56,613 bases of DNA from positions 1-56,613 of the forward strand of contig JAHEMF010000012.1 in assembly GCA_024643795.1 (NCBI GenBank). The letters run 5' to 3'. Below the pieces are notes generated by a model that saw only the letters and a program-made list of their open reading frames with translations, was not told the DNA's origin and made no database searches. The first letter of the stretch is position 1. Each line of letters starts with the position of its first letter. This document shows positions 1-56,613 of this stretch, piece by piece. The position numbers were made by a program, and so were the translations under genes. This DNA is from Bacteroidota bacterium. GTDB taxonomy: Bacteria; Bacteroidota; Bacteroidia; AKYH767-A; OLB10.

Positions 1-1250
1 AGGCCTATGCCTTGAATGAATGATATAGCCGGAACAGAATCATTATACCTGTTTATTACAGCTATTTTGATGATATCTCTTGAAATGTCGGATTCAACAA
101 TATTATCTTTTATGGGTATTTCAAACTTTCGTGCATGAGTTATCAATTGTCCATCCACAGCACCTATAACATGAATGCTGGTGGTATCTGATTTATAAAT
201 GAAATCAGAAGGATTTTTAAGATCGCATTTAAACTGATTGATAATTGTGGATTCTCTTCTTGGAATACAAACCGTTCCTTTATCAAATTTAAGGTCGCCG
301 TTCACCCAGGTTTGTTGAACTTTGAAATCTTTTAAATTATCTACCACAATAAAGTCTGCAGGATCACCGGGCTGCAGCATTCCAACATTGAGTCTGTAGT
401 GTCTGAAAGGGTTTAAGGTAGCACAGCGTAATACAGTAATAGGGTCATGACCTTTTTCAACAGCGCGTGCAAGTAACTTATTGATGTGGCCATGCAGTAA
501 TTCATCAGGATGTTTGTCATCACTGCATAGCATCACCTTGTCGGGATGAGATGAAATCAAAGAATGTAAAGCCTCAAAATTCCTGGCAGCTGAGCCTTCA
601 CGAATAATGATCTTCATGCCATATCTGATCTTATCAAGTGCTTCTTCCAAAGTGTAGCATTCATGATCTGTTGAGATCCCGGAAGAGATATAAGCAGCAG
701 CTTCATCACCTTTAAGCCCGGGTGCATGACCATCAATGGGTTTATTATATTTCTTTGCCAGATCAAGTTTTTGCATCACCAATGTGTCTTGATTCAATAC
801 ACCCGGATAATTCATCATTTCAGACAAATAAAGGATCTCCGGATCAGACAACAGTTGTTCAAGATGTTCAATATCGATAACTGCACCGGCTGTTTCAAAT
901 GATGTGGCGGGCACACATGAGGGTGCACCAAAGTAAAATTTCATCCCTGCATCTTTTGCATCCTGCTGCATGTACCGAACACCTTCTATACCACATACAT
1001 TAGCAATTTCATGGGGGTCGCTTACTGTTGCTATTGTACCATGGGTCACTGCAATTCGTGCAAACTGTGACGGGGTAAGCATGGAGCTCTCTATGTGGAT
1101 GTGGGCATCAATAAGTCCGGGTATGATACAAACATCTTCCGTATGCTCCTTTTCCCTTACAGATACAATACCTCCGGCATTAAATCTCAGCGCCCCTCGG
1201 ATCCACTTACCTGTATATATATCCAATATATTTCCCTGTATATCCCTCAC
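1..1250 (-). CDS. ade: Adenine deaminase, C-terminus cut by window edge
   Basis: Hydrolyses adenine to hypoxanthine and ammonia in purine salvage (cytoplasmic amidohydrolase superfamily, metal dependent). I translated the minus strand by hand; about 416 residues are visible and the frame is open to the left edge, so the last part of the protein is missing. Visible family features are the metal-binding PGLIDAHIHIESS motif near residue 45, SDPHEIANVCG, IDGHAPGL, STDHECYT, MIIREGS-like KIIIREGSAAR and CSDDKHPDELLH. There is no in-frame ATG upstream of residue about 55; the frame is bounded by a TAA near 1292, so translation probably starts at GTG 1250 (chosen) or TTG 1256. Divergent from the cold-shock gene. 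Identity is very sure, the start is not. Confidence 0.93.
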   Translation of the reverse strand, partial: MRDIQGNILDIYTGKWIRGALRFNAGGIVSVREKEHTEDVCIIPGLIDAHIHIESSMLTPSQFARIAVTHGTIATVSDPHEIANVCGIEGVRYMQQDAKDAGMKFYFGAPSCVPATSFETAGAVIDIEHLEQLLSDPEILYLSEMMNYPGVLNQDTLVMQKLDLAKKYNKPIDGHAPGLKGDEAAAYISSGISTDHECYTLEEALDKIRYGMKIIIREGSAARNFEALHSLISSHPDKVMLCSDDKHPDELLHGHINKLLARAVEKGHDPITVLRCATLNPFRHYRLNVGMLQPGDPADFIVVDNLKDFKVQQTWVNGDLKFDKGTVCIPRRESTIINQFKCDLKNPSDFIYKSDTTSIHVIGAVDGQLITHARKFEIPIKDNIVESDISRDIIKIAVINRYNDSVPAISFIQGIG

Positions 1251-1298
1251 ATTCAAATAAATGTTAGCAGAATTTGTTAATGCATAAAATTAAATCCA

Positions 1299-1306
1299 TA
1301 CCTTTA
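1299..1306 (+). promoter_or_regulatory. Candidate -7 box of cold-shock gene
   Basis: TACCTTTA, one mismatch to TAnnTTTG, with a TTTG at 1273-1276 in a plausible -33 position (22-nt spacer) and the cold-shock ATG 32 nt downstream. Confidence 0.4.
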
Positions 1307-1316
1307 GCCCCCATTA

Positions 1317-1324
1317 CAAACTTA
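1317..1324 (-). promoter_or_regulatory. Candidate -7 box of ade promoter
   Basis: On the minus strand the sequence reads TAAGTTTG, an exact match to the Bacteroidota -7 consensus TAnnTTTG, about 65 nt upstream of the ade start. It lies in the 87-bp divergent gap with the cold-shock gene. No convincing -33 box was picked out. Confidence 0.45.
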
Positions 1325-1337
1325 TAATACTATTACA

Positions 1338-1532
1338 ATGAAAACAGGAAAAGTAAAGTTTTTCAATGAAAACAAAGGATTTGGTTTTATCATTGAGGAC
1401 GATTCCAAGCAAGAGATCTTCGTTCACCACAGTGGCCTTATTGACAAGGTTCGCGAAAATGACCTCGTTGAATATGAGGTTACACAAGGCAGAAAAGGTC
1501 TTAATGCTATCGATGTGAAAAAAGTACAGTAA
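1338..1532 (+). CDS. Cold-shock domain protein (CspA family)
   Basis: A 64-residue single cold-shock domain, the usual length for the family. It is a cytoplasmic single-stranded RNA/DNA-binding protein thought to act as an RNA chaperone. Both nucleic-acid-binding motifs are present: RNP1 as KGFGFI (residues 14-19) and RNP2 as IFVHHS (27-32). The N-terminus KTGKVKFFNENKGFGFI is typical. It is monocistronic: a divergent promoter gap precedes it and a strong hairpin terminator follows at 1576. Whether it is cold-induced cannot be read from the sequence. Confidence 0.95.
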   Translation: MKTGKVKFFNENKGFGFIIEDDSKQEIFVHHSGLIDKVRENDLVEYEVTQGRKGLNAIDVKKVQ

Positions 1533-1575
1533 TTACCTATACCTTCCGGTTAATTTAATTATTGCACGATTGAAC

Positions 1576-1613
1576 AGAAAGCCCCGTCATATGACGGGGC
1601 TTTCTTATTTTTA
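1576..1613 (+). terminator. Rho-independent terminator of cold-shock gene
   Basis: A perfect inverted repeat: arm 1576-1590 (AGAAAGCCCCGTCAT) pairs with 1591-1605, followed by a T-rich run to 1612. The flanking A/T tracts would let it work in both directions, but only the plus-strand gene ends here. Confidence 0.85.
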
Positions 1614-1649
1614 CAATGTCAGCAGCTTTTTAAAAGTATTCAAAATAGC

Positions 1650-3758
1650 ATGACTCAAACAGGTTTTTTCGATACTCCAATAGAATTTCTGAAAGGCGTG
1701 GGTCCTCAACGAGGTGATATCCTGAAAAAGGAATTGGGTATTTATACCTTCTCCGATATGCTTTTCCATTTTCCATTCCGTTATGTTGATCGCTCAAAGT
1801 TCTATTCTATCGCTCAAATAAATGATGATCAAACATATATTCAGTTAAAAGGAACCATTACAAAGCTAGGGACTGTTGGAAACAAACGGGCAGCTAGGCT
1901 AGTTGCTACATTTACCGATGAATCAGGATCCATTGAGCTGGTGTGGTTCAAAGGCGTAAAATGGATACGCGATTGGCTCAGACCCGGAACAGAGTATGTG
2001 CTTTTTGGGAAGCCAACCCTTTACAACGGTAAATTTAATTTTGCACATCCTGATATTGAAGCCGTAAGTGAGTACACAGCTGCAGTTACAGTTAACTTAC
2101 AACCATTCTATAACACCACAGAAAAATGCAGGACCAAAGGGTTGGATAGCAAGGGAATTATGAAGCTGCAAAAAAACCTTATTGCGCAGCTGCCTACTAC
2201 TGTTAGAGAAACTCTTGCTGATGAACATCTGTCTAAGCTGAAGTTGATGCCATTGCGTGAATCTTGGTTACAAATACATTTCCCTTCAGATACTACCTCA
2301 TTAAAAAATGCACAATTCCGACTCAAATTTGAGGAGCTGTTTTATATCCAACTCGATCTGCTCAACAGAAAATTGATACGAACAGAAAAGGTCAAAGGCA
2401 AACTTATTTCAACAGTTGGAGATTCGTTCAATAATTTCTACAAAGAAAAACTTCCGTTTGAACTTACCGGTGCTCAAAAAAGAGTGATAAGAGAAGTGCG
2501 TACAGATATGGGTTCCGGTACGCAAATGAACAGGCTGGTGCAGGGTGATGTTGGGAGTGGAAAAACATTGGTTGCTCTTATGTGTATGATTCTGGTGCAT
2601 GACAATGGTTATCAGGCAGCGTTGATGGCTCCTACTGAAATTCTGGCACAACAACATTTTGCTACCATCACAGAGCTTTTAGAAGACACTGGTATGAAAG
2701 TGGGAATACTTACAGGATCTGTCAAAAGTGCACAACGTAAAAAAGTATTAGCTGAGCTTGAAGAAGGTAAAATTGATTTTATAGTCGGAACCCATGCTCT
2801 AATTGAAGATTGGGTGAAATTCAGAAACTTGGGATTAGTTGTTATTGACGAGCAACACAGATTCGGAGTTGCCCAGCGCGCAAAACTGTGGGCCAAGGAA
2901 GAAGATCAACCACACGTGCTTGTAATGACTGCTACTCCCATACCGCGTACACTGGCTATGACTCTTTATGGCGATCTTGATATCAGTGCTATTGATGAGA
3001 TGCCTCCCGGGCGAAAGCCTGTACAAACTATACATAAGTTTGAATCTGCCCGGCTCACCATCATTAAATTTATGAAAGATGAGATTGCCAAGGGAAGACA
3101 AGTATATGTTGTATACCCACTTATAGAGGAGTCTGAAAAAATGGACTTCATGAATCTTCAACAAGGGTATGAAGGAATATGTCGTGATTTTCCAAGACCA
3201 AAATATCAGGTCAGCATTGTGCATGGAAAAATGAAAGCTGCCGATAAAGAGAGAGAAATGAAAATGTTTGTGGATGGAAAAACTAATATCATGGTAGCTA
3301 CAACAGTTATTGAAGTAGGAGTTAATGTACCCAATGCAAGTATTATGGTAATTGAAAGTGCTGAGAGGTTCGGATTATCTCAACTACACCAATTGCGTGG
3401 AAGAGTTGGACGTGGAGCTGAACAATCATATTGTATTCTGATGACCGGTAATAAACTTTCAAATGAATCTAAATTGAGAATGCAAACTATGGTGCGTACC
3501 AACGACGGGTTCGAAATTGCTGAAGTTGATCTCAGACTCAGGGGCCCCGGCGATATGGCAGGAACTCAGCAATCAGGTCAGGTGAACCTTAGAATAGCTG
3601 ATCTTGCTCGTGATGGTGCCATACTGGAAGTTGCCCGAAAGGCCGCGCTGGGTTTATTGCATACAGATCCTCACCTCAATAAACCTCAGCATAATATGGT
3701 GCGTGAACATCTGGAAGCATTGACCCGAAATAAAAAGGATTGGAGTAGGGTTTCATAG
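1650..3758 (+). CDS. recG: ATP-dependent DNA helicase RecG
   Basis: A 702-residue superfamily 2 helicase that remodels stalled replication forks and branch-migrates Holliday junctions. The N-terminal wedge/OB domain (about residues 60-150) is followed by the helicase core: Walker A GDVGSGKT (299-306), DEQH Walker B (400-403), TATPIPRT motif III, and RGRVGRG motif VI. The C-terminus has the LRGPGDMAGTQQSG stretch typical of RecG. Length matches the family. The ATG at 1650 follows the cold-shock terminator; a TATTTTTA box at 1606-1613, overlapping that terminator's T tract, may be its promoter. No neighbour with related function. Confidence 0.97.
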   Translation: MTQTGFFDTPIEFLKGVGPQRGDILKKELGIYTFSDMLFHFPFRYVDRSKFYSIAQINDDQTYIQLKGTITKLGTVGNKRAARLVATFTDESGSIELVWFKGVKWIRDWLRPGTEYVLFGKPTLYNGKFNFAHPDIEAVSEYTAAVTVNLQPFYNTTEKCRTKGLDSKGIMKLQKNLIAQLPTTVRETLADEHLSKLKLMPLRESWLQIHFPSDTTSLKNAQFRLKFEELFYIQLDLLNRKLIRTEKVKGKLISTVGDSFNNFYKEKLPFELTGAQKRVIREVRTDMGSGTQMNRLVQGDVGSGKTLVALMCMILVHDNGYQAALMAPTEILAQQHFATITELLEDTGMKVGILTGSVKSAQRKKVLAELEEGKIDFIVGTHALIEDWVKFRNLGLVVIDEQHRFGVAQRAKLWAKEEDQPHVLVMTATPIPRTLAMTLYGDLDISAIDEMPPGRKPVQTIHKFESARLTIIKFMKDEIAKGRQVYVVYPLIEESEKMDFMNLQQGYEGICRDFPRPKYQVSIVHGKMKAADKEREMKMFVDGKTNIMVATTVIEVGVNVPNASIMVIESAERFGLSQLHQLRGRVGRGAEQSYCILMTGNKLSNESKLRMQTMVRTNDGFEIAEVDLRLRGPGDMAGTQQSGQVNLRIADLARDGAILEVARKAALGLLHTDPHLNKPQHNMVREHLEALTRNKKDWSRVS

Positions 3759-3823
3759 AGGATTAACTAATTGTATCCCACTACATTATCGTGTAGCAGT
3801 AAGGGTGGCGACCCTAAATTCAT

Positions 3824-3831
3824 TAAATTTG
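3824..3831 (+). promoter_or_regulatory. Candidate -7 box of sensor kinase gene
   Basis: TAAATTTG matches TAnnTTTG exactly and lies 29 nt before the kinase ATG. Just upstream are two small hairpins (3781-3796 CTACA/TGTAG and 3802-3815 AGGGT/ACCCT) without a T tract. Confidence 0.45.
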
Positions 3832-3859
3832 TAAGAGTCACCATTCAACAGGCATCATA

Positions 3860-6800
3860 ATGAGCCGCAAAGCATTTTTTTTATCAGTTCTATTACTCGC
3901 TGGGTCTACAGCTTTTGCCCAAACATATAAGGCTACCCACTTATCTCTTCCTGACGGACTTTCGCAAAGTTCTGTAATGGATATGGTGCAGGATAAATCA
4001 GGTTTTATTTGGATGTCAACTCAGGATGGACTGAACCGCTATGATGGTTTAGGTTTTACAGTTTTTCGCGAAGAGCCGTTTGATAGCACTTCGATCTCAG
4101 CAAATAATCTTGGACCTTTATTAGTAGATTCAAAAGGAAGATTGTGGATAGGTACCATTAACAACGGCTTGAATTTATATGATGAGGAAAGTGGAAATTT
4201 TATTCACTTTAAAAGTGGTAATCATCATGGTGATATATCTGGCAATCTCATTACTGCAATGGCAGAAGATGGAGCTGGTGGATTGTGGGTAGGTACCAGT
4301 AATGGGTTGAATCATGTTGTGGAGACGAAAGACAAAAATGCTGCTTCAAAATTTGTTTTTGATCATATCCCTCTGGCCAGTTTTTCAGGTGACACATCAC
4401 TCTTGAAATATATTCATGATATTCATTTTACACACGATAATAAGATCTGGATAGCTACACAAGATGGAATGTTCAGATTGGATCTTCAAAAACCATTGCT
4501 TCCACAACCTTCATTAGAGGTATTCAACATTGAGAAAAAGAACCTTTCTGATGATCTTGTATGGTGTGTGTCTGGTGATAATGAAGGAAATATTTGGGCA
4601 GGTACCCGAAAAGGCGTTGATATCATTAACAGATCGGACGGTAAACTAATATCAAGTTTTACCACATCTAATTCCAATATATCCAGCAACCTTGTACATA
4701 AACTCATGTGTTCCACAGCTGGTGATATGTGGATCGGTTACCTGGACCATGGAGTTCAGGTTGTAAAAAGTGGTACTATAGAAAAGTTGAGGTCTTCGGA
4801 TCTGATATTTGAATTTCCTGAAATATCAGGTACTACTTCATTAATAACATCCGGCAGAACCATGTCACTTATGGAAGATGGCATAACACCCGGGATGATA
4901 TGGACCGGATTTACTGCCGGCGGAGCATTGAAGTTTGTTCCGGTAACTAAAAAATTCTATACGGACCGGCTGGAGAAATGCGGTGTAAGTAACCCATTCA
5001 TCACTTCAGTATTGAAAGATAAGGATGGATATGTTTGGGTAGGTACAACCGATGGGTTGATTCGTCATGACAGAAAAAACAAAAAATATATAAGAATACC
5101 GGTAATTGGTGGAAATTACGACCCTAAAGAAAACTATTATATATCAGGACTTGCGGCTGATACCTCTGGGAATGTTTTTTTCTCAACAGGCATGGCAATA
5201 TTTAAAATAGTGGATGGCTCTTCTGCATTTCCACGATCAGAAATAATACCGTTGCCTGAGTCGGGAGAGCACGGGTTTATTCGTACTGTATTTTCCGGAC
5301 CCAAAGGAAATGTGTACGTTCTTACCAGGTTTGGATTGTATAAAATTGATAATAGTCAGAACAGCGTTTCACTTTTAATGGCTGAAGAAAACACTCAAAG
5401 AAGAGAAGACAGGGCATTTTATTTCAGCACACTTTACATTGGTGACGATGGAGCATTTTGGATTGGAACATCAACCGGATTACTTTACTATCCGCCTGTA
5501 AAGGCAAATGGCTTACCTGATTTTAAAAACCCCGTGGTGTATACCCATGACCCCGCTGATACCACCTCGTTGAGAAATCATAACATTTTGAGCATTGATG
5601 CCGACAGGAATGGCCATATTTGGATCGGAACCTTCAATGGATTGAGTCGTGTTGTGGGTAAAGGCAATTATGCAAGATTCCGGAACTATTCCACTCATGA
5701 TGGTTTGAAGAACAATATGGTGTATTGTATCCTTGAAGATGTTTATAAGGGCACATTGTGGTTAAGTACAAATAATGGGTTAACGGAATTTGATCCGATG
5801 GCGGGGGCGGCAGTTGCTACTTATGATGTGCATGACGGACTTCAGAGTAATGAGTTTAACAGTTATGCAGCTTTTCAGGCAAGTGATGGTGAACTGTTTT
5901 TTGGAGGTATAGACGGATATTCTTCTTTCTATCCGGGGCAAATTGTTAAAGACAAAACTATTCCCAAAGTAGTGGTAACTTCAATTTTGGTGAATGGATC
6001 TCAAGCGGTAAATCTGGCAGGACTCGGAAAACAGAACAAGATCATTTCACTTCCTTATAAAGATAACTCGTTCACAATAGAATTCATGGGTTTGCATTAT
6101 GGCGATCCTATGCAAAATCAATATTTGTACAAATTGGAAGGGTTGGAAGAAGGATGGATCAGCACCGGTACAACACCTCGCGTGAATTTCTCCCAATTAA
6201 GTCCGGGTGAATATAAGTTTTTGGTTAAAGCAAGCAATAGTGACGGAATATTTGGTGATGAGGCTGAATCTTTCACTATAATTGTGAAGCCTCCATTTTA
6301 TATGACCATCTGGTTCTACCTTATAGCAGCCTCTTTTGTAGTGATGGTACTTTGGGGATTACATAAATATCGTCTCAGCCTTAAGATGGAGCAAATGAAA
6401 GAGATCGATAAGATCAGAAAAGCTACAGCTGCAGATTTTCATGACGAGCTGGGACATAAACTTACCATCATCAATTGGTTTGCCCAGATCCTGAAAAAGA
6501 AGATCGGACCTGAGCAAACTGACCTACGGCCCCACCTTGATAAGATCATAGAAACATCCGGCACCTTGTATCATACTATGAAGGATATGCTGTGGGCCAT
6601 GGACCCTGACAAGGATTCTGTGTATGATATCTATAACCAGTTGTGTGAATTTGGTCAGGAGCTCTTCGATAGCACCGGTGTTACGTTTGAATCAGATAAT
6701 ATACCTGATGAACTTAGAGATAAATTGTTGTCACCTGCACATAAGAGGCACGTGCTTTTGATTTTTAAAGAGGTGATGAACAATAGCCTCAAACATTCAC

Positions 6801-7009
6801 ATGGAACAAGCACGCATTTGTCCTTAAAAAAGGAAGACAAGAAAGTGAGATTCACATTTAGAGACGATGGAAAAGGATTTGTGATGAACGGACATAATGT
6901 GGGTAACGGATTGAATAATGTAAAACGAAGGGCAAAGCTGATTGATGCAGTTATAAATATTAACAATGATAACTCAGGAACTATTGCAGAACTTGAGATA
7001 CCTGTATAA
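3860..7009 (+). CDS. Two-component sensor kinase with Reg_prop periplasmic propeller
   Basis: A 1049-residue membrane sensor. Residues 1-20 are a signal peptide ending FAQ. Residues 25-690 hold many Reg_prop-type propeller repeats (recurring G.IWMSTQDGLNRYD, LWIGTINNGLN, VWVGTTDGLIRHD). A Y_Y_Y domain (about 735-805) precedes a membrane helix near 815-838. The cytoplasmic part is a HisKA_3 kinase with phospho-accepting His861 in FHDELGHK, and an ATPase domain with N-box NNSLKH (about 974) and G-box DDGKGF (about 1002). It lacks a receiver domain, so it is not a full hybrid sensor; the partner regulator is encoded 17 nt downstream. Relatives with this ectodomain in Bacteroides sense glycans; the ligand here is unknown. 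Confidence 0.93.
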   Translation: MSRKAFFLSVLLLAGSTAFAQTYKATHLSLPDGLSQSSVMDMVQDKSGFIWMSTQDGLNRYDGLGFTVFREEPFDSTSISANNLGPLLVDSKGRLWIGTINNGLNLYDEESGNFIHFKSGNHHGDISGNLITAMAEDGAGGLWVGTSNGLNHVVETKDKNAASKFVFDHIPLASFSGDTSLLKYIHDIHFTHDNKIWIATQDGMFRLDLQKPLLPQPSLEVFNIEKKNLSDDLVWCVSGDNEGNIWAGTRKGVDIINRSDGKLISSFTTSNSNISSNLVHKLMCSTAGDMWIGYLDHGVQVVKSGTIEKLRSSDLIFEFPEISGTTSLITSGRTMSLMEDGITPGMIWTGFTAGGALKFVPVTKKFYTDRLEKCGVSNPFITSVLKDKDGYVWVGTTDGLIRHDRKNKKYIRIPVIGGNYDPKENYYISGLAADTSGNVFFSTGMAIFKIVDGSSAFPRSEIIPLPESGEHGFIRTVFSGPKGNVYVLTRFGLYKIDNSQNSVSLLMAEENTQRREDRAFYFSTLYIGDDGAFWIGTSTGLLYYPPVKANGLPDFKNPVVYTHDPADTTSLRNHNILSIDADRNGHIWIGTFNGLSRVVGKGNYARFRNYSTHDGLKNNMVYCILEDVYKGTLWLSTNNGLTEFDPMAGAAVATYDVHDGLQSNEFNSYAAFQASDGELFFGGIDGYSSFYPGQIVKDKTIPKVVVTSILVNGSQAVNLAGLGKQNKIISLPYKDNSFTIEFMGLHYGDPMQNQYLYKLEGLEEGWISTGTTPRVNFSQLSPGEYKFLVKASNSDGIFGDEAESFTIIVKPPFYMTIWFYLIAASFVVMVLWGLHKYRLSLKMEQMKEIDKIRKATAADFHDELGHKLTIINWFAQILKKKIGPEQTDLRPHLDKIIETSGTLYHTMKDMLWAMDPDKDSVYDIYNQLCEFGQELFDSTGVTFESDNIPDELRDKLLSPAHKRHVLLIFKEVMNNSLKHSHGTSTHLSLKKEDKKVRFTFRDDGKGFVMNGHNVGNGLNNVKRRAKLIDAVININNDNSGTIAELEIPV

Positions 7010-7026
7010 ATAAAAACTTTAATGAT

Positions 7027-7653
7027 ATGACAAGAGTAGCCATAGTTGATGATAATCAGGACCTGAGACAAGGTCTGGAAATAATTATTGGTGAGCACAC
7101 CGACGAATTTGAATTCCTTGCAGCTTTCCCTGATGCAGAATCAGCATGTAAAAAAATTCCTGAAATGAAGCCTGATGTAGTATTAATGGATATAAACCTT
7201 CCGGGGATGTCAGGTATCGACTGTCTTAAGCAATTGAGGACTAAAGTTCCGGATACTGACGTGATTATGCTCACAGTATTTGCAGATGATAACACTGTAT
7301 TCGACTCATTATGTGCAGGAGCTGCAGGATATCTCACTAAGAACGCTGCCCCTGAACAGATCATCGATGCACTACGCGAAGTGAGGGATGGAGGAGCTCC
7401 AATGAGTGCCCGGATAGCCAGGATGGTAGTCAGCTCATTCAAGATCCCGGCGGCTCCTACCAACCAGCTTACCGACCGGGAAAAAGAAGTGCTTGAGGAG
7501 CTATGTAAAGGTAAGAGCTATAAAATGGTTGCAGATGCATTAAGCATAACTCATGATACTGTGCGGCATCATATTAAAAACATTTACAAAAAACTGGAGG
7601 TGCATTCTGTTTCAGAAGCTATTCTTAAGACTATGAAACAAAAGATCATCTGA
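7027..7653 (+). CDS. Response regulator, NarL/FixJ family
   Basis: 208 residues: receiver domain with acidic pocket D8/D9, phospho-acceptor D55 in VVLMDINLPG, the T of MLTVF and the K of LTKNA, followed by a LuxR-type helix-turn-helix (about 146-200, LTDREKEVLEELCKGKSYKMVADAL and TVRHHIKNIYKKL). It is the cognate regulator of the HisKA_3 kinase immediately upstream, with which it is surely co-transcribed. Targets are not known; the exported four-gene cluster beginning 267 nt downstream is an obvious candidate, but that is only inference from position. Confidence 0.95.
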   Translation: MTRVAIVDDNQDLRQGLEIIIGEHTDEFEFLAAFPDAESACKKIPEMKPDVVLMDINLPGMSGIDCLKQLRTKVPDTDVIMLTVFADDNTVFDSLCAGAAGYLTKNAAPEQIIDALREVRDGGAPMSARIARMVVSSFKIPAAPTNQLTDREKEVLEELCKGKSYKMVADALSITHDTVRHHIKNIYKKLEVHSVSEAILKTMKQKII

Positions 7654-7734
7654 GCTTTTTTCCATTTATCGATTTTCACATTTTGATGTTAATAAGTTGG
7701 CAACAATTTATGGATAGTGTTACACATACAATAT

Positions 7735-7742
7735 TAGGTTTG
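7735..7742 (+). promoter_or_regulatory. Candidate -7 box of exported four-gene cluster
   Basis: TAGGTTTG matches TAnnTTTG. It lies in the 266-bp gap after the response regulator and would give a leader of roughly 170 nt before the ATG at 7920. The leader contains a purine-rich GGAAAGGAGGTAG at 7794-7806, far from any start; I saw no known riboswitch fold. Confidence 0.35.
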
Positions 7743-7919
7743 TACCGTGCTTTTCAATTCACAATATGTGTCTTTTCATTATTACACTTTTCGGAAAGGA
7801 GGTAGATTCAATAAAACTTATTAATTGACCGGCGAATCCTCTGATCGCTGTTTTCTTATGCCGTTGTACAGGCTTTGTGTGTACCCGATTTCTTTTCTAA
7901 AATTATTTAAATCGCTTTT

Positions 7920-8378
7920 ATGAAAAATCATTCAATCAAATCATTATTTATTTTATCAGTGATGTCAATATTTATAGTCACTGCTGTTACCGGTGTTTAC
8001 GCTAAACCCAAGTTACACATCATTTTTACTACTAAATACAAAGATGAACATTGTACTGTAGAAGGTGGTTGGTGCTTCCAGTTTGGAGTTTGGGGCGACA
8101 AGATCATGCAACCTTATGGTCAATCAACAACTTTTCCGGAAGGTAGGGAGGCCGATGTTCAGGTAAGTGATGATGGCAAGTATCTCTACCTGAATTTCAC
8201 CGACCGCAGAAGTCCTTACCCGTTGTCTGTTCTTGAAGCACAAAGTGACCTCCTCGTTCCAAAAGAGATCACACAACAGCTGGGCATGCGTTCCATTACC
8301 ATACTGAAAGGAACCTACCCTGTAGACAGAACTGACAATCCACTTGGTGCAATCAAATTAAGGATTTCAGCAAAATAA
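7920..8378 (+). CDS. Exported protein of unknown function
   Basis: 152 residues, not recognised. A signal peptide (hydrophobic residues 8-27, ending VYA) is followed by a small domain rich in beta-type sequence with two cysteines spaced C-T-V-E-G-G-W-C that could form a disulfide. The C-terminal stretch (VPKEITQQLGMRSITILKGTYPV) resembles that of the protein at 9008, suggesting an ancient duplication. First gene of a tight cluster: only 3 nt separate it from the next. The real protein status is supported by signal peptide and spacing; no function can be assigned. Confidence 0.8.
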   Translation: MKNHSIKSLFILSVMSIFIVTAVTGVYAKPKLHIIFTTKYKDEHCTVEGGWCFQFGVWGDKIMQPYGQSTTFPEGREADVQVSDDGKYLYLNFTDRRSPYPLSVLEAQSDLLVPKEITQQLGMRSITILKGTYPVDRTDNPLGAIKLRISAK

Positions 8379-8381
8379 ATT

Positions 8382-8990
8382 ATGTTAAGCATTATCCGGG
8401 TACTTGTGTTATTGATAATAGCATCTTGCCTCCAGTCGTGTATGCCCATGCTCATGCGAATTAAATTCGATGGGCGATCGATCAATAAAATTCAGACATC
8501 TAAATCATTGGGAAAGTATCTGCACAAGCATGAGGTCGAATATGATCACTTGTTCAGGATCAAAGAGGATTCTTTGTGGGATATGATAACTAAGCCACAC
8601 AAGCCGGGATGGCCGCCAAGTCTGAGGATCATGACCATCCAATGTTTTAATGATCATGACTCACTTGTTATGAAGTGGACAGTTTGTGAAGGATTCCTTG
8701 ATTCACTGAAGCTTTTTGATGTGTTCCCGCCGGCTTACAATGGTCCGTTTTTCCCTACCGATTTTTCCAAGGACCTCTCTAGGTATTTATGGAACAATAA
8801 TGAAATCAATAGGGATGAAATTGCGTATGCTGACCTTAATGTTATTATCTATTGGGCAAGATTCATGGGAAATCTAAACCGAGAGTCATTGCAAAAGGTT
8901 ATACAATACAAACACCAGTACCCGGATAAAAAAATAAATGTGATTCTGGTAGCACTCGACAGAGATAAAAACTGGAAGAGTAAATTTTAA
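8382..8990 (+). CDS. Lipoprotein with degenerate thioredoxin-like C-terminus
   Basis: 202 residues. A lipoprotein signal with possible lipobox cysteines at 16 and 20 (LQSC) is followed by a region I do not recognise. Residues 150-198 look like the start of a TlpA/thioredoxin domain: a beta strand DLNVIIYW, then ARFMGNLNRESL where TlpA proteins have A-x-W-C-G-x-C-R-x-E, a helix, and a second strand NVILVALDRDKNW. Both catalytic cysteines are replaced (Met162, Leu165), and the chain stops after the second strand, so it cannot be an ordinary disulfide reductase. Sits 3 nt after its upstream neighbour and 17 nt before the next gene. Fold assignment is inference by eye. Confidence 0.75.
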   Translation: MLSIIRVLVLLIIASCLQSCMPMLMRIKFDGRSINKIQTSKSLGKYLHKHEVEYDHLFRIKEDSLWDMITKPHKPGWPPSLRIMTIQCFNDHDSLVMKWTVCEGFLDSLKLFDVFPPAYNGPFFPTDFSKDLSRYLWNNNEINRDEIAYADLNVIIYWARFMGNLNRESLQKVIQYKHQYPDKKINVILVALDRDKNWKSKF

Positions 8991-9007
8991 AATTTAATTT
9001 ATTAATC

Positions 9008-9481
9008 ATGAGAATACATCCAATAATCTTGCTGATTGCTTTTTTTCTATTTAGTGTTGACGCAAACTCAGCGGACTTAAAAGTTCCTCATTATGGAATT
9101 TCAGGATCATTTACCAAGCTAAAGCCAAGAATAAGAATTTACATAGGTACAACCAGACCACAGTGTAGTGGTAGAATAAACATTTGTGATATCATTTTGT
9201 TGGGCCGAGATTCTAAACCGGGTGATCAGGAATTGCTTGGTACTTGGGATACTGGACCAGGCAATGATCAGTTTATTCTTGAAATTAATATTTCATCAGA
9301 TATTTCACTTGTTACACTAAGGGAGTTGATCAACAGTGGAGGCTTTTTAATAACTCAGGAGTTCATGATCACTCCTGAGCTTGCCCTGCAGGTTGGATAT
9401 CAAGGTGACCTGCGAATAAAACCTGGATTGTATCAAGCTGAACAAAAAGGTGATTTACTATACATCTGTTTCAACAGATAG
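9008..9481 (+). CDS. Exported protein of unknown function
   Basis: 157 residues with a signal peptide (about 1-21, cleavage after NSA). The mature part has a cysteine pair C-S-G-R-I-N-I-C and ends with ITPELALQVGY...IKPGLYQ, which parallels ITQQLGMRSIT...LKGTYPV in the 7920 protein; the two are probably divergent paralogues. No recognised domain. Third gene of the exported cluster. Confidence 0.78.
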   Translation: MRIHPIILLIAFFLFSVDANSADLKVPHYGISGSFTKLKPRIRIYIGTTRPQCSGRINICDIILLGRDSKPGDQELLGTWDTGPGNDQFILEINISSDISLVTLRELINSGGFLITQEFMITPELALQVGYQGDLRIKPGLYQAEQKGDLLYICFNR

Positions 9482-9494
9482 GATTCGCAAGCTA

Positions 9495-10379
9495 ATGAAC
9501 ATGTTGAGGCTGCTTTTAATATTTCTGCCATTGCTAGGATTTACTTATTCAGCATTTTCTGAAACAGGTGATGAAAGATATGACAGATTATTTTTAGGAG
9601 CCTCAGCATCTTTTACCAGCTTAAATAATTGGGGTAATAATGACATTACAACATTTTCAACTCTTGCTTCCCTGGATTATCGTTCATCAGTTGACTATGT
9701 TGGATCATCAGTTTTTAAGTCCCTGCAATTTGAGCTCGGTATGATAAAATATGCAGATAGTACATGGACTAAGTCGTCAGATCTTATCAGACTTAATTGC
9801 CAGTACAGGCAACAAAAGCGATCAGTAATGGTCAATTATTCTATTATGCTCCAAACTCAATTGCTGAACAGCTATAGTTATGAATTTTCAGAATCGGAAT
9901 TCAAGAAAGTTCAAACAGGAGGGCTGTTTTTGCCCTTTCAGCTCGAAATAGGTTACGGGCTTGCCTGGCGGTTTTGGACTTATAGCACTGTATCAATATC
10001 AATGGCAACGGTTAAGTTGTCTTTGTACCCAGAAATTGATGCACGGAGGATCATAGCAATTGGCGATGAAGTTGCAAAAACAAGACGGGGAGTTTTGTTT
10101 ATGGAATATGGGTTTTCAGGTTCATGGTATATCAATAAATCTTTAAATGAAAGATTGGAGTGGAAAAGTAACGGGAATTTTTTCGGAAATGGCCTGAGTC
10201 GAAGTAAATTTCAACTCAGTGTATCCAATCAGCTCAGTTTTACCATTTGGAAATATTTGAAACTCATTTTGGATTCCCGGTTGAATTACTATCCTGCATA
10301 TTCATATAAAATGCAATTCAGGAATGAAATATTATTAGGATGGTATTTTGATTCATCCCTTCTGAAGAATAAGAAATAA
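9495..10379 (+). CDS. DUF3078-like outer-membrane protein
   Basis: 294 residues from the chosen ATG at 9495 (an ATG at 9501 is equally possible). An upstream in-frame ATG at 9450 would overlap the previous gene and put 15 polar residues ahead of the signal peptide, so I reject it. The signal peptide (MNMLRLLLIFLPLLGF...) is followed by alternating polar/hydrophobic strands typical of a beta barrel; the N-terminal NNWGNNDITTFSTLASLDY and the LQTQLLNSYSY stretch resemble the Bacteroidota DUF3078 family. It ends exactly where the convergent adhesin gene ends. Role unknown; an outer-membrane location is likely. Confidence 0.75.
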   Translation: MNMLRLLLIFLPLLGFTYSAFSETGDERYDRLFLGASASFTSLNNWGNNDITTFSTLASLDYRSSVDYVGSSVFKSLQFELGMIKYADSTWTKSSDLIRLNCQYRQQKRSVMVNYSIMLQTQLLNSYSYEFSESEFKKVQTGGLFLPFQLEIGYGLAWRFWTYSTVSISMATVKLSLYPEIDARRIIAIGDEVAKTRRGVLFMEYGFSGSWYINKSLNERLEWKSNGNFFGNGLSRSKFQLSVSNQLSFTIWKYLKLILDSRLNYYPAYSYKMQFRNEILLGWYFDSSLLKNKK

Positions 10380-13300
10380 TTAACGGATAAGGGTAACTGT
10401 TCCTGTCTTGATCCCGGAGCCCTGATCATTCAGCACTTTGAGTTGGTAAACATAAACTCCTTCGGGTGCTGGATTTCCACTAGCAGTGTTACCATCCCAC
10501 AAACTTAATGCAGCTGCAGAATTAAAGACCTGCTGTCCCCAGCGGTTATAAATCACAAGATCATATGCTGATACAGAATAGCCGACGGGTCCAAAATAAT
10601 CGTTGTGTCCATCATTGTTTGGAGTAAATGAATTTGGAATGTAATAAATAACAACATTTTCAACATTAACTAAGGTTGATGATGAATCAACACATCCTTT
10701 ATCACTTGTTACAATAAGTCCAACTTCAAATAGTCCGGGCTCAAGATAAGTATGCGTTGGATTTTGATCAAAGGATGATTCGCCGTCTCCAAAACTCCAC
10801 AACCATGAGAATGAATGAGTAGATTGATCTACAAAATCGAAAAATGGATTTAAAATCGTTGCAGATGGAGGAACAACACTGAATATCACATCCGGTAAAG
10901 GATTAACTGTAACAGTATGGGCTACCATTTGTGTTGTTGAACATGAGTCATTTACAGTTAATACATATGTTGTGGTTGAGTCAGGAGATAGAGTGTGAGA
11001 TGACACAGGCGGCAATGAATTGTTCCATGAATAATAATAGGGACCTCCGTTTCCGCCTGTTGCATTTCCTGTTAGTACAAATGACATGCCTTCACAGATT
11101 TCGCTTACTGAAACTATTTCTGGTTGTAATGCAGGGTAGCGGTCAATAATCAATATATTAGATACAGCAGGGTTGAACAATAAACACTGCTCGGTAGATG
11201 TCATTTGTAATGATAATGTATCGCCATCTAGAAACGTTGAGCTGATAAGAGTGTCATTATTTGATCCTATGGGTACGCTGTTTAAGAACCACTGGTATGA
11301 GGGGTTAGCCCCGCCATTTATTGTTGCGGCTGAGTATGTAATACTTGTGCCATCACAAAAGATTCCCGGAGGGTTGGCACTGATAGTAGTGGTAGGTGTG
11401 AGTAAAGGCTTGATCTGTGCAACCACCAGGTTCGAAGTGTCAGTTACAGGCAGTGCGCAAAATGCGGATGAGGTAAGCACAGCAGTGATTATATCTCCGT
11501 TAGAGAATGAGTTTCCTGAAAACATTTGACCTGTAGATCCTGTGTTGATTCCGTTGACAAACCATTCTATGTTTGGTAAACTTCCACCTGCCTGAAGTGA
11601 TGAAGTAAAAAATAGAGAATCGCCATCACAAACGCTGCCCTGAGGTAATAAACTGATGGTAATATCCGGAGTAACATTTGGTGATATTTGAATGTTGATC
11701 TGATTTGAAAATACTACCGCTGAGGTTACACACTGTTCGCTGCTTGTGAGTTTGAGCCAGATCAAGTCACCGTTAACTAATGATGAGGATGTGAATATTG
11801 GAGTATTGCCCCCGACCGTAGTTCCATTTAATTTCCATTCATATAATGGATTTGTCCCTTCATTGGCTACAGTTGAATTGATTGTGATTAATGTGCCAGG
11901 GCAGTAGGGTCCTGGTGGATTTGCTGCAATAGATACGGTAGGTGTAAGGTTGGGATTAACATCTGTAATAATAATATTAGAACTGTCAGTAGCAATGGCA
12001 AGGCATTGTTCTGAAGAAGTGATTACCACCTGAACAGTATCGCCATCATTCAGTGTAGCAGTATAAGATGCTGAATTGCTGCCCGTAGAATTGCCATTCA
12101 GCAACCATTGATATCCGGGAGTTGTTCCAATATTGGTTCCGCTTGCTGTAAAAGTTAGTGGATCTCCATCACATACAGGGCCTGCAGGAAAAACATTTAT
12201 TGTTGCCTGCGGCGTCAATAAGGGTTTAACAACCATTATAATTTCATTCGAAATTGCCGTGGCTGGCGACACACATGTTGCATTGCTTGTGAGTACAACT
12301 CTTACAACGTCTCCATTTGCTAATGTAGTAGAACTGAATGTATTCCCTGATCCTGACACTACTCCGTTCACTTGCCATTGATATATTGGTGCACTACCAC
12401 CATTTACGGAAAGTGCTGTGAAAGTAACATTGTCGCCAATGCAAATAGGTCCGGTTGGTAGCGCTGTAATACTAACCGCCGGTACCGGTATGGGTATAAG
12501 ATTTAGTGAAATAACATTCGACAACACAGTTGGTGGTACTGGGCACGAAGCTGATGATATCATCCGAAGTCTTACAAAATCACCATTTACAAGTGATGAA
12601 GTAGTGAAGGTTGGTGAGTTGGGTCCGGTTACAGTGCCGTTTACCAGCCATTCATATACAGGGTTGGCCCCACCAAAGGTGGAGTTTGCGGTGAATGTAA
12701 GAGGTGTGCCCTCACAAACAGGCAGGTTTGGTGCAACTGATATGGCTACTGTCGGATTTACTGTGTTCAGAACAGTCATTACAGCTACATTGGATATACT
12801 GTTGATTGGTGAAACGCAAACTCCATTGGAAGTCATGGTCACTCTAACGGCATCCCCATTGGTAATAGTGCTGGTTGTATAGGTATTTGAATTTGTGCCG
12901 ACATTTCCACCGTTCAATTGCCATTGGAATGATGGTGTTGTACCACCATTGATTGGATTCGCTGTGAACGTTACCAGAGTACCCGGACAAATAGCACCTG
13001 CAGGATTTACAGAAATACTTACAGCTCCGTTGAGTGTTGGATTCACAGTCATTATAATAACATTGCTGGTGGCTGTTGCCGGAGCAGCGCAAGTAAGTGA
13101 TGATGTCAGAATTACCCTTACCTGATCCCCATTATTAAGGGCTGCCGTTGCAAATGACGGACTATTGGGGCCTGTATTGATGCCATTTATTTGCCATTGA
13201 TAAGTAGGTGCTGAGCCACCTAATATCGGGGTTGCAGTAAAGATCACATTGTCGTCTTTACAGATAGGTCCGCTAGGGTTTACATTTATTGTAACTGAAG

Positions 13301-15398
13301 GTGCTGAAGGTGCTGTTACCGTTATGGTAATGGTGTTTGAATTGGCTGTAGGTGTTGAAACACATGTCTCACTGGAAGTGAGAATTACAATCACAACATC
13401 ACCATTGTTCAAAGTACTTGAAGTGAAGGTGTTGCTGTTTGCACCTGCATTGACTCCATTTACCTGCCACTGATATGTCGGAGCAGCGCCTCCATTTGTA
13501 GGCCAGGCTGTGAATGTAACTGCTTGACCACTACAAATGGCCCCTGAATTATTTGATGTGATAGTCACTGAAGGTGTAACAACAGGACTAACATTCATAT
13601 TTATAACGTTTGATGTTGCTGCAGGGCATGCTGCACTTGCGGTTAATGACACACCAACCTGGCTTCCTGCTGTTAATGATGATGATGAATATGATGTACT
13701 GTTCGCTCCTACGTTAGCACCATTTACTATCCATTGATATACAGGTGTTGGTCCTGGATTAACAGGTACTGCCGTAAAAGTTACAGATGTGCCAAAACAT
13801 ATGGATCCGGCAGGTGCAGCAGAAATACTTACCTCAGGTGCCAATGTTGGATTAACATTTACTACCACAGGCGGTGAAAAAGCGGTGTTTGTTGTTACAC
13901 AAGCTGAATTTGATGTTAGTGAAACGGTGATAATGTCACCATCATTTAGTGTAGAAGAGGTATAGGTTGGACTATTGGTTCCAATATTAACACCATTCAG
14001 TTGCCACTGGAAGGCCGGAGAGGTTCCGCCAAATGTTGGCAATGCAGTGAAGGTCACCTGTGTGCCTGAACAGATCGGGTTAGGAGGATCTTGCATAATT
14101 GTAACTGCAGGTTGAGGCGTGCCTACAAACGGAGTTACAGTTATGCTATATATAATGTTGGTAGTCTTTGGCGGACAACCGTTATCGGTGCCTGAAACAT
14201 TAAATTGGTAGGGTGCAGAATTAGCTTGTCCGCAATCAGTGCTCCAACAGAACTGAGCATATGCTATGTTATCATCAGCTACAGGTGAAAGAGTTGCGGG
14301 AGGATTAACAATGGCTGGATTAAAAATATTTCCTGTGGCGCTAACGTACAAGCTGTCGCCGTTAGGATCGGTCATTATAACTGGAAAGCATAATGTTTGT
14401 CCTTCTGTTATGGTATAATTTAATATGCCGCTACCATTAGATGTTGAAAGTACAGGTGGATTGTTGGGAGGGCATGCTATTGCTATCAACTGTAGGTCTC
14501 GTCGGATTGTGGATATAAGTACTCCATTTCTGTATTCTTTTATCTCAATTGCTACAACATAAAATCCCTGATTTGGAATGCTGTATTGAGTGAGTCCGGT
14601 TTGTGAGTTGATATTAGCGTATCCACCTGCCCCAAAAGGCGATGGCATATTATAACCTGGGTTGTAAAGTACGCCCGGGATAGGCCATATGTATGGATTG
14701 TTGTCAACAAAAGGATCGGGTATCGGATTGCCGGTTCCAGAGTATCCGCTATATGGGATCTCAAATGAATAAACTAGTGAATCGCCATCCGGATCATATG
14801 CATTGTTCACAATTGATACAGTATCGTTAGTGCACATATACGGAACAGGTATATCACTGAACTGAGGTGAAGAATTTATGGTTCCTGCCGGCGGAATAAA
14901 ACAATAATAGGTTTGTCCCACACCTCCCGGATTATTAAGGTTTGCAATGTTGCCATTTCTGCAGCATCTTTCAACCATTATATGGTAGCCTCCTGTTGAG
15001 GGAGGTAGAGAAATGTCAGCTTCAAAAATACCTTCCTGTACACATACCGTCGTTGAAAAGTTGCAAGTGGGTCCTACAGAAGGCGGGTTGATAAATGTGC
15101 TGCTGGTAAGCAACAGGTCTTCAGTGGCAAACCAATTCTTGTCATCATTTGGGAAATTGATATCTTGCTCATAGATCCCCAAAAACATGGAATTATCTAG
15201 TGGGGCGGTTCCTCCGGCTGACGCATCACAATACCTGTATATCTTTAGGGTAATATGGTAATTATCGTTGCCTCCTGAACTGCCGGTATATTCATAGGTC
15301 ATGCTTCCACCCATCAGGTGAGTAGCATGAAGCTCAAATAGTGAGCAAAGAGCAAAAATTAAAAACAGGAGTGTTCTCCTGTAAATACCTATTGGCAT
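10380..15398 (-). CDS. Giant Ig-repeat adhesin-like protein with T9SS C-terminal domain
   Basis: 1672 residues. A signal peptide (to about residue 25) is followed by a roughly 390-residue N-terminal region (starting ATHLMGGSMTYEY) common in Bacteroidota surface proteins. Residues about 420-1420 are 11 tandem Ig-like repeats of about 91 residues, each with an N-terminal ICxG cysteine, a YQWQ/FQWQ motif, NG.xxGxNS, LxNGD and a second cysteine in SSxxC. A degenerate twelfth unit, a PKD domain (WLWSFGDGESS, THTY near 1530) and a CHU_C/gliding-motility C-terminal domain (IPNSFTPNNDGHND ... YNRWGQQVF ... GVYVYQLKV) complete it. The C-terminal domain marks export by the type IX system and surface attachment or release. 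Monocistronic; ligand unknown. Confidence 0.93.
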   Translation of the reverse strand: MPIGIYRRTLLFLIFALCSLFELHATHLMGGSMTYEYTGSSGGNDNYHITLKIYRYCDASAGGTAPLDNSMFLGIYEQDINFPNDDKNWFATEDLLLTSSTFINPPSVGPTCNFSTTVCVQEGIFEADISLPPSTGGYHIMVERCCRNGNIANLNNPGGVGQTYYCFIPPAGTINSSPQFSDIPVPYMCTNDTVSIVNNAYDPDGDSLVYSFEIPYSGYSGTGNPIPDPFVDNNPYIWPIPGVLYNPGYNMPSPFGAGGYANINSQTGLTQYSIPNQGFYVVAIEIKEYRNGVLISTIRRDLQLIAIACPPNNPPVLSTSNGSGILNYTITEGQTLCFPVIMTDPNGDSLYVSATGNIFNPAIVNPPATLSPVADDNIAYAQFCWSTDCGQANSAPYQFNVSGTDNGCPPKTTNIIYSITVTPFVGTPQPAVTIMQDPPNPICSGTQVTFTALPTFGGTSPAFQWQLNGVNIGTNSPTYTSSTLNDGDIITVSLTSNSACVTTNTAFSPPVVVNVNPTLAPEVSISAAPAGSICFGTSVTFTAVPVNPGPTPVYQWIVNGANVGANSTSYSSSSLTAGSQVGVSLTASAACPAATSNVINMNVSPVVTPSVTITSNNSGAICSGQAVTFTAWPTNGGAAPTYQWQVNGVNAGANSNTFTSSTLNNGDVVIVILTSSETCVSTPTANSNTITITVTAPSAPSVTINVNPSGPICKDDNVIFTATPILGGSAPTYQWQINGINTGPNSPSFATAALNNGDQVRVILTSSLTCAAPATATSNVIIMTVNPTLNGAVSISVNPAGAICPGTLVTFTANPINGGTTPSFQWQLNGGNVGTNSNTYTTSTITNGDAVRVTMTSNGVCVSPINSISNVAVMTVLNTVNPTVAISVAPNLPVCEGTPLTFTANSTFGGANPVYEWLVNGTVTGPNSPTFTTSSLVNGDFVRLRMISSASCPVPPTVLSNVISLNLIPIPVPAVSITALPTGPICIGDNVTFTALSVNGGSAPIYQWQVNGVVSGSGNTFSSTTLANGDVVRVVLTSNATCVSPATAISNEIIMVVKPLLTPQATINVFPAGPVCDGDPLTFTASGTNIGTTPGYQWLLNGNSTGSNSASYTATLNDGDTVQVVITSSEQCLAIATDSSNIIITDVNPNLTPTVSIAANPPGPYCPGTLITINSTVANEGTNPLYEWKLNGTTVGGNTPIFTSSSLVNGDLIWLKLTSSEQCVTSAVVFSNQINIQISPNVTPDITISLLPQGSVCDGDSLFFTSSLQAGGSLPNIEWFVNGINTGSTGQMFSGNSFSNGDIITAVLTSSAFCALPVTDTSNLVVAQIKPLLTPTTTISANPPGIFCDGTSITYSAATINGGANPSYQWFLNSVPIGSNNDTLISSTFLDGDTLSLQMTSTEQCLLFNPAVSNILIIDRYPALQPEIVSVSEICEGMSFVLTGNATGGNGGPYYYSWNNSLPPVSSHTLSPDSTTTYVLTVNDSCSTTQMVAHTVTVNPLPDVIFSVVPPSATILNPFFDFVDQSTHSFSWLWSFGDGESSFDQNPTHTYLEPGLFEVGLIVTSDKGCVDSSSTLVNVENVVIYYIPNSFTPNNDGHNDYFGPVGYSVSAYDLVIYNRWGQQVFNSAAALSLWDGNTASGNPAPEGVYVYQLKVLNDQGSGIKTGTVTLIR
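11142..14140 (-). repeat. Eleven tandem Ig-like coding repeats (about 273 bp each)
   Basis: In-frame repeats inside the adhesin gene. The units share protein motifs but have drifted at DNA level, so they look like old duplications rather than a recently expanded array. Their regular composition also produces several long spurious open frames on the plus strand. Confidence 0.85.
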
Positions 15399-15567
15399 AT
15401 TGCTGGTTATGAATTTTGTAATAAAGTTACGGAAAATTATAAACCCCTGAAAGTCACTATATTAAATATGACAAAAATATTATCATAGAATTGAGTTTGT
15501 TACATAAATGATGCATAATCCGCTCTTAATGAGTTTGTATATATTAACCAGAGGCACCGGATTTTCC

Positions 15568-15575
15568 TATTTTTG
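15568..15575 (+). promoter_or_regulatory. Candidate -7 box of pheT
   Basis: TATTTTTG matches TAnnTTTG exactly, 19 nt before the chosen pheT ATG at 15594. This placement supports the 15594 start over the in-frame ATG at 15573. Confidence 0.5.
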
Positions 15576-15593
15576 CCGCATAAACAAGTCAGA

Positions 15594-18029
15594 ATGAATA
15601 TATCATACAATTGGTTGGGGTCATATATCGACCACGGTATGGATGCTTTTGAGATGGCAGAACAGCTAACTTCCTGTGGCCTGGAAGTTGAATCGGTTGA
15701 GGAGTATGATTCAGTGCCCGGAGGATTGAAAGGGCTAGTGATTGGCCATGTACTTGAAACATGGAAACACCCTGATGCCGATAAATTAACTGTGACCAAA
15801 GTTGATGTTGGAGGCGGTCAGATAAATCAGATTGTCTGTGGTGCTCCCAATGTTGCAAAAGATCAGTTTGTAGTGGTTGCCTTACCGGGAACAAAGATCT
15901 ATCCTGTAAATGGTGAATCATTCGAGATCAGGAAAGCCAAAATAAGAGGTGAACTTTCCGAAGGTATGATCTGCGCGGAAGATGAAATAGGTTTGGGAAC
16001 TTCACATGAAGGGATCATAATATTAACAGAAAAGGTTGCTGCCGGAACACCCGCAAATGAGTACTTCAGACTTGAGTCAGATCACATACTTTCAATAGGG
16101 CTTACTCCTAACCGGGCTGATGCTGTTTCGCATATAGGCGTAGCACGTGACCTGTCGGCTTTGCTGCGAACAAGAAAAGATGTTGAGAGGAAAGTGCTGT
16201 GGCCTGAAATAAATGCCTTTGCTGCTCCAGAAAAAATACCTGTAATAGATGTTCAAGTAAAAAGCAAGGATTGTGTCAGATATTCCGGCGTTCACTTGAG
16301 AAATATTAATGTTTCTGAATCACCTGATTGGTTGAAAAGCAGATTGCTTTCGGTTGGATTACATCCTATTAATAATATTGTGGATATCACAAACTTTGTT
16401 CAATATGAGATGGGACAGCCATTGCACGCATTTGATGCAAGTAAGATAAAGGGTAGAAAAGTTGTTGTTAGATCAGCTCGCAAGGGTGAAAAGTTTGTTA
16501 CTCTTGATGAAGTTGAACGTGAGTTGAAAGGCAGTGAGCTAATGATCTGTGATACTGATAACGGCATGTGCATAGCAGGAGTGTTTGGAGGACTGAATAG
16601 TGGCGTGTCTTCAGAAACAACTGAAGTATTTCTTGAAAGTGCATGTTTCGATCCGGTTAGTATCCGTAAAACATCAAAAGTGCATGGGTTAAAAACAGAT
16701 GCTTCTTTCAGATTTGAAAGAGGGACTGACCCTGATGTCACCATTGCTGCATTGAAAAGAGCTTCGCTATTGATTGCAGAGATTTGCGGCGGTGAGGTTA
16801 GCTCATCAGTTATCGATATCTATACTGAACCGGTCCGGTTTCATGATGTTAAAGTTTCACTCAACCGGATCAATCAACTCAATGGCTTAAATACAAGCCC
16901 GGATAAGTTTGAGAAAATACTTAGTTCTCTTGAAATAAAAGCATTAAAGGAAAGTACAGGCATTTACAACTTGCAGGTGCCCCCATATCGTGTTGATGTG
17001 CGCAGAGAAGCCGATATAGCCGAAGAAGTTATACGTCTTACGGGATATGATGAGGTGCCGCTTCCAGAAAGAATGCATATGCCAATGCCTGCTGTTGCGG
17101 GTAATTCACCAGATAAAGTAAGAAGGAAGCTTCTGGATTTTTTAGTGGCAAATGGATTCACTGAAGTGATGAATAATTCACTTACAACTTCCTCTCATTC
17201 AAAGCAAGTGGCCAATAACATATCAATCCCTGCCGTTATCAGAAATCCGTTGAGTAAGGATCTGGATATATTGAGAACTCATATGCTTTTCCCGATGCTT
17301 CAAACGGCCGTTTATAATTCTAACAGAAAACGACCGGACTTAAGATTAGTTGAAAATGGTTTTGTGTATTCGTTTGCGGATGGTAAGTATTCCGAATCTG
17401 AAAAAACATCTATTTTATTCTGTGGCAACAGATATCCTGAAAACTGGATGAATGATAATAAAGGATATACCCCATACTACATAAAGTCTGTTCTGAATTC
17501 AACGCTACATTCTTTTGGGTTTAATGTAACGCAGTTAACGTATACTCCTTTTCAACATGACCTGATGAATACTTGTATGCAAGTATCTGTTGATGCAAAA
17601 GTTATTGGATACGCTGGCAAAATTTTGACTGGAATTGTAAGGGAATTCGATCTGACCGGAGATGTGTGGTATGGTGAGTTGGATATGAGTGCGTTATATA
17701 AGAAGGTGTTGAAGGTGAGTGGTCAGATAGCAGAACCTCCTAAATATCCGGAAGTAAGACGTGATCTTTCTCTGATACTGGATAAGAACCTTGAATTTGC
17801 ACAGCTCGAAAACATGGCTTATCAAACAGAACGAAAGCTTCTGAGAAGTGTAAACCTATTTGATATTTACGAAGGCGACCGGATCGAAAAAGGAAAGAAA
17901 TCTTATGCCATGAGTTTTCATTTGAGAGATGATGAGAAGACTCTTACTGATAAGGATATCGAAAAGGTTATGAATAAGCTTATGGCCAATTTTGAGAGTA
18001 AACTAGGCGCGATAGTCAGGAAGAGCTAA
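15594..18029 (+). CDS. pheT: Phenylalanine-tRNA ligase beta subunit
   Basis: 811 residues from ATG 15594; the in-frame ATG at 15573 falls inside the likely promoter and adds seven residues absent from the family (normal start MNISYNWL). Beta subunit of the alpha2-beta2 enzyme that charges tRNA-Phe. Domains in order: tRNA-binding OB domain (about 39-150, GHVLETWKHPDADKL, IVCGAPN), B3/B4 editing domain (about 210-400, with INNIVDITNFV and GQPLHAFDA), B5 domain (about 400-475), catalytic-like core, and C-terminal anticodon-binding FDX-ACB domain (KYPEVRRDLSLIL). The alpha subunit gene pheS is not in this window, so the two genes are unlinked here. Confidence 0.97.
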   Translation: MNISYNWLGSYIDHGMDAFEMAEQLTSCGLEVESVEEYDSVPGGLKGLVIGHVLETWKHPDADKLTVTKVDVGGGQINQIVCGAPNVAKDQFVVVALPGTKIYPVNGESFEIRKAKIRGELSEGMICAEDEIGLGTSHEGIIILTEKVAAGTPANEYFRLESDHILSIGLTPNRADAVSHIGVARDLSALLRTRKDVERKVLWPEINAFAAPEKIPVIDVQVKSKDCVRYSGVHLRNINVSESPDWLKSRLLSVGLHPINNIVDITNFVQYEMGQPLHAFDASKIKGRKVVVRSARKGEKFVTLDEVERELKGSELMICDTDNGMCIAGVFGGLNSGVSSETTEVFLESACFDPVSIRKTSKVHGLKTDASFRFERGTDPDVTIAALKRASLLIAEICGGEVSSSVIDIYTEPVRFHDVKVSLNRINQLNGLNTSPDKFEKILSSLEIKALKESTGIYNLQVPPYRVDVRREADIAEEVIRLTGYDEVPLPERMHMPMPAVAGNSPDKVRRKLLDFLVANGFTEVMNNSLTTSSHSKQVANNISIPAVIRNPLSKDLDILRTHMLFPMLQTAVYNSNRKRPDLRLVENGFVYSFADGKYSESEKTSILFCGNRYPENWMNDNKGYTPYYIKSVLNSTLHSFGFNVTQLTYTPFQHDLMNTCMQVSVDAKVIGYAGKILTGIVREFDLTGDVWYGELDMSALYKKVLKVSGQIAEPPKYPEVRRDLSLILDKNLEFAQLENMAYQTERKLLRSVNLFDIYEGDRIEKGKKSYAMSFHLRDDEKTLTDKDIEKVMNKLMANFESKLGAIVRKS

Positions 18030-18101
18030 AATTAGATGCTTCTGATTTTTGGCATTTCAATTATACCGGTATGTTTGCCTGATAATAAAAACTTCTAAAG
18101 C

Positions 18102-19103
18102 ATGAATGTTTACCGTCATTCTATCATTTTATTTTTCTTTTCAGTCATTTCATGCGGGCCTAAAACCCCGGATACTGAAGAGCTAAAACAAAAGTTTGGT
18201 GATTTTGCAGGTGGAACTATAAAAATGCTGCCGGTTGATTATACCCAGACCCCTATCAACAAAAAGATTGACCATCACCCTGAAGATTTCACATTTCTTA
18301 ATGAAGTGGATATTTATTCCATGGCACATTTAAGTGATGGAAATTTTGTGACAGGTTTTGTGGTGAAACCAAAAACTCCAGGCAATTATCCGTGCATAAT
18401 ATTGAACAGAGGAGGTAATCGTGAGCTTGGTAGGCTGCTGGTTGCAACTGCAGTGGAGGTGATGGCCCCTCTAGCTGCCAAAGGATATATTGTAGCTGCT
18501 ACCAACTACAGAGGGAATAGTGGAAGTGAAGGGAAAGAGGAATTTGGTGGTGCCGATGTGAATGATGTATTAAACCTCATCAACAGCATGTCTGAAATTG
18601 AATCGGCAGATACTTCAAGAGTTGGATTGCTGGGAATAAGCAGAGGGGGAATGATGAACTACCTGACGCTGAAGCAAACTAAAAATTCTAACATCAAAAC
18701 CGCAGCTTCAATTGGTGGCATAACAGATCTTGGTTTAACAATTGAACATCACCGGGAAATAGGACATGTGGCTGATGAGTTGATACCCGGATACAAAGAC
18801 CACATTCTCGAAAGTAATATTGAGCGGTCTGCAAATTATTGGGTCTATGATTTACCTGCCAGTGTCCCGTTGCTGATCATGCACAGTAAAATGGATGATC
18901 ATGTATATTATTCTCAGGCTTTGACATTTGCAGATAGTTTGGAACATTACGGAATACCTTATTCTCTGATGAGTTTTGAAAATGATAAACACGGTTTAGT
19001 TGAACATAAAGATCTTGTATTTAATACGACAGTAACCTGGTTCAATAGATATGTAAGAGATGGCGTTTCATTTGAAGAGGTAAATAAACGGACCAACTAT
19101 TAA
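18102..19103 (+). CDS. Alpha/beta hydrolase lipoprotein, S9 peptidase-like
   Basis: 333 residues. Signal peptide with lipobox VISC, giving a lipidated Cys18, so it is probably an envelope-anchored enzyme. The hydrolase core has ILNRGGN (oxyanion region), the nucleophile elbow GISRGG with Ser180, acid Asp265/266 in SKMDDHV and His297 in NDKHGLV, the arrangement of prolyl-oligopeptidase-type serine hydrolases. There is no N-terminal propeller, so it may be an esterase or a short-peptide hydrolase; substrate unknown. It lies 72 nt after pheT with no shared theme. Confidence 0.85.
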   Translation: MNVYRHSIILFFFSVISCGPKTPDTEELKQKFGDFAGGTIKMLPVDYTQTPINKKIDHHPEDFTFLNEVDIYSMAHLSDGNFVTGFVVKPKTPGNYPCIILNRGGNRELGRLLVATAVEVMAPLAAKGYIVAATNYRGNSGSEGKEEFGGADVNDVLNLINSMSEIESADTSRVGLLGISRGGMMNYLTLKQTKNSNIKTAASIGGITDLGLTIEHHREIGHVADELIPGYKDHILESNIERSANYWVYDLPASVPLLIMHSKMDDHVYYSQALTFADSLEHYGIPYSLMSFENDKHGLVEHKDLVFNTTVTWFNRYVRDGVSFEEVNKRTNY

Positions 19104-19156
19104 ATACTATCTTTTTATTTTTTGATTCACCATTCGCATAACCAAACACAAATTTC

Positions 19157-19612
19157 ATGAAACACCCAGGATCTACCCCAGATGAATATATAAACGGACT
19201 CCCGGAAGACCGAAAAAAAGCCATGACAGAATTGCGTCAGGTTATTAAGAAAAATATTCCTAAAGGGTTTACAGAGGTCATAAGTTATGGAATGCCTGGC
19301 TGGGTTGTGTCACATAAAAATTATCCTGCAGGGTATCATTGCGATCCTAAACTTCCTTTACCATTTTTGAATATTGCATCGCAGAAGAATTTTATCGCCG
19401 TTTACCATATGGGTGTTTATGCTGATAAAAAACTTCTGGATTGGTTTGTAAAAGAATATCCAAAACATTCAGATACAAAGCTGGATATGGGAAAGAGTTG
19501 TATCCGTTTCAAGAATCCCGATAAGATACCATTTAAACTCATAGGAGAGCTTGCAAAGAAAATGACCCCGGATGATTGGATCAATCTTTATGAGAAGAAT
19601 TATAAGCGTTAA
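19157..19612 (+). CDS. DUF1801 (YdhG-type) domain protein
   Basis: 151 residues, cytoplasmic, no signal peptide. The sequence TPDEYINGLPEDRKKAMTELRQVI, then SYGMPGW and FIAVYHMGVY, and C-terminal DMGKSCIRFKNPDKIPFKLI match the small DUF1801 family found in many bacteria. Biochemical role is not established. Follows the hydrolase by 53 nt. Confidence 0.85.
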   Translation: MKHPGSTPDEYINGLPEDRKKAMTELRQVIKKNIPKGFTEVISYGMPGWVVSHKNYPAGYHCDPKLPLPFLNIASQKNFIAVYHMGVYADKKLLDWFVKEYPKHSDTKLDMGKSCIRFKNPDKIPFKLIGELAKKMTPDDWINLYEKNYKR

Positions 19613-19916
19613 TATTTTTCGGTTTGTTTAAACGTTGCCTCATTGATATAAGGGCAAGAATGAGGTCCAGTATCTTTTACCCCGTAGGAAAGCTGCATCT
19701 GGCAACACTTTCAAAAATATATATTTTCTGTAGAATTTACGTTCCCTAAACAGTCATTGACGCATATCTCTATTTCTGGTAATTTTATAGTGGGGAGGGG
19801 ATAGGCATCTTCCCCCACCAAAGCCCTGCCTACTGTGCATGAAAAATTTCGCATTTAAAGTGACTGTGATCATTCAACAGAACAACTGAAATGAAAACGA
19901 TTCAGGCCCTGCGCCA
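19613..19916. other. Non-coding stretch, nothing firmly identified
   Basis: A 304-bp AT-rich stretch after the DUF1801 gene. I see only a 6-bp inverted repeat GTGGGG (19790-19795) / CCCCAC (19813-19818) without a T tract, and two very short frames (from 19838 and 19891) with no support. It leads into the repeat element at 19917. Confidence 0.6.
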
Positions 19917-19971
19917 TAGCCCCGATTGAACTGAGCTCCTGCGAGGTGAAAGCGGGACAGCACTTGCCACA
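19917..19971 (+). repeat. Intergenic palindromic repeat, copy A
   Basis: One of three copies in the window of a roughly 55-nt element: TAGCCCCGATTGA ... CTGAGCTCCTGCGA ... GAAAGCGGGAC, then a looser TTGCCACA end. The ends can pair (CCCG with CGGG) around an inner CTC/GAG hairpin, like a REP-type unit. This copy differs from each of the others at two positions in the 42-nt core. It sits between the 3' ends of DUF1801 (plus) and the small gene at 20011 (minus). Confidence 0.8.
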
Positions 19972-20010
19972 GCGTACTGCTGCACTTGCTTTAAAATATC
20001 AGGAAGGAAA

Positions 20011-20190
20011 TTATTTTTTGCGTTTGCTGCGCTTGCGTTTTCTGAATCTCGGGCCTTCTTTGATAATATCAAATATGTTTTTGGCCTGTGTAAAAAGCGG
20101 CATCATGTCGTCGATCGACCTGCGGGAACGCAAAAGTTTGTTAAAGTATTCTTTGCGGATACTTTCAAGTTTTAATTGTTCTTTCTTCAC
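20011..20190 (-). CDS. Small basic protein, GTG start, unknown function
   Basis: A 59-residue frame read by hand. GTG at 20190 is preceded by AAAGGAG with 5-nt spacing, an unusually good Shine-Dalgarno for this genome. The protein starts VKKEQLKLESIRKEYFN, is strongly charged and probably helical, and ends in a very basic tail RFRKRKRSKRKK, suggesting nucleic-acid binding. The frame stays open 15 codons further upstream (ALKSYYNKTKKGVP) without a start codon, so it could alternatively be the end of a decayed larger gene. I do not recognise the family. Confidence 0.5.
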   Translation of the reverse strand: MKKEQLKLESIRKEYFNKLLRSRRSIDDMMPLFTQAKNIFDIIKEGPRFRKRKRSKRKK

Positions 20191-20326
20191 GGGTACTCCT
20201 TTCTTGGTTTTATTGTAATAACTCTTTAACGCAGGATGTTACGCCTTGTTACATGTCTGTACCTAACCCGTTGGTTCTCACACTGTTTTAAATGAGCTCA
20301 TGGTGGGAAAAAAGGGCCGTATTTCG

Positions 20327-20334
20327 TATCTTTG
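20327..20334 (+). promoter_or_regulatory. Candidate -7 box of aconitase gene
   Basis: TATCTTTG, an exact TAnnTTTG match in the context TTTCGTATCTTTGTG that is common before Bacteroidota genes; the aconitase ATG is 72 nt downstream after an AT-rich leader. Confidence 0.5.
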
Positions 20335-20405
20335 TGTCCCCAAAGTTTTAAAATTAACGGTTAGTTAAACAACTGAATATTAATAATTTATAAATTTTTA
20401 TAAGC

Positions 20406-22676
20406 ATGGCATTTGACATTGAAATGATCCGAAAAGTATATGAGATCCTTCCGCAACGGATTTCTGCTGCCCGTAAAGCAGTTAATAAACCCCTTACACT
20501 TACCGAAAAGATCCTTTATTCTCATCTTACCGAAGGAGATGCACAGAAGGCTTATGAGAGAGGGAATTCGTATGTCGACTTTAACCCGGACCGTGTTGCT
20601 ATGCAGGATGCCACTGCACAGATGGCCCTCCTTCAATTCATGCAGGCCGGTCGCGATCAGGTTGCTGTGCCATCTACAGTTCACTGCGATCATTTGATCC
20701 AGGCAAAAACTGGTGCCGATACCGATCTGGCAACAGCCCTTGATACTAACAAGGAAGTGTATGACTTTCTTAGTTCAGTTTCCAATAAATATGGTATTGG
20801 TTTCTGGAAGCCGGGCGCAGGTATTATACATCAGGTAATTCTTGAACAATACGCCTTCCCCGGTGGTATGATGATAGGTACCGATTCACACACTGTGAAT
20901 GCCGGCGGACTGGGAATGGTTGCCATTGGTGTAGGTGGTGCCGATGCTTGTGATGTAATGGCCGGGCTACCTTGGGAACTTAAATTTCCAAAACTCATTG
21001 GTGTGAAACTTACCGGTGAACTCAAAGGCTGGTCTTCTCCAAAAGATGTAATTCTTAAAGTGGCCGGTATACTTACAGTAAAAGGTGGTACTGGTGCCAT
21101 TGTGGAATATTTTGGTGAAGGTGCTGCATCGCTTTCCTGTACCGGTAAAGGTACCATCTGTAATATGGGCGCAGAGATCGGTGCAACTACTTCACTGTTC
21201 GGGTACGATGATCGTATGGCTGACTATTTAAAAGCTACTGGTCGTGCCGATGTTGCAGCTCTTGCCGATGGTGTTGCAGAACACCTCACCGGTGATGCCG
21301 AAGTATATAGTGATCCTGAAAAATATTTTGATCAGGTGATAGAGATCAACCTTTCCGAACTTGAACCTCATATCAATGGTCCATTCACTCCCGATCTTGC
21401 CTGGCCACTTTCTAAGTTCGCACAGGCGGTACGTGAGAACGGATGGCCTGCAAAGCTTGACGTAGGACTTATTGGTTCTTGCACCAACTCTTCTTACGAA
21501 GATATTACTAGAGCTGCATCGGTTGCAAAGCAGGCAGTTGATAAAGGCCTTAAAGCAAGATCTGAATTCACCATAACTCCGGGATCTGAGCAGGTTCGTT
21601 ATACTGTGGACAGAGATGGTTACCTCGATATTTTTGAGAATATGGGCGGTGTTGTGCTTGCCAACGCATGTGGGCCCTGTATCGGACAATGGGCTCGCCA
21701 TAACGCCGACAAATTGGAGAAGAATTCAATCATCACTTCCTTCAATAGAAATTTTGCAAAAAGAAATGACGGTAATCCTAATACTCATGCATTTGTAGCA
21801 TCACCTGAAATTGTCACTGCTTTTGCTATTGCAGGAGACCTTACTTTTAACCCTAATACCGATACCTTACCAAATGCAAATGGTGAGCAGGTGAAACTGG
21901 ATGAGCCTAACGGTATAGAACTTCCACCTAAAGGATTTGATGTTGCTGATGCAGGATACCAGGCACCGGCAGAGAATGGCAGCTCCGTTCAGGTGTTGGT
22001 AGCCACTGATTCAAAACGTCTTCAGATTCTGGAACCTTTCAAACCATGGGAAGGTGTTGATCTTTTAGGGTTAAGACTTTTAATAAAAGCCAAGGGTAAG
22101 TGTACCACTGATCATATTTCAATGGCTGGACCGTGGTTAAAATTCCGCGGCCATCTTGATAATATTTCTAATAACATGCTTATCGGTGCCATGAATTTTT
22201 ACAATGAAAAAACCGATAGTGTGAAAAACCAAATCAACGGTAAGTATGATTCTGTTCCTGCTGTACAGCGAGCATATAAAGCTGCAGACATAGGAAGTAT
22301 AGTAGTTGGTGATGAGAACTATGGCGAAGGGTCATCACGTGAACATGCTGCTATGGAGCCCCGGTTCCTGGGAGTGAGAGCCGTGCTTGTAAAATCATTC
22401 GCTCGTATTCACGAAACCAATCTGAAAAAGCAGGGTATGTTAGCCTTAACTTTTGTTGACAAGGGTGATTATGACAAGATTCTTGAAGATGATCTGATCG
22501 ATATCAAAGGACTGACTTCCTTTACACCGGGCAAGCCACTTACCATTGTGTTGAATCATGCTGATGGATCATCCGATGATTTTGCAGTGAACCATACTTA
22601 CAATGAGAATCAGATAGAGTGGTTCAAGGCAGGATCTGCTTTGAATGTTATCAAATCAGGCCTTGAGCAGAACTGA
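20406..22676 (+). CDS. acnA: Aconitate hydratase, mitochondrial type
   Basis: 756 residues; isomerises citrate to isocitrate through cis-aconitate in the TCA cycle using a [4Fe-4S] cluster. The three cluster ligands are visible: Cys359 in [10 protein letters not shown] and Cys422/Cys425 in [10 protein letters not shown]. The N-terminus carries DHLIQAK and [13 protein letters not shown]; the C-terminal swivel domain has [16 protein letters not shown] and [14 protein letters not shown]. Length and motifs fit the mitochondrial-like branch described in Bacteroides fragilis rather than the larger AcnB or the 890-residue AcnA. Followed after 29 nt by a lipoprotein gene. Confidence 0.95.
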
Positions 22677-22705
22677 CTTTTGAAAAACAATAAAACCATT
22701 CATAC

Positions 22706-23725
22706 ATGAAAAAGAGCATCTTTATTTTTCCTTTGTTAGTCTTACTGTATTCATGCACAACACAACAAAATGATTCTTCAAAGGCTGATGAAGTTGTTGT
22801 TGTTCAGGATCCATTATCGGCCTGGAATGATGCTTCAACCAAGCAGTCTATTATTTCTTATGTGAATGCAGTAACAGATTCAGCAAGTGCTGATTTTGTT
22901 CCGGTGGCCGACAGGATAGCGGTATTTGATAATGACGGTACTTTGTGGTGTGAACAACCGGCTTATACTCAGCTGATATTTGTGCTGGACAGGATAAGGG
23001 AGATGGCACCTTCGCATCCGGAGTGGAGCAAGCAGCAACCTTTTAAGGCCGCAATCGAGGGCGACCTGGATGGCTTGGCCGAATCAGGTATGGAAGGGCT
23101 GATGACCTTATTGATGCATACACATTCCGGCGTTACTACCGATGAATTCAAAGAAATTGTTGAATCATGGATGAAAAATGCAAAACATCCCCGGTATAAT
23201 GTTACATATGACCAATTGGTATATCAACCCATGATAGAGTTATTGCATTATTTGAGAGCACACAACTTTAAAACATATATTGTTTCAGGTGGTGGTGTTG
23301 AATTCATGAGACCTGTTACCGATCGTATATATGGCATACCTGCTGAACAGGTTATTGGAAGTACCGTTAAAACAGTTTTTGAATATAATGATGGTAACCC
23401 TGTTATAAAAAAACTTCCGGAAATAGATTTTATTGATGATAAGGAATTGAAACCCGTTGCAATTAATAAGATCATTGGTAAGAAGCCCATCTTTGCAGCA
23501 GGCAACTCCGACGGTGACCTTGCAATGTTACAATGGAGTGCGTCCTCAGATCACAAATCATTGCAGCTTTATGTGCACCATACTGACTCTGTAAGGGAGT
23601 ATGCATATGACCGAAACTCTCATGTTGGTAAGCTCGATAAAGGTCTCGATCAGGCATTGAATGATGGTTGGGCTGTAGCCGATATGGAGAAAGATTGGAA
23701 AAGAGTATTTTCATTTGAAAAATAA
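22706..23725 (+). CDS. HAD-superfamily phosphatase lipoprotein
   Basis: 339 residues. Lipoprotein signal MKKSIFIFPLLVLLYSC gives lipidated Cys17. HAD motif I is VFDNDGTLW, where the first Asp is the nucleophile; motif II is the IVSGGG region; motif III/IV is the IFAAGNSDGDLAML block. The pattern is closest to phosphoserine-phosphatase-like HAD enzymes, but an envelope location makes serine biosynthesis unlikely; a nonspecific phosphomonoesterase is more probable. May be read through from the aconitase gene (29-nt gap). Confidence 0.87.
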   Translation: MKKSIFIFPLLVLLYSCTTQQNDSSKADEVVVVQDPLSAWNDASTKQSIISYVNAVTDSASADFVPVADRIAVFDNDGTLWCEQPAYTQLIFVLDRIREMAPSHPEWSKQQPFKAAIEGDLDGLAESGMEGLMTLLMHTHSGVTTDEFKEIVESWMKNAKHPRYNVTYDQLVYQPMIELLHYLRAHNFKTYIVSGGGVEFMRPVTDRIYGIPAEQVIGSTVKTVFEYNDGNPVIKKLPEIDFIDDKELKPVAINKIIGKKPIFAAGNSDGDLAMLQWSASSDHKSLQLYVHHTDSVREYAYDRNSHVGKLDKGLDQALNDGWAVADMEKDWKRVFSFEK

Positions 23726-23786
23726 TACCGGCCATAAACATAGAGCCTGCATATATTCTCGGCTTTAACACATGCAACCATAAATT

Positions 23787-24659
23787 TTGAAAGTTTCAGG
23801 CTTCACATTTATTCGCAACGCAGTAAAATTTGATTACCCGATCAAGGAGGCTATTGAATCCATCCTACCTGTTTGTGATGAAGTAGTTGTGATGCTTGGA
23901 AATTCAGATGATGACACTTCAATTCTTGTTGATTCAATTGGCAGTCCTAAGATCAGGGTCATATCAAGTGTTTGGGATGACAATTTGCGGGAAGGTGGAA
24001 GAGTGCTTGCTGAAGAGACCAACAAGGCGCTGGATGCAATAAATTATGACAGCGATTGGGCCTTTTATATTCAGGGCGATGAGGTGTTTCATGAAGATGG
24101 ATTGAAAACAGTTCAACTGGCAATGAAAGAACATCTTGAAGATGCTAATGTTGAAGGCTTGCTTTTCAATTACCATCACTTCTATGGTTCATACGATTTT
24201 ATTGGTGATTCACGAAGATGGTACAGAAATGAAATACGTGTTGTAAGGAACGATAAAGCTATACGCTCGTTCAGAGATGCGCAGGGATTCCGTAAAAACG
24301 GGAAAAAGTTAAAAGTAAAAAAAGCAGATGTTTGGATGCATCATTATGGGTGGGTTAAACCTCCGGCATCCATGCAGGCTAAACAGGAAAGTTTTCATAA
24401 ACTGTGGCACAGTGATGAATGGGTGAATAGCAACATTGCACAGTCATCAGAGTTTGATTATTCCGGAATAGATTCTTTGGCATTTTTTGAGGGTACCCAT
24501 CCTGCTGTTATGAAAGAAAGAATTAACAGAGTGAATTGGAAATTTGATTTCGATCCGACAAAAAAAAAGCTTTCATTTAAGAACAAGGTACTCCAGTTCA
24601 TTGAGAAATTAACTGGAAAACGGTTAGGGGAGTATAAGAATTATACCTTGTTGAAATAA
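23787..24659 (+). CDS. Family 2-like glycosyltransferase
   Basis: 290 residues beginning at a TTG codon (23787); the next residues KVSGFTFIRNAVKFDYP are the normal N-terminus of this family, so TTG is the real start. GT-A fold features include SILPVCDEVVVMLGNSDD and the metal/nucleotide motif IQGDE (in place of DxD) near residue 96. The C-terminus is basic. Probably transfers a sugar to a cell-surface glycan or lipid; acceptor and donor unknown. Convergent with the Fe-S gene at 24672, only 12 nt away. Confidence 0.85.
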   Translation: MKVSGFTFIRNAVKFDYPIKEAIESILPVCDEVVVMLGNSDDDTSILVDSIGSPKIRVISSVWDDNLREGGRVLAEETNKALDAINYDSDWAFYIQGDEVFHEDGLKTVQLAMKEHLEDANVEGLLFNYHHFYGSYDFIGDSRRWYRNEIRVVRNDKAIRSFRDAQGFRKNGKKLKVKKADVWMHHYGWVKPPASMQAKQESFHKLWHSDEWVNSNIAQSSEFDYSGIDSLAFFEGTHPAVMKERINRVNWKFDFDPTKKKLSFKNKVLQFIEKLTGKRLGEYKNYTLLK

Positions 24660-24671
24660 ATTAATGCGGCA

Positions 24672-25391
24672 TCACCCGGCTTTGCTTAGCACATCAGCCA
24701 AATGCATGATCTTGATGGGAATAGAGTGCTTTTTAAAATAACCTTCCAGATGCATAAGGCATGACATGTCGGTTGATATGATCACCTCAGCACCAGACTT
24801 CAGTATCTGTTCGGTCTTTTTCTCTGCAAGCTTCGTGGCTATGTCCTCAAACTTTGTTGCAAAAGTGCCGCCAAATCCACAACATGTGTCTCTGTCTTCA
24901 ATTTCTACCATGGTAAGTCCTTTTACCTGAGATAACAGAGTGCGTGGTGCATTAACAATTCCCAGTTCGCGCATGGCTGAGCAATTGTCGATGAATGCTG
25001 CCCTTGCATCAAAGGATGCTCCCAAATCAGTCACCTTTAATATGTTAACCAGAAAATCACTCAGTTCATATATATGCTTTTGCACATGTTTGAACTCATT
25101 GTGAAGTACCGAGTTATGGAACATATCAGGATAATAATTTCTGATCATGCTTACACATGATCCACCCGGTGAAACTATATAGCGTTCGTTCTGAAATTCT
25201 TTGATGAGCTTTTCGCCAACTTCCTTGCAGTAGTCCACATATCCTTCCTGATAAGCAGGTAAACCGCAGCAAGTTTGTTCTACATCATAATTCACACCAC
25301 AGCCTGTCTTTTCAAGCACCTTAACCATGTTATGGGCAGTGTCGGGAAAAACCTGGTCAATATAGCAGGGGATGAAGATATCTACGATCAT
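24672..25391 (-). CDS. LutA-like Fe-S (CCG-domain) protein
   Basis: 239 residues with two cysteine-rich CCG motifs: TCCGLPAYQEGY (about residue 41) and DTCCGFGGTF (about residue 160), plus single cysteines in FIPCYID and NCSAM. This is the domain pair of LutA/GlcF/heterodisulfide-reductase subunits, and length matches LutA. In Bacillus LutA works with LutB and LutC in L-lactate oxidation; neither is present here. It starts 19 nt after the transporter gene stop, so the two are probably co-transcribed. Confidence 0.88.
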   Translation of the reverse strand: MIVDIFIPCYIDQVFPDTAHNMVKVLEKTGCGVNYDVEQTCCGLPAYQEGYVDYCKEVGEKLIKEFQNERYIVSPGGSCVSMIRNYYPDMFHNSVLHNEFKHVQKHIYELSDFLVNILKVTDLGASFDARAAFIDNCSAMRELGIVNAPRTLLSQVKGLTMVEIEDRDTCCGFGGTFATKFEDIATKLAEKKTEQILKSGAEVIISTDMSCLMHLEGYFKKHSIPIKIMHLADVLSKAG

Positions 25392-25410
25392 AGATCAGGT
25401 GCAAATATAG

Positions 25411-26727
25411 TTATGTATGTATTTGCTTTTTGCGATAATTTAGAGTTATGATCAAAAAGATGAACCCAATAATAAAATAAGTGATCAGGGCTAATATAGA
25501 GTTCCGCATATTGCCTGTAAGTTCTTCGATGATCCCGTAGGATGCAGTACCTAGTACGAGTCCGAGTTTGTCGCAAACATCATAGAAACTGAAATATGAA
25601 GCATGATCCCGTGTTTCCGGTAAAAATTTAGAGTAAGTAGACCGGCTCAATGACTGAATACCACCCATGACAAGCCCCACCGTCATGGCCAGTACATAAA
25701 ATCCTTTCACAGAATACACGTTGTATGCTGCAATACATACAATGATCCATATCGATACTGCCCATCCCAGGGCTTTTAAATTACCACGTTTTGCCGAAAG
25801 CCATGAAAAGAAATAAGCACCTGCTATTGCAACAAACTGAATGATCAGAACTGTTACTATGAGTTGACCATCCTCCATAGCAATCTCCTTTTTACCAAAA
25901 ATGGTGGCTATGTACATTACGGTCTGTACACCCATGTTGTAAAAAAAGAATGAGATCAAAAATCTTTTCAGGTGCCCCTGGTTCTGTAGCTCCTTCCAGA
26001 CTTTAATAAGTTCATGGTATCCGTTCAGCAGATATTTTCCTGCAGGTTTAATATTGTGCACATTAGATGGCAGGTATTTGAATGTTATGCTGGCAAATCC
26101 AATCCACCATACTCCTACCATTATAAAAGAGATCCTGGCCGGTAGAGAATTATCAGAGATGCCGAATACTTCCGGGTTCATGATCATGTAAAGGTTAAAG
26201 ATCAGCAACAATGAACTGCCAATATATCCCAGCGAAAAGCCGCGTGCACTTATTTTGTCTTGATCAGCCGGCTCGGCGATTTCAGGCAGGAAGGCATTAT
26301 AGAATACTATACTCCCTGAAAATCCGATAGAAGCAAGTGCAAAAAAGGTGATGCCCAGCCATATGTTGGAGCTGTCAAAAAAGTATAAAGTGATGCATGA
26401 TACGCCACCCAGCCAGCAGAAGAATTTCATGAATGACTTTTTTGATCCGTTGGAGTCAGCTATAGCTGATAATATCGGAGACAATATGGCTATCAGCAGA
26501 AAGGCAAATGAAAGTGTGTACGAATATAAAGCGCTGTTCACAAATTCAAACCCCAGAAACTTTACCGTGTCAGTTCCATTTTCAGATGTAACAGAGGTCC
26601 AGTAAACAGGAAAAATAGCAGTGGTGATGACCAGCGAGTAAACAGAGTTGGCCCAATCATACATGGTCCAGGCCCTGATTATTTTTTTGTCGCCCTTAAT
26701 AGTGATGCCTTCAGTTTCAGCTTGCAA
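25411..26727 (-). CDS. UMF1-family MFS transporter
   Basis: 438 residues, about 12 membrane helices, inner membrane. The N-terminal AWTMYDWANSVYSLVI and the later GGIQSLSRSTYSKFLPE are characteristic of the UMF1/Atg22-like branch of the major facilitator superfamily. Substrate unknown (yeast relatives export amino acids from the vacuole; this cannot be carried over). Upstream partner of the LutA-like gene. Confidence 0.88.
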   Translation of the reverse strand: MQAETEGITIKGDKKIIRAWTMYDWANSVYSLVITTAIFPVYWTSVTSENGTDTVKFLGFEFVNSALYSYTLSFAFLLIAILSPILSAIADSNGSKKSFMKFFCWLGGVSCITLYFFDSSNIWLGITFFALASIGFSGSIVFYNAFLPEIAEPADQDKISARGFSLGYIGSSLLLIFNLYMIMNPEVFGISDNSLPARISFIMVGVWWIGFASITFKYLPSNVHNIKPAGKYLLNGYHELIKVWKELQNQGHLKRFLISFFFYNMGVQTVMYIATIFGKKEIAMEDGQLIVTVLIIQFVAIAGAYFFSWLSAKRGNLKALGWAVSIWIIVCIAAYNVYSVKGFYVLAMTVGLVMGGIQSLSRSTYSKFLPETRDHASYFSFYDVCDKLGLVLGTASYGIIEELTGNMRNSILALITYFIIGFIFLIITLNYRKKQIHT

Positions 26728-26822
26728 TTGCCTTATGCGATTTTATAAAGTGTCTAAAGTAATAAAGATTTACAATCGCACCCTATCTGCTTATTTAGCA
26801 GGCTATAAATGTATATTGAAGG

Positions 26823-28178
26823 TTACAGCTTGAATTCTGCCGCATTACCGATGTAGTTGTGCGGAGTTATTTTGAGTAATTCTGTTTTTACCTTCTGATT
26901 CACCTCCAGTTTCTTTACAAAATTTCTGATAGTGGTCTTGTTGATCTTTTTGCCGGTACGTGTAAGCTCTTTTAATGCCTCATAGGGATTCGGATAACCC
27001 TCTCTCCTCAAAATGGTTTGTATCGCTTCAGCTACAACAGCCCAGTTGTCTTCAAGATCAGCTTTAAGCTTCTTGTCATTCAGCTGCAGCTTTTCAATAC
27101 CCTTGAGCATGGAACGGATAGCGATAACGGTGTGAGCATATGGTACTCCTACATTGCGCATTACAGTGGAATCTGTTAAGTCGCGTTGCAACCTTGATAA
27201 AGGAAGCTTTTCACTAAGATGCGAAAACAATGCGTTTGCAACGCCAAGGTTACCTTCAGCATTTTCAAAATCTATTGGATTCACTTTATGCGGCATTGCC
27301 GACGAGCCTACTTCTCCTTTTTTAACCTTTTGGGTAAAGTACTCCATAGATACATAAGTCCATATATCTCTGCAAAGATCAATGAGGATGGTATTAATTC
27401 TTTTGTAGCAATCAAGAATGGCTGAAAGGTTATCATAATGCTCGATCTGTGAGGTGATACGTGATCGTTTTAATCCGAGTGATGATACAAATACATCTGC
27501 AAAAAGATCCCAGTCTATCTTTGGAAAAGAAACATAATGCGCATTCATGTTACCAGTAGCGCCACCGAATTTCGCAGGATATTCCAGTTCCCGGAAATGG
27601 ATCATTTGCTCATCTAACCTATTTACAAATACAGCGATCTCCTTGCCTAATGTGGTAGGTGAGGCAGGTTGCCCGTGAGTACGGGCCAGCATTGGTATTT
27701 TACGCCATTTCTCAGACAATGCTGCAAGTTCATTTCTCAAAGTAGAGATCAGTGGGTACATGACATTATCATACGCATCTTTCATGGAAAGTGGAACCGC
27801 AGTGTTGTTTATGTCTTGTGAAGTAAGTCCAAAATGGATGAACTCCTGGTATTTTTCAAGTTTCGATCCTTTGAATTTCTCCTTCAGATAATATTCAACA
27901 GCCTTAACATCATGATTGGTGATAGCTTCTGTCCTCTTTACCGACTCTGCAGCCCCTTCTCCATCTTTTGCTATTTGGGCAGCTATAAGATCAAGCTTAT
28001 CGGTTGGGAATTTTTTTAATCCCGGGATGCCAGACTGGCATAAGGCATTAAAATAGGCGATCTCTACAAATAACCGGTATCTGATGAGCGCAGCTTCTGA
28101 GAAATATGGTGAAAGAATTTCTGTTGCTTTATGGTATCTGCCATCAACGGGTGAAACAGCATGTAATGCGTTTTTCAT
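26823..28178 (-). CDS. purB: Adenylosuccinate lyase
   Basis: 451 residues from ATG 28178 (MKNALHAVSPVDGRY, the conserved start); the in-frame ATG at 28229 lies upstream of the likely promoter and is rejected. Catalyses two steps of purine synthesis: SAICAR to AICAR and adenylosuccinate to AMP, releasing fumarate. Signature GSSAMPHKVNPIDFENAEGN with the catalytic serine loop, ARTHGQPASPTTLGKE and TSQDINNTA are all present. E. coli-type, with the typical length. Monocistronic, or leading into the transporter 95 nt downstream. Confidence 0.97.
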   Translation of the reverse strand: MKNALHAVSPVDGRYHKATEILSPYFSEAALIRYRLFVEIAYFNALCQSGIPGLKKFPTDKLDLIAAQIAKDGEGAAESVKRTEAITNHDVKAVEYYLKEKFKGSKLEKYQEFIHFGLTSQDINNTAVPLSMKDAYDNVMYPLISTLRNELAALSEKWRKIPMLARTHGQPASPTTLGKEIAVFVNRLDEQMIHFRELEYPAKFGGATGNMNAHYVSFPKIDWDLFADVFVSSLGLKRSRITSQIEHYDNLSAILDCYKRINTILIDLCRDIWTYVSMEYFTQKVKKGEVGSSAMPHKVNPIDFENAEGNLGVANALFSHLSEKLPLSRLQRDLTDSTVMRNVGVPYAHTVIAIRSMLKGIEKLQLNDKKLKADLEDNWAVVAEAIQTILRREGYPNPYEALKELTRTGKKINKTTIRNFVKKLEVNQKVKTELLKITPHNYIGNAAEFKL

Positions 28179-28197
28179 CTGGATAAAATTCTTACTG

Positions 28198-28230
28198 CGA
28201 AGATACAACAATGACCTGATTTGTCTCAAA
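28198..28230 (-). promoter_or_regulatory. Candidate purB promoter
   Basis: On the minus strand: TTTG (28230-28227) as -33 box, a 21-nt spacer, and TATCTTCG (28205-28198), one mismatch to TAnnTTTG, 20 nt before the purB ATG. Confidence 0.5.
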
Positions 28231-28291
28231 GATTAGTGTTGAAATTGAACAATGATCTTTGCACCTTTGTAAGCCTAACCTCAATATTGCC

Positions 28292-28993
28292 ATGAGAATT
28301 AAGCTTCTGACATATTTTTTGTTGCTGATTGGATTTTCGCAAGGCCAAGCTCAATCAACGGATACCATTTTTAGCAAGATCAGTGCAGATGATGCTATGG
28401 TGTGCTATCAGATCAATGATGATAAAGGAGTGATAAGAGAAACGGGTTATTTGCTTGATGGAGTGAAAGAAGGCAGCTGCTCTGAATTTAACCAGAGGGG
28501 AAGTCTGGTGAAAATATGCGGTTACCATAAAGGCAAATATGAAGGTACGGTAGTTACCCTTATTGAAGGAGGATTTGTTGAATCGGAAGAACACTATATA
28601 GGAGGATTGTTGAATGGGAGACGAATTGTTTACCGTTATGGTGGAGTTAAAAAGTTAGTGGAAGAATATAAGGGTGGAGCGTTGGATGGTACCAAGATCC
28701 TGTTTTATGATAATGGATTTAAGCAGGAAGAGTCTGCTTATAAAAATGGAATGCGTAATGGGTTAACAAAATGGTTCAATCAAAGCGAAGTGGTAACCAT
28801 TGAACAAACGTATCGGAATGGATTGCTGGAAGGAAAGGCAGTGTCATATCATTTTAATGGTAAAGTGTTCAGTGAAGGAAATTACGTCAACAATAAAGAG
28901 GTGGGTGAATGGAAGGAATATGATGAGGAAGGTAAACACATAAAAAGTACTTGGTACAAAGCAGGCGTCGTTGATAAAAAAATAAACTATTAA
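28292..28993 (+). CDS. Secreted MORN/YwqK-like repeat protein
   Basis: 233 residues from ATG 28292 (the 28259 ATG would precede the signal peptide by 11 polar residues). Signal peptide ends GQAQ. The mature part is a series of about eight 22-24-residue MORN-type repeats (G.LLDGVKEGSCSEFN, G.YEGTVV, GLLNGRRIVYRYGG, GALDGTKILFYDNG, GMRNGLTKWFN, GLLEGKAVSYHFNG, NKEVGEWKEYDEEG). Such proteins are often labelled YwqK-type antitoxins, but there is no toxin gene nearby; an envelope structural or binding role is more likely. Shares its TTAA stop with the convergent gene. Confidence 0.85.
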   Translation: MRIKLLTYFLLLIGFSQGQAQSTDTIFSKISADDAMVCYQINDDKGVIRETGYLLDGVKEGSCSEFNQRGSLVKICGYHKGKYEGTVVTLIEGGFVESEEHYIGGLLNGRRIVYRYGGVKKLVEEYKGGALDGTKILFYDNGFKQEESAYKNGMRNGLTKWFNQSEVVTIEQTYRNGLLEGKAVSYHFNGKVFSEGNYVNNKEVGEWKEYDEEGKHIKSTWYKAGVVDKKINY

Positions 28994-29649
28994 GAGTATG
29001 GTACGGGTGTTCGGTTCCTGTCGATCCAATAGCCCCAGGCAACCAACAGCCACATTGATAGAGCAGCCATTGCCACAGCTTTTCCATCAGGAGGAGGTGG
29101 TCCCAATAGGTTAGCTGCGTAGGTAGCTAACAGAAAAATCACGAAACTCCAAAATAAGATACTTCCCTTTCTGTTGTCGGATCTGGTGTTTTTCATGTAT
29201 ATATAAACACCTGCAGTGAATAGAATTACCTCTGTAATTATTGAAGCAGTTATCGAATTCCAAAGTCCCAGTCCGGTTTTTATTTCGCTCCATGGCGAAA
29301 TAGGTAGATCGGCACGGTGAGTGATCCAGTCAAGTATCCAGTGACTGAATACCAACATTCCGAAAATTATCGCTCCTTTTTTATTTTGTTTGAACAGGTA
29401 AATAACGCCCGCAGTTATCACACTCCAAAACAGGGCAGCAAACAAACTGTGTGAATACGGATAGTAGATAAAATTTAATGGAGTTAATGCTGTGTTCCCC
29501 GGATCAACTTGCACAACCTCAATTCCGGAAAGTACCAAAAAGGGCCAAAGGAGATCCAGAAATTGTACAGCAATAAATGCCGTTCCTAGCTTAATGCCTG
29601 CCGACTTATTTGCGGCGGCGAACCCAAGTGCAAAGTGGCCTATGAACAT
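28990..29649 (-). CDS. Integral membrane protein, YdjM-like
   Basis: 219 residues with about six membrane helices. Conserved-looking polar residues lie at membrane edges: FIGHFALGF at the start, FLDLLWP, YYPYSHSL and SHWILDWITHRADLP. The His/Asp pattern is like the membrane-bound metal-dependent hydrolase (YdjM/DUF457) group, though catalytic activity has not been shown for most. Monocistronic, its stop codon overlapping the stop of the convergent MORN gene. Confidence 0.7.
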   Translation of the reverse strand: MFIGHFALGFAAANKSAGIKLGTAFIAVQFLDLLWPFLVLSGIEVVQVDPGNTALTPLNFIYYPYSHSLFAALFWSVITAGVIYLFKQNKKGAIIFGMLVFSHWILDWITHRADLPISPWSEIKTGLGLWNSITASIITEVILFTAGVYIYMKNTRSDNRKGSILFWSFVIFLLATYAANLLGPPPPDGKAVAMAALSMWLLVAWGYWIDRNRTPVPYS

Positions 29650-29718
29650 GATTCAAAAATATTAAGATTTTGAGACGTTTTTAGCTGTATCAATTTCTTT
29701 TATCCCACAAAGATGTGA

Positions 29719-29747
29719 GGAAACTTAACATAAAGATATTAGTTTCT
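29719..29747. promoter_or_regulatory. Operator-like dyad, upstream copy
   Basis: GGAAACT (29719-29725) and AGTTTCT (29741-29747) form an inverted repeat with half-sites 22 bp apart. It resembles the dyad at 29805 and lies 127 bp before the TetR-family gene, between that gene and the divergent membrane-protein gene, whose ATG at 29649 is 70 bp away. Confidence 0.45.
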
Positions 29748-29804
29748 TGATTTAAGAAGATAACTTAAAACATTGATAAACAGATGAATATAAATTATTT
29801 ATAA

Positions 29805-29832
29805 GGAAACTATATAAAATATAAAAGTTTCC
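29805..29832. promoter_or_regulatory. Operator-like dyad at efflux operon promoter
   Basis: GGAAACT (29805-29811) and AGTTTCC (29826-29832), a perfect 7-bp inverted repeat with half-sites 21 bp apart (two helical turns). It ends one base before the -7 box at 29834, so bound repressor would cover the -33 region. The TetR-family product encoded immediately downstream is the natural ligand; this is inferred. Confidence 0.6.
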
Positions 29833-29833
29833 A

Positions 29834-29841
29834 TAGTTTTG
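29834..29841 (+). promoter_or_regulatory. Candidate -7 box of efflux operon
   Basis: TAGTTTTG matches TAnnTTTG exactly and ends 4 nt before the ATG at 29846, so the transcript would be nearly leaderless if this box is used. Confidence 0.5.
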
Positions 29842-29845
29842 CGCC

Positions 29846-30469
29846 ATGAAAATTGATGAAGTAGACGATAAGATAATTGTGGGTGCCCGGGAACTGTTTT
29901 ACAGGCATGGGATAAGGAGTATTACCATGGATGACATTGCAAAGCATTTGTCCATGTCAAAAAAGACCATTTACCGGCACTTTAGTGATAAAGATTCGAT
30001 TGTATCAAGGTGCTGTCACATGGAACTTGAAAAACGTGTTTGTTCATTTGACCAGATCGCTGACAATGCACCGGATGCCATTAGCGAACTCATAGGATTG
30101 ATGAAGGATATGGGAGGTATGTTTGCTGAGATCAACCCGAACCTTTTTTACGATATGCAAAAGCATCATCTGGGTGCCTGGAAAATGATGACTGATTTTA
30201 AGGAAAAGAAGATCATGAAAATGGTTGAATCTAACCTGCTCAGAGGCATTCGCGAAGGACTGTATAGAAAAGACATAAATATTCAGGTGCTTTCCAGATT
30301 AAGAGTTTACCAGGTTGACATGGGGTTTAATCCCGATATGTTCTCGCCTTCAAAATATAACATCAAAGATGTTCAACTTGCAATGCTCGATCATTTCATG
30401 CATGGAATTACAACCATAAAAGGGCATAAGCTTATCAATAAATATAAACAAGTAGAAGAAGAAGATTAA
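29846..30469 (+). CDS. TetR-family transcriptional regulator
   Basis: 207 residues. The N-terminal helix-turn-helix (about 10-55) reads ARELFYRHGIRSITMDDIAKHL then SMSKKTIYRHFSDKDSIV, the classical TetR pattern; the C-terminal 150 residues are the variable ligand/dimer domain. First gene of the operon with TolC, adaptor and RND pump genes (10-nt gap to the next), so it most likely represses the operon and its own gene through the dyads upstream. Confidence 0.92.
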   Translation: MKIDEVDDKIIVGARELFYRHGIRSITMDDIAKHLSMSKKTIYRHFSDKDSIVSRCCHMELEKRVCSFDQIADNAPDAISELIGLMKDMGGMFAEINPNLFYDMQKHHLGAWKMMTDFKEKKIMKMVESNLLRGIREGLYRKDINIQVLSRLRVYQVDMGFNPDMFSPSKYNIKDVQLAMLDHFMHGITTIKGHKLINKYKQVEEED

Positions 30470-30479
30470 TTATAATACC

Positions 30480-31820
30480 ATGAAAAAATCAATAAGTATT
30501 TTTTTGATCTGCACGTTCCCATTGGTGTGGGAAGCAAAAGCTCAGTATACATTTGCATTTAGCATTGATGAAGCGGTAACATACGCGCTGGAAAATCAGG
30601 CGACTGTCAAAAATGCTCAACTTGAAACGCAGATTGCTGAGGCCCGGGTCAATGAACTAATCGGTGTAGGTCTGCCACAGGTGAATGCAAGCGCAGAAAT
30701 GATCCGCTACTTTGAAGTGCCAACAAGTTTCTTCCCTGCTTCATTCAGCGGTGGCCCAGAGGATGTGTATCTCCCGGTTCAATTCGGACAACCCTATACC
30801 GCTCAAGCTGGCTTTCAGGCCAGTCAGCTCATATTCGATGGTAGTTATATTGTTGGCTTACAGGCGTCACGCACATATTCAGAATTATCAAGGAAAGACC
30901 TATCACGTGCGCGCATAGAAACAGCCATCGCTGTAAAGCAGGCTTATTATCTTGTATTGGTCAACAGAGAGGCATTTAAAGAATTAGAAAATGAAGTGAC
31001 AAGGATCGAAAAATTACGCGATGATACCAAAGCTTTATATGATAATGGTTTTGTGGAAAAAACAGATCATGACAGGATAGTTCTAAATTACAACATTGCA
31101 AATAACGGCAAGGTGAAAGTAGAACGTTCAGTAGATATTGCCATGAACCTTTTGAAATTTCAAATGGGTATGGATCAGAATGCAAAACTTATACTCACTG
31201 AAACACTGGATGATATTGATCCGCAAACTGCTATAGCTTATGCAGATACAGTCGATTATAGAAACAGGATAGAATATTCGATCCTGCAAACACAACATAG
31301 GTTAGCCGCTTTAGATGTTCGCAACTACAATGCATCCAGGTTACCCTCTTTAGGATTGTTTGGATCGCTGGGATGGAACGCCTCCCGAAATGAATTCACC
31401 TTTTTTAAAACCGGAGAAAGCTGGTATCCTGCATCACTTGTTGGTGTTCAGTTGAACATGAACATTTTTGGTGGCTTTAAAAAGAATGCGCAGGTTCAAC
31501 AAGCTAAACTTAATGTGTTAAAAGTTGAAAATGGTTTGCAAACCCTTGAGAATAACATTGACCGGGAATATCAGAATGCACGTTTGTCATACCTCAACGC
31601 CCTGAATGATTATATAACCCAAAAAGAAAACCGAGAACTAGCCAGAGAACTTTCAAGGGTGGCAAAAGTAAAGTATGACACTGGAGTTGGATCCAGCCTG
31701 GAAGTTGTTGACGCTGAATCGTCACTGCGTGAGTCGGAAGCAAACTATTATCAGGCACTGTTTAGCGCCTATGTTGCAAAATTGGAACTCGACAGAACGG
31801 CAGGACTAATAATTTATTGA
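30480..31820 (+). CDS. TolC-like outer-membrane efflux channel
   Basis: 446 residues, OMF family. Signal peptide ends KAQ (about residue 21). Two TolC repeats follow: FSIDEAVTYALENQATVKNAQLETQIAEARVNE at the first, and FGGFKKNAQVQQAKLNVLKVENGLQTLENN with YLNALNDYITQKEN coiled coil at the second, ending in YQALFSAYVAKLELDRTAG. Provides the outer-membrane conduit for the tripartite pump encoded with it. Confidence 0.93.
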   Translation: MKKSISIFLICTFPLVWEAKAQYTFAFSIDEAVTYALENQATVKNAQLETQIAEARVNELIGVGLPQVNASAEMIRYFEVPTSFFPASFSGGPEDVYLPVQFGQPYTAQAGFQASQLIFDGSYIVGLQASRTYSELSRKDLSRARIETAIAVKQAYYLVLVNREAFKELENEVTRIEKLRDDTKALYDNGFVEKTDHDRIVLNYNIANNGKVKVERSVDIAMNLLKFQMGMDQNAKLILTETLDDIDPQTAIAYADTVDYRNRIEYSILQTQHRLAALDVRNYNASRLPSLGLFGSLGWNASRNEFTFFKTGESWYPASLVGVQLNMNIFGGFKKNAQVQQAKLNVLKVENGLQTLENNIDREYQNARLSYLNALNDYITQKENRELARELSRVAKVKYDTGVGSSLEVVDAESSLRESEANYYQALFSAYVAKLELDRTAGLIIY

Positions 31821-31861
31821 AACTAATAACAACACAAAAAATATTAATAATAACAGATAAT

Positions 31862-32992
31862 ATGAAAATTGTAAGTAAAATCATTCTCGTTTCATTATTA
31901 CCAATGGCTTTGATTTCATGTCAAGGTGGGAGTGCGGGAAATGACAAACAGGCTGAATTGGAACAGTTGCTCATAGAACAGGCTGATATCAATAGTAGGA
32001 TCGCTGCATTAAGGGAGGAAATAGGTTCTGCTGAAGGAAGATCCAACGCAACACTGGTCTCTATTCAAAAGGCAAATCCTGCCACTTTTACACACTATGT
32101 TGAAGTGCAGGCCCGCGTGGATGGAGATGATGCTGTGGATCTGAGTCCACGTATGCAGGGTACAGTGACCCGAATATTGGTTTCGGAAGGAGATAATGTG
32201 AAGCCGGGACAAATTTTGGCACAGATAGATGATCAAATTGCAAGACAAAATTTGGCAGAGATCGAATCTCAATATGAATTTTCTAAAACAGTATACGAAA
32301 AGCGAAAAGCACTTTGGGAACAAAGAATAGGCACTGAATTGGAGTATCTGTCAGCCAAGAATAATTATCAGTCGCTTCAGAAAAGAAGAGCTGCTGTACT
32401 TGAGCAGTTAGATATGACAAGGATCAAATCACCAATAAAAGGTACCGTAGATAATGTGGAAATAAAAGTTGGGCAAGCAGTAATGCCTGGAATGCCGGCT
32501 ATCAGAGTGGTCAACCTGTCAAATCTTAAAGTTAAAGGCGAGGTAGCTGAATCTTTTGCCGGAACCATTAAAAAAGATGATGAGGTTATACTTTATTTTC
32601 CTGATCTGGGTAAAGAGGTGGAAGGTAAGGTTGGCTTTGCTTCCAAGGTGATAGACCCGCTGAATCGCACTTTTACAGTGGAAGTAAACCTTGATGCTGA
32701 TGCAGGGGTATTTAACCCGAACATGGTTGCTGTTATGAAGATATCTGACTATAACAATGATGAAGCATTCATTCTTCCGGTCGATCTTATTCAATCGTCA
32801 AGTAAAGGCAAATTTATCATGGTGGCAGAAAGTAAGGGTAATCAGCTTTTTGCTAAACGACTTGTAGTTGAAACCGGTAAATCATATAACGGTAAAGTGG
32901 AGATAGTATCTGGCATTGCCCCGGGTGAAAAAATTATCACTAACGGCTATCGTGATCTTAATGAAGGTGCAGAGGTAAGAGTAGGAAAATAA
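31862..32992 (+). CDS. RND efflux periplasmic adaptor lipoprotein
   Basis: 376 residues from ATG 31862, where the signal MKIVSKIILVSLLPMALISC begins (lipidated Cys20); an in-frame ATG at 31817 overlaps the tolC-like stop and adds 15 polar residues, so is less likely. Membrane-fusion family: short coiled coil (about 30-50), barrel-sandwich domain split around a helical hairpin (GTVTRILVSEGDNVKPGQILAQID ... RIKSPIKGTVDNVEIKVGQAV), beta-barrel and C-terminal membrane-proximal domain (GIAPGEKIITNGYRDLNEGAEV). Bridges pump and channel. Confidence 0.92.
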   Translation: MKIVSKIILVSLLPMALISCQGGSAGNDKQAELEQLLIEQADINSRIAALREEIGSAEGRSNATLVSIQKANPATFTHYVEVQARVDGDDAVDLSPRMQGTVTRILVSEGDNVKPGQILAQIDDQIARQNLAEIESQYEFSKTVYEKRKALWEQRIGTELEYLSAKNNYQSLQKRRAAVLEQLDMTRIKSPIKGTVDNVEIKVGQAVMPGMPAIRVVNLSNLKVKGEVAESFAGTIKKDDEVILYFPDLGKEVEGKVGFASKVIDPLNRTFTVEVNLDADAGVFNPNMVAVMKISDYNNDEAFILPVDLIQSSSKGKFIMVAESKGNQLFAKRLVVETGKSYNGKVEIVSGIAPGEKIITNGYRDLNEGAEVRVGK

Positions 32993-33043
32993 TTGAACCC
33001 CCATTAAATAAATCTCATCCACCATTTAAATCTTTTTAATTAG

Positions 33044-36000
33044 ATGATTGATAAATTCAAAGAATTTAAACCCTCAAGTTGGTCTATAGATAACCGTACT
33101 GCAATATATGTACTTACTATTATCATTACACTTGCCGGGTTATCAGCATATAACAGTATCCCTAAAGAGAACTTTCCTGATATAGTTGTTCCTCAGATTG
33201 TGGTTAGCACTATTTATCCCGGAACTTCCCCTGCTGACATGGAAAATCTGGTGACCAAGCCTCTTGAAAAACAAATGAAATCCATTTCCGGAGTAAAAAA
33301 GATCACCAGTAACTCAATGCAGGATTTTTCAAACATCATAGTTGAGTTTAACACTGATGTTGAAGTTCCGGTGGCAAGGCAAAAAGTAAAAGATGCTGCA
33401 GATAAAGCAAGAAATGATCTTCCGGAAGACCTTCCTAATGATCCTAATATCCAGGATATTAATTTCTCTGATATCCCTATCATGTATATCAACATTGCCG
33501 GTGATTACGATCTGGCAAAATTAAAAAAGCATGCCGACGACCTTAAAGATCGTATAGAAAGCCTGAAGGAGATCACAAGAGTTGACATGATTGGTGCGCT
33601 GGAAAGAGAGATACAGATCAATGTTGATATGTTCAAGGCTACCGCAGCACGAATATCAATGCATGATATTGAAAATGCAGTTGCCTTTGAGAATATGACC
33701 GTAACAGGTGGTACTCTCGAAATGGATGGTATGCGCAGAACAGTCAGTGTTAAAGGTGAATTTAAAAATGTAGAAACCTTAAGGAATATAGTTGTTAAAT
33801 CTACTGAAGGATCACCGGTATACCTGAAAGATATTGCAGATGTTCAGGATGACTTTAAAGAACAGGAAAGTTACGCCCGGTTATATGGTAAAAATGTGAT
33901 CACACTTAATGTGGTTAAAAGATCGGGCGAAAACCTTATAGAAGCTGCCGACAAAATCAAGGAAATAACAGATGAAATGCATGCTACTGTTTTTCCGTCC
34001 GACCTTCAGATAACCATTACTGGTGATCAGTCTAATCAGACCAAGGTTACTATTCACGACCTTATTAACACCATCATCATTGGTTTTATACTTGTAACTA
34101 TTCTACTCATGTTCTTTATGGGTGCTACCAATGCACTATTCGTTGCATTGTCGGTTCCGCTTTCAATGTTCGTGGCGTTTCTTATCCTTCCCGTGATCGG
34201 ATTTACGATGAATATGATCGTATTGTTTTCGTTTTTATTGGCACTTGGAATAGTTGTGGATGATGCAATAGTTGTAATTGAAAACACACACCGAATTTAC
34301 GACAATGGAAAGGTGCCTATTAAAAAAGCTGCAAAAATGGCTACAGGGGAAGTGTTTCTTCCGGTATTGTCAGGAACACTTACCACCCTTGCACCATTTA
34401 TACCACTGGCTTTCTGGGACGGACTCATAGGAAAGTTCATGTTCTTCTTACCCATAACACTTATCATAACACTTACCGCATCTCTATTAGTAGCCTACAT
34501 CATCAACCCGGTATTTGCTACAGATTTTATGCGTCCCGATAATGAAGTTGATCATGGAAATAAGAAACGGAATAAGAGTATAAAGGTTGCTTCCATCATC
34601 TTTGGTGCACTGGCTATCATTTTCTATGTTTTCGGCAACTTCGGAATGGGTAATTTCCTGATAACTGCCGCAGTGATTCATGTGGTCTATAAACTTTGGA
34701 TCGTCAATCTTATCAAAGGATTCCAGAACAAGGCATGGCCTGCATTCAAAAACGGATATGTAAAAGTGCTCGCTTGGGCTATTGACCGACCATGGACCAT
34801 GGTTATATCAACAGTGCTGTTGTTTTTCTTCAGTATCGGATTTCTCATAGTCCGTAACCCCGGTTCTCGATTCTTTCCACAGTCTGATCCCAACTTTATA
34901 TATGTATACCTTACACTTCCTATAGGAACCGATCAGGCCTATACTGATTCAATCACACAAATAGTTGAAAAAAGAGTGACAGGTATTGTGGGTGCCAATA
35001 ACCCCGCCGTTTCTTCTATTATCTCCAACGTCACCATTAGTGTTACAGATCCTGCTGAGAATGATCAGGCAAGCTACCCTAACCGAAGTAAAATATCGGT
35101 GGCATTTGTTGAGTATGGAAAAAGGAATGGGGTGTCTACTCGAAAATACTTGGGAGAATTACGTAATGGTATGCCCGAGATCCCCGGTGCAGAAATAACA
35201 GTTGATCAGGAGCAGGGCGGACCTCCCGTAGGTAAGCCTATCAATATTGAAATTAGTGGTGACGGATTTGAAGAACTGATCACCGTTTCTAATGACCTTA
35301 AGCGCTACCTCGACTCACTTCAGATCCCGGGCGTGGAAGAATTAAAGACCGATCTGCAGAATAACAAACCTGAAGTTGTTTTCAATATTGATCGTGAAAG
35401 AGCAAACAGAGAAGGAATAAGCACAGGACAAATAGGAGGGGAGTTGAGGACCGCTCTGTTTGGAAAAGAAGTATCAAAATTCCGTGATGACAATGATGAA
35501 TATGATATCACCTTGCGGCTTAAAAAGTACCAACGTGAAAACATTGATCAGTTAAGAAATATGAACGTGATCTATCGTGATATGGCTGCCGGCGGATTGG
35601 TAAGGCAGGTTCCGATATCTTCGTTCACAAGTGTAGAATATTCATCAACTTATGCCGGAATAAAAAGAAAAAATCAAAAAAGAGTTGTAACTCTTTATTC
35701 CAATATTCTTGGTGGTTATTCACCTAACAATGTAGTAGCCGATGTAAAAAAAGCAGTGGCAGGTTTTCAGGTGCCCACATCAGTTGCTATTGATATGACA
35801 GGAGAACAGGAAGAACAGCAGGCAACTATGACATTTCTTGGAAATGCACTCATGATCTCATTAGGACTTATCTTCCTGATACTTGTTACCCAGTTCAATT
35901 CCATTGGTAAACCATTTATTATCCTTACAGAGATCGTGTTCAGTATGATTGGTGTTTTCATTGGTTTTGCAATGTTTAAAATGGAATTCTCAATCATCAT

Positions 36001-36433
36001 GACCGGTATAGGAATTGTTTCGCTGGCAGGAATAGTGGTGCGTAACGGAATTCTGCTGGTAGAATTTACCGACCTCATGCGGGAGGCAGGCATGGGTGTT
36101 CGCGAATCTATCATAGAAGGAGGTAAAACAAGAATGACACCGGTGTTGCTCACAGCAACAGCAACCATATTAGGACTTATTCCGCTGGCAGTGGGACTGA
36201 ACATGGATTTTGTGAAACTCTTCACCGAGTTGAATCCACATATCTATTTCGGTGGCGATAATGTAGCTTTCTGGGGACCACTTTCCTGGACCATGATATT
36301 TGGATTAGGGTTTGCAACATTCCTTACACTGATCCTTGTACCTGTTATGTATTATCTCATGGAACGCGCAAAGGAAAAACTTCGAAAGTTGTTTGGAAAA
36401 GAGAGCCCTGAAACTGTTGTAGCCGGAGCATAG
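33044..36433 (+). CDS. RND efflux pump (AcrB/HAE1 type)
   Basis: 1129 residues, inner membrane, proton-driven. Typical features: FPDIVVPQIVVSTIYPGTSPADMENLVTKPLE at the N-terminus, porter domains, TM4 with LALGIVVDDAIVVIENTHR (proton-relay aspartates), and GIVSLAGIVVRNGILLVEF in the second half. It is about 80 residues longer than E. coli AcrB; part of the excess is a pair of hydrophobic stretches at about residues 511-565, between TM6 and TM7. Last gene of the TetR-TolC-adaptor-pump operon. Substrate range cannot be told. Confidence 0.95.
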   Translation: MIDKFKEFKPSSWSIDNRTAIYVLTIIITLAGLSAYNSIPKENFPDIVVPQIVVSTIYPGTSPADMENLVTKPLEKQMKSISGVKKITSNSMQDFSNIIVEFNTDVEVPVARQKVKDAADKARNDLPEDLPNDPNIQDINFSDIPIMYINIAGDYDLAKLKKHADDLKDRIESLKEITRVDMIGALEREIQINVDMFKATAARISMHDIENAVAFENMTVTGGTLEMDGMRRTVSVKGEFKNVETLRNIVVKSTEGSPVYLKDIADVQDDFKEQESYARLYGKNVITLNVVKRSGENLIEAADKIKEITDEMHATVFPSDLQITITGDQSNQTKVTIHDLINTIIIGFILVTILLMFFMGATNALFVALSVPLSMFVAFLILPVIGFTMNMIVLFSFLLALGIVVDDAIVVIENTHRIYDNGKVPIKKAAKMATGEVFLPVLSGTLTTLAPFIPLAFWDGLIGKFMFFLPITLIITLTASLLVAYIINPVFATDFMRPDNEVDHGNKKRNKSIKVASIIFGALAIIFYVFGNFGMGNFLITAAVIHVVYKLWIVNLIKGFQNKAWPAFKNGYVKVLAWAIDRPWTMVISTVLLFFFSIGFLIVRNPGSRFFPQSDPNFIYVYLTLPIGTDQAYTDSITQIVEKRVTGIVGANNPAVSSIISNVTISVTDPAENDQASYPNRSKISVAFVEYGKRNGVSTRKYLGELRNGMPEIPGAEITVDQEQGGPPVGKPINIEISGDGFEELITVSNDLKRYLDSLQIPGVEELKTDLQNNKPEVVFNIDRERANREGISTGQIGGELRTALFGKEVSKFRDDNDEYDITLRLKKYQRENIDQLRNMNVIYRDMAAGGLVRQVPISSFTSVEYSSTYAGIKRKNQKRVVTLYSNILGGYSPNNVVADVKKAVAGFQVPTSVAIDMTGEQEEQQATMTFLGNALMISLGLIFLILVTQFNSIGKPFIILTEIVFSMIGVFIGFAMFKMEFSIIMTGIGIVSLAGIVVRNGILLVEFTDLMREAGMGVRESIIEGGKTRMTPVLLTATATILGLIPLAVGLNMDFVKLFTELNPHIYFGGDNVAFWGPLSWTMIFGLGFATFLTLILVPVMYYLMERAKEKLRKLFGKESPETVVAGA

Positions 36434-36454
36434 TTCCGCTTCAGCTATTTTAAA

Positions 36455-36462
36455 TATATTTG
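36455..36462 (+). promoter_or_regulatory. Candidate -7 box of 36508 gene
   Basis: TATATTTG matches TAnnTTTG, in the context TATATTTGCAT. Transcription would start at about 36468, at the foot of the hairpin that also terminates the efflux operon. Confidence 0.4.
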
Positions 36463-36467
36463 CATCA

Positions 36468-36497
36468 CCTCCGGGATCATCTCCGGAGGTTTTCTTT
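36468..36497 (+). terminator. Terminator of efflux operon
   Basis: CCTCCGG (36468-36474) pairs with CCGGAGG (36483-36489), 8-nt loop, followed by TTTTCTTTT. It lies 34 nt after the pump stop codon. Its position shows that the in-frame ATG at 36460 is not the start of the next gene. Confidence 0.8.
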
Positions 36498-36507
36498 TAA
36501 AACTATC

Positions 36508-37368
36508 ATGATCAAACATATTTCAATATTTCTTTTGTTTATACTTAGCACCTTTCAAGGAAACTCACAACTAACATCCCGTCGGTTGTTCTCCATTGAA
36601 ACATCCAAACTGATGGGACTGGGTCATTTTAATTTTAAAATGGCTGTGAATTCACAGGAGGTGATAGCTTTCAATTCATGTAATCGTCCTGTAGTATATC
36701 TGATAAAAGGTGGTGTTATCCTTGACTCTATACAGCTTGAGTACAAAGGATGTGTACGTAATATGGAGTTCGATGAACATGATAACCTGCTCATCATGGA
36801 TAACGAGGAAACTACAATTTACCGGTATAACCATAGAACCTTTGAAGTTGAAAAATTACCATATACAAAGCCGGAAGACTGGTACATACTCCAGAATCAC
36901 TGGTACAAGTTCTTTGAGATAGGTTCTATACCTACCTTTTATAACAATCGTGAATATTTGCAGGATTTTTATTATACACGCTTTGATTATTCCTACAATT
37001 TGTATCTCAATTATAATACCGGATACATTTATCAGTACGCATACAATTTCATTCGAAAGGTGGGTAACCGAAAAACATATATGGCATTGAAGAAAGAAGA
37101 CCTTTGGTTTTCCGACCGGCTCAGCAATAAGTGTAAGATGTTACTCATTGACCTCGAAAATGAAACTGCTGTTTATTATAACAGAGCATTGATATTGATG
37201 TTCGAAAACTTTAAAACAGGACAGGTGCTTGAGTATCGCGCAAACGTTCCAAAAGGCGAAGCTGTGCAGGTCGATTTTTCAACTAACAAATTCCAAACCA
37301 AGATCTGGGGTGTGAGTGATTTTAATACTGACAGGATCATCTTTTCGGAATGGGAAATGGTGAAATGA
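36508..37368 (+). CDS. Exported protein of unknown function
   Basis: 286 residues from ATG 36508, the start of the signal peptide (MIKHISIFLLFILSTFQGNSQ). The mature chain is rich in Tyr, Phe and Trp, with strand-like segments (VVYLIKGGVILDSIQLEYKG, NLLIMDNEETTIYRYNHRT) reminiscent of a beta propeller, but I recognise no family. Separate from the efflux operon: a terminator and its own promoter intervene. Confidence 0.75.
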   Translation: MIKHISIFLLFILSTFQGNSQLTSRRLFSIETSKLMGLGHFNFKMAVNSQEVIAFNSCNRPVVYLIKGGVILDSIQLEYKGCVRNMEFDEHDNLLIMDNEETTIYRYNHRTFEVEKLPYTKPEDWYILQNHWYKFFEIGSIPTFYNNREYLQDFYYTRFDYSYNLYLNYNTGYIYQYAYNFIRKVGNRKTYMALKKEDLWFSDRLSNKCKMLLIDLENETAVYYNRALILMFENFKTGQVLEYRANVPKGEAVQVDFSTNKFQTKIWGVSDFNTDRIIFSEWEMVK

Positions 37369-37403
37369 TATCTTCATTTTTTTAAGCGCGGGGTACGGTG
37401 TCA

Positions 37404-37458
37404 TTTGGCAACTGCGGTCCCGCTTTCGCCTCGCAGGAGCTCAGCTCAATCGGGGCTA
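37404..37458 (-). repeat. Intergenic palindromic repeat, copy B
   Basis: Reverse-strand copy of the element at 19917: read on the minus strand it has TAGCCCCGATTGA, CTGAGCTCCTGCGA and GAAAGCGGGACC, ending TTGCCAAA. Two core differences from each other copy. It lies between the convergent stops of the 36508 gene and the sulfatase gene. Confidence 0.8.
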
Positions 37459-37500
37459 AGGCTAGTGGCGGATGTTTTCATAGCAACAAAAAGTTAAAAA

Positions 37501-37525
37501 AAATGCCGGCATCAAGCCGGCATTT
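37501..37525. terminator. Bidirectional terminator between convergent genes
   Basis: AAATGCCGGC (37501-37510) and GCCGGCATTT (37516-37525) form a perfect 10-bp stem with a 5-nt loop, flanked by A tract on the left and T tract on the right, so it can serve both the sulfatase gene (minus) and the 36508 gene (plus). Confidence 0.85.
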
Positions 37526-37544
37526 TTAAATTTCATTCTGTTTA

Positions 37545-39986
37545 TTATTGACTCATCATCACTCTTTTTGCCTCAGCCTCCAAGTCTCTGTATGCTGTGC
37601 CTTCAATGGTTACTCCAACAAACTGAATATTGCCACCTTTGAAAGTTCCGGGTGTTTTATATTCATTGCTCACCGCATCACCACTGTCATATCCTACACA
37701 CAATCCATCGCCTGATAAAGTGAACTTGGCTGGTTGTGTTTTCATTGGTCCTGAAGCTACTTCTTTTTCGTCGATGTATAACTTCATGCTACCCATAGAT
37801 TCACCGTATGGACCTTTATCAGAACGTGTGAATTCCATTCCTAATGTATGTTTACCCGTAGTAAGATTTACGTTTGACACGAATTTCTGTTCTTCAACTC
37901 CAAGAAAATTATAAACATAATACAGCTTCTTGTTTTTAATGAACAATGAATGTCCGCCAAACCTTGAACCATGTGCAAAAAGAACGCCTGATGCACTGTT
38001 GTCTTTGATATCAACATTAGCAAGAATCTTATATGAGCGGCCGCGAATATTCACTGCAACACCTTCCGGAATCGCCGAGGTATGTGGATAATATATGTAT
38101 CGGTCCCGGGGTTTCTCTGCAGATGGCCTTTCAATACCAAGAATTTCGGCAGCTCCTCTGTCATCCAGCGGTAACACATTATTCTTGTCGGCCTCAGCAA
38201 ACCATGTATCAATCATCTCCTTAAGTTTTTCAGGATTCTCTTTTGCTAGGTTTTTGCTTTCTGAACGGTCTTCTGCTACATTGTAGAGCTCCCATTCATC
38301 CTTATCAAAGTTGCCTTTGCCGGTAAGCGGAGCATGTACTGCAGAAGCTTTCCAGCCATCCTTCCAGATGCCTCTGGTGCCTAGCATGCTGTAGTATTGA
38401 ACATGTTTTTGGGTGGCATCGTCAGGCTTGGCATCAAATGAATACTTCATAGACACACCTGATAACGGAGTTTGATTAACACCGTTATATACCTCAGGCA
38501 TTTCAATTCCACATATTTCAAGCAATGTGGGAACTATATCAACCGAATGGTGATATTGATTTCTGATCTCACCTCTTGCTTTGATTCCTTTAGGCCATGA
38601 GATCACCATTGGATCGTTAGTGCCTCCTGCGTATTGCGAATAACGTTTGAACATCTTAAAAGGTGCAGAAAATGCTGCTGCCCATCCTGTTGGGAAGTGA
38701 TTGTATGTATCAGGGCCGCCCAATACATCCATATATTTCAGGTTCTCACTTAAGTCATCAGGATATCCGTTAAAGAACTTATTCTCATTCACTGAGCCGT
38801 TCGGACTACCTTCACCCGAGGCACCATTATCAGCTGCATATAATACTATGGTGTTCTCTAACTGCCCCGATTCTTCAAGATAATCAATGATCCTTCCAAC
38901 CTGCACATCGGTATATTCCGAAAACCCTGCATATACTTCTGCCATTCTTGAGAAAAGTTTCTTCTCATCCGCACTTAGCTCATCCCAGGGTTTAACGTAA
39001 TCGCCCGGGTTGGCCATGTTCTCAGGCATCGGGTTGAAAGCAGTCATGGCAGTATTCTCTGGAATGACACCTTTTTCTTTCATTCGGGTAACCACCCACT
39101 CACGGTAGGCGTCATAACCATCATCAAATTTCCCTTTGTATTTATCAGCATATTCCTTTGGCGAATGGTGAGGAGCATGATTGGCTCCCGGGTTGAACCA
39201 CAGGAACCAGGGCTTAGATGGATTGGTCGCTTGCTGATCCCTTAACATTTCAATCGATTTGTCGGCAAGGTCTTTTGAAAGGTGATAGCCATCTTCAGGA
39301 CCATAAGGTGCCTCAATAAAATGGTTGTCTTCAACCAGGTCTGGATACCAGTTGTTGGTCTCTCCTCCCAGGAATCCGTAAAACCTGTCAAATCCCATTT
39401 GAGTAGGCCACTCCGAACGGCTTGCACCGGGTGCTACATCCGGTTCAGGTACATTATGATTTTTACCTATCCAGAATGTACTCCAGCCGTTATCTCTGAG
39501 GATCTGTGGAAATGTTGCGCAATTGTCAGGGATCCTTCCACTAGCACCGGGGAAGCCATCGGCCGCCTCGGTGATAGCTGCCATTCCGTTCAAATGATGA
39601 TTCCTTCCCGTAAGGATCGTAGATCTTGTAGGCGAACACAATGCCGTGGTGTGCCACTGCGTGTACGTTAAACCGTTAGCAGCTAGCTTATCAAGAGTAG
39701 GCATGTTTATTCTGCCTCCATATGGCGACCATGCGCCCAACCCTGTATCGTCATACAACACAAAAAGAATGTTAGGTGAACCTTCAGGAGCAGATTTAGG
39801 TGTAAACGGTTCCCAGTCTGCTTTGGAGTCACGTACATCTAATTTGATAACGCCGTTGAAATTGTTTTTGTCAGCCTTAGGCTTGTCCGGTTTGTTAGCG
39901 TTTTGATCACAACTTGTTACAACAGATGTGAGTGCAAAAAAAGCTGAAACCGCAAAAAATCTGGACAGATTAATACTGGTTTTCAT
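37545..39986 (-). CDS. Sulfatase lipoprotein (arylsulfatase type)
   Basis: 813 residues. Lipobox VVTSC gives lipidated Cys26. The catalytic signature is LCSPTRSTILTGRN with Cys117, the residue converted to formylglycine, so activity needs a maturation enzyme (not in this window). Metal-ligand Asp79/Asp80 in LYDDTG, and DNGASGEGSPNG further on. A C-terminal extension (about 600-813) of beta-type sequence is typical of the long arylsulfatase branch. Hydrolyses sulfate esters, probably in the periplasm or at the surface; substrate unknown. No SusC/SusD pair or other polysaccharide genes are adjacent; the dienelactone hydrolase gene just upstream may be co-transcribed (25-nt gap). Confidence 0.92.
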   Translation of the reverse strand: MKTSINLSRFFAVSAFFALTSVVTSCDQNANKPDKPKADKNNFNGVIKLDVRDSKADWEPFTPKSAPEGSPNILFVLYDDTGLGAWSPYGGRINMPTLDKLAANGLTYTQWHTTALCSPTRSTILTGRNHHLNGMAAITEAADGFPGASGRIPDNCATFPQILRDNGWSTFWIGKNHNVPEPDVAPGASRSEWPTQMGFDRFYGFLGGETNNWYPDLVEDNHFIEAPYGPEDGYHLSKDLADKSIEMLRDQQATNPSKPWFLWFNPGANHAPHHSPKEYADKYKGKFDDGYDAYREWVVTRMKEKGVIPENTAMTAFNPMPENMANPGDYVKPWDELSADEKKLFSRMAEVYAGFSEYTDVQVGRIIDYLEESGQLENTIVLYAADNGASGEGSPNGSVNENKFFNGYPDDLSENLKYMDVLGGPDTYNHFPTGWAAAFSAPFKMFKRYSQYAGGTNDPMVISWPKGIKARGEIRNQYHHSVDIVPTLLEICGIEMPEVYNGVNQTPLSGVSMKYSFDAKPDDATQKHVQYYSMLGTRGIWKDGWKASAVHAPLTGKGNFDKDEWELYNVAEDRSESKNLAKENPEKLKEMIDTWFAEADKNNVLPLDDRGAAEILGIERPSAEKPRDRYIYYPHTSAIPEGVAVNIRGRSYKILANVDIKDNSASGVLFAHGSRFGGHSLFIKNKKLYYVYNFLGVEEQKFVSNVNLTTGKHTLGMEFTRSDKGPYGESMGSMKLYIDEKEVASGPMKTQPAKFTLSGDGLCVGYDSGDAVSNEYKTPGTFKGGNIQFVGVTIEGTAYRDLEAEAKRVMMSQ

Positions 39987-40011
39987 AATGGTTTGGAATT
40001 GAGTGAATGTA

Positions 40012-40854
40012 TTAGTGGTTAAAGTTTTTATTTATAAATGCTATGGCCATCCTGCTGGCATCAGCACTGGCTTCTTTATCAAAATTAGGATTGCTTGGAT
40101 TGGCAAATGCATGAACAGCATCGTACCATTTTAAAGTTAATGGTTTGTTGAGTGCGTTCATATTTTTTTCAAACTCATCAACAACTTCCTGATTCACCCA
40201 ACCATCCCGTGAAGCAAAGATGCCAAGTACAGGAGCATTCAGCTTTTCAAGCTTTTTCGCGTCCTTTTCGGGAATACCATAATACATGACACACCCAACT
40301 GATTTGTCACCTGCCAGCAACGTTCCCTGTAACGACCACCCTCCTCCAAAGCACCAGCCAATAGTTTGGATACGTGATCCCTCACCACAAAACCCGACAG
40401 CACCATTTACTATTGCCACCGCTCTTTTTTCATTGACAGATTGCATTAGCTTGGCCGCAGCATCTGCATTATCAGCGGTGCGTCCGTCATAGAGATCCAC
40501 ACCAATGATATTCACATTGTCAATCATGATCGCAAGTCGTTCACATTCTTTGCGGATATGGTTGTTGAGTCCCCACCATTCATGAAAAACGATTAAATAA
40601 TCTTTTGTTGGTATATCTGCCATCACCACATATGCGCGCCCTGTGATACCATCAGGGGTAGGAAATGTTATATCCTTGCCCAGTCCGGGAGTAAAATTGA
40701 TGGGTTCAGGAGCATCATGCGCCGAACGAAATTCACTTTTATCACCTAGCATGGCAAACTCCTGCGTTGCGGTAGAACAACACGAGCGAGGTTTTTGAGC
40801 AAATACAATAAATGGCAACATCAGCATAGCTGTTACGAAGGCATATTTTTTCAT
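40012..40854 (-). CDS. Exported dienelactone hydrolase family protein
   Basis: 280 residues. Signal peptide ends VFAQ (residue 20), so unlike classical cytoplasmic dienelactone hydrolases this one is exported. The alpha/beta hydrolase triad is complete: Cys168 in GWCFGGG, Asp217 in SRDGWV and His248 in VHAFANP; FHEWWGLN carries the conserved E. The substrate is probably an ester or lactone other than dienelactone. Directly upstream of the sulfatase gene on the same strand; a joint role in degrading sulfated, esterified polymers is speculation. Confidence 0.88.
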   Translation of the reverse strand: MKKYAFVTAMLMLPFIVFAQKPRSCCSTATQEFAMLGDKSEFRSAHDAPEPINFTPGLGKDITFPTPDGITGRAYVVMADIPTKDYLIVFHEWWGLNNHIRKECERLAIMIDNVNIIGVDLYDGRTADNADAAAKLMQSVNEKRAVAIVNGAVGFCGEGSRIQTIGWCFGGGWSLQGTLLAGDKSVGCVMYYGIPEKDAKKLEKLNAPVLGIFASRDGWVNQEVVDEFEKNMNALNKPLTLKWYDAVHAFANPSNPNFDKEASADASRMAIAFINKNFNH

Positions 40855-40982
40855 AAAAATTAGATTTTTGGTTATGAAAGGTCCAGAAGATCATAAAGAT
40901 AGTATAATCTGTAAAAAGTTGACTATCACCCCCATTCATTCAATTAATTCCTTATTTTGCGTTCCCTTTGGCTATAAAGCGC

Positions 40983-41387
40983 ATGAATTACTGGCTTGTA
41001 AAATCAGAACCTACGGTTTACTCATGGGATGAATTCCTTGATGACGGAGAAACAGTGTGGGATGGGGTAAGAAACTACGCTGCCAGGATGCACCTTAACG
41101 CTATGAAAAAAGGTGATGAGGTAATGTATTACCACAGCCGCGAAGGGTTGGAAGTAGTGGGGGTAGCCAAAGTTACCAAACCGGCATATCAGGACCCAAC
41201 AACCGATGATGACCGATGGGTAGCCGTGAACCTGAAGCCGAGTAAAACTTTGAAAAAGCCTGTGTTGTTGGCAGATATAAAAAAAGAAAAAAAGTTGGCT
41301 AACATAGGTTTGGTTCGCATTGGAAGGCTTTCTGTAATGCCATTGACTAAAATTGAATTTGATACGCTCATTAAAATGGGCAGCTGA
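40983..41387 (+). CDS. EVE-domain protein (THYN1-like)
   Basis: 134 residues from ATG 40983, giving MNYWLVKSEPTVYSWDEF, the family's normal start (the ATG at 40968 adds five residues next to the likely promoter). Single EVE domain: WDGVRNYAARMHLNAMKKGDEVMYYHS and GVAKVTKPAYQDPT. EVE domains belong to the PUA-like fold and can bind modified bases such as 5-methylcytosine; no restriction genes are nearby. Followed by the receptor gene 16 nt downstream. Confidence 0.92.
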   Translation: MNYWLVKSEPTVYSWDEFLDDGETVWDGVRNYAARMHLNAMKKGDEVMYYHSREGLEVVGVAKVTKPAYQDPTTDDDRWVAVNLKPSKTLKKPVLLADIKKEKKLANIGLVRIGRLSVMPLTKIEFDTLIKMGS

Positions 41388-41403
41388 AATAATAGACCAT
41401 CAG

Positions 41404-43728
41404 ATGAAACAACATTTTTCATTACCACTTTTTTGTTCAGGAATATTGTTCACTTTGATCTTGGTTTCATTTCAAACGGCAGCTCAACAATCGGCCAACG
41501 TAAGAGGGTTTGTATATACCGAAGAAACAGGTGAGGCAGTTCTTTTTACTAATGTATATCTTAAAGGTACAACCTATGGAGCTGCTACCGACGTTAATGG
41601 TTTTTATTCCATTACTAAAGTACCTCCAGGAAAATATACACTTACGGTTACCTCAGTAGAGTTTGATACGTTGGAAACAGATATAGAGCTCAGGTCGGGT
41701 GAAATAGCAACACGCAAATTGTATGTGAAGAAAAGAGTGGTGCAGATAGGTACTATTGATATCTCAGCCGAAAAGCAGGAAAGGCAAACAGAAGTCAAGG
41801 TATCAGTTAACAGCATTACTCCAAGAGAATTAAAACAGGTGCCTACCATTGGTGGTGACCCCGACCTGGTTCAGTATCTCCAGGTGCTTCCCGGTGTAGT
41901 ATTTTCAGGCGATCAGGGTGGTCAGCTCTACATCCGCGGAGGAACACCGGTGCAAAATAAGGTGTTGCTCGATGGTATGGTTATTTATAATCCGTTCCAC
42001 TCAATAGGACTCTTTTCAGTTTTTGATACCGATATCATCCGTAACGCTGATGTTTATGCAGGTGGATTTGGTGCAGAATACGGAGGAAGAATATCTTCGG
42101 TGATGGATATTAAAACACGCGATGGAAATAAGAAAAGGCTGGCTGGAAAACTTTCTGCAAATACTTTCACATCTAAATTGATGTTTGAAGGTCCGCTTAA
42201 GAAACCTAAAAAGCAGGGTGACGGTGATATATCATTTATCCTTTCCGCAAAAACTTCTTACCTCGACAGATCATCAAAAGAGCTGTATTCTTACATTGAT
42301 GAGAACGGACTTCCATACAGCTTTAACGACTTTTACGGAAAGATAGTAACCAACAATGCCAACGGTAGCAGACTAAATGTATTCGGTTTCAGTTTCGATG
42401 ATAAGGCGATCTATGAAGATATATCTGAATACAAGTGGAAGTCTTCCGGATTTGGTTCAAGCTTTGTGATAGTTCCGGGACAATCAACCGTACTCATTGA
42501 CGGGAACTTCGCCTTTTCGCAATATAAAATAACACTTACTGAAGCTGATAACAGGCCAAGATCAAGCCTGGTTAATGGATTTAACCTGGGGATGAACTTC
42601 ACTTATTTCATTAATCAGGATCAGATCAAATACGGAATAGAAGCACTGGGATTCAAAACAGATTACGAATTCTACAATTTTTTAGGAACAAAAGTTGAAC
42701 AGGAAGAAAATACTACAGAGTTAGGTTCTTATATCACATTCAGAAAACTGGCCGGTAAATTTGTGATCGAGCCCGGGTGCAGATTCCACTATTATGCATC
42801 ATTATCAGAGTTGTCTACAGAACCCCGTATTGGTGTAAAATATAACATTACTGACAACATCAGGCTTAAAGCTGCGGGCGGTATTTATGCGCAAAACCTC
42901 CTAAGTACAGTTTCTGACCGCGATGTGGTGAATCTGTTCTATGGATTTCTCTCAGGACCTTCCACACTTCCAAAAACATTCAGGGGCGACGAAGTTACTT
43001 CACGATTACAAAAAGCTAATCATCTTATAGGTGGTATTGAATATGACTTTCCAATTAATTTAACGTTGAATGTGGAGGCGTATATCAAAAACTTCACCCA
43101 GTTAACTAATGTTAACCGTGATAAACTGTTTGAAGACATTGCAGCTAATTTTGATGAACCGGAGATCTATCGAAAGGATTATATTGTTGAAACAGGATTG
43201 GCGAAAGGAGTGGATGTTTCAATAAAATATGAATACAAACGCATATATATATGGGCGGTATATTCACTGGGTTTTGTAACTCGTCAGGATGAGTTCAGAG
43301 ATTATGTGCCCCACTTCGACAGAAGGCATAACGTGAATCTGGTAGGATCTATAACCTTTGGTAAAAAGCTCGATTGGCAGTTTGATGCAAGGTGGAATTT
43401 CGGAAGTGGATTCCCATTCACCCAAACGCAGGGATTTTACCCATATCTGGATTTTACCGGTGGACTTAATGTAGACTATACTTCTGAAAATGCTGAGCTA
43501 GGAATTTTATATGGTCCGCTTAATGAATCAAGATTACCATATTACCATCGACTTGATGTTTCACTCAAGAAAACTTTTGCTGTGGCAAAGAATTCGGTGT
43601 TGGAAGTTACTGCATCAGTAGTGAATGTGTACGACAGGTCTAATATCTTTTATCAGGATCGTGTGACCTACGAAAGAGTTGATCAGCTCCCTATTCTTCC
43701 CAGCTTAGGAGCGAGCATTACTTTTTAA
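41404..43728 (+). CDS. TonB-dependent receptor
   Basis: 774 residues from ATG 41404 (signal peptide ending TAAQ); the ATG at 41353 overlaps the EVE gene. N-terminal CarboxypepD_reg-like domain (NVRGFVYTEETGEAVLFTNVYLKGTTYGAATDVNGFYSI), then a plug domain (DPDLVQYLQVLPGV, GGQLYIRGGTPVQNKVLLDGMVIYNPFHS) and a long beta barrel ending in GASITF. Outer-membrane importer powered by TonB. No SusD gene follows, so it is not a standard polysaccharide locus; the ligand is unknown. Its stop codon overlaps that of the convergent gene. Confidence 0.93.
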   Translation: MKQHFSLPLFCSGILFTLILVSFQTAAQQSANVRGFVYTEETGEAVLFTNVYLKGTTYGAATDVNGFYSITKVPPGKYTLTVTSVEFDTLETDIELRSGEIATRKLYVKKRVVQIGTIDISAEKQERQTEVKVSVNSITPRELKQVPTIGGDPDLVQYLQVLPGVVFSGDQGGQLYIRGGTPVQNKVLLDGMVIYNPFHSIGLFSVFDTDIIRNADVYAGGFGAEYGGRISSVMDIKTRDGNKKRLAGKLSANTFTSKLMFEGPLKKPKKQGDGDISFILSAKTSYLDRSSKELYSYIDENGLPYSFNDFYGKIVTNNANGSRLNVFGFSFDDKAIYEDISEYKWKSSGFGSSFVIVPGQSTVLIDGNFAFSQYKITLTEADNRPRSSLVNGFNLGMNFTYFINQDQIKYGIEALGFKTDYEFYNFLGTKVEQEENTTELGSYITFRKLAGKFVIEPGCRFHYYASLSELSTEPRIGVKYNITDNIRLKAAGGIYAQNLLSTVSDRDVVNLFYGFLSGPSTLPKTFRGDEVTSRLQKANHLIGGIEYDFPINLTLNVEAYIKNFTQLTNVNRDKLFEDIAANFDEPEIYRKDYIVETGLAKGVDVSIKYEYKRIYIWAVYSLGFVTRQDEFRDYVPHFDRRHNVNLVGSITFGKKLDWQFDARWNFGSGFPFTQTQGFYPYLDFTGGLNVDYTSENAELGILYGPLNESRLPYYHRLDVSLKKTFAVAKNSVLEVTASVVNVYDRSNIFYQDRVTYERVDQLPILPSLGASITF

Positions 43729-44249
43729 AATTCCAATAATCTTTGAATATGAGTGTCAAGAGCTCTGGAAGTGGGCTCGTGTATTATCTTGCCACCCTCA
43801 TTCATTAGGTCCTCAACTTTTGAGATGGGCAAACTGCCGGGCATTACCGTTACCCGCATATGTTGAAGTATTCCTGTGAGATGATCCATCCCCCTGAGGT
43901 TGCCTGCCCGGCCAGTGGCCACTCCAACCAAAGCAGCTTTCTTATTGTGAAAGGCTTTCTTCACGTCTAGTCCATCGATCAATAATTTCAGGATGCCAGG
44001 CAAGCTGCCATTATATTCTGGTAGTATGAAAATGAACTTATTAGTATCGTTGAAGTATTTGCTCTGTGTTTTTTCAACTGTATCCGAATGCCGGTCGTAC
44101 ATGGTAGGAACAATGAAGTCGTAACTCAGATCTTCAAGAGATAAAAACTGCGTGTCGGGATCTTTGGCTGACAACCTGTTATAATATTCACGAGCTATCA
44201 GTAAAGTGTTCGAGTTAGTTTTGTTGGTTCCGGAAATTACAAGATTCAT
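43725..44249 (-). CDS. NADPH-dependent FMN reductase family protein
   Basis: 174-residue flavodoxin-like protein. The FMN phosphate loop is SGTNKTNSNT at the N-terminus, and the isoalloxazine-binding PEYNGSLPGILKLLIDGL is near residues 80-97; GVATGRAGNLRGMDHL completes the pattern. Cytoplasmic; reduces flavins, quinones or chromate in relatives. Its stop overlaps the receptor's stop through a shared TTAA. Confidence 0.88.
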   Translation of the reverse strand: MNLVISGTNKTNSNTLLIAREYYNRLSAKDPDTQFLSLEDLSYDFIVPTMYDRHSDTVEKTQSKYFNDTNKFIFILPEYNGSLPGILKLLIDGLDVKKAFHNKKAALVGVATGRAGNLRGMDHLTGILQHMRVTVMPGSLPISKVEDLMNEGGKIIHEPTSRALDTHIQRLLEF

Positions 44250-44308
44250 AAGCTGTTAATGCACTATTAACAATCAGGATGCCGGAAAGTTACCCCATAG
44301 GTTTTAAT

Positions 44309-44333
44309 AAAAAAAATCCCCATGAGGGGATTT
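44309..44333 (-). terminator. Terminator of DUF2267 gene
   Basis: On the minus strand AAATCCCC/GGGGATTT (44333-44326 with 44321-44314), 4-nt loop, then a run of eight or more T. It lies 24 nt past the DUF2267 stop and upstream of the FMN reductase gene. Confidence 0.8.
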
Positions 44334-44356
44334 GAAATAAGAAGATCACTTTCTGA

Positions 44357-44806
44357 TCAAGAGGGATTGACCTGTGCTTGAACAATCAGTTGTAAGTCTT
44401 CAGGCAGAACTTCCAATATATTATTAACCTCGCCGGGTGAGATATGATTGGATAATACTCTGAATACAGCAATGATTGCAGACTTAACTTCTTCCTGGTC
44501 TGAAAAATCTTTCCATGCAGAAGCGTCATCTTCTTTGATCACCTCACTGATAAAATCAGAAATGTGTTTTAGTTTATCGAATTGCAACGACATTTTCCAT
44601 CCATCTACATACACTGCTTTCAATACCATAGGCAATTGTGCAATAAAGTGGAATGATTCTTCTATGGTTAGCCTGTTCCTCAGTGCTCTCAGAACTGAGC
44701 GGGTGATGCGACTCGCCTTGTCGGTGTCGTCAGTGTTCAACTCTCTGGCGACCTCATCAATGAATTCATAACCTTTTCTGGCGTAAGAATAGAAATGTAA
44801 AGACAT
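44357..44806 (-). CDS. DUF2267 domain protein
   Basis: 149 residues from ATG 44806 (MSLHFYSYARKGYEFIDEVARELN); the in-frame ATG at 44845 adds an atypical 13-residue N-terminus. All-helical, with two similar halves (SRITRSVLRALRNRLTIEESFHFIAQLPMVLKAVYVDGW and VKSAIIAVFRVLSNHISPGEVNNILEVLPEDLQ), the hallmark of DUF2267. Function is not established. Monocistronic with its own terminator. Confidence 0.88.
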   Translation of the reverse strand: MSLHFYSYARKGYEFIDEVARELNTDDTDKASRITRSVLRALRNRLTIEESFHFIAQLPMVLKAVYVDGWKMSLQFDKLKHISDFISEVIKEDDASAWKDFSDQEEVKSAIIAVFRVLSNHISPGEVNNILEVLPEDLQLIVQAQVNPS

Positions 44807-44904
44807 AAGTTTCGTTGTTTTGATACAAATGTACCCCAGCCACACCTGTTGGCAAGGTGATCATGGTCACAAATGGTGCATGACTTTTGTCATGCAAAAA
44901 AAAT

Positions 44905-44926
44905 CCCGGCCATTTTAGTGGCCGGG
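44905..44926 (-). terminator. Terminator of acyl-CoA dehydrogenase gene
   Basis: CCCGGCC/GGCCGGG stem (44905-44911, 44920-44926), followed on the minus strand by eight T. It is 46 nt past the dehydrogenase stop. Confidence 0.85.
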
Positions 44927-44972
44927 TAAGGTCCGGTTCATTGAGGTATTCAGAAACGGTTCCTTTGTTTTA

Positions 44973-46112
44973 TCAGGCAAGGATTTCCCTTGCAATAACC
45001 AGCTTCTGGATCTCTGAAGTTCCTTCACCGATGGTACAAAGCTTGGAATCGCGGTAAAATTTCTCTACCGGAAAATCTTTTGTGTAGCCGTATCCGCCAA
45101 AGATCTGAACCGCTTCAGTGGAAGCTTCTACCGCTACTTCAGAAGCATAATATTTTGCAAAAGCCGACTGCCGTGTCACTTTCTGACCACGGTTTTTTAG
45201 ATCTGCTGCTTGCATAGTAAGCAATTCAGCAGCCTCTATCTTGGTAGCCATATCGGCAAGCTTGAATGCGATGGCCTGGAAATTACCGATCGGTTGTCCA
45301 AACTGCTCACGCTCCTTAGCATATTTCAGTGAAGCTTCATAGGCTCCCTTTGCAATTCCCAGTGACAACGCAGCAATGGAAATACGTCCCCCGTCCAGCA
45401 CCTTCATTGCCTGAATAAATCCCTCACCTACATTTCCTAATACCTGGCTTTGAGGGATACGGCAGTCTTCGAAGATCATCTCAGCAGTTTCACTTGCCCG
45501 CATGCCCAGTTTATTTTCCTTTTTACCACCCTTAAATCCCGGGGTTCCTCTTTCTACCACAAATGCTGTGATACCGCGAGAGTCAAGTAATTCACCTGTA
45601 CGGGCAAGCACAACAGCAACATCTCCTGTAATACCATGTGTTATCCAGTTCTTAGCACCATTTAACACCCAGTGATCGCCATCTTTTTTGGCAACACAAC
45701 GCATACGCATAGCATCACTACCAGTATTCGCCTCCGTTAGTCCCCAGGCACCTATCCACTCTGCAGTTGCCAACTTGGGAAGATATTTCTTTTTTTGTTC
45801 ATCATTTCCGAACTGCATGATATGTCCGGTGCATAATGAATTATGAGCAGCCATTGATAACCCAATGGAACCACAAACTTTTGCCAACTCAGTTATTGCT
45901 GTAACGTATTCCAAATAACCAAAACCTGATCCGCCAAGTTCTGCCGGTACTAATACACCCATCAGTCCTAATTCACCGAGTTGTTTAAAAACCTCTACAG
46001 GGAATTCCTGTGATTCATCCCACTCCATCATGCGGGGTTTAATATTCTTTTCGGCAAAATCCTGGATGGTCTTTGCAATTAGCTTTTGGTTTTCGTTGGT
46101 ATCGAAATTCAT
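44973..46112 (-). CDS. Acyl-CoA dehydrogenase
   Basis: 379 residues from ATG 46112 (MNFDTNENQKLIAKTIQDFAEKNI). FAD-dependent; introduces the alpha-beta double bond in acyl-CoA during fatty-acid or branched-chain amino-acid oxidation. Family features: GLTEANTGSDAMRM and the C-terminal IFGGYGYTKDFPVEKFYRD, IGEGTSEIQKLVIAREIL with the catalytic Glu in the EGTSE segment, as in the short/butyryl-CoA type. Electron-transfer flavoprotein genes are not adjacent. Chain-length preference cannot be determined by eye. Confidence 0.93.
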   Translation of the reverse strand: MNFDTNENQKLIAKTIQDFAEKNIKPRMMEWDESQEFPVEVFKQLGELGLMGVLVPAELGGSGFGYLEYVTAITELAKVCGSIGLSMAAHNSLCTGHIMQFGNDEQKKKYLPKLATAEWIGAWGLTEANTGSDAMRMRCVAKKDGDHWVLNGAKNWITHGITGDVAVVLARTGELLDSRGITAFVVERGTPGFKGGKKENKLGMRASETAEMIFEDCRIPQSQVLGNVGEGFIQAMKVLDGGRISIAALSLGIAKGAYEASLKYAKEREQFGQPIGNFQAIAFKLADMATKIEAAELLTMQAADLKNRGQKVTRQSAFAKYYASEVAVEASTEAVQIFGGYGYTKDFPVEKFYRDSKLCTIGEGTSEIQKLVIAREILA

Positions 46113-46150
46113 GTTTGTATTATTAATAAGAGGATCGGCTTTTAACAATA

Positions 46151-46169
46151 AAGCCCCATACGGGGTTTT
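46151..46169 (-). terminator. Likely terminator of helix-hairpin-helix gene
   Basis: A short CCCC/GGGG hairpin with 3-4-nt loop flanked by A and T runs in the 64-bp gap between the two minus-strand genes. Confidence 0.5.
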
Positions 46170-46176
46170 AGATGTG

Positions 46177-47097
46177 TCAGTCTAACTTTAAATAGGGTGC
46201 AATTTTAGTACATAAATCCTCATTTAGCAAACCCGCTCTGCATACAGATGCCAGATCTGTAAATGGACCATGGCTTTGCTGGTATGCACGTAACCTATTG
46301 ATTATCTTGAATTTGAGATATGGATGGTAGAGTGAATCCCTTATAGTTGGGTTTATATGGATAGGAGTTATTGTTGTGGTATCAACCCTGATCATGGGTT
46401 TGATAAGCAAAAACACTGTTGAATCCATCCCATATACTTCCAGAAGCTGTTCAAGGTTGTAGAAACCACCCAGCAAGGACCGGTATTTGATGATCCTCTG
46501 GGCTCGCTTCGGGCCAATTTGAGGAAGTTTTTCCAACTCTAGTTGAGTTGCCGAGTTGAGTTCAACCAATGGACGTGCATCATTTAATTCAGGCTTATCC
46601 CATTTGTATATGGGCGACGATGATGTATGTATAAAAATATAAGGTTCAAGCCTTTGGTAATCAGATGACCGGAAGCCATAGATCTTCATCAAGTCTGACT
46701 TTTCACTGAACTTACCGCCCTTTGATAGGTATTTTATGATGCGCTGAGCAATATATACCGGGACTCCCATTTTTATCCATTGCTGTTCTTCAATTGAATT
46801 TGGATCAAATGAATTTAGTACAGGATTAATTTTGATTGATGACTCGTCGTCAGAAACAGCTAGATCTTTAATTTGACTGAGGTTGACTGATCGTTCATCC
46901 GATTGCTGGGGAGTTGAGGATAAAAGTTCATCACCTGTTGGTTCATCGTCTTGTAGATCACTCCTTCGGTTGTGTGTAAACAACACTATCAGGATCTGAA
47001 TAGTTAGAATACATAGTAAGATGATGTTACCGCGCAATTCACGACGGGTCATGGTGAGGTAGGTCCGTACAAAAGACCTCAGAAAACGAAAAGCCAT
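46177..47097 (-). CDS. Membrane-anchored helix-hairpin-helix (ComEA-like) protein
   Basis: 306 residues from ATG 47097 (MAFRFLRSFVRTYLT); a start at MTRRELRGN, 15 residues later, is also possible. One membrane helix (about 20-40, GNIILLCILTIQILIVLF) is followed by an acidic linker and three HhH modules: FDPNSIEEQQWIKMGVPVYIAQRIIKYL, ELNSATQLELEKLPQIGPKRAQRIIKYR, and HINPTIRDSLYHPYLKFKIINRL. The second is closest to ComEA, which binds incoming DNA in natural transformation. A DNA-uptake role is possible, but Bacteroidota have many such proteins of unknown role. Confidence 0.85.
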   Translation of the reverse strand: MAFRFLRSFVRTYLTMTRRELRGNIILLCILTIQILIVLFTHNRRSDLQDDEPTGDELLSSTPQQSDERSVNLSQIKDLAVSDDESSIKINPVLNSFDPNSIEEQQWIKMGVPVYIAQRIIKYLSKGGKFSEKSDLMKIYGFRSSDYQRLEPYIFIHTSSSPIYKWDKPELNDARPLVELNSATQLELEKLPQIGPKRAQRIIKYRSLLGGFYNLEQLLEVYGMDSTVFLLIKPMIRVDTTTITPIHINPTIRDSLYHPYLKFKIINRLRAYQQSHGPFTDLASVCRAGLLNEDLCTKIAPYLKLD

Positions 47098-47186
47098 AGT
47101 GTTTTTATTAATGGTTGAAAAGGTTGATAAGAAAAGTATGGTCAACAAAAAAAATAAAGAACATTCAATTAATGCAACACAGGATG

Positions 47187-47330
47187 CTATCTGGGCACAT
47201 CATCATTTTCGTCATAAGAATCGGGTTCCTGACGAGGAGGAATGGTGAGTACGCGATAAAAAAAGTAGCCGGTGATAGAGATCACAGTGATCTGTACAAT
47301 AACCATTAGTATGAGTGCAGTGGTATTCAT
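47187..47330 (-). CDS. MetS-like small subunit of NSS transporter
   Basis: A 47-residue protein read by hand (MNTTALILMVIVQITVISI...). One membrane helix at about 5-27, then a short charged tail (PRQEPDSYDENDDVPR). Its ATG overlaps the stop of the large symporter gene (TAATG), implying translational coupling. Size, topology and position fit the methionine/alanine importer small subunit family (MetS of Corynebacterium MetPS), which is required for transport by its large partner. Confidence 0.85.
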   Translation of the reverse strand: MNTTALILMVIVQITVISITGYFFYRVLTIPPRQEPDSYDENDDVPR

Positions 47331-48988
47331 TAGGTAATTCTCCCTTCTGCCTTACGGCGTTTATATGCAAGGTACACTAAAAATGACAGTCCGATGAACA
47401 GTGCCAGCAATATGAATCGTGCCAATGAAACATAGAACATTTTATCTTCAAGGGCTGTTATGATTGCAGGATCAGTTGCTGCGGTGATCTGTTCTTTTAA
47501 TCCGGTATTGGTTATTTGTTTAATGATGGAGCTATTGTCAAGCTCCCATCCATTGTTCAGGGCATTTACCCAATCATTATTTTTTGGAGTGACTAATGAC
47601 CCTACAAAAACAAATAACAACAGAAGCGGTGTGACCCACTTGATTATATATTTATAGATGAGAGGTACTTTAATGTCGCCTCCTTCATTGATCTCTTTCC
47701 AGCCTTTATCCATACCGAATATCCAGGCGAACAATATGGTTTCTGCCAATGCAAATACTACCAGCGATACGGTACCAGCCCAGTAATCATATTCATCAAA
47801 AACTCCTTGTTGATAGAAGAATACCGTAGGTAAGCCCAGCGCAAGAACTACTGCTCCAAATGTCCATGCTCCCTTATTCCTGCTAAATCCAAATTCATCA
47901 CGCATAAAGCCCATCCATGGTGTACCCATAGCCAGCGATGAGGTTATGCCTGCAAAAAACAGCAGTCCGAACCACATTACACCGGCAAAAACAGATAGAG
48001 CGGGTCCCCATTGCTGAAAGAGATACGGCATGGTTTGAAATGCCATTCCAAATCCTGCATTTTCTTTTAGCCAGTCAACGCCAAGATATCCGGCAGCAAT
48101 TGGTATTACTATAAGGCTTCCCAATACTACTTCAACAAATTCATTCATGAATCCGGCAGAAACAGCATTGAGAGCTATGTCATCACGCGACCGCACATAC
48201 GATGCATAACATTGAACGGTTCCCATGCCTACTGAAAGTGTAAAGAATATCTGTCCGGCCGCAGCCAGCCAAACTTTTGGGTTGGTAAGTGAATCAAACT
48301 GCGGAGTCCATAAAAAGTTAAGTCCTTCAAAAGCGTTGGCATCAGGGTGTTCCGGAGTAGCACCACTGTCACCCAGAGTTAAGCCGCGTATGGCAAGTAC
48401 TATTCCGAATAATATAAGTAGTGGCATCCCAATTTTTGCAGCTCGTTCTACGCCGTGTAACCCTCTTGATAATATAAATGTGTTGAGCGCCAGACAAAAA
48501 ACATAAAATATCACTGCTTCGTAAGGTATGCCTGTTGTTGAATGTGATACGTCAATATATCGTGTAAAAAAATCTGCCACCTGTCCCTGGTTAAGGCCGC
48601 TGAATGTTCCGGAAATGGAATGGTACACATAAGCCATGGTCCAGCTTTCGATGTAGCAATAATATGCAGCTACAGCTACGTTGGTGAATATTCCAAAAAC
48701 GCCAATGTATTTCCAGAATTGACGCTTATCCATTGAGTCGAGTACGAACGGAGTAGAATGGTGGCCTGATTTTCCTCCAAATCTTCCGGATGACCATTCG
48801 ATCCAAAGTAATGGAATACCCATTAACAGGAAGCAAACCAGGTATGGGATGATGAAAGCCCCACCGCCATTATTTACTGCCTGAACAGGAAATCGAAGAA
48901 AATTTCCGAGTCCAACTGCGTTCCCTGCCATAGCAAGGATCAACCCTACCCGGGAGCCCCAGGAGTCACTGGATGTACTGTTAGACAT
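47330..48988 (-). CDS. Neurotransmitter:sodium symporter family transporter (MetP-like)
   Basis: 552 residues, about 12 membrane helices, inner membrane. TM1 has the sodium/substrate-site sequence GLILAMAGNAVGLGNFLRFP; GGGAFIIPYLVCFLLMGIPLLWIEWSSGRFGG follows, all typical of the NSS (SLC6/LeuT) fold. Imports an amino acid with Na+. The overlapping MetS-like gene points to methionine or alanine/branched-chain substrates, as in MetPS; this is inferred from context. A 13-bp direct repeat about 100 bp upstream may be regulatory. Confidence 0.92.
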   Translation of the reverse strand: MSNSTSSDSWGSRVGLILAMAGNAVGLGNFLRFPVQAVNNGGGAFIIPYLVCFLLMGIPLLWIEWSSGRFGGKSGHHSTPFVLDSMDKRQFWKYIGVFGIFTNVAVAAYYCYIESWTMAYVYHSISGTFSGLNQGQVADFFTRYIDVSHSTTGIPYEAVIFYVFCLALNTFILSRGLHGVERAAKIGMPLLILFGIVLAIRGLTLGDSGATPEHPDANAFEGLNFLWTPQFDSLTNPKVWLAAAGQIFFTLSVGMGTVQCYASYVRSRDDIALNAVSAGFMNEFVEVVLGSLIVIPIAAGYLGVDWLKENAGFGMAFQTMPYLFQQWGPALSVFAGVMWFGLLFFAGITSSLAMGTPWMGFMRDEFGFSRNKGAWTFGAVVLALGLPTVFFYQQGVFDEYDYWAGTVSLVVFALAETILFAWIFGMDKGWKEINEGGDIKVPLIYKYIIKWVTPLLLLFVFVGSLVTPKNNDWVNALNNGWELDNSSIIKQITNTGLKEQITAATDPAIITALEDKMFYVSLARFILLALFIGLSFLVYLAYKRRKAEGRIT

Positions 48989-49086
48989 GCTTGGGATTTT
49001 GGTTGTGTATCACTAACAAATTGAAAATGAATAACAATTGTCTGAAAATTTATTGGAAAATCAAAATTGAAGGGAGTAATATACAT

Positions 49087-49123
49087 ATATGCATGATAGC
49101 CAACCTGATGATATGCATGATAG
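49087..49123. promoter_or_regulatory. Direct repeat upstream of NSS transporter
   Basis: ATATGCATGATAG occurs at 49087-49099 and again at 49111-49123, period 24 bp. Each half contains the palindrome ATGCAT. It lies 99-135 bp upstream of the transporter start and could bind a regulator; no match to a known operator. Confidence 0.4.
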
Positions 49124-49149
49124 TTCAATATATATCCTGGCCAGCCAAA

Positions 49150-49205
49150 TAGCCCCGATTGAGCTGAGCTCCTGCGAAGTGAAAGCGGGACCAAACAATG
49201 CCACA
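49150..49205 (+). repeat. Intergenic palindromic repeat, copy C
   Basis: Third copy of the element: TAGCCCCGATTGA, CTGAGCTCCTGCGA, GAAAGCGGGACC, ending TGCCACA. It is just past the 3' end of the minus-strand OmpA gene and is oriented opposite to it. Confidence 0.8.
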
Positions 49206-49244
49206 AGGCACATTTGATCCCGCTTCCAATTAATTGGAATATAG

Positions 49245-51488
49245 TTATTCTATCACTTTAAATTCTACCCGGCGGTTCTTGGCTCTTCCTGCAGCAGTTG
49301 CATTAGTGTCTACCGGTTTTTCTTCACCATAACCGGCGGTATTGATCCTTGAAGGATCCACACCTTTATCAACCAGATATTGTTTGGCAGAATCGGCACG
49401 TTTTTCTGACAGTGTTTTGTTGGATGCTGCCGAACCAACAGAATCGGTATGGCCATCGATCTGCAACCTGAATGAGGTTTTGCGCTTCATAAGTTCAGCA
49501 AGATCGTTGAGTGAAGCAAATGAAGATTCTTTGATAACGGCTTTACCTGTTTCGAACTGCAGATTTTCAAACACTTTATCAATTATCTGTTGTTCTTCAA
49601 GCGTTAACAATTCCAGTTGAGGAGCGGGCTTGGCCTCAGGACAACCTTTGTTGGCGATAGGTCCAATTTGTGTTGGGCAATCATCATCAGGATCGGGCAA
49701 ACCGTCGCCATCTGAATCAGGGCAACCCTGGAATTCTGCCAAACCTTTGGTAGTAGGACAGCGATCTTCGGAATCCATAATTCCATCCAGATCAGTGTCG
49801 GGGCAGCCATTGAATTCTGCTATACCGGCAACATCAGGACAATCATCTTCCGGATCAATGAATCCGTCACCATCTGTATCAGGGCAACCTTGAAATTCAA
49901 CCAGTCCGGGAGTGTCAGGACAGTTGTCTGTTGCGTCAGGAACGTCATCGCCATCACGGTCGGGGCACCCTTCAAATTTCCAGATGCCGGGGGTATCCGG
50001 GCATTTATCTTTTGCATCCGAAACCATATCTCCATCGCGATCGGATGGCTTTTCTTTATGGATGGCATATTTAAGTGCGAAATAAAAGTCCATGCCATCC
50101 AGATCATTCAATCCTAACATTGTGCCTAAACGATCGGAACCTATAACAAGGGTTCCAATTCGCGCTGCCAAGCCTACACGCATTATATCGTTGTTGTAAT
50201 TATAATATGAAATGGGCATGCTCACATCCAGCCATTTGGTTTCGTAACGTGGTGTAATGGCTACCACGGTTGACCTGTCAACACCGGGTTTGTCAGGCTG
50301 GAACCCTTGCATATAGCTGGCATTTACATACCACTTTTTGTATGCATTCCAATCTACATTAAGGTTGAGGCCCATAGGCAACATCATTTTGAAATTATCA
50401 TCTCTGAATGAGGCCGAACTGTCGCCGTAAAATACATAGCTCATAGACTCATCCCAGTCGGGATTATCATCAAACTCGTCATTGATGTAATTATAATAAA
50501 AGGCACTATCGGTGGTTTCCACATGATACACTCCTGAATTTTCATCAAACTTTATTTGTCCGAAATCGACCAATGACAACCCGAATCTCCATTTATATTT
50601 ATTCACTTCAGGGTTTTCCCTCATCTCACCATCCATTTTGTATTGCCAGTGCGAGGGGTCATGACGGATTTCATAGGTAAAGCCTATATCAGCCCCGAAT
50701 CCTTGACCGTTCACCAGATCTCCGTATCCACCTACATCATCAAACACATTATAGCTCACTCTTCCATAATCCATGTAGGATGGTTGGTCCGGTGTGCCGA
50801 TGAAAACCATATCGGTGTCATTAAGGACATTGTAAGTTAGGTTGGCATTTTTTGTATAGCCGGCAGAAACTCCCTGAAGGTATTTCAATGTTACACCTGC
50901 CGAGAAAGAATTCTTTTCATTTTTACTAAAGGTTCGTGCATATGTAAATCCGTATTCTAGCCATGCAACCATATTCAGTTCAAATGAATTTGCCTTGAAT
51001 GTTTGATTGTGTAGTTCATCATATCCTAATCCTTCGCTTGCGAATTTTGATGCATGACCTTCGGCATTGCGAATACTTTGTGCAGTGCGTGCTTTCCATG
51101 TAAATGCGAAGTGGTGTTCATTTTTTATATTGAACATTACAGATGGCAACATGACGGATGTCATACTGCTTAAGTTGTACAGGTCATTTACATTATTGAT
51201 CTCAAAAACATCTGAATAGCCGTTGTTTGTTGCGTTGTCGGCTATTTTACCAAAGCCGAAGAAATTCAATTTTTCTTTGGGGATGTACAAAAAGTCATTT
51301 TCAAAAGTGATGCCGGCGCCAATGACATTGATATCAATGCTATAACGTGAACCGGCAATGAATGACGGGTTAAGTCCAATGGCATGTAGTCCTGCGTAGT
51401 TGGAGGGTCTTATGCCTAACATTTCCTGTGCATTGGAGGTGGAAGAAATCAAGATCAGAACCACCAGCAACTGGGTCAGCTTTTTCAT
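49245..51488 (-). CDS. OmpA-family protein with TSP3 repeats and DUF5723-like barrel
   Basis: 747 residues from ATG 51488 (MKKLTQLLVVLILISSTSNAQ signal peptide; the ATG at 51557 adds 23 residues before it). Residues 25-460 look like an outer-membrane beta barrel of the DUF5723 type. Then five thrombospondin type 3 calcium-binding repeats (about 480-620, D.DGDG..D..D.CP) and a C-terminal OmpA domain (about 640-747) with LQIDGHTDSVGSAASNKTLSEKRADSAKQYL and NRRVEFKV, which binds peptidoglycan. Probably ties the outer membrane to the cell wall. Confidence 0.9.
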   Translation of the reverse strand: MKKLTQLLVVLILISSTSNAQEMLGIRPSNYAGLHAIGLNPSFIAGSRYSIDINVIGAGITFENDFLYIPKEKLNFFGFGKIADNATNNGYSDVFEINNVNDLYNLSSMTSVMLPSVMFNIKNEHHFAFTWKARTAQSIRNAEGHASKFASEGLGYDELHNQTFKANSFELNMVAWLEYGFTYARTFSKNEKNSFSAGVTLKYLQGVSAGYTKNANLTYNVLNDTDMVFIGTPDQPSYMDYGRVSYNVFDDVGGYGDLVNGQGFGADIGFTYEIRHDPSHWQYKMDGEMRENPEVNKYKWRFGLSLVDFGQIKFDENSGVYHVETTDSAFYYNYINDEFDDNPDWDESMSYVFYGDSSASFRDDNFKMMLPMGLNLNVDWNAYKKWYVNASYMQGFQPDKPGVDRSTVVAITPRYETKWLDVSMPISYYNYNNDIMRVGLAARIGTLVIGSDRLGTMLGLNDLDGMDFYFALKYAIHKEKPSDRDGDMVSDAKDKCPDTPGIWKFEGCPDRDGDDVPDATDNCPDTPGLVEFQGCPDTDGDGFIDPEDDCPDVAGIAEFNGCPDTDLDGIMDSEDRCPTTKGLAEFQGCPDSDGDGLPDPDDDCPTQIGPIANKGCPEAKPAPQLELLTLEEQQIIDKVFENLQFETGKAVIKESSFASLNDLAELMKRKTSFRLQIDGHTDSVGSAASNKTLSEKRADSAKQYLVDKGVDPSRINTAGYGEEKPVDTNATAAGRAKNRRVEFKVIE
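49640..50050 (-). repeat. Five tandem TSP3-type coding repeats
   Basis: In-frame units of about 31 codons encoding aspartate-rich calcium-binding motifs (such as DTDGDGFIDPEDDCPD) in the OmpA-family gene. They create mirror open frames on the plus strand. Confidence 0.8.
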
Positions 51489-51656
51489 AGTGTGTGTTGT
51501 AAGTGTTATTAAAAATATGGGTCTATTGAAATTAGACAAGATTTTTTTAATTACCAAATATTTTGGATGTTAATAGAAATAGTGAACTCGAATCGAATAA
51601 AAAGTTGAGAATACCTATTTTAGCAAACCTTACTTAACAAAGAAATAAATGAATCG

Positions 51657-52961
51657 ATGGATGTGAATCAACAAGAATTACAAGTAAGTATTAGCCTAAA
51701 TGTTCGGGGCATTGAGCCTTCGGCAACACTTGAGATCAATGAGCGCAGTAAGCGTCTTGAGGCTCAGGGCAAAAAAATGTATAGAATGGGGCTAGGCCAA
51801 TCACCATTCCCTGTGCCCAATCAGGTTGTGGAAGCACTGAAGATAAATGCTCACCGTAAAGATTATCTGGATGTGAAAGGATTGTTACCATTAAGAAATG
51901 CGGTTGCAGGTTTTCACGAGAACAAGGATTCAGCAATTTTTGATCCGGGCAATATTTTGATTGGTCCCGGATCGAAGGAGTTGATGTTTTTACTTATGCT
52001 TACATTTTATGGTGAGATCATACTGCCGTCGCCATCCTGGGTTTCTTATCATCCTCAGGCGAAGATCATTGGAAGGCCGGTTACTTTTATTGAGACAACG
52101 TATGAATCGAAATGGAAGATCATGGCTGAAGATCTGGAACGGTTGATACATTCACAGAATGATCAAAGTCGTCCAAGGGTTGTGGTTATAAACTACCCCG
52201 CCAACCCCGACGGTATGTCATATAATGAAACTGAGTTGAGAGATCTGGCAGATGTAGGCAGAAAGCATGGGGTAATATTTTTATCGGATGAGATATATGG
52301 CATGCTGAATTTTGAAGGACAGCATTTATCCCTCGCACGTTATTATCCGGAGGGTACCATCATTAGTTCAGGTTTGTCAAAATGGTGTGGTGCAGGTGGA
52401 TGGCGTTTGGGAACTTTCAGTTTTCCTTCTACTCTTTCACGATTGATGGAAACCATGTCGGCAGTAGCAAGTGAAACTTATACTTCCGTTTCTGCACCTA
52501 TTCAGTATGCTGCTATAAGAGCTTTTGAATGTGGGATAAACATTGAGCGTTATTTGTGGAGGGTGCGTAAGATCCTTAAGGCATTAACAACGCGTTGTGT
52601 AGAGATTCTAAGAGCAGGTGATGTTAAGGTACACATGCCTGATGGAGCCTTCTATTTATTCATAGATCTTTCACATTACAAAGACAGCTTCGCCAACAGA
52701 GGTATTACTAATGGAGTTGACCTGTGTAATAAGTTGTTGGACGATACCGGAGTTGCCATACTTCCTGGAGCATTTTTTAATCGTAGTCGTGAAGAACTTA
52801 CTGCCCGGTTGGCACTTGTGAACTTTGACGGCGCCAAAGCATTGGCCAAGGTAGAAACCATTTCCATGGACCAGCCGTTGCCTGATAATTTTCTGGAATT
52901 TTATTGCGGCGACACTCTTGAAGCGGTGCGTAAGATTGTTGAGTGGAGTAAGATGAAGTAA
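51657..52961 (+). CDS. PLP-dependent aminotransferase, class I/II
   Basis: 434 residues, fold-type I. The PLP lysine is Lys242 in SGLSKWCGAGGWRLG; NYPANPDGMSYN carries the conserved Asn, and FLSDEIYGMLNF the Asp/Tyr pair. The start at 51657 is the first usable ATG (a neighbouring ATG at 51649 reads into a stop). Most similar by eye to aspartate/aromatic aminotransferase-type enzymes; the amino donor is unknown. The decarboxylase gene follows by 28 nt on the same strand, so a two-step amino-acid conversion is possible. Confidence 0.9.
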   Translation: MDVNQQELQVSISLNVRGIEPSATLEINERSKRLEAQGKKMYRMGLGQSPFPVPNQVVEALKINAHRKDYLDVKGLLPLRNAVAGFHENKDSAIFDPGNILIGPGSKELMFLLMLTFYGEIILPSPSWVSYHPQAKIIGRPVTFIETTYESKWKIMAEDLERLIHSQNDQSRPRVVVINYPANPDGMSYNETELRDLADVGRKHGVIFLSDEIYGMLNFEGQHLSLARYYPEGTIISSGLSKWCGAGGWRLGTFSFPSTLSRLMETMSAVASETYTSVSAPIQYAAIRAFECGINIERYLWRVRKILKALTTRCVEILRAGDVKVHMPDGAFYLFIDLSHYKDSFANRGITNGVDLCNKLLDDTGVAILPGAFFNRSREELTARLALVNFDGAKALAKVETISMDQPLPDNFLEFYCGDTLEAVRKIVEWSKMK

Positions 52962-52989
52962 GTGTGTTCATTACTCAAAAGCTATAAGG

Positions 52990-54468
52990 ATGAAAAGCAG
53001 AAGCGTGCCAATTGATATTAGTTCTGATGATTTCAGAAAATTAGGCCATAAGCTAGTGGATGATATAGCAGAATTTATTGAGAACATTCATAAGCTGCCG
53101 GTCACAAAAGGAGAATTACCTACAAATCTGAATCAACTTGTTGGAAGTAAAACACTGCCCGACAAAGGTGTCCCTGTAGAGGATATTATTGACAAGAGTA
53201 CCAAGTTGTTGTTCGAACATAGTTTATTGAACGGCCATCCTAAATTTTTAGGATACATCACTTCATCGGCGGCACCTGTTGGTGCACTTGCTGATCTTTT
53301 GGCGGCATCGGTAAACCCAAATTGCGGAGCACAAATATTAAGCCCTATAGCTACAGAGATAGAAAAACAAACCATTGGTTGGCTTGCTGAATTTATTGGT
53401 GTTCCGTCGAACTTTGATGGGGTTCTGGTTAGTGGTGGTAACATAGCCAACATCACCGGATTCCTTACAGGCTTTATTAATAAGGCTCCTGCCGGATTAA
53501 AAAAAGAAGGCATGTCGTCGGTCAAAGGTAAAATGATAGTTTACTGTTCCAGGACCACCCACACCTGGGTTGAAAAGGCGGCCACTTTAACCGGTGTTGG
53601 AAGTAATAACATTCGATGGATTCCCACTGACAGTTCCAATGTTATGAATAATCAAAAACTGAAAGAAAGTATTCAGTCAGACATTGCTCAAGGTTCGCGG
53701 CCTGTAATGGTTGTTGGTACGGCGGGTGATGTAAGTACCGGGGCTGTTGATGATCTTAAAGGAATAGCGCAAATATGTAACGATTTTGGTTTATGGTTTC
53801 ATGTGGACGGAGCTTATGGTATACCCGCAGCCGTTATACCTGAATTATCGCCGTTGTTTGAGGGCATAGCACATGCAGATTCGATCGCCCTTGATCCTCA
53901 TAAATGGTTATACAGTCCGCTCGAAGCCGGGTGTACTTTAGTTAAAGATCCTCTTAACCTAATGCGGGCTTTCAGCTCACACCCCGAATATTATAATTTC
54001 GGCAACGATGAGATCGGAGTTTCTAAGAACTATTATGAGTATGGGCTGCAGAACTCTCGCGGCTTCAGGGCATTGAAAGTTTGGATGGCGCTGCAGCAGG
54101 CTGGGAAATCCGGATACATTAAAATGATAGGTGATGATATTGAGCTGTCAAAGTATTTTTACAAGCTGGCGGATGAACATAAAGAGCTGATAGCAGTTTC
54201 TCAGAACCTGAGCATTACCACCTTGCAATATATACCGGACGGATATGATAGCAATACCCAGGGATCTCTTGATTACTTGAATGAGTTGAATGAAAAGTTA
54301 TTGAATGTGCTTCAAAAGAATGGTGAGGTGTTCTTGTCAAACGCACTTGTCAATGATCGTTATTGCTTGAGAGGGTGTATTGTGAATTTCAGAACTACCG
54401 AAAAAGATATTGAAGAGATCATAAAGATCATTGTCAGGGAAGGAAGAAAAGTGCATGGTAATAAGTAG
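52990..54468 (+). CDS. Group II PLP-dependent amino-acid decarboxylase
   Basis: 492 residues. PLP lysine is Lys305 in DPHKWLYSPLEAGC; HVDGAYGIPA holds the Asp that pairs with the PLP nitrogen and VSGGNIANITGFL the phosphate-binding serine/glycine loop. N-terminal FRKLGHKLVDDIAEFIENI is as in aromatic-L-amino-acid and related decarboxylases. The usual NPHKW is DPHKW here, seen in bacterial relatives of unclear substrate. Probably co-expressed with the aminotransferase. Ends 4 nt before the convergent LolA-like gene. Confidence 0.9.
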   Translation: MKSRSVPIDISSDDFRKLGHKLVDDIAEFIENIHKLPVTKGELPTNLNQLVGSKTLPDKGVPVEDIIDKSTKLLFEHSLLNGHPKFLGYITSSAAPVGALADLLAASVNPNCGAQILSPIATEIEKQTIGWLAEFIGVPSNFDGVLVSGGNIANITGFLTGFINKAPAGLKKEGMSSVKGKMIVYCSRTTHTWVEKAATLTGVGSNNIRWIPTDSSNVMNNQKLKESIQSDIAQGSRPVMVVGTAGDVSTGAVDDLKGIAQICNDFGLWFHVDGAYGIPAAVIPELSPLFEGIAHADSIALDPHKWLYSPLEAGCTLVKDPLNLMRAFSSHPEYYNFGNDEIGVSKNYYEYGLQNSRGFRALKVWMALQQAGKSGYIKMIGDDIELSKYFYKLADEHKELIAVSQNLSITTLQYIPDGYDSNTQGSLDYLNELNEKLLNVLQKNGEVFLSNALVNDRYCLRGCIVNFRTTEKDIEEIIKIIVREGRKVHGNK

Positions 54469-54472
54469 CCTT

Positions 54473-55186
54473 TCAATCACCTTTTCCTTTAAAATACTGT
54501 AAAGCCTTACCCTGGTTAACAATATAATCTGAGTAAAATATAGTGACAGTACCCCGGGTGTTTTTGGGTTTGGGATCTTTAGGTCTTTCACTTTCAAAGT
54601 CGCCTGTAAGTCCAAGTGGGATCTCATTTTTTCTGAGGTCGAAATCAAAAATTATCTTTTCAGGTAATTCATAGCCACTATAAAGTTTCCCGTAACTGAA
54701 TTGCATGACAAATGTGCCTTCATTTCTGGTGGTTGATTCCAGTTTTCTGATGATGTTTTTTACAGGATCTATCCACAAGGTGCTGATGAGTATATCCGAG
54801 TCATCGGATTGTGGTATCACCTTCACAACTTCTGTGTTGTGCCCGTCAACCACTTCTTTCTTTATCCAGATGGGCGTGAAACCACCTTCAAGTAATTGAT
54901 TTGGTGAAAAGTTCATCCCCCTTTTAGGTAGCAAAGAAAACCCCTTGGTCTTTACTTTAATATGGTCCGGTTGCATGAACCATATAGTTCCTGTTTTGTC
55001 CGGGATCTTTACAAAGTCAACATCAATCTTTATGGAAACAGCGGCTTCATACTCTTTCACTTTCTGAAACTTCTCACGAACATTTTTGATAAGCAGATCA
55101 GCATCCTGACCGCTGGCACCGAAATCGAATAACAGCATGCAGGTGAGAGCTGAAAAAAGGATCTTATATGTGCGTTTTTGGTTCAT
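54473..55186 (-). CDS. LolA-like periplasmic protein
   Basis: 237 residues. Signal peptide ends around FGASGQ. The mature part has the LolA/LolB-type half-barrel pattern: DLLIKNVREKFQKVKEYEAAVSIKID, KTGTIWFMQPDHIKVKTKGFSLLP, and STLWIDPVKNIIRKLESTTRNEGTFVMQFSYGKL. Such proteins carry lipid or lipoprotein across the periplasm. Its start overlaps the ABC permease stop by 4 nt (ATGA), so it is translated with the transporter and may act with it rather than in general lipoprotein sorting. Confidence 0.85.
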   Translation of the reverse strand: MNQKRTYKILFSALTCMLLFDFGASGQDADLLIKNVREKFQKVKEYEAAVSIKIDVDFVKIPDKTGTIWFMQPDHIKVKTKGFSLLPKRGMNFSPNQLLEGGFTPIWIKKEVVDGHNTEVVKVIPQSDDSDILISTLWIDPVKNIIRKLESTTRNEGTFVMQFSYGKLYSGYELPEKIIFDFDLRKNEIPLGLTGDFESERPKDPKPKNTRGTVTIFYSDYIVNQGKALQYFKGKGD

Positions 55187-56022
55187 GTAAGTATATCCTT
55201 TCTCCTAAAAGTTATAATGGTGGCCGACAAAAAGATACCAATGTGAAACAGCAAAACCCAAATGGAATTAAGGATCTTGTTATAATCAACAGGGTCTTCA
55301 AAAAAGAGTTTCCAACTACCAAGATAATTGGTGAATAGGAATGGTTTAACTACTCTGAAAATACTGAGGTCTATGGCCGAAATAATGATGAAGGCAATGA
55401 TTATGGTCATTGTAAGCATGATGGGGCCAATTGAATTGTCGGCGAAAGCCGAAAGCATGGTTGACAAGGCTGCTACTGTCCACATAGCTACCAACCCATA
55501 TGCGAATGCACAAACCAGTCGCCACAGTACATCATTTTCGGCAAAGATGAAGATGGTGTTCTTGATCACCACCAGGTCTCCGGTTCCCATGACCAGCACA
55601 CCCATAGTTATGCTAAGCACAGCCATCCAGGCAATGAGCAGCGACGTATAAATAATTCCGGCAGTAAATTTTGCAAGGATTAGTTTTACCCTGCTTACCG
55701 GACGGGTAAGTATCATCCTGAATGTTCCTGATGCGGCCTCTCCTGCAAGGAGATCACCTGTTACCAGTGTAACAAGAAATGGGATATGTACATATAACGT
55801 TATAAGTATAATGTAAGTGGCCAGGTATCCGTTCAGTAATTCACCCTGGAAGCTGAACGCTTCTTTTAAATTCTGTAAGCTGAACTCCAGATATGTTTCG
55901 CCATCAATGTACAATGCTATTTGAATCAGCGGGATCAGCAGCGTAATTGCAGCAAAACCTATGTAGGTGCGGACCCGGCTAAAGATCTTGAACAACTCAA
56001 TTTTAACAGTGGTCCAGTACAT
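55183..56022 (-). CDS. ABC-2 type transporter permease
   Basis: 279 residues, six membrane helices. Starts MYWTTVKIELFKIFSRVRTYIGF and has GDLLAGEAASGTFRMILTRPVSRVKLILAKF, the cytoplasmic/gating region typical of NosY/ABC-2 permeases. The ATPase gene ends one base upstream, and the LolA-like gene overlaps its stop. Substrate unknown. Confidence 0.92.
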   Translation of the reverse strand: MYWTTVKIELFKIFSRVRTYIGFAAITLLIPLIQIALYIDGETYLEFSLQNLKEAFSFQGELLNGYLATYIILITLYVHIPFLVTLVTGDLLAGEAASGTFRMILTRPVSRVKLILAKFTAGIIYTSLLIAWMAVLSITMGVLVMGTGDLVVIKNTIFIFAENDVLWRLVCAFAYGLVAMWTVAALSTMLSAFADNSIGPIMLTMTIIIAFIIISAIDLSIFRVVKPFLFTNYLGSWKLFFEDPVDYNKILNSIWVLLFHIGIFLSATIITFRRKDILT

Positions 56023-56023
56023 C

Positions 56024-56613
56024 TTAGGTTAGGTTTAAAAAATATTCTTCTAGTGTCCTTTTGGGTAATACCTTGCTCACGGCTATTCCTTCATTTACTA
56101 AAATCAGGTTCACCCCTGAAACTTGGGTATCACTTAATATGAGTGTTATGGTATTTTCAAAAGTACTTTCTAAATTATTGGAGAATCCGTTTTTTAACAG
56201 GATGTCTTTTGCTTTCATAATATCATCCACTTCAAATGTCACTTTGAGTTCTTCAGTGCTGAGTAATTCATTTACGCTGCCTTCAACAATTACTTTTCCC
56301 TTGTTGATTATCACCATCCTGTTTGCAAGCATCTCAACCTCATTGAGTATATGTGAAGAAAGTAAGATTGTGATATTTTTTTCTTCACTCAGTTTGCGGA
56401 TCAGTTTTCTCATCTCTACCATACCCTGTGGATCTAATCCGGTGGTGGGTTCATCCAGGATGATGAGTTCAGGTTGGTGGATCAAAGCCTGAGCAATACC
56501 AACCCGTTGTTTCATCCCGTGTGAAAATGTCTTGACCTTGTCATGAGCTCTGTTGGCAATACCAACCAGCTCCAGCACTTCCATGATCTGCTCTTTGGTT
56601 GCCTTGAATCCGC
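56024..56613 (-). CDS. ABC transporter ATP-binding protein, N-terminus cut by window edge
   Basis: About 196 C-terminal residues; the frame runs open through the right edge, so the Walker A region is outside. Visible: signature SHGMKQRVGIAQAL, Walker B LIILDEP, D-loop TTGLDP, H-loop LLSSHIL, and a C-terminal domain. Of the CcmA/NatA type that pairs with ABC-2 permeases. First known gene of the operon ATPase-permease-LolA-like. The internal ATG at 56584 is not the start. Confidence 0.93.
   Translation of the reverse strand, partial: GFKATKEQIMEVLELVGIANRAHDKVKTFSHGMKQRVGIAQALIHQPELIILDEPTTGLDPQGMVEMRKLIRKLSEEKNITILLSSHILNEVEMLANRMVIINKGKVIVEGSVNELLSTEELKVTFEVDDIMKAKDILLKNGFSNNLESTFENTITLILSDTQVSGVNLILVNEGIAVSKVLPKRTLEEYFLNLT

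Follow-up and report, generated by a model that had tools for sequence, protein, structure and literature searches.

Flavo-1 (Rfam RF01705) was predicted as a non-cis RNA of Bacteroidetes (Weinberg et al. 2010, PMC2864571) and counts, according to a review (PMC9029176), as one of the most abundant sRNA families. In the transcriptome of F. psychrophilum, matches to Flavo-1 were sense as well as antisense to transcribed regions, many were untranscribed, and no clue to a function was obtained (PMC9723704). Two kinds of mobile sequence are comparable. REP/REPIN elements and their RAYT transposases involve short, intergenic, multi-copy palindromes whose stems contain mismatches, and RAYT genes of the Bacteroidetes subclass 2.6 are flanked by atypical hairpins with copies elsewhere (PMC6006769). 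MITEs and IS200-derived PATE elements are non-autonomous, dispersed and hairpin-forming, with defined borders, as are the elements described below; terminal inverted repeats, target duplications and a parental IS were not found for Flavo-1.

The window, i.e., the whole stretch of DNA that was analysed, comprises 56 613 nt of a Bacteroidota genome. Three repeat cores of 40 nt each were located in it, with exactly two differences in every pairwise comparison, as a sequence-only reading had reported for a 42-nt core; the pattern AGCCCCGAT-N-AGCGGGA gave three matches in the window versus none in 100 shuffles. According to the same reading, the surroundings of the copies are unrelated. The flanks do look dissimilar, but the covariance-model match spans about 80 nt per copy (19915–19996, 37381–37460, and 49148–49228), and a GCTYN motif 30–31 nt past each core had been overlooked. 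The E values of these matches (1e-16 to 3e-19, filters off) show extent only, because the training set of the model included these copies. The parts of the copies are collated below; the putative 5′ arms were delimited by carrying over the borders of a 146-bp repeat in genome G003 and of the conservation profile.

19886..19917, plus strand: putative 5′ arm of copy 1, 32 nt ahead of AGCCCC, including ATGAAAACGA, last base T
19918..19957, plus strand: hairpin core of copy 1 (pattern search, fold, covariance model)
19958..19987, plus strand: 3′ spacer of copy 1, 30 nt
19988..19992, plus strand: end motif of copy 1 (GCTYC type), reading GCTTT and running into A-rich DNA
37458..37489, minus strand: putative 5′ arm of copy 2, by analogy
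37418..37457, minus strand: hairpin core of copy 2 (pattern search, covariance model)
37388..37417, minus strand: 3′ spacer of copy 2, 30 nt
37383..37387, minus strand: end motif of copy 2, reading GCTTA and running into AAAAAA
37499..37527, minus strand: hairpin of the sulfatase gene resembling a terminator, with a T tail; distinct from copy 2 and upstream of it
49119..49150, plus strand: putative 5′ arm of copy 3, by analogy
49151..49190, plus strand: hairpin core of copy 3 (pattern search, covariance model)
49191..49221, plus strand: 3′ spacer of copy 3, 31 nt
49222..49226, plus strand: GCTTC, end motif of copy 3

The differences among the window copies keep the pairs, which was a check proposed earlier: by sequence and predicted fold, one inner pair reads A-U, G-C, and G-U in copies 1, 2, and 3, respectively, and another reads U-G, U-G, and U-A. 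The outer pairing originally suggested, GCCCCG with CGGGAC, contains a C-A mismatch; the stem backed by covariation is CCCG/CGGG. Copy 1 is situated 305 nt past a DUF1801 gene, copy 2 has convergent genes on either side, and copy 3 lies antisense to an OmpA-domain gene, beside its 3′ end. The description of the copies as sitting just past gene 3′ ends therefore applies loosely in the window, but not family-wide. Elsewhere in the window, 10380–15398 on the minus strand encodes a protein of 1672 aa that contains Ig-like and PKD domains and, in addition, a CHU_C type IX secretion signal.

No match in the window was returned by Rfam at the gathering threshold, which is 42 bits for RF01705. Throughout the own genome, the pattern was matched 10 times (reversed control: 0), and a covariance model trained on 28 relatives recovered the same 10 along with two weak candidates, so that the further genomic copies anticipated by the earlier reading do exist. 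With an E-value cut used instead of the gathering threshold, seven of the own-genome copies outside the window matched RF01705 over model positions 1–76 with 28.5–35.3 bits (E 0.0003–0.02); these scores fall below 42 bits because the inner stem is much shorter, and relatives with longer stems scored 80–85 bits. The elements show the Flavo-1 consensus with its paired positions (CCYG/CY′GG, A.G, T-A, X-X′, G.A), and have in common with it the TAGCCCCGAT...AGCGGGA frame, the mismatched positions, and an intergenic location in Bacteroidetes (Bacteroidota). They differ from it in the length of the window core (about 40 nt versus about 57–76), in scores under the gathering threshold, and in the GCTYC motif some 30 nt downstream, which is outside the Rfam model; moreover, Flavo-1 was described as an RNA, whereas the window copies are argued here to be a DNA element. 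By sequence and fold, the own-genome set consists of diverged, short-stem Flavo-1 relatives and not of annotated members. The earlier reading was right about the repeat, the palindrome, and the likeness to elements in other Bacteroidota; those elements are Flavo-1.

The anatomy of the family was determined from 166 elements that had been gathered without any pairing requirement. Positions Y and Y′ (AGCCC[Y]GAT/AGC[Y′]GGA) formed Watson–Crick pairs in 163 of the 166 (CG 123, TA 33, AT 4, GC 3), as did X and X′ in 153 (AT 63, TA 48, GC 33, CG 9). In an independent count on a 28-sequence alignment, covariation scored 0.378; shuffles reached 0.083, and slid structures no more than 0.041. The spacing between hairpin and GCTYC was bimodal in the set of 166 (3–5 nt in 82 elements, 26–32 nt in 61), the conservation profile extended from about 30 nt upstream of the hairpin to GCTYCTAAAAA, and the foot of the element read NNT|AGCCC in nearly all copies. 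Covariation through all four pairs, the GCTYC motif with its A-rich tail, and the 5′ arm of about 30 nt are additions to the Rfam description. Base pairing between the 5′ arm and the spacer was not in excess. The family strand, i.e., the one with the purine–purine mismatches, out-folded its complement in 138 of 164 cases; the flanking DNA control gave 105 to 59, and the preference is thus partly present in flanking DNA too. Genome G180 (L045, L058) carries a variant in which ordinary pairs take the place of the G.A mismatch, giving a full hairpin with the outer frame and the GCTCC end kept.

Among the 24 genomes of the own family, strong copies were confined to the window genome; long-stem versions were present in G003 and G016, which belong to one other genus. 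The strict pattern was matched in 23 of the 395 genomes of the class sample, a few of them clearly by chance. Genus g80 was rich in Flavo-1, and from this richness we take it to be Flavobacterium: Flavo-1 was found in 76 of its 81 genomes, often in at least 50 copies, and in none of the remaining five. Copy numbers reached 97 in G491 (a complete genome), 64 in G462, and 33 in G471. Certain loci carry an element in distant species, namely the aroC 3′ end, serC–serA, argH, purM, and odhB; this sharing may point to a role for the host and counts against the mobile-element reading. Close behind the aroC stop codon, an element was present in 12 of 30 genomes, with a single orientation, antisense, throughout. 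Of the 12, two were recognised by eye; for the ten whose boundaries are exact, the distance was 7–17 nt. The Y-Y′ pair of the aroC elements was G-C, T-A, C-G, or A-T, and two grouped species (support 80/95) differed by C-G versus A-T. Either in-place selection on the fold or replacement by other copies would produce this pattern.

One recent duplication was found in G003, where a 146-bp block (97.9% identical) occurs at two unrelated loci. The block starts 32 nt before AGCCC and ends about 12 nt after GCTCC, in agreement with the borders derived from conservation; otherwise, the flanks of the two loci share only a separate 64-bp side repeat. One of these copies is located at the end of radA (L320 1583–2959) and supplies its last codons: the protein ends EEVFFFVWSASVFM, with residues FFVWSASVFM read from Flavo-1, whereas homologues end EEVF.LLFG. 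This case is the best evidence for insertion, as deduced from homologues (from named genomes, at most 67% identical, none in the own family) rather than from an aligned empty site. Inspection of the copy borders by eye revealed neither terminal inverted repeats nor a target-site duplication. For the empty-site comparison, the three complete genomes were too diverged (75–82%), and the nearest relative of G491 in the sample was at 76%, with none close. A target-site duplication was also sought as likeness between the 5′ and 3′ arms. The mean fixed-register score of 7.21 exceeded that of shuffles between loci (5.98, 0/500), but the within-genome comparison gave 6.14 versus 6.19; the likeness was lost on within-genome shuffling, and the arms are therefore lineage-specific and not locus-specific. 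Eight G462 elements gave a marginal signal in this test (48/1000).

Further placements were recorded in copy-rich genomes. Among 71 listed positions of the 97 in G491, none fell in the roughly 370 kb around dnaA, a pattern that was not seen in G462. Pairs about 6 kb apart recur in G462 and were considered as a possible 6-kb transposon; the single case examined turned out to be an rRNA operon flanked by Flavo-1 copies (L209 2547–2625, minus strand, and 8635–8714, plus strand), one just past the 5S gene and the other, in opposite orientation, about 0.7 kb upstream of the 16S gene. An origin from phages or plasmids was rejected, the BLAST matches being T-rich noise; exact Flavo-1 patterns are carried by four IMG/VR viral contigs (L251–L254) out of 2.9 million.

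The window sequences are diverged, short-stem Flavo-1 copies, and we consider it fairly probable that the family is a non-autonomous, dispersed DNA element, moved by an enzyme and then often retained at its locus. The unit would comprise about 110–150 nt: a 5′ arm of about 30 nt with T as its last base; the hairpin, of the form AGCCC[Y]GAT[X]..[X′]AGC[Y′]GGA, whose inner stem varies; 3–5 or 26–32 nt of spacer; and GCTYC with an A-rich tail. A putative enzyme would recognise the folded strand with its G.A mismatches and insert copies mainly in intergenic DNA, and many insertions would then be long-lived at the same locus with the fold kept. Recognition of a folded single strand of such an element by an enzyme is the most economical account; the form acted on would be DNA and not RNA, and the copying would be enzymatic transposition. 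The search for a candidate mover yielded no enzyme, and the Y1 genes were without a link to Flavo-1.

This last result bears on the suggestion that the repeats are classical REP elements mobilised by a RAYT (TnpA-REP, possibly of the Bacteroidetes subclass 2.6), as the sequence-only reading had proposed. A REP-like dispersed element does fit: the copies are short, extragenic, palindromic, and repeated (10–12 in the own genome, up to 97 in G491). The RAYT link, however, failed in the Y1 gene and locus searches. The only Y1 gene detected in the own genome is IS200-like and cut by the contig end, and a RAYT gene flanked by the repeat was found neither there nor in the other genomes searched. Y1 searches were negative in four Flavo-1-rich genomes (G491, G449, G450, G463), whereas copy-free G494, G438, and G453 gave Y1 matches; of 20 Y1 loci, mostly weak RAYT-type matches, none had a Flavo-1 match within 1.5 kb, even with E values of up to 3 admitted. 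The subclass 2.6 hairpins are the best RAYT lead, their identity with Flavo-1 having been tested via these Y1 loci only. In favour of a RAYT, one Y1 gene in G116 (L088 1275–1938) is followed, after about 240 bp, by a Flavo-1 copy, the sole such pairing seen; the gene is flanked by imperfect inverted repeats resembling CGTTTAAACGG. Unlike REP/REPIN elements, Flavo-1 is without the GT[AG]G tetranucleotide at its foot, a REP hallmark, has conserved arms and a GCTYC end, and is mostly solitary; the exception to the missing BIME/REPIN pairs is an inverted pair about 0.9 kb apart on either side of truA in G450 (L130 1504–2568). RAYT mobilisation is thus strongly disfavoured, and we regard it as very unlikely.

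The other proposal of the sequence-only reading, a cis-acting RNA hairpin at the 3′ ends of mRNAs (for termination, stability, or processing), would agree with the position of the window copies near gene 3′ ends, with a hairpin that is predicted to fold as RNA, and with the covariation, which means that a single strand folds. Orientation was random to genes, however: 52 of the 119 elements with genes on both sides (simple long ORFs rather than curated calls) were sense to the left (upstream) gene (p 0.20), 20 of the 119 lay between divergent genes, polarity was never significant, and a smaller set agreed. In addition, copy 2 lies beyond the separate terminator-like hairpin of the sulfatase gene, the hairpin is followed by an A-rich tail and not by a U tract, and the two-sense, often untranscribed matches in F. 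psychrophilum also speak against such a signal, which we hold to be highly improbable. Just as improbable are trans-acting small RNA genes, even though Rfam lists Flavo-1 as an sRNA, the family ranks high in abundance, and the fold is conserved; genomes hold dozens to about 100 near-equivalent copies while sister species are copy-free, no fixed promoter-like sequence precedes the arm, and the F. psychrophilum transcriptome was negative. The remaining alternative, to which we give more weight but still consider unlikely, is a resident site in the chromosome at which a host protein for organisation, repair, or recombination binds DNA or ssDNA; the site would have been dispersed anciently and would now be under selection. 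The loci common to distant species with their compensatory pairs, the near absence of Flavo-1 from phages and plasmids, and the lack of polarity relative to genes or to replication (68 versus 82, p 0.29) favour it; against it, the five copy-free species of genus g80 are viable, a recent copy interrupts the radA end, and positions are only partly shared. As a whole, the earlier interpretation is partly supported.

Returning to the mobile DNA element, a more specific version is conceivable, although we hold it only tentatively and with some doubt: Flavo-1 might form a new class of non-autonomous mobile element with a two-armed folded single strand, a GCTYC-A(n) end, a non-Y1 enzyme, and insertion indifferent to gene direction. 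Movement via an RNA intermediate would be possible because the 3′ end is A-rich. If the mobile-element reading is true, Bacteroidota possess a dispersed repeat family whose mover can be hunted via its defined borders, and many sRNA annotations would be wrong, Flavo-1 being counted as one of the commonest sRNA families in bacteria.
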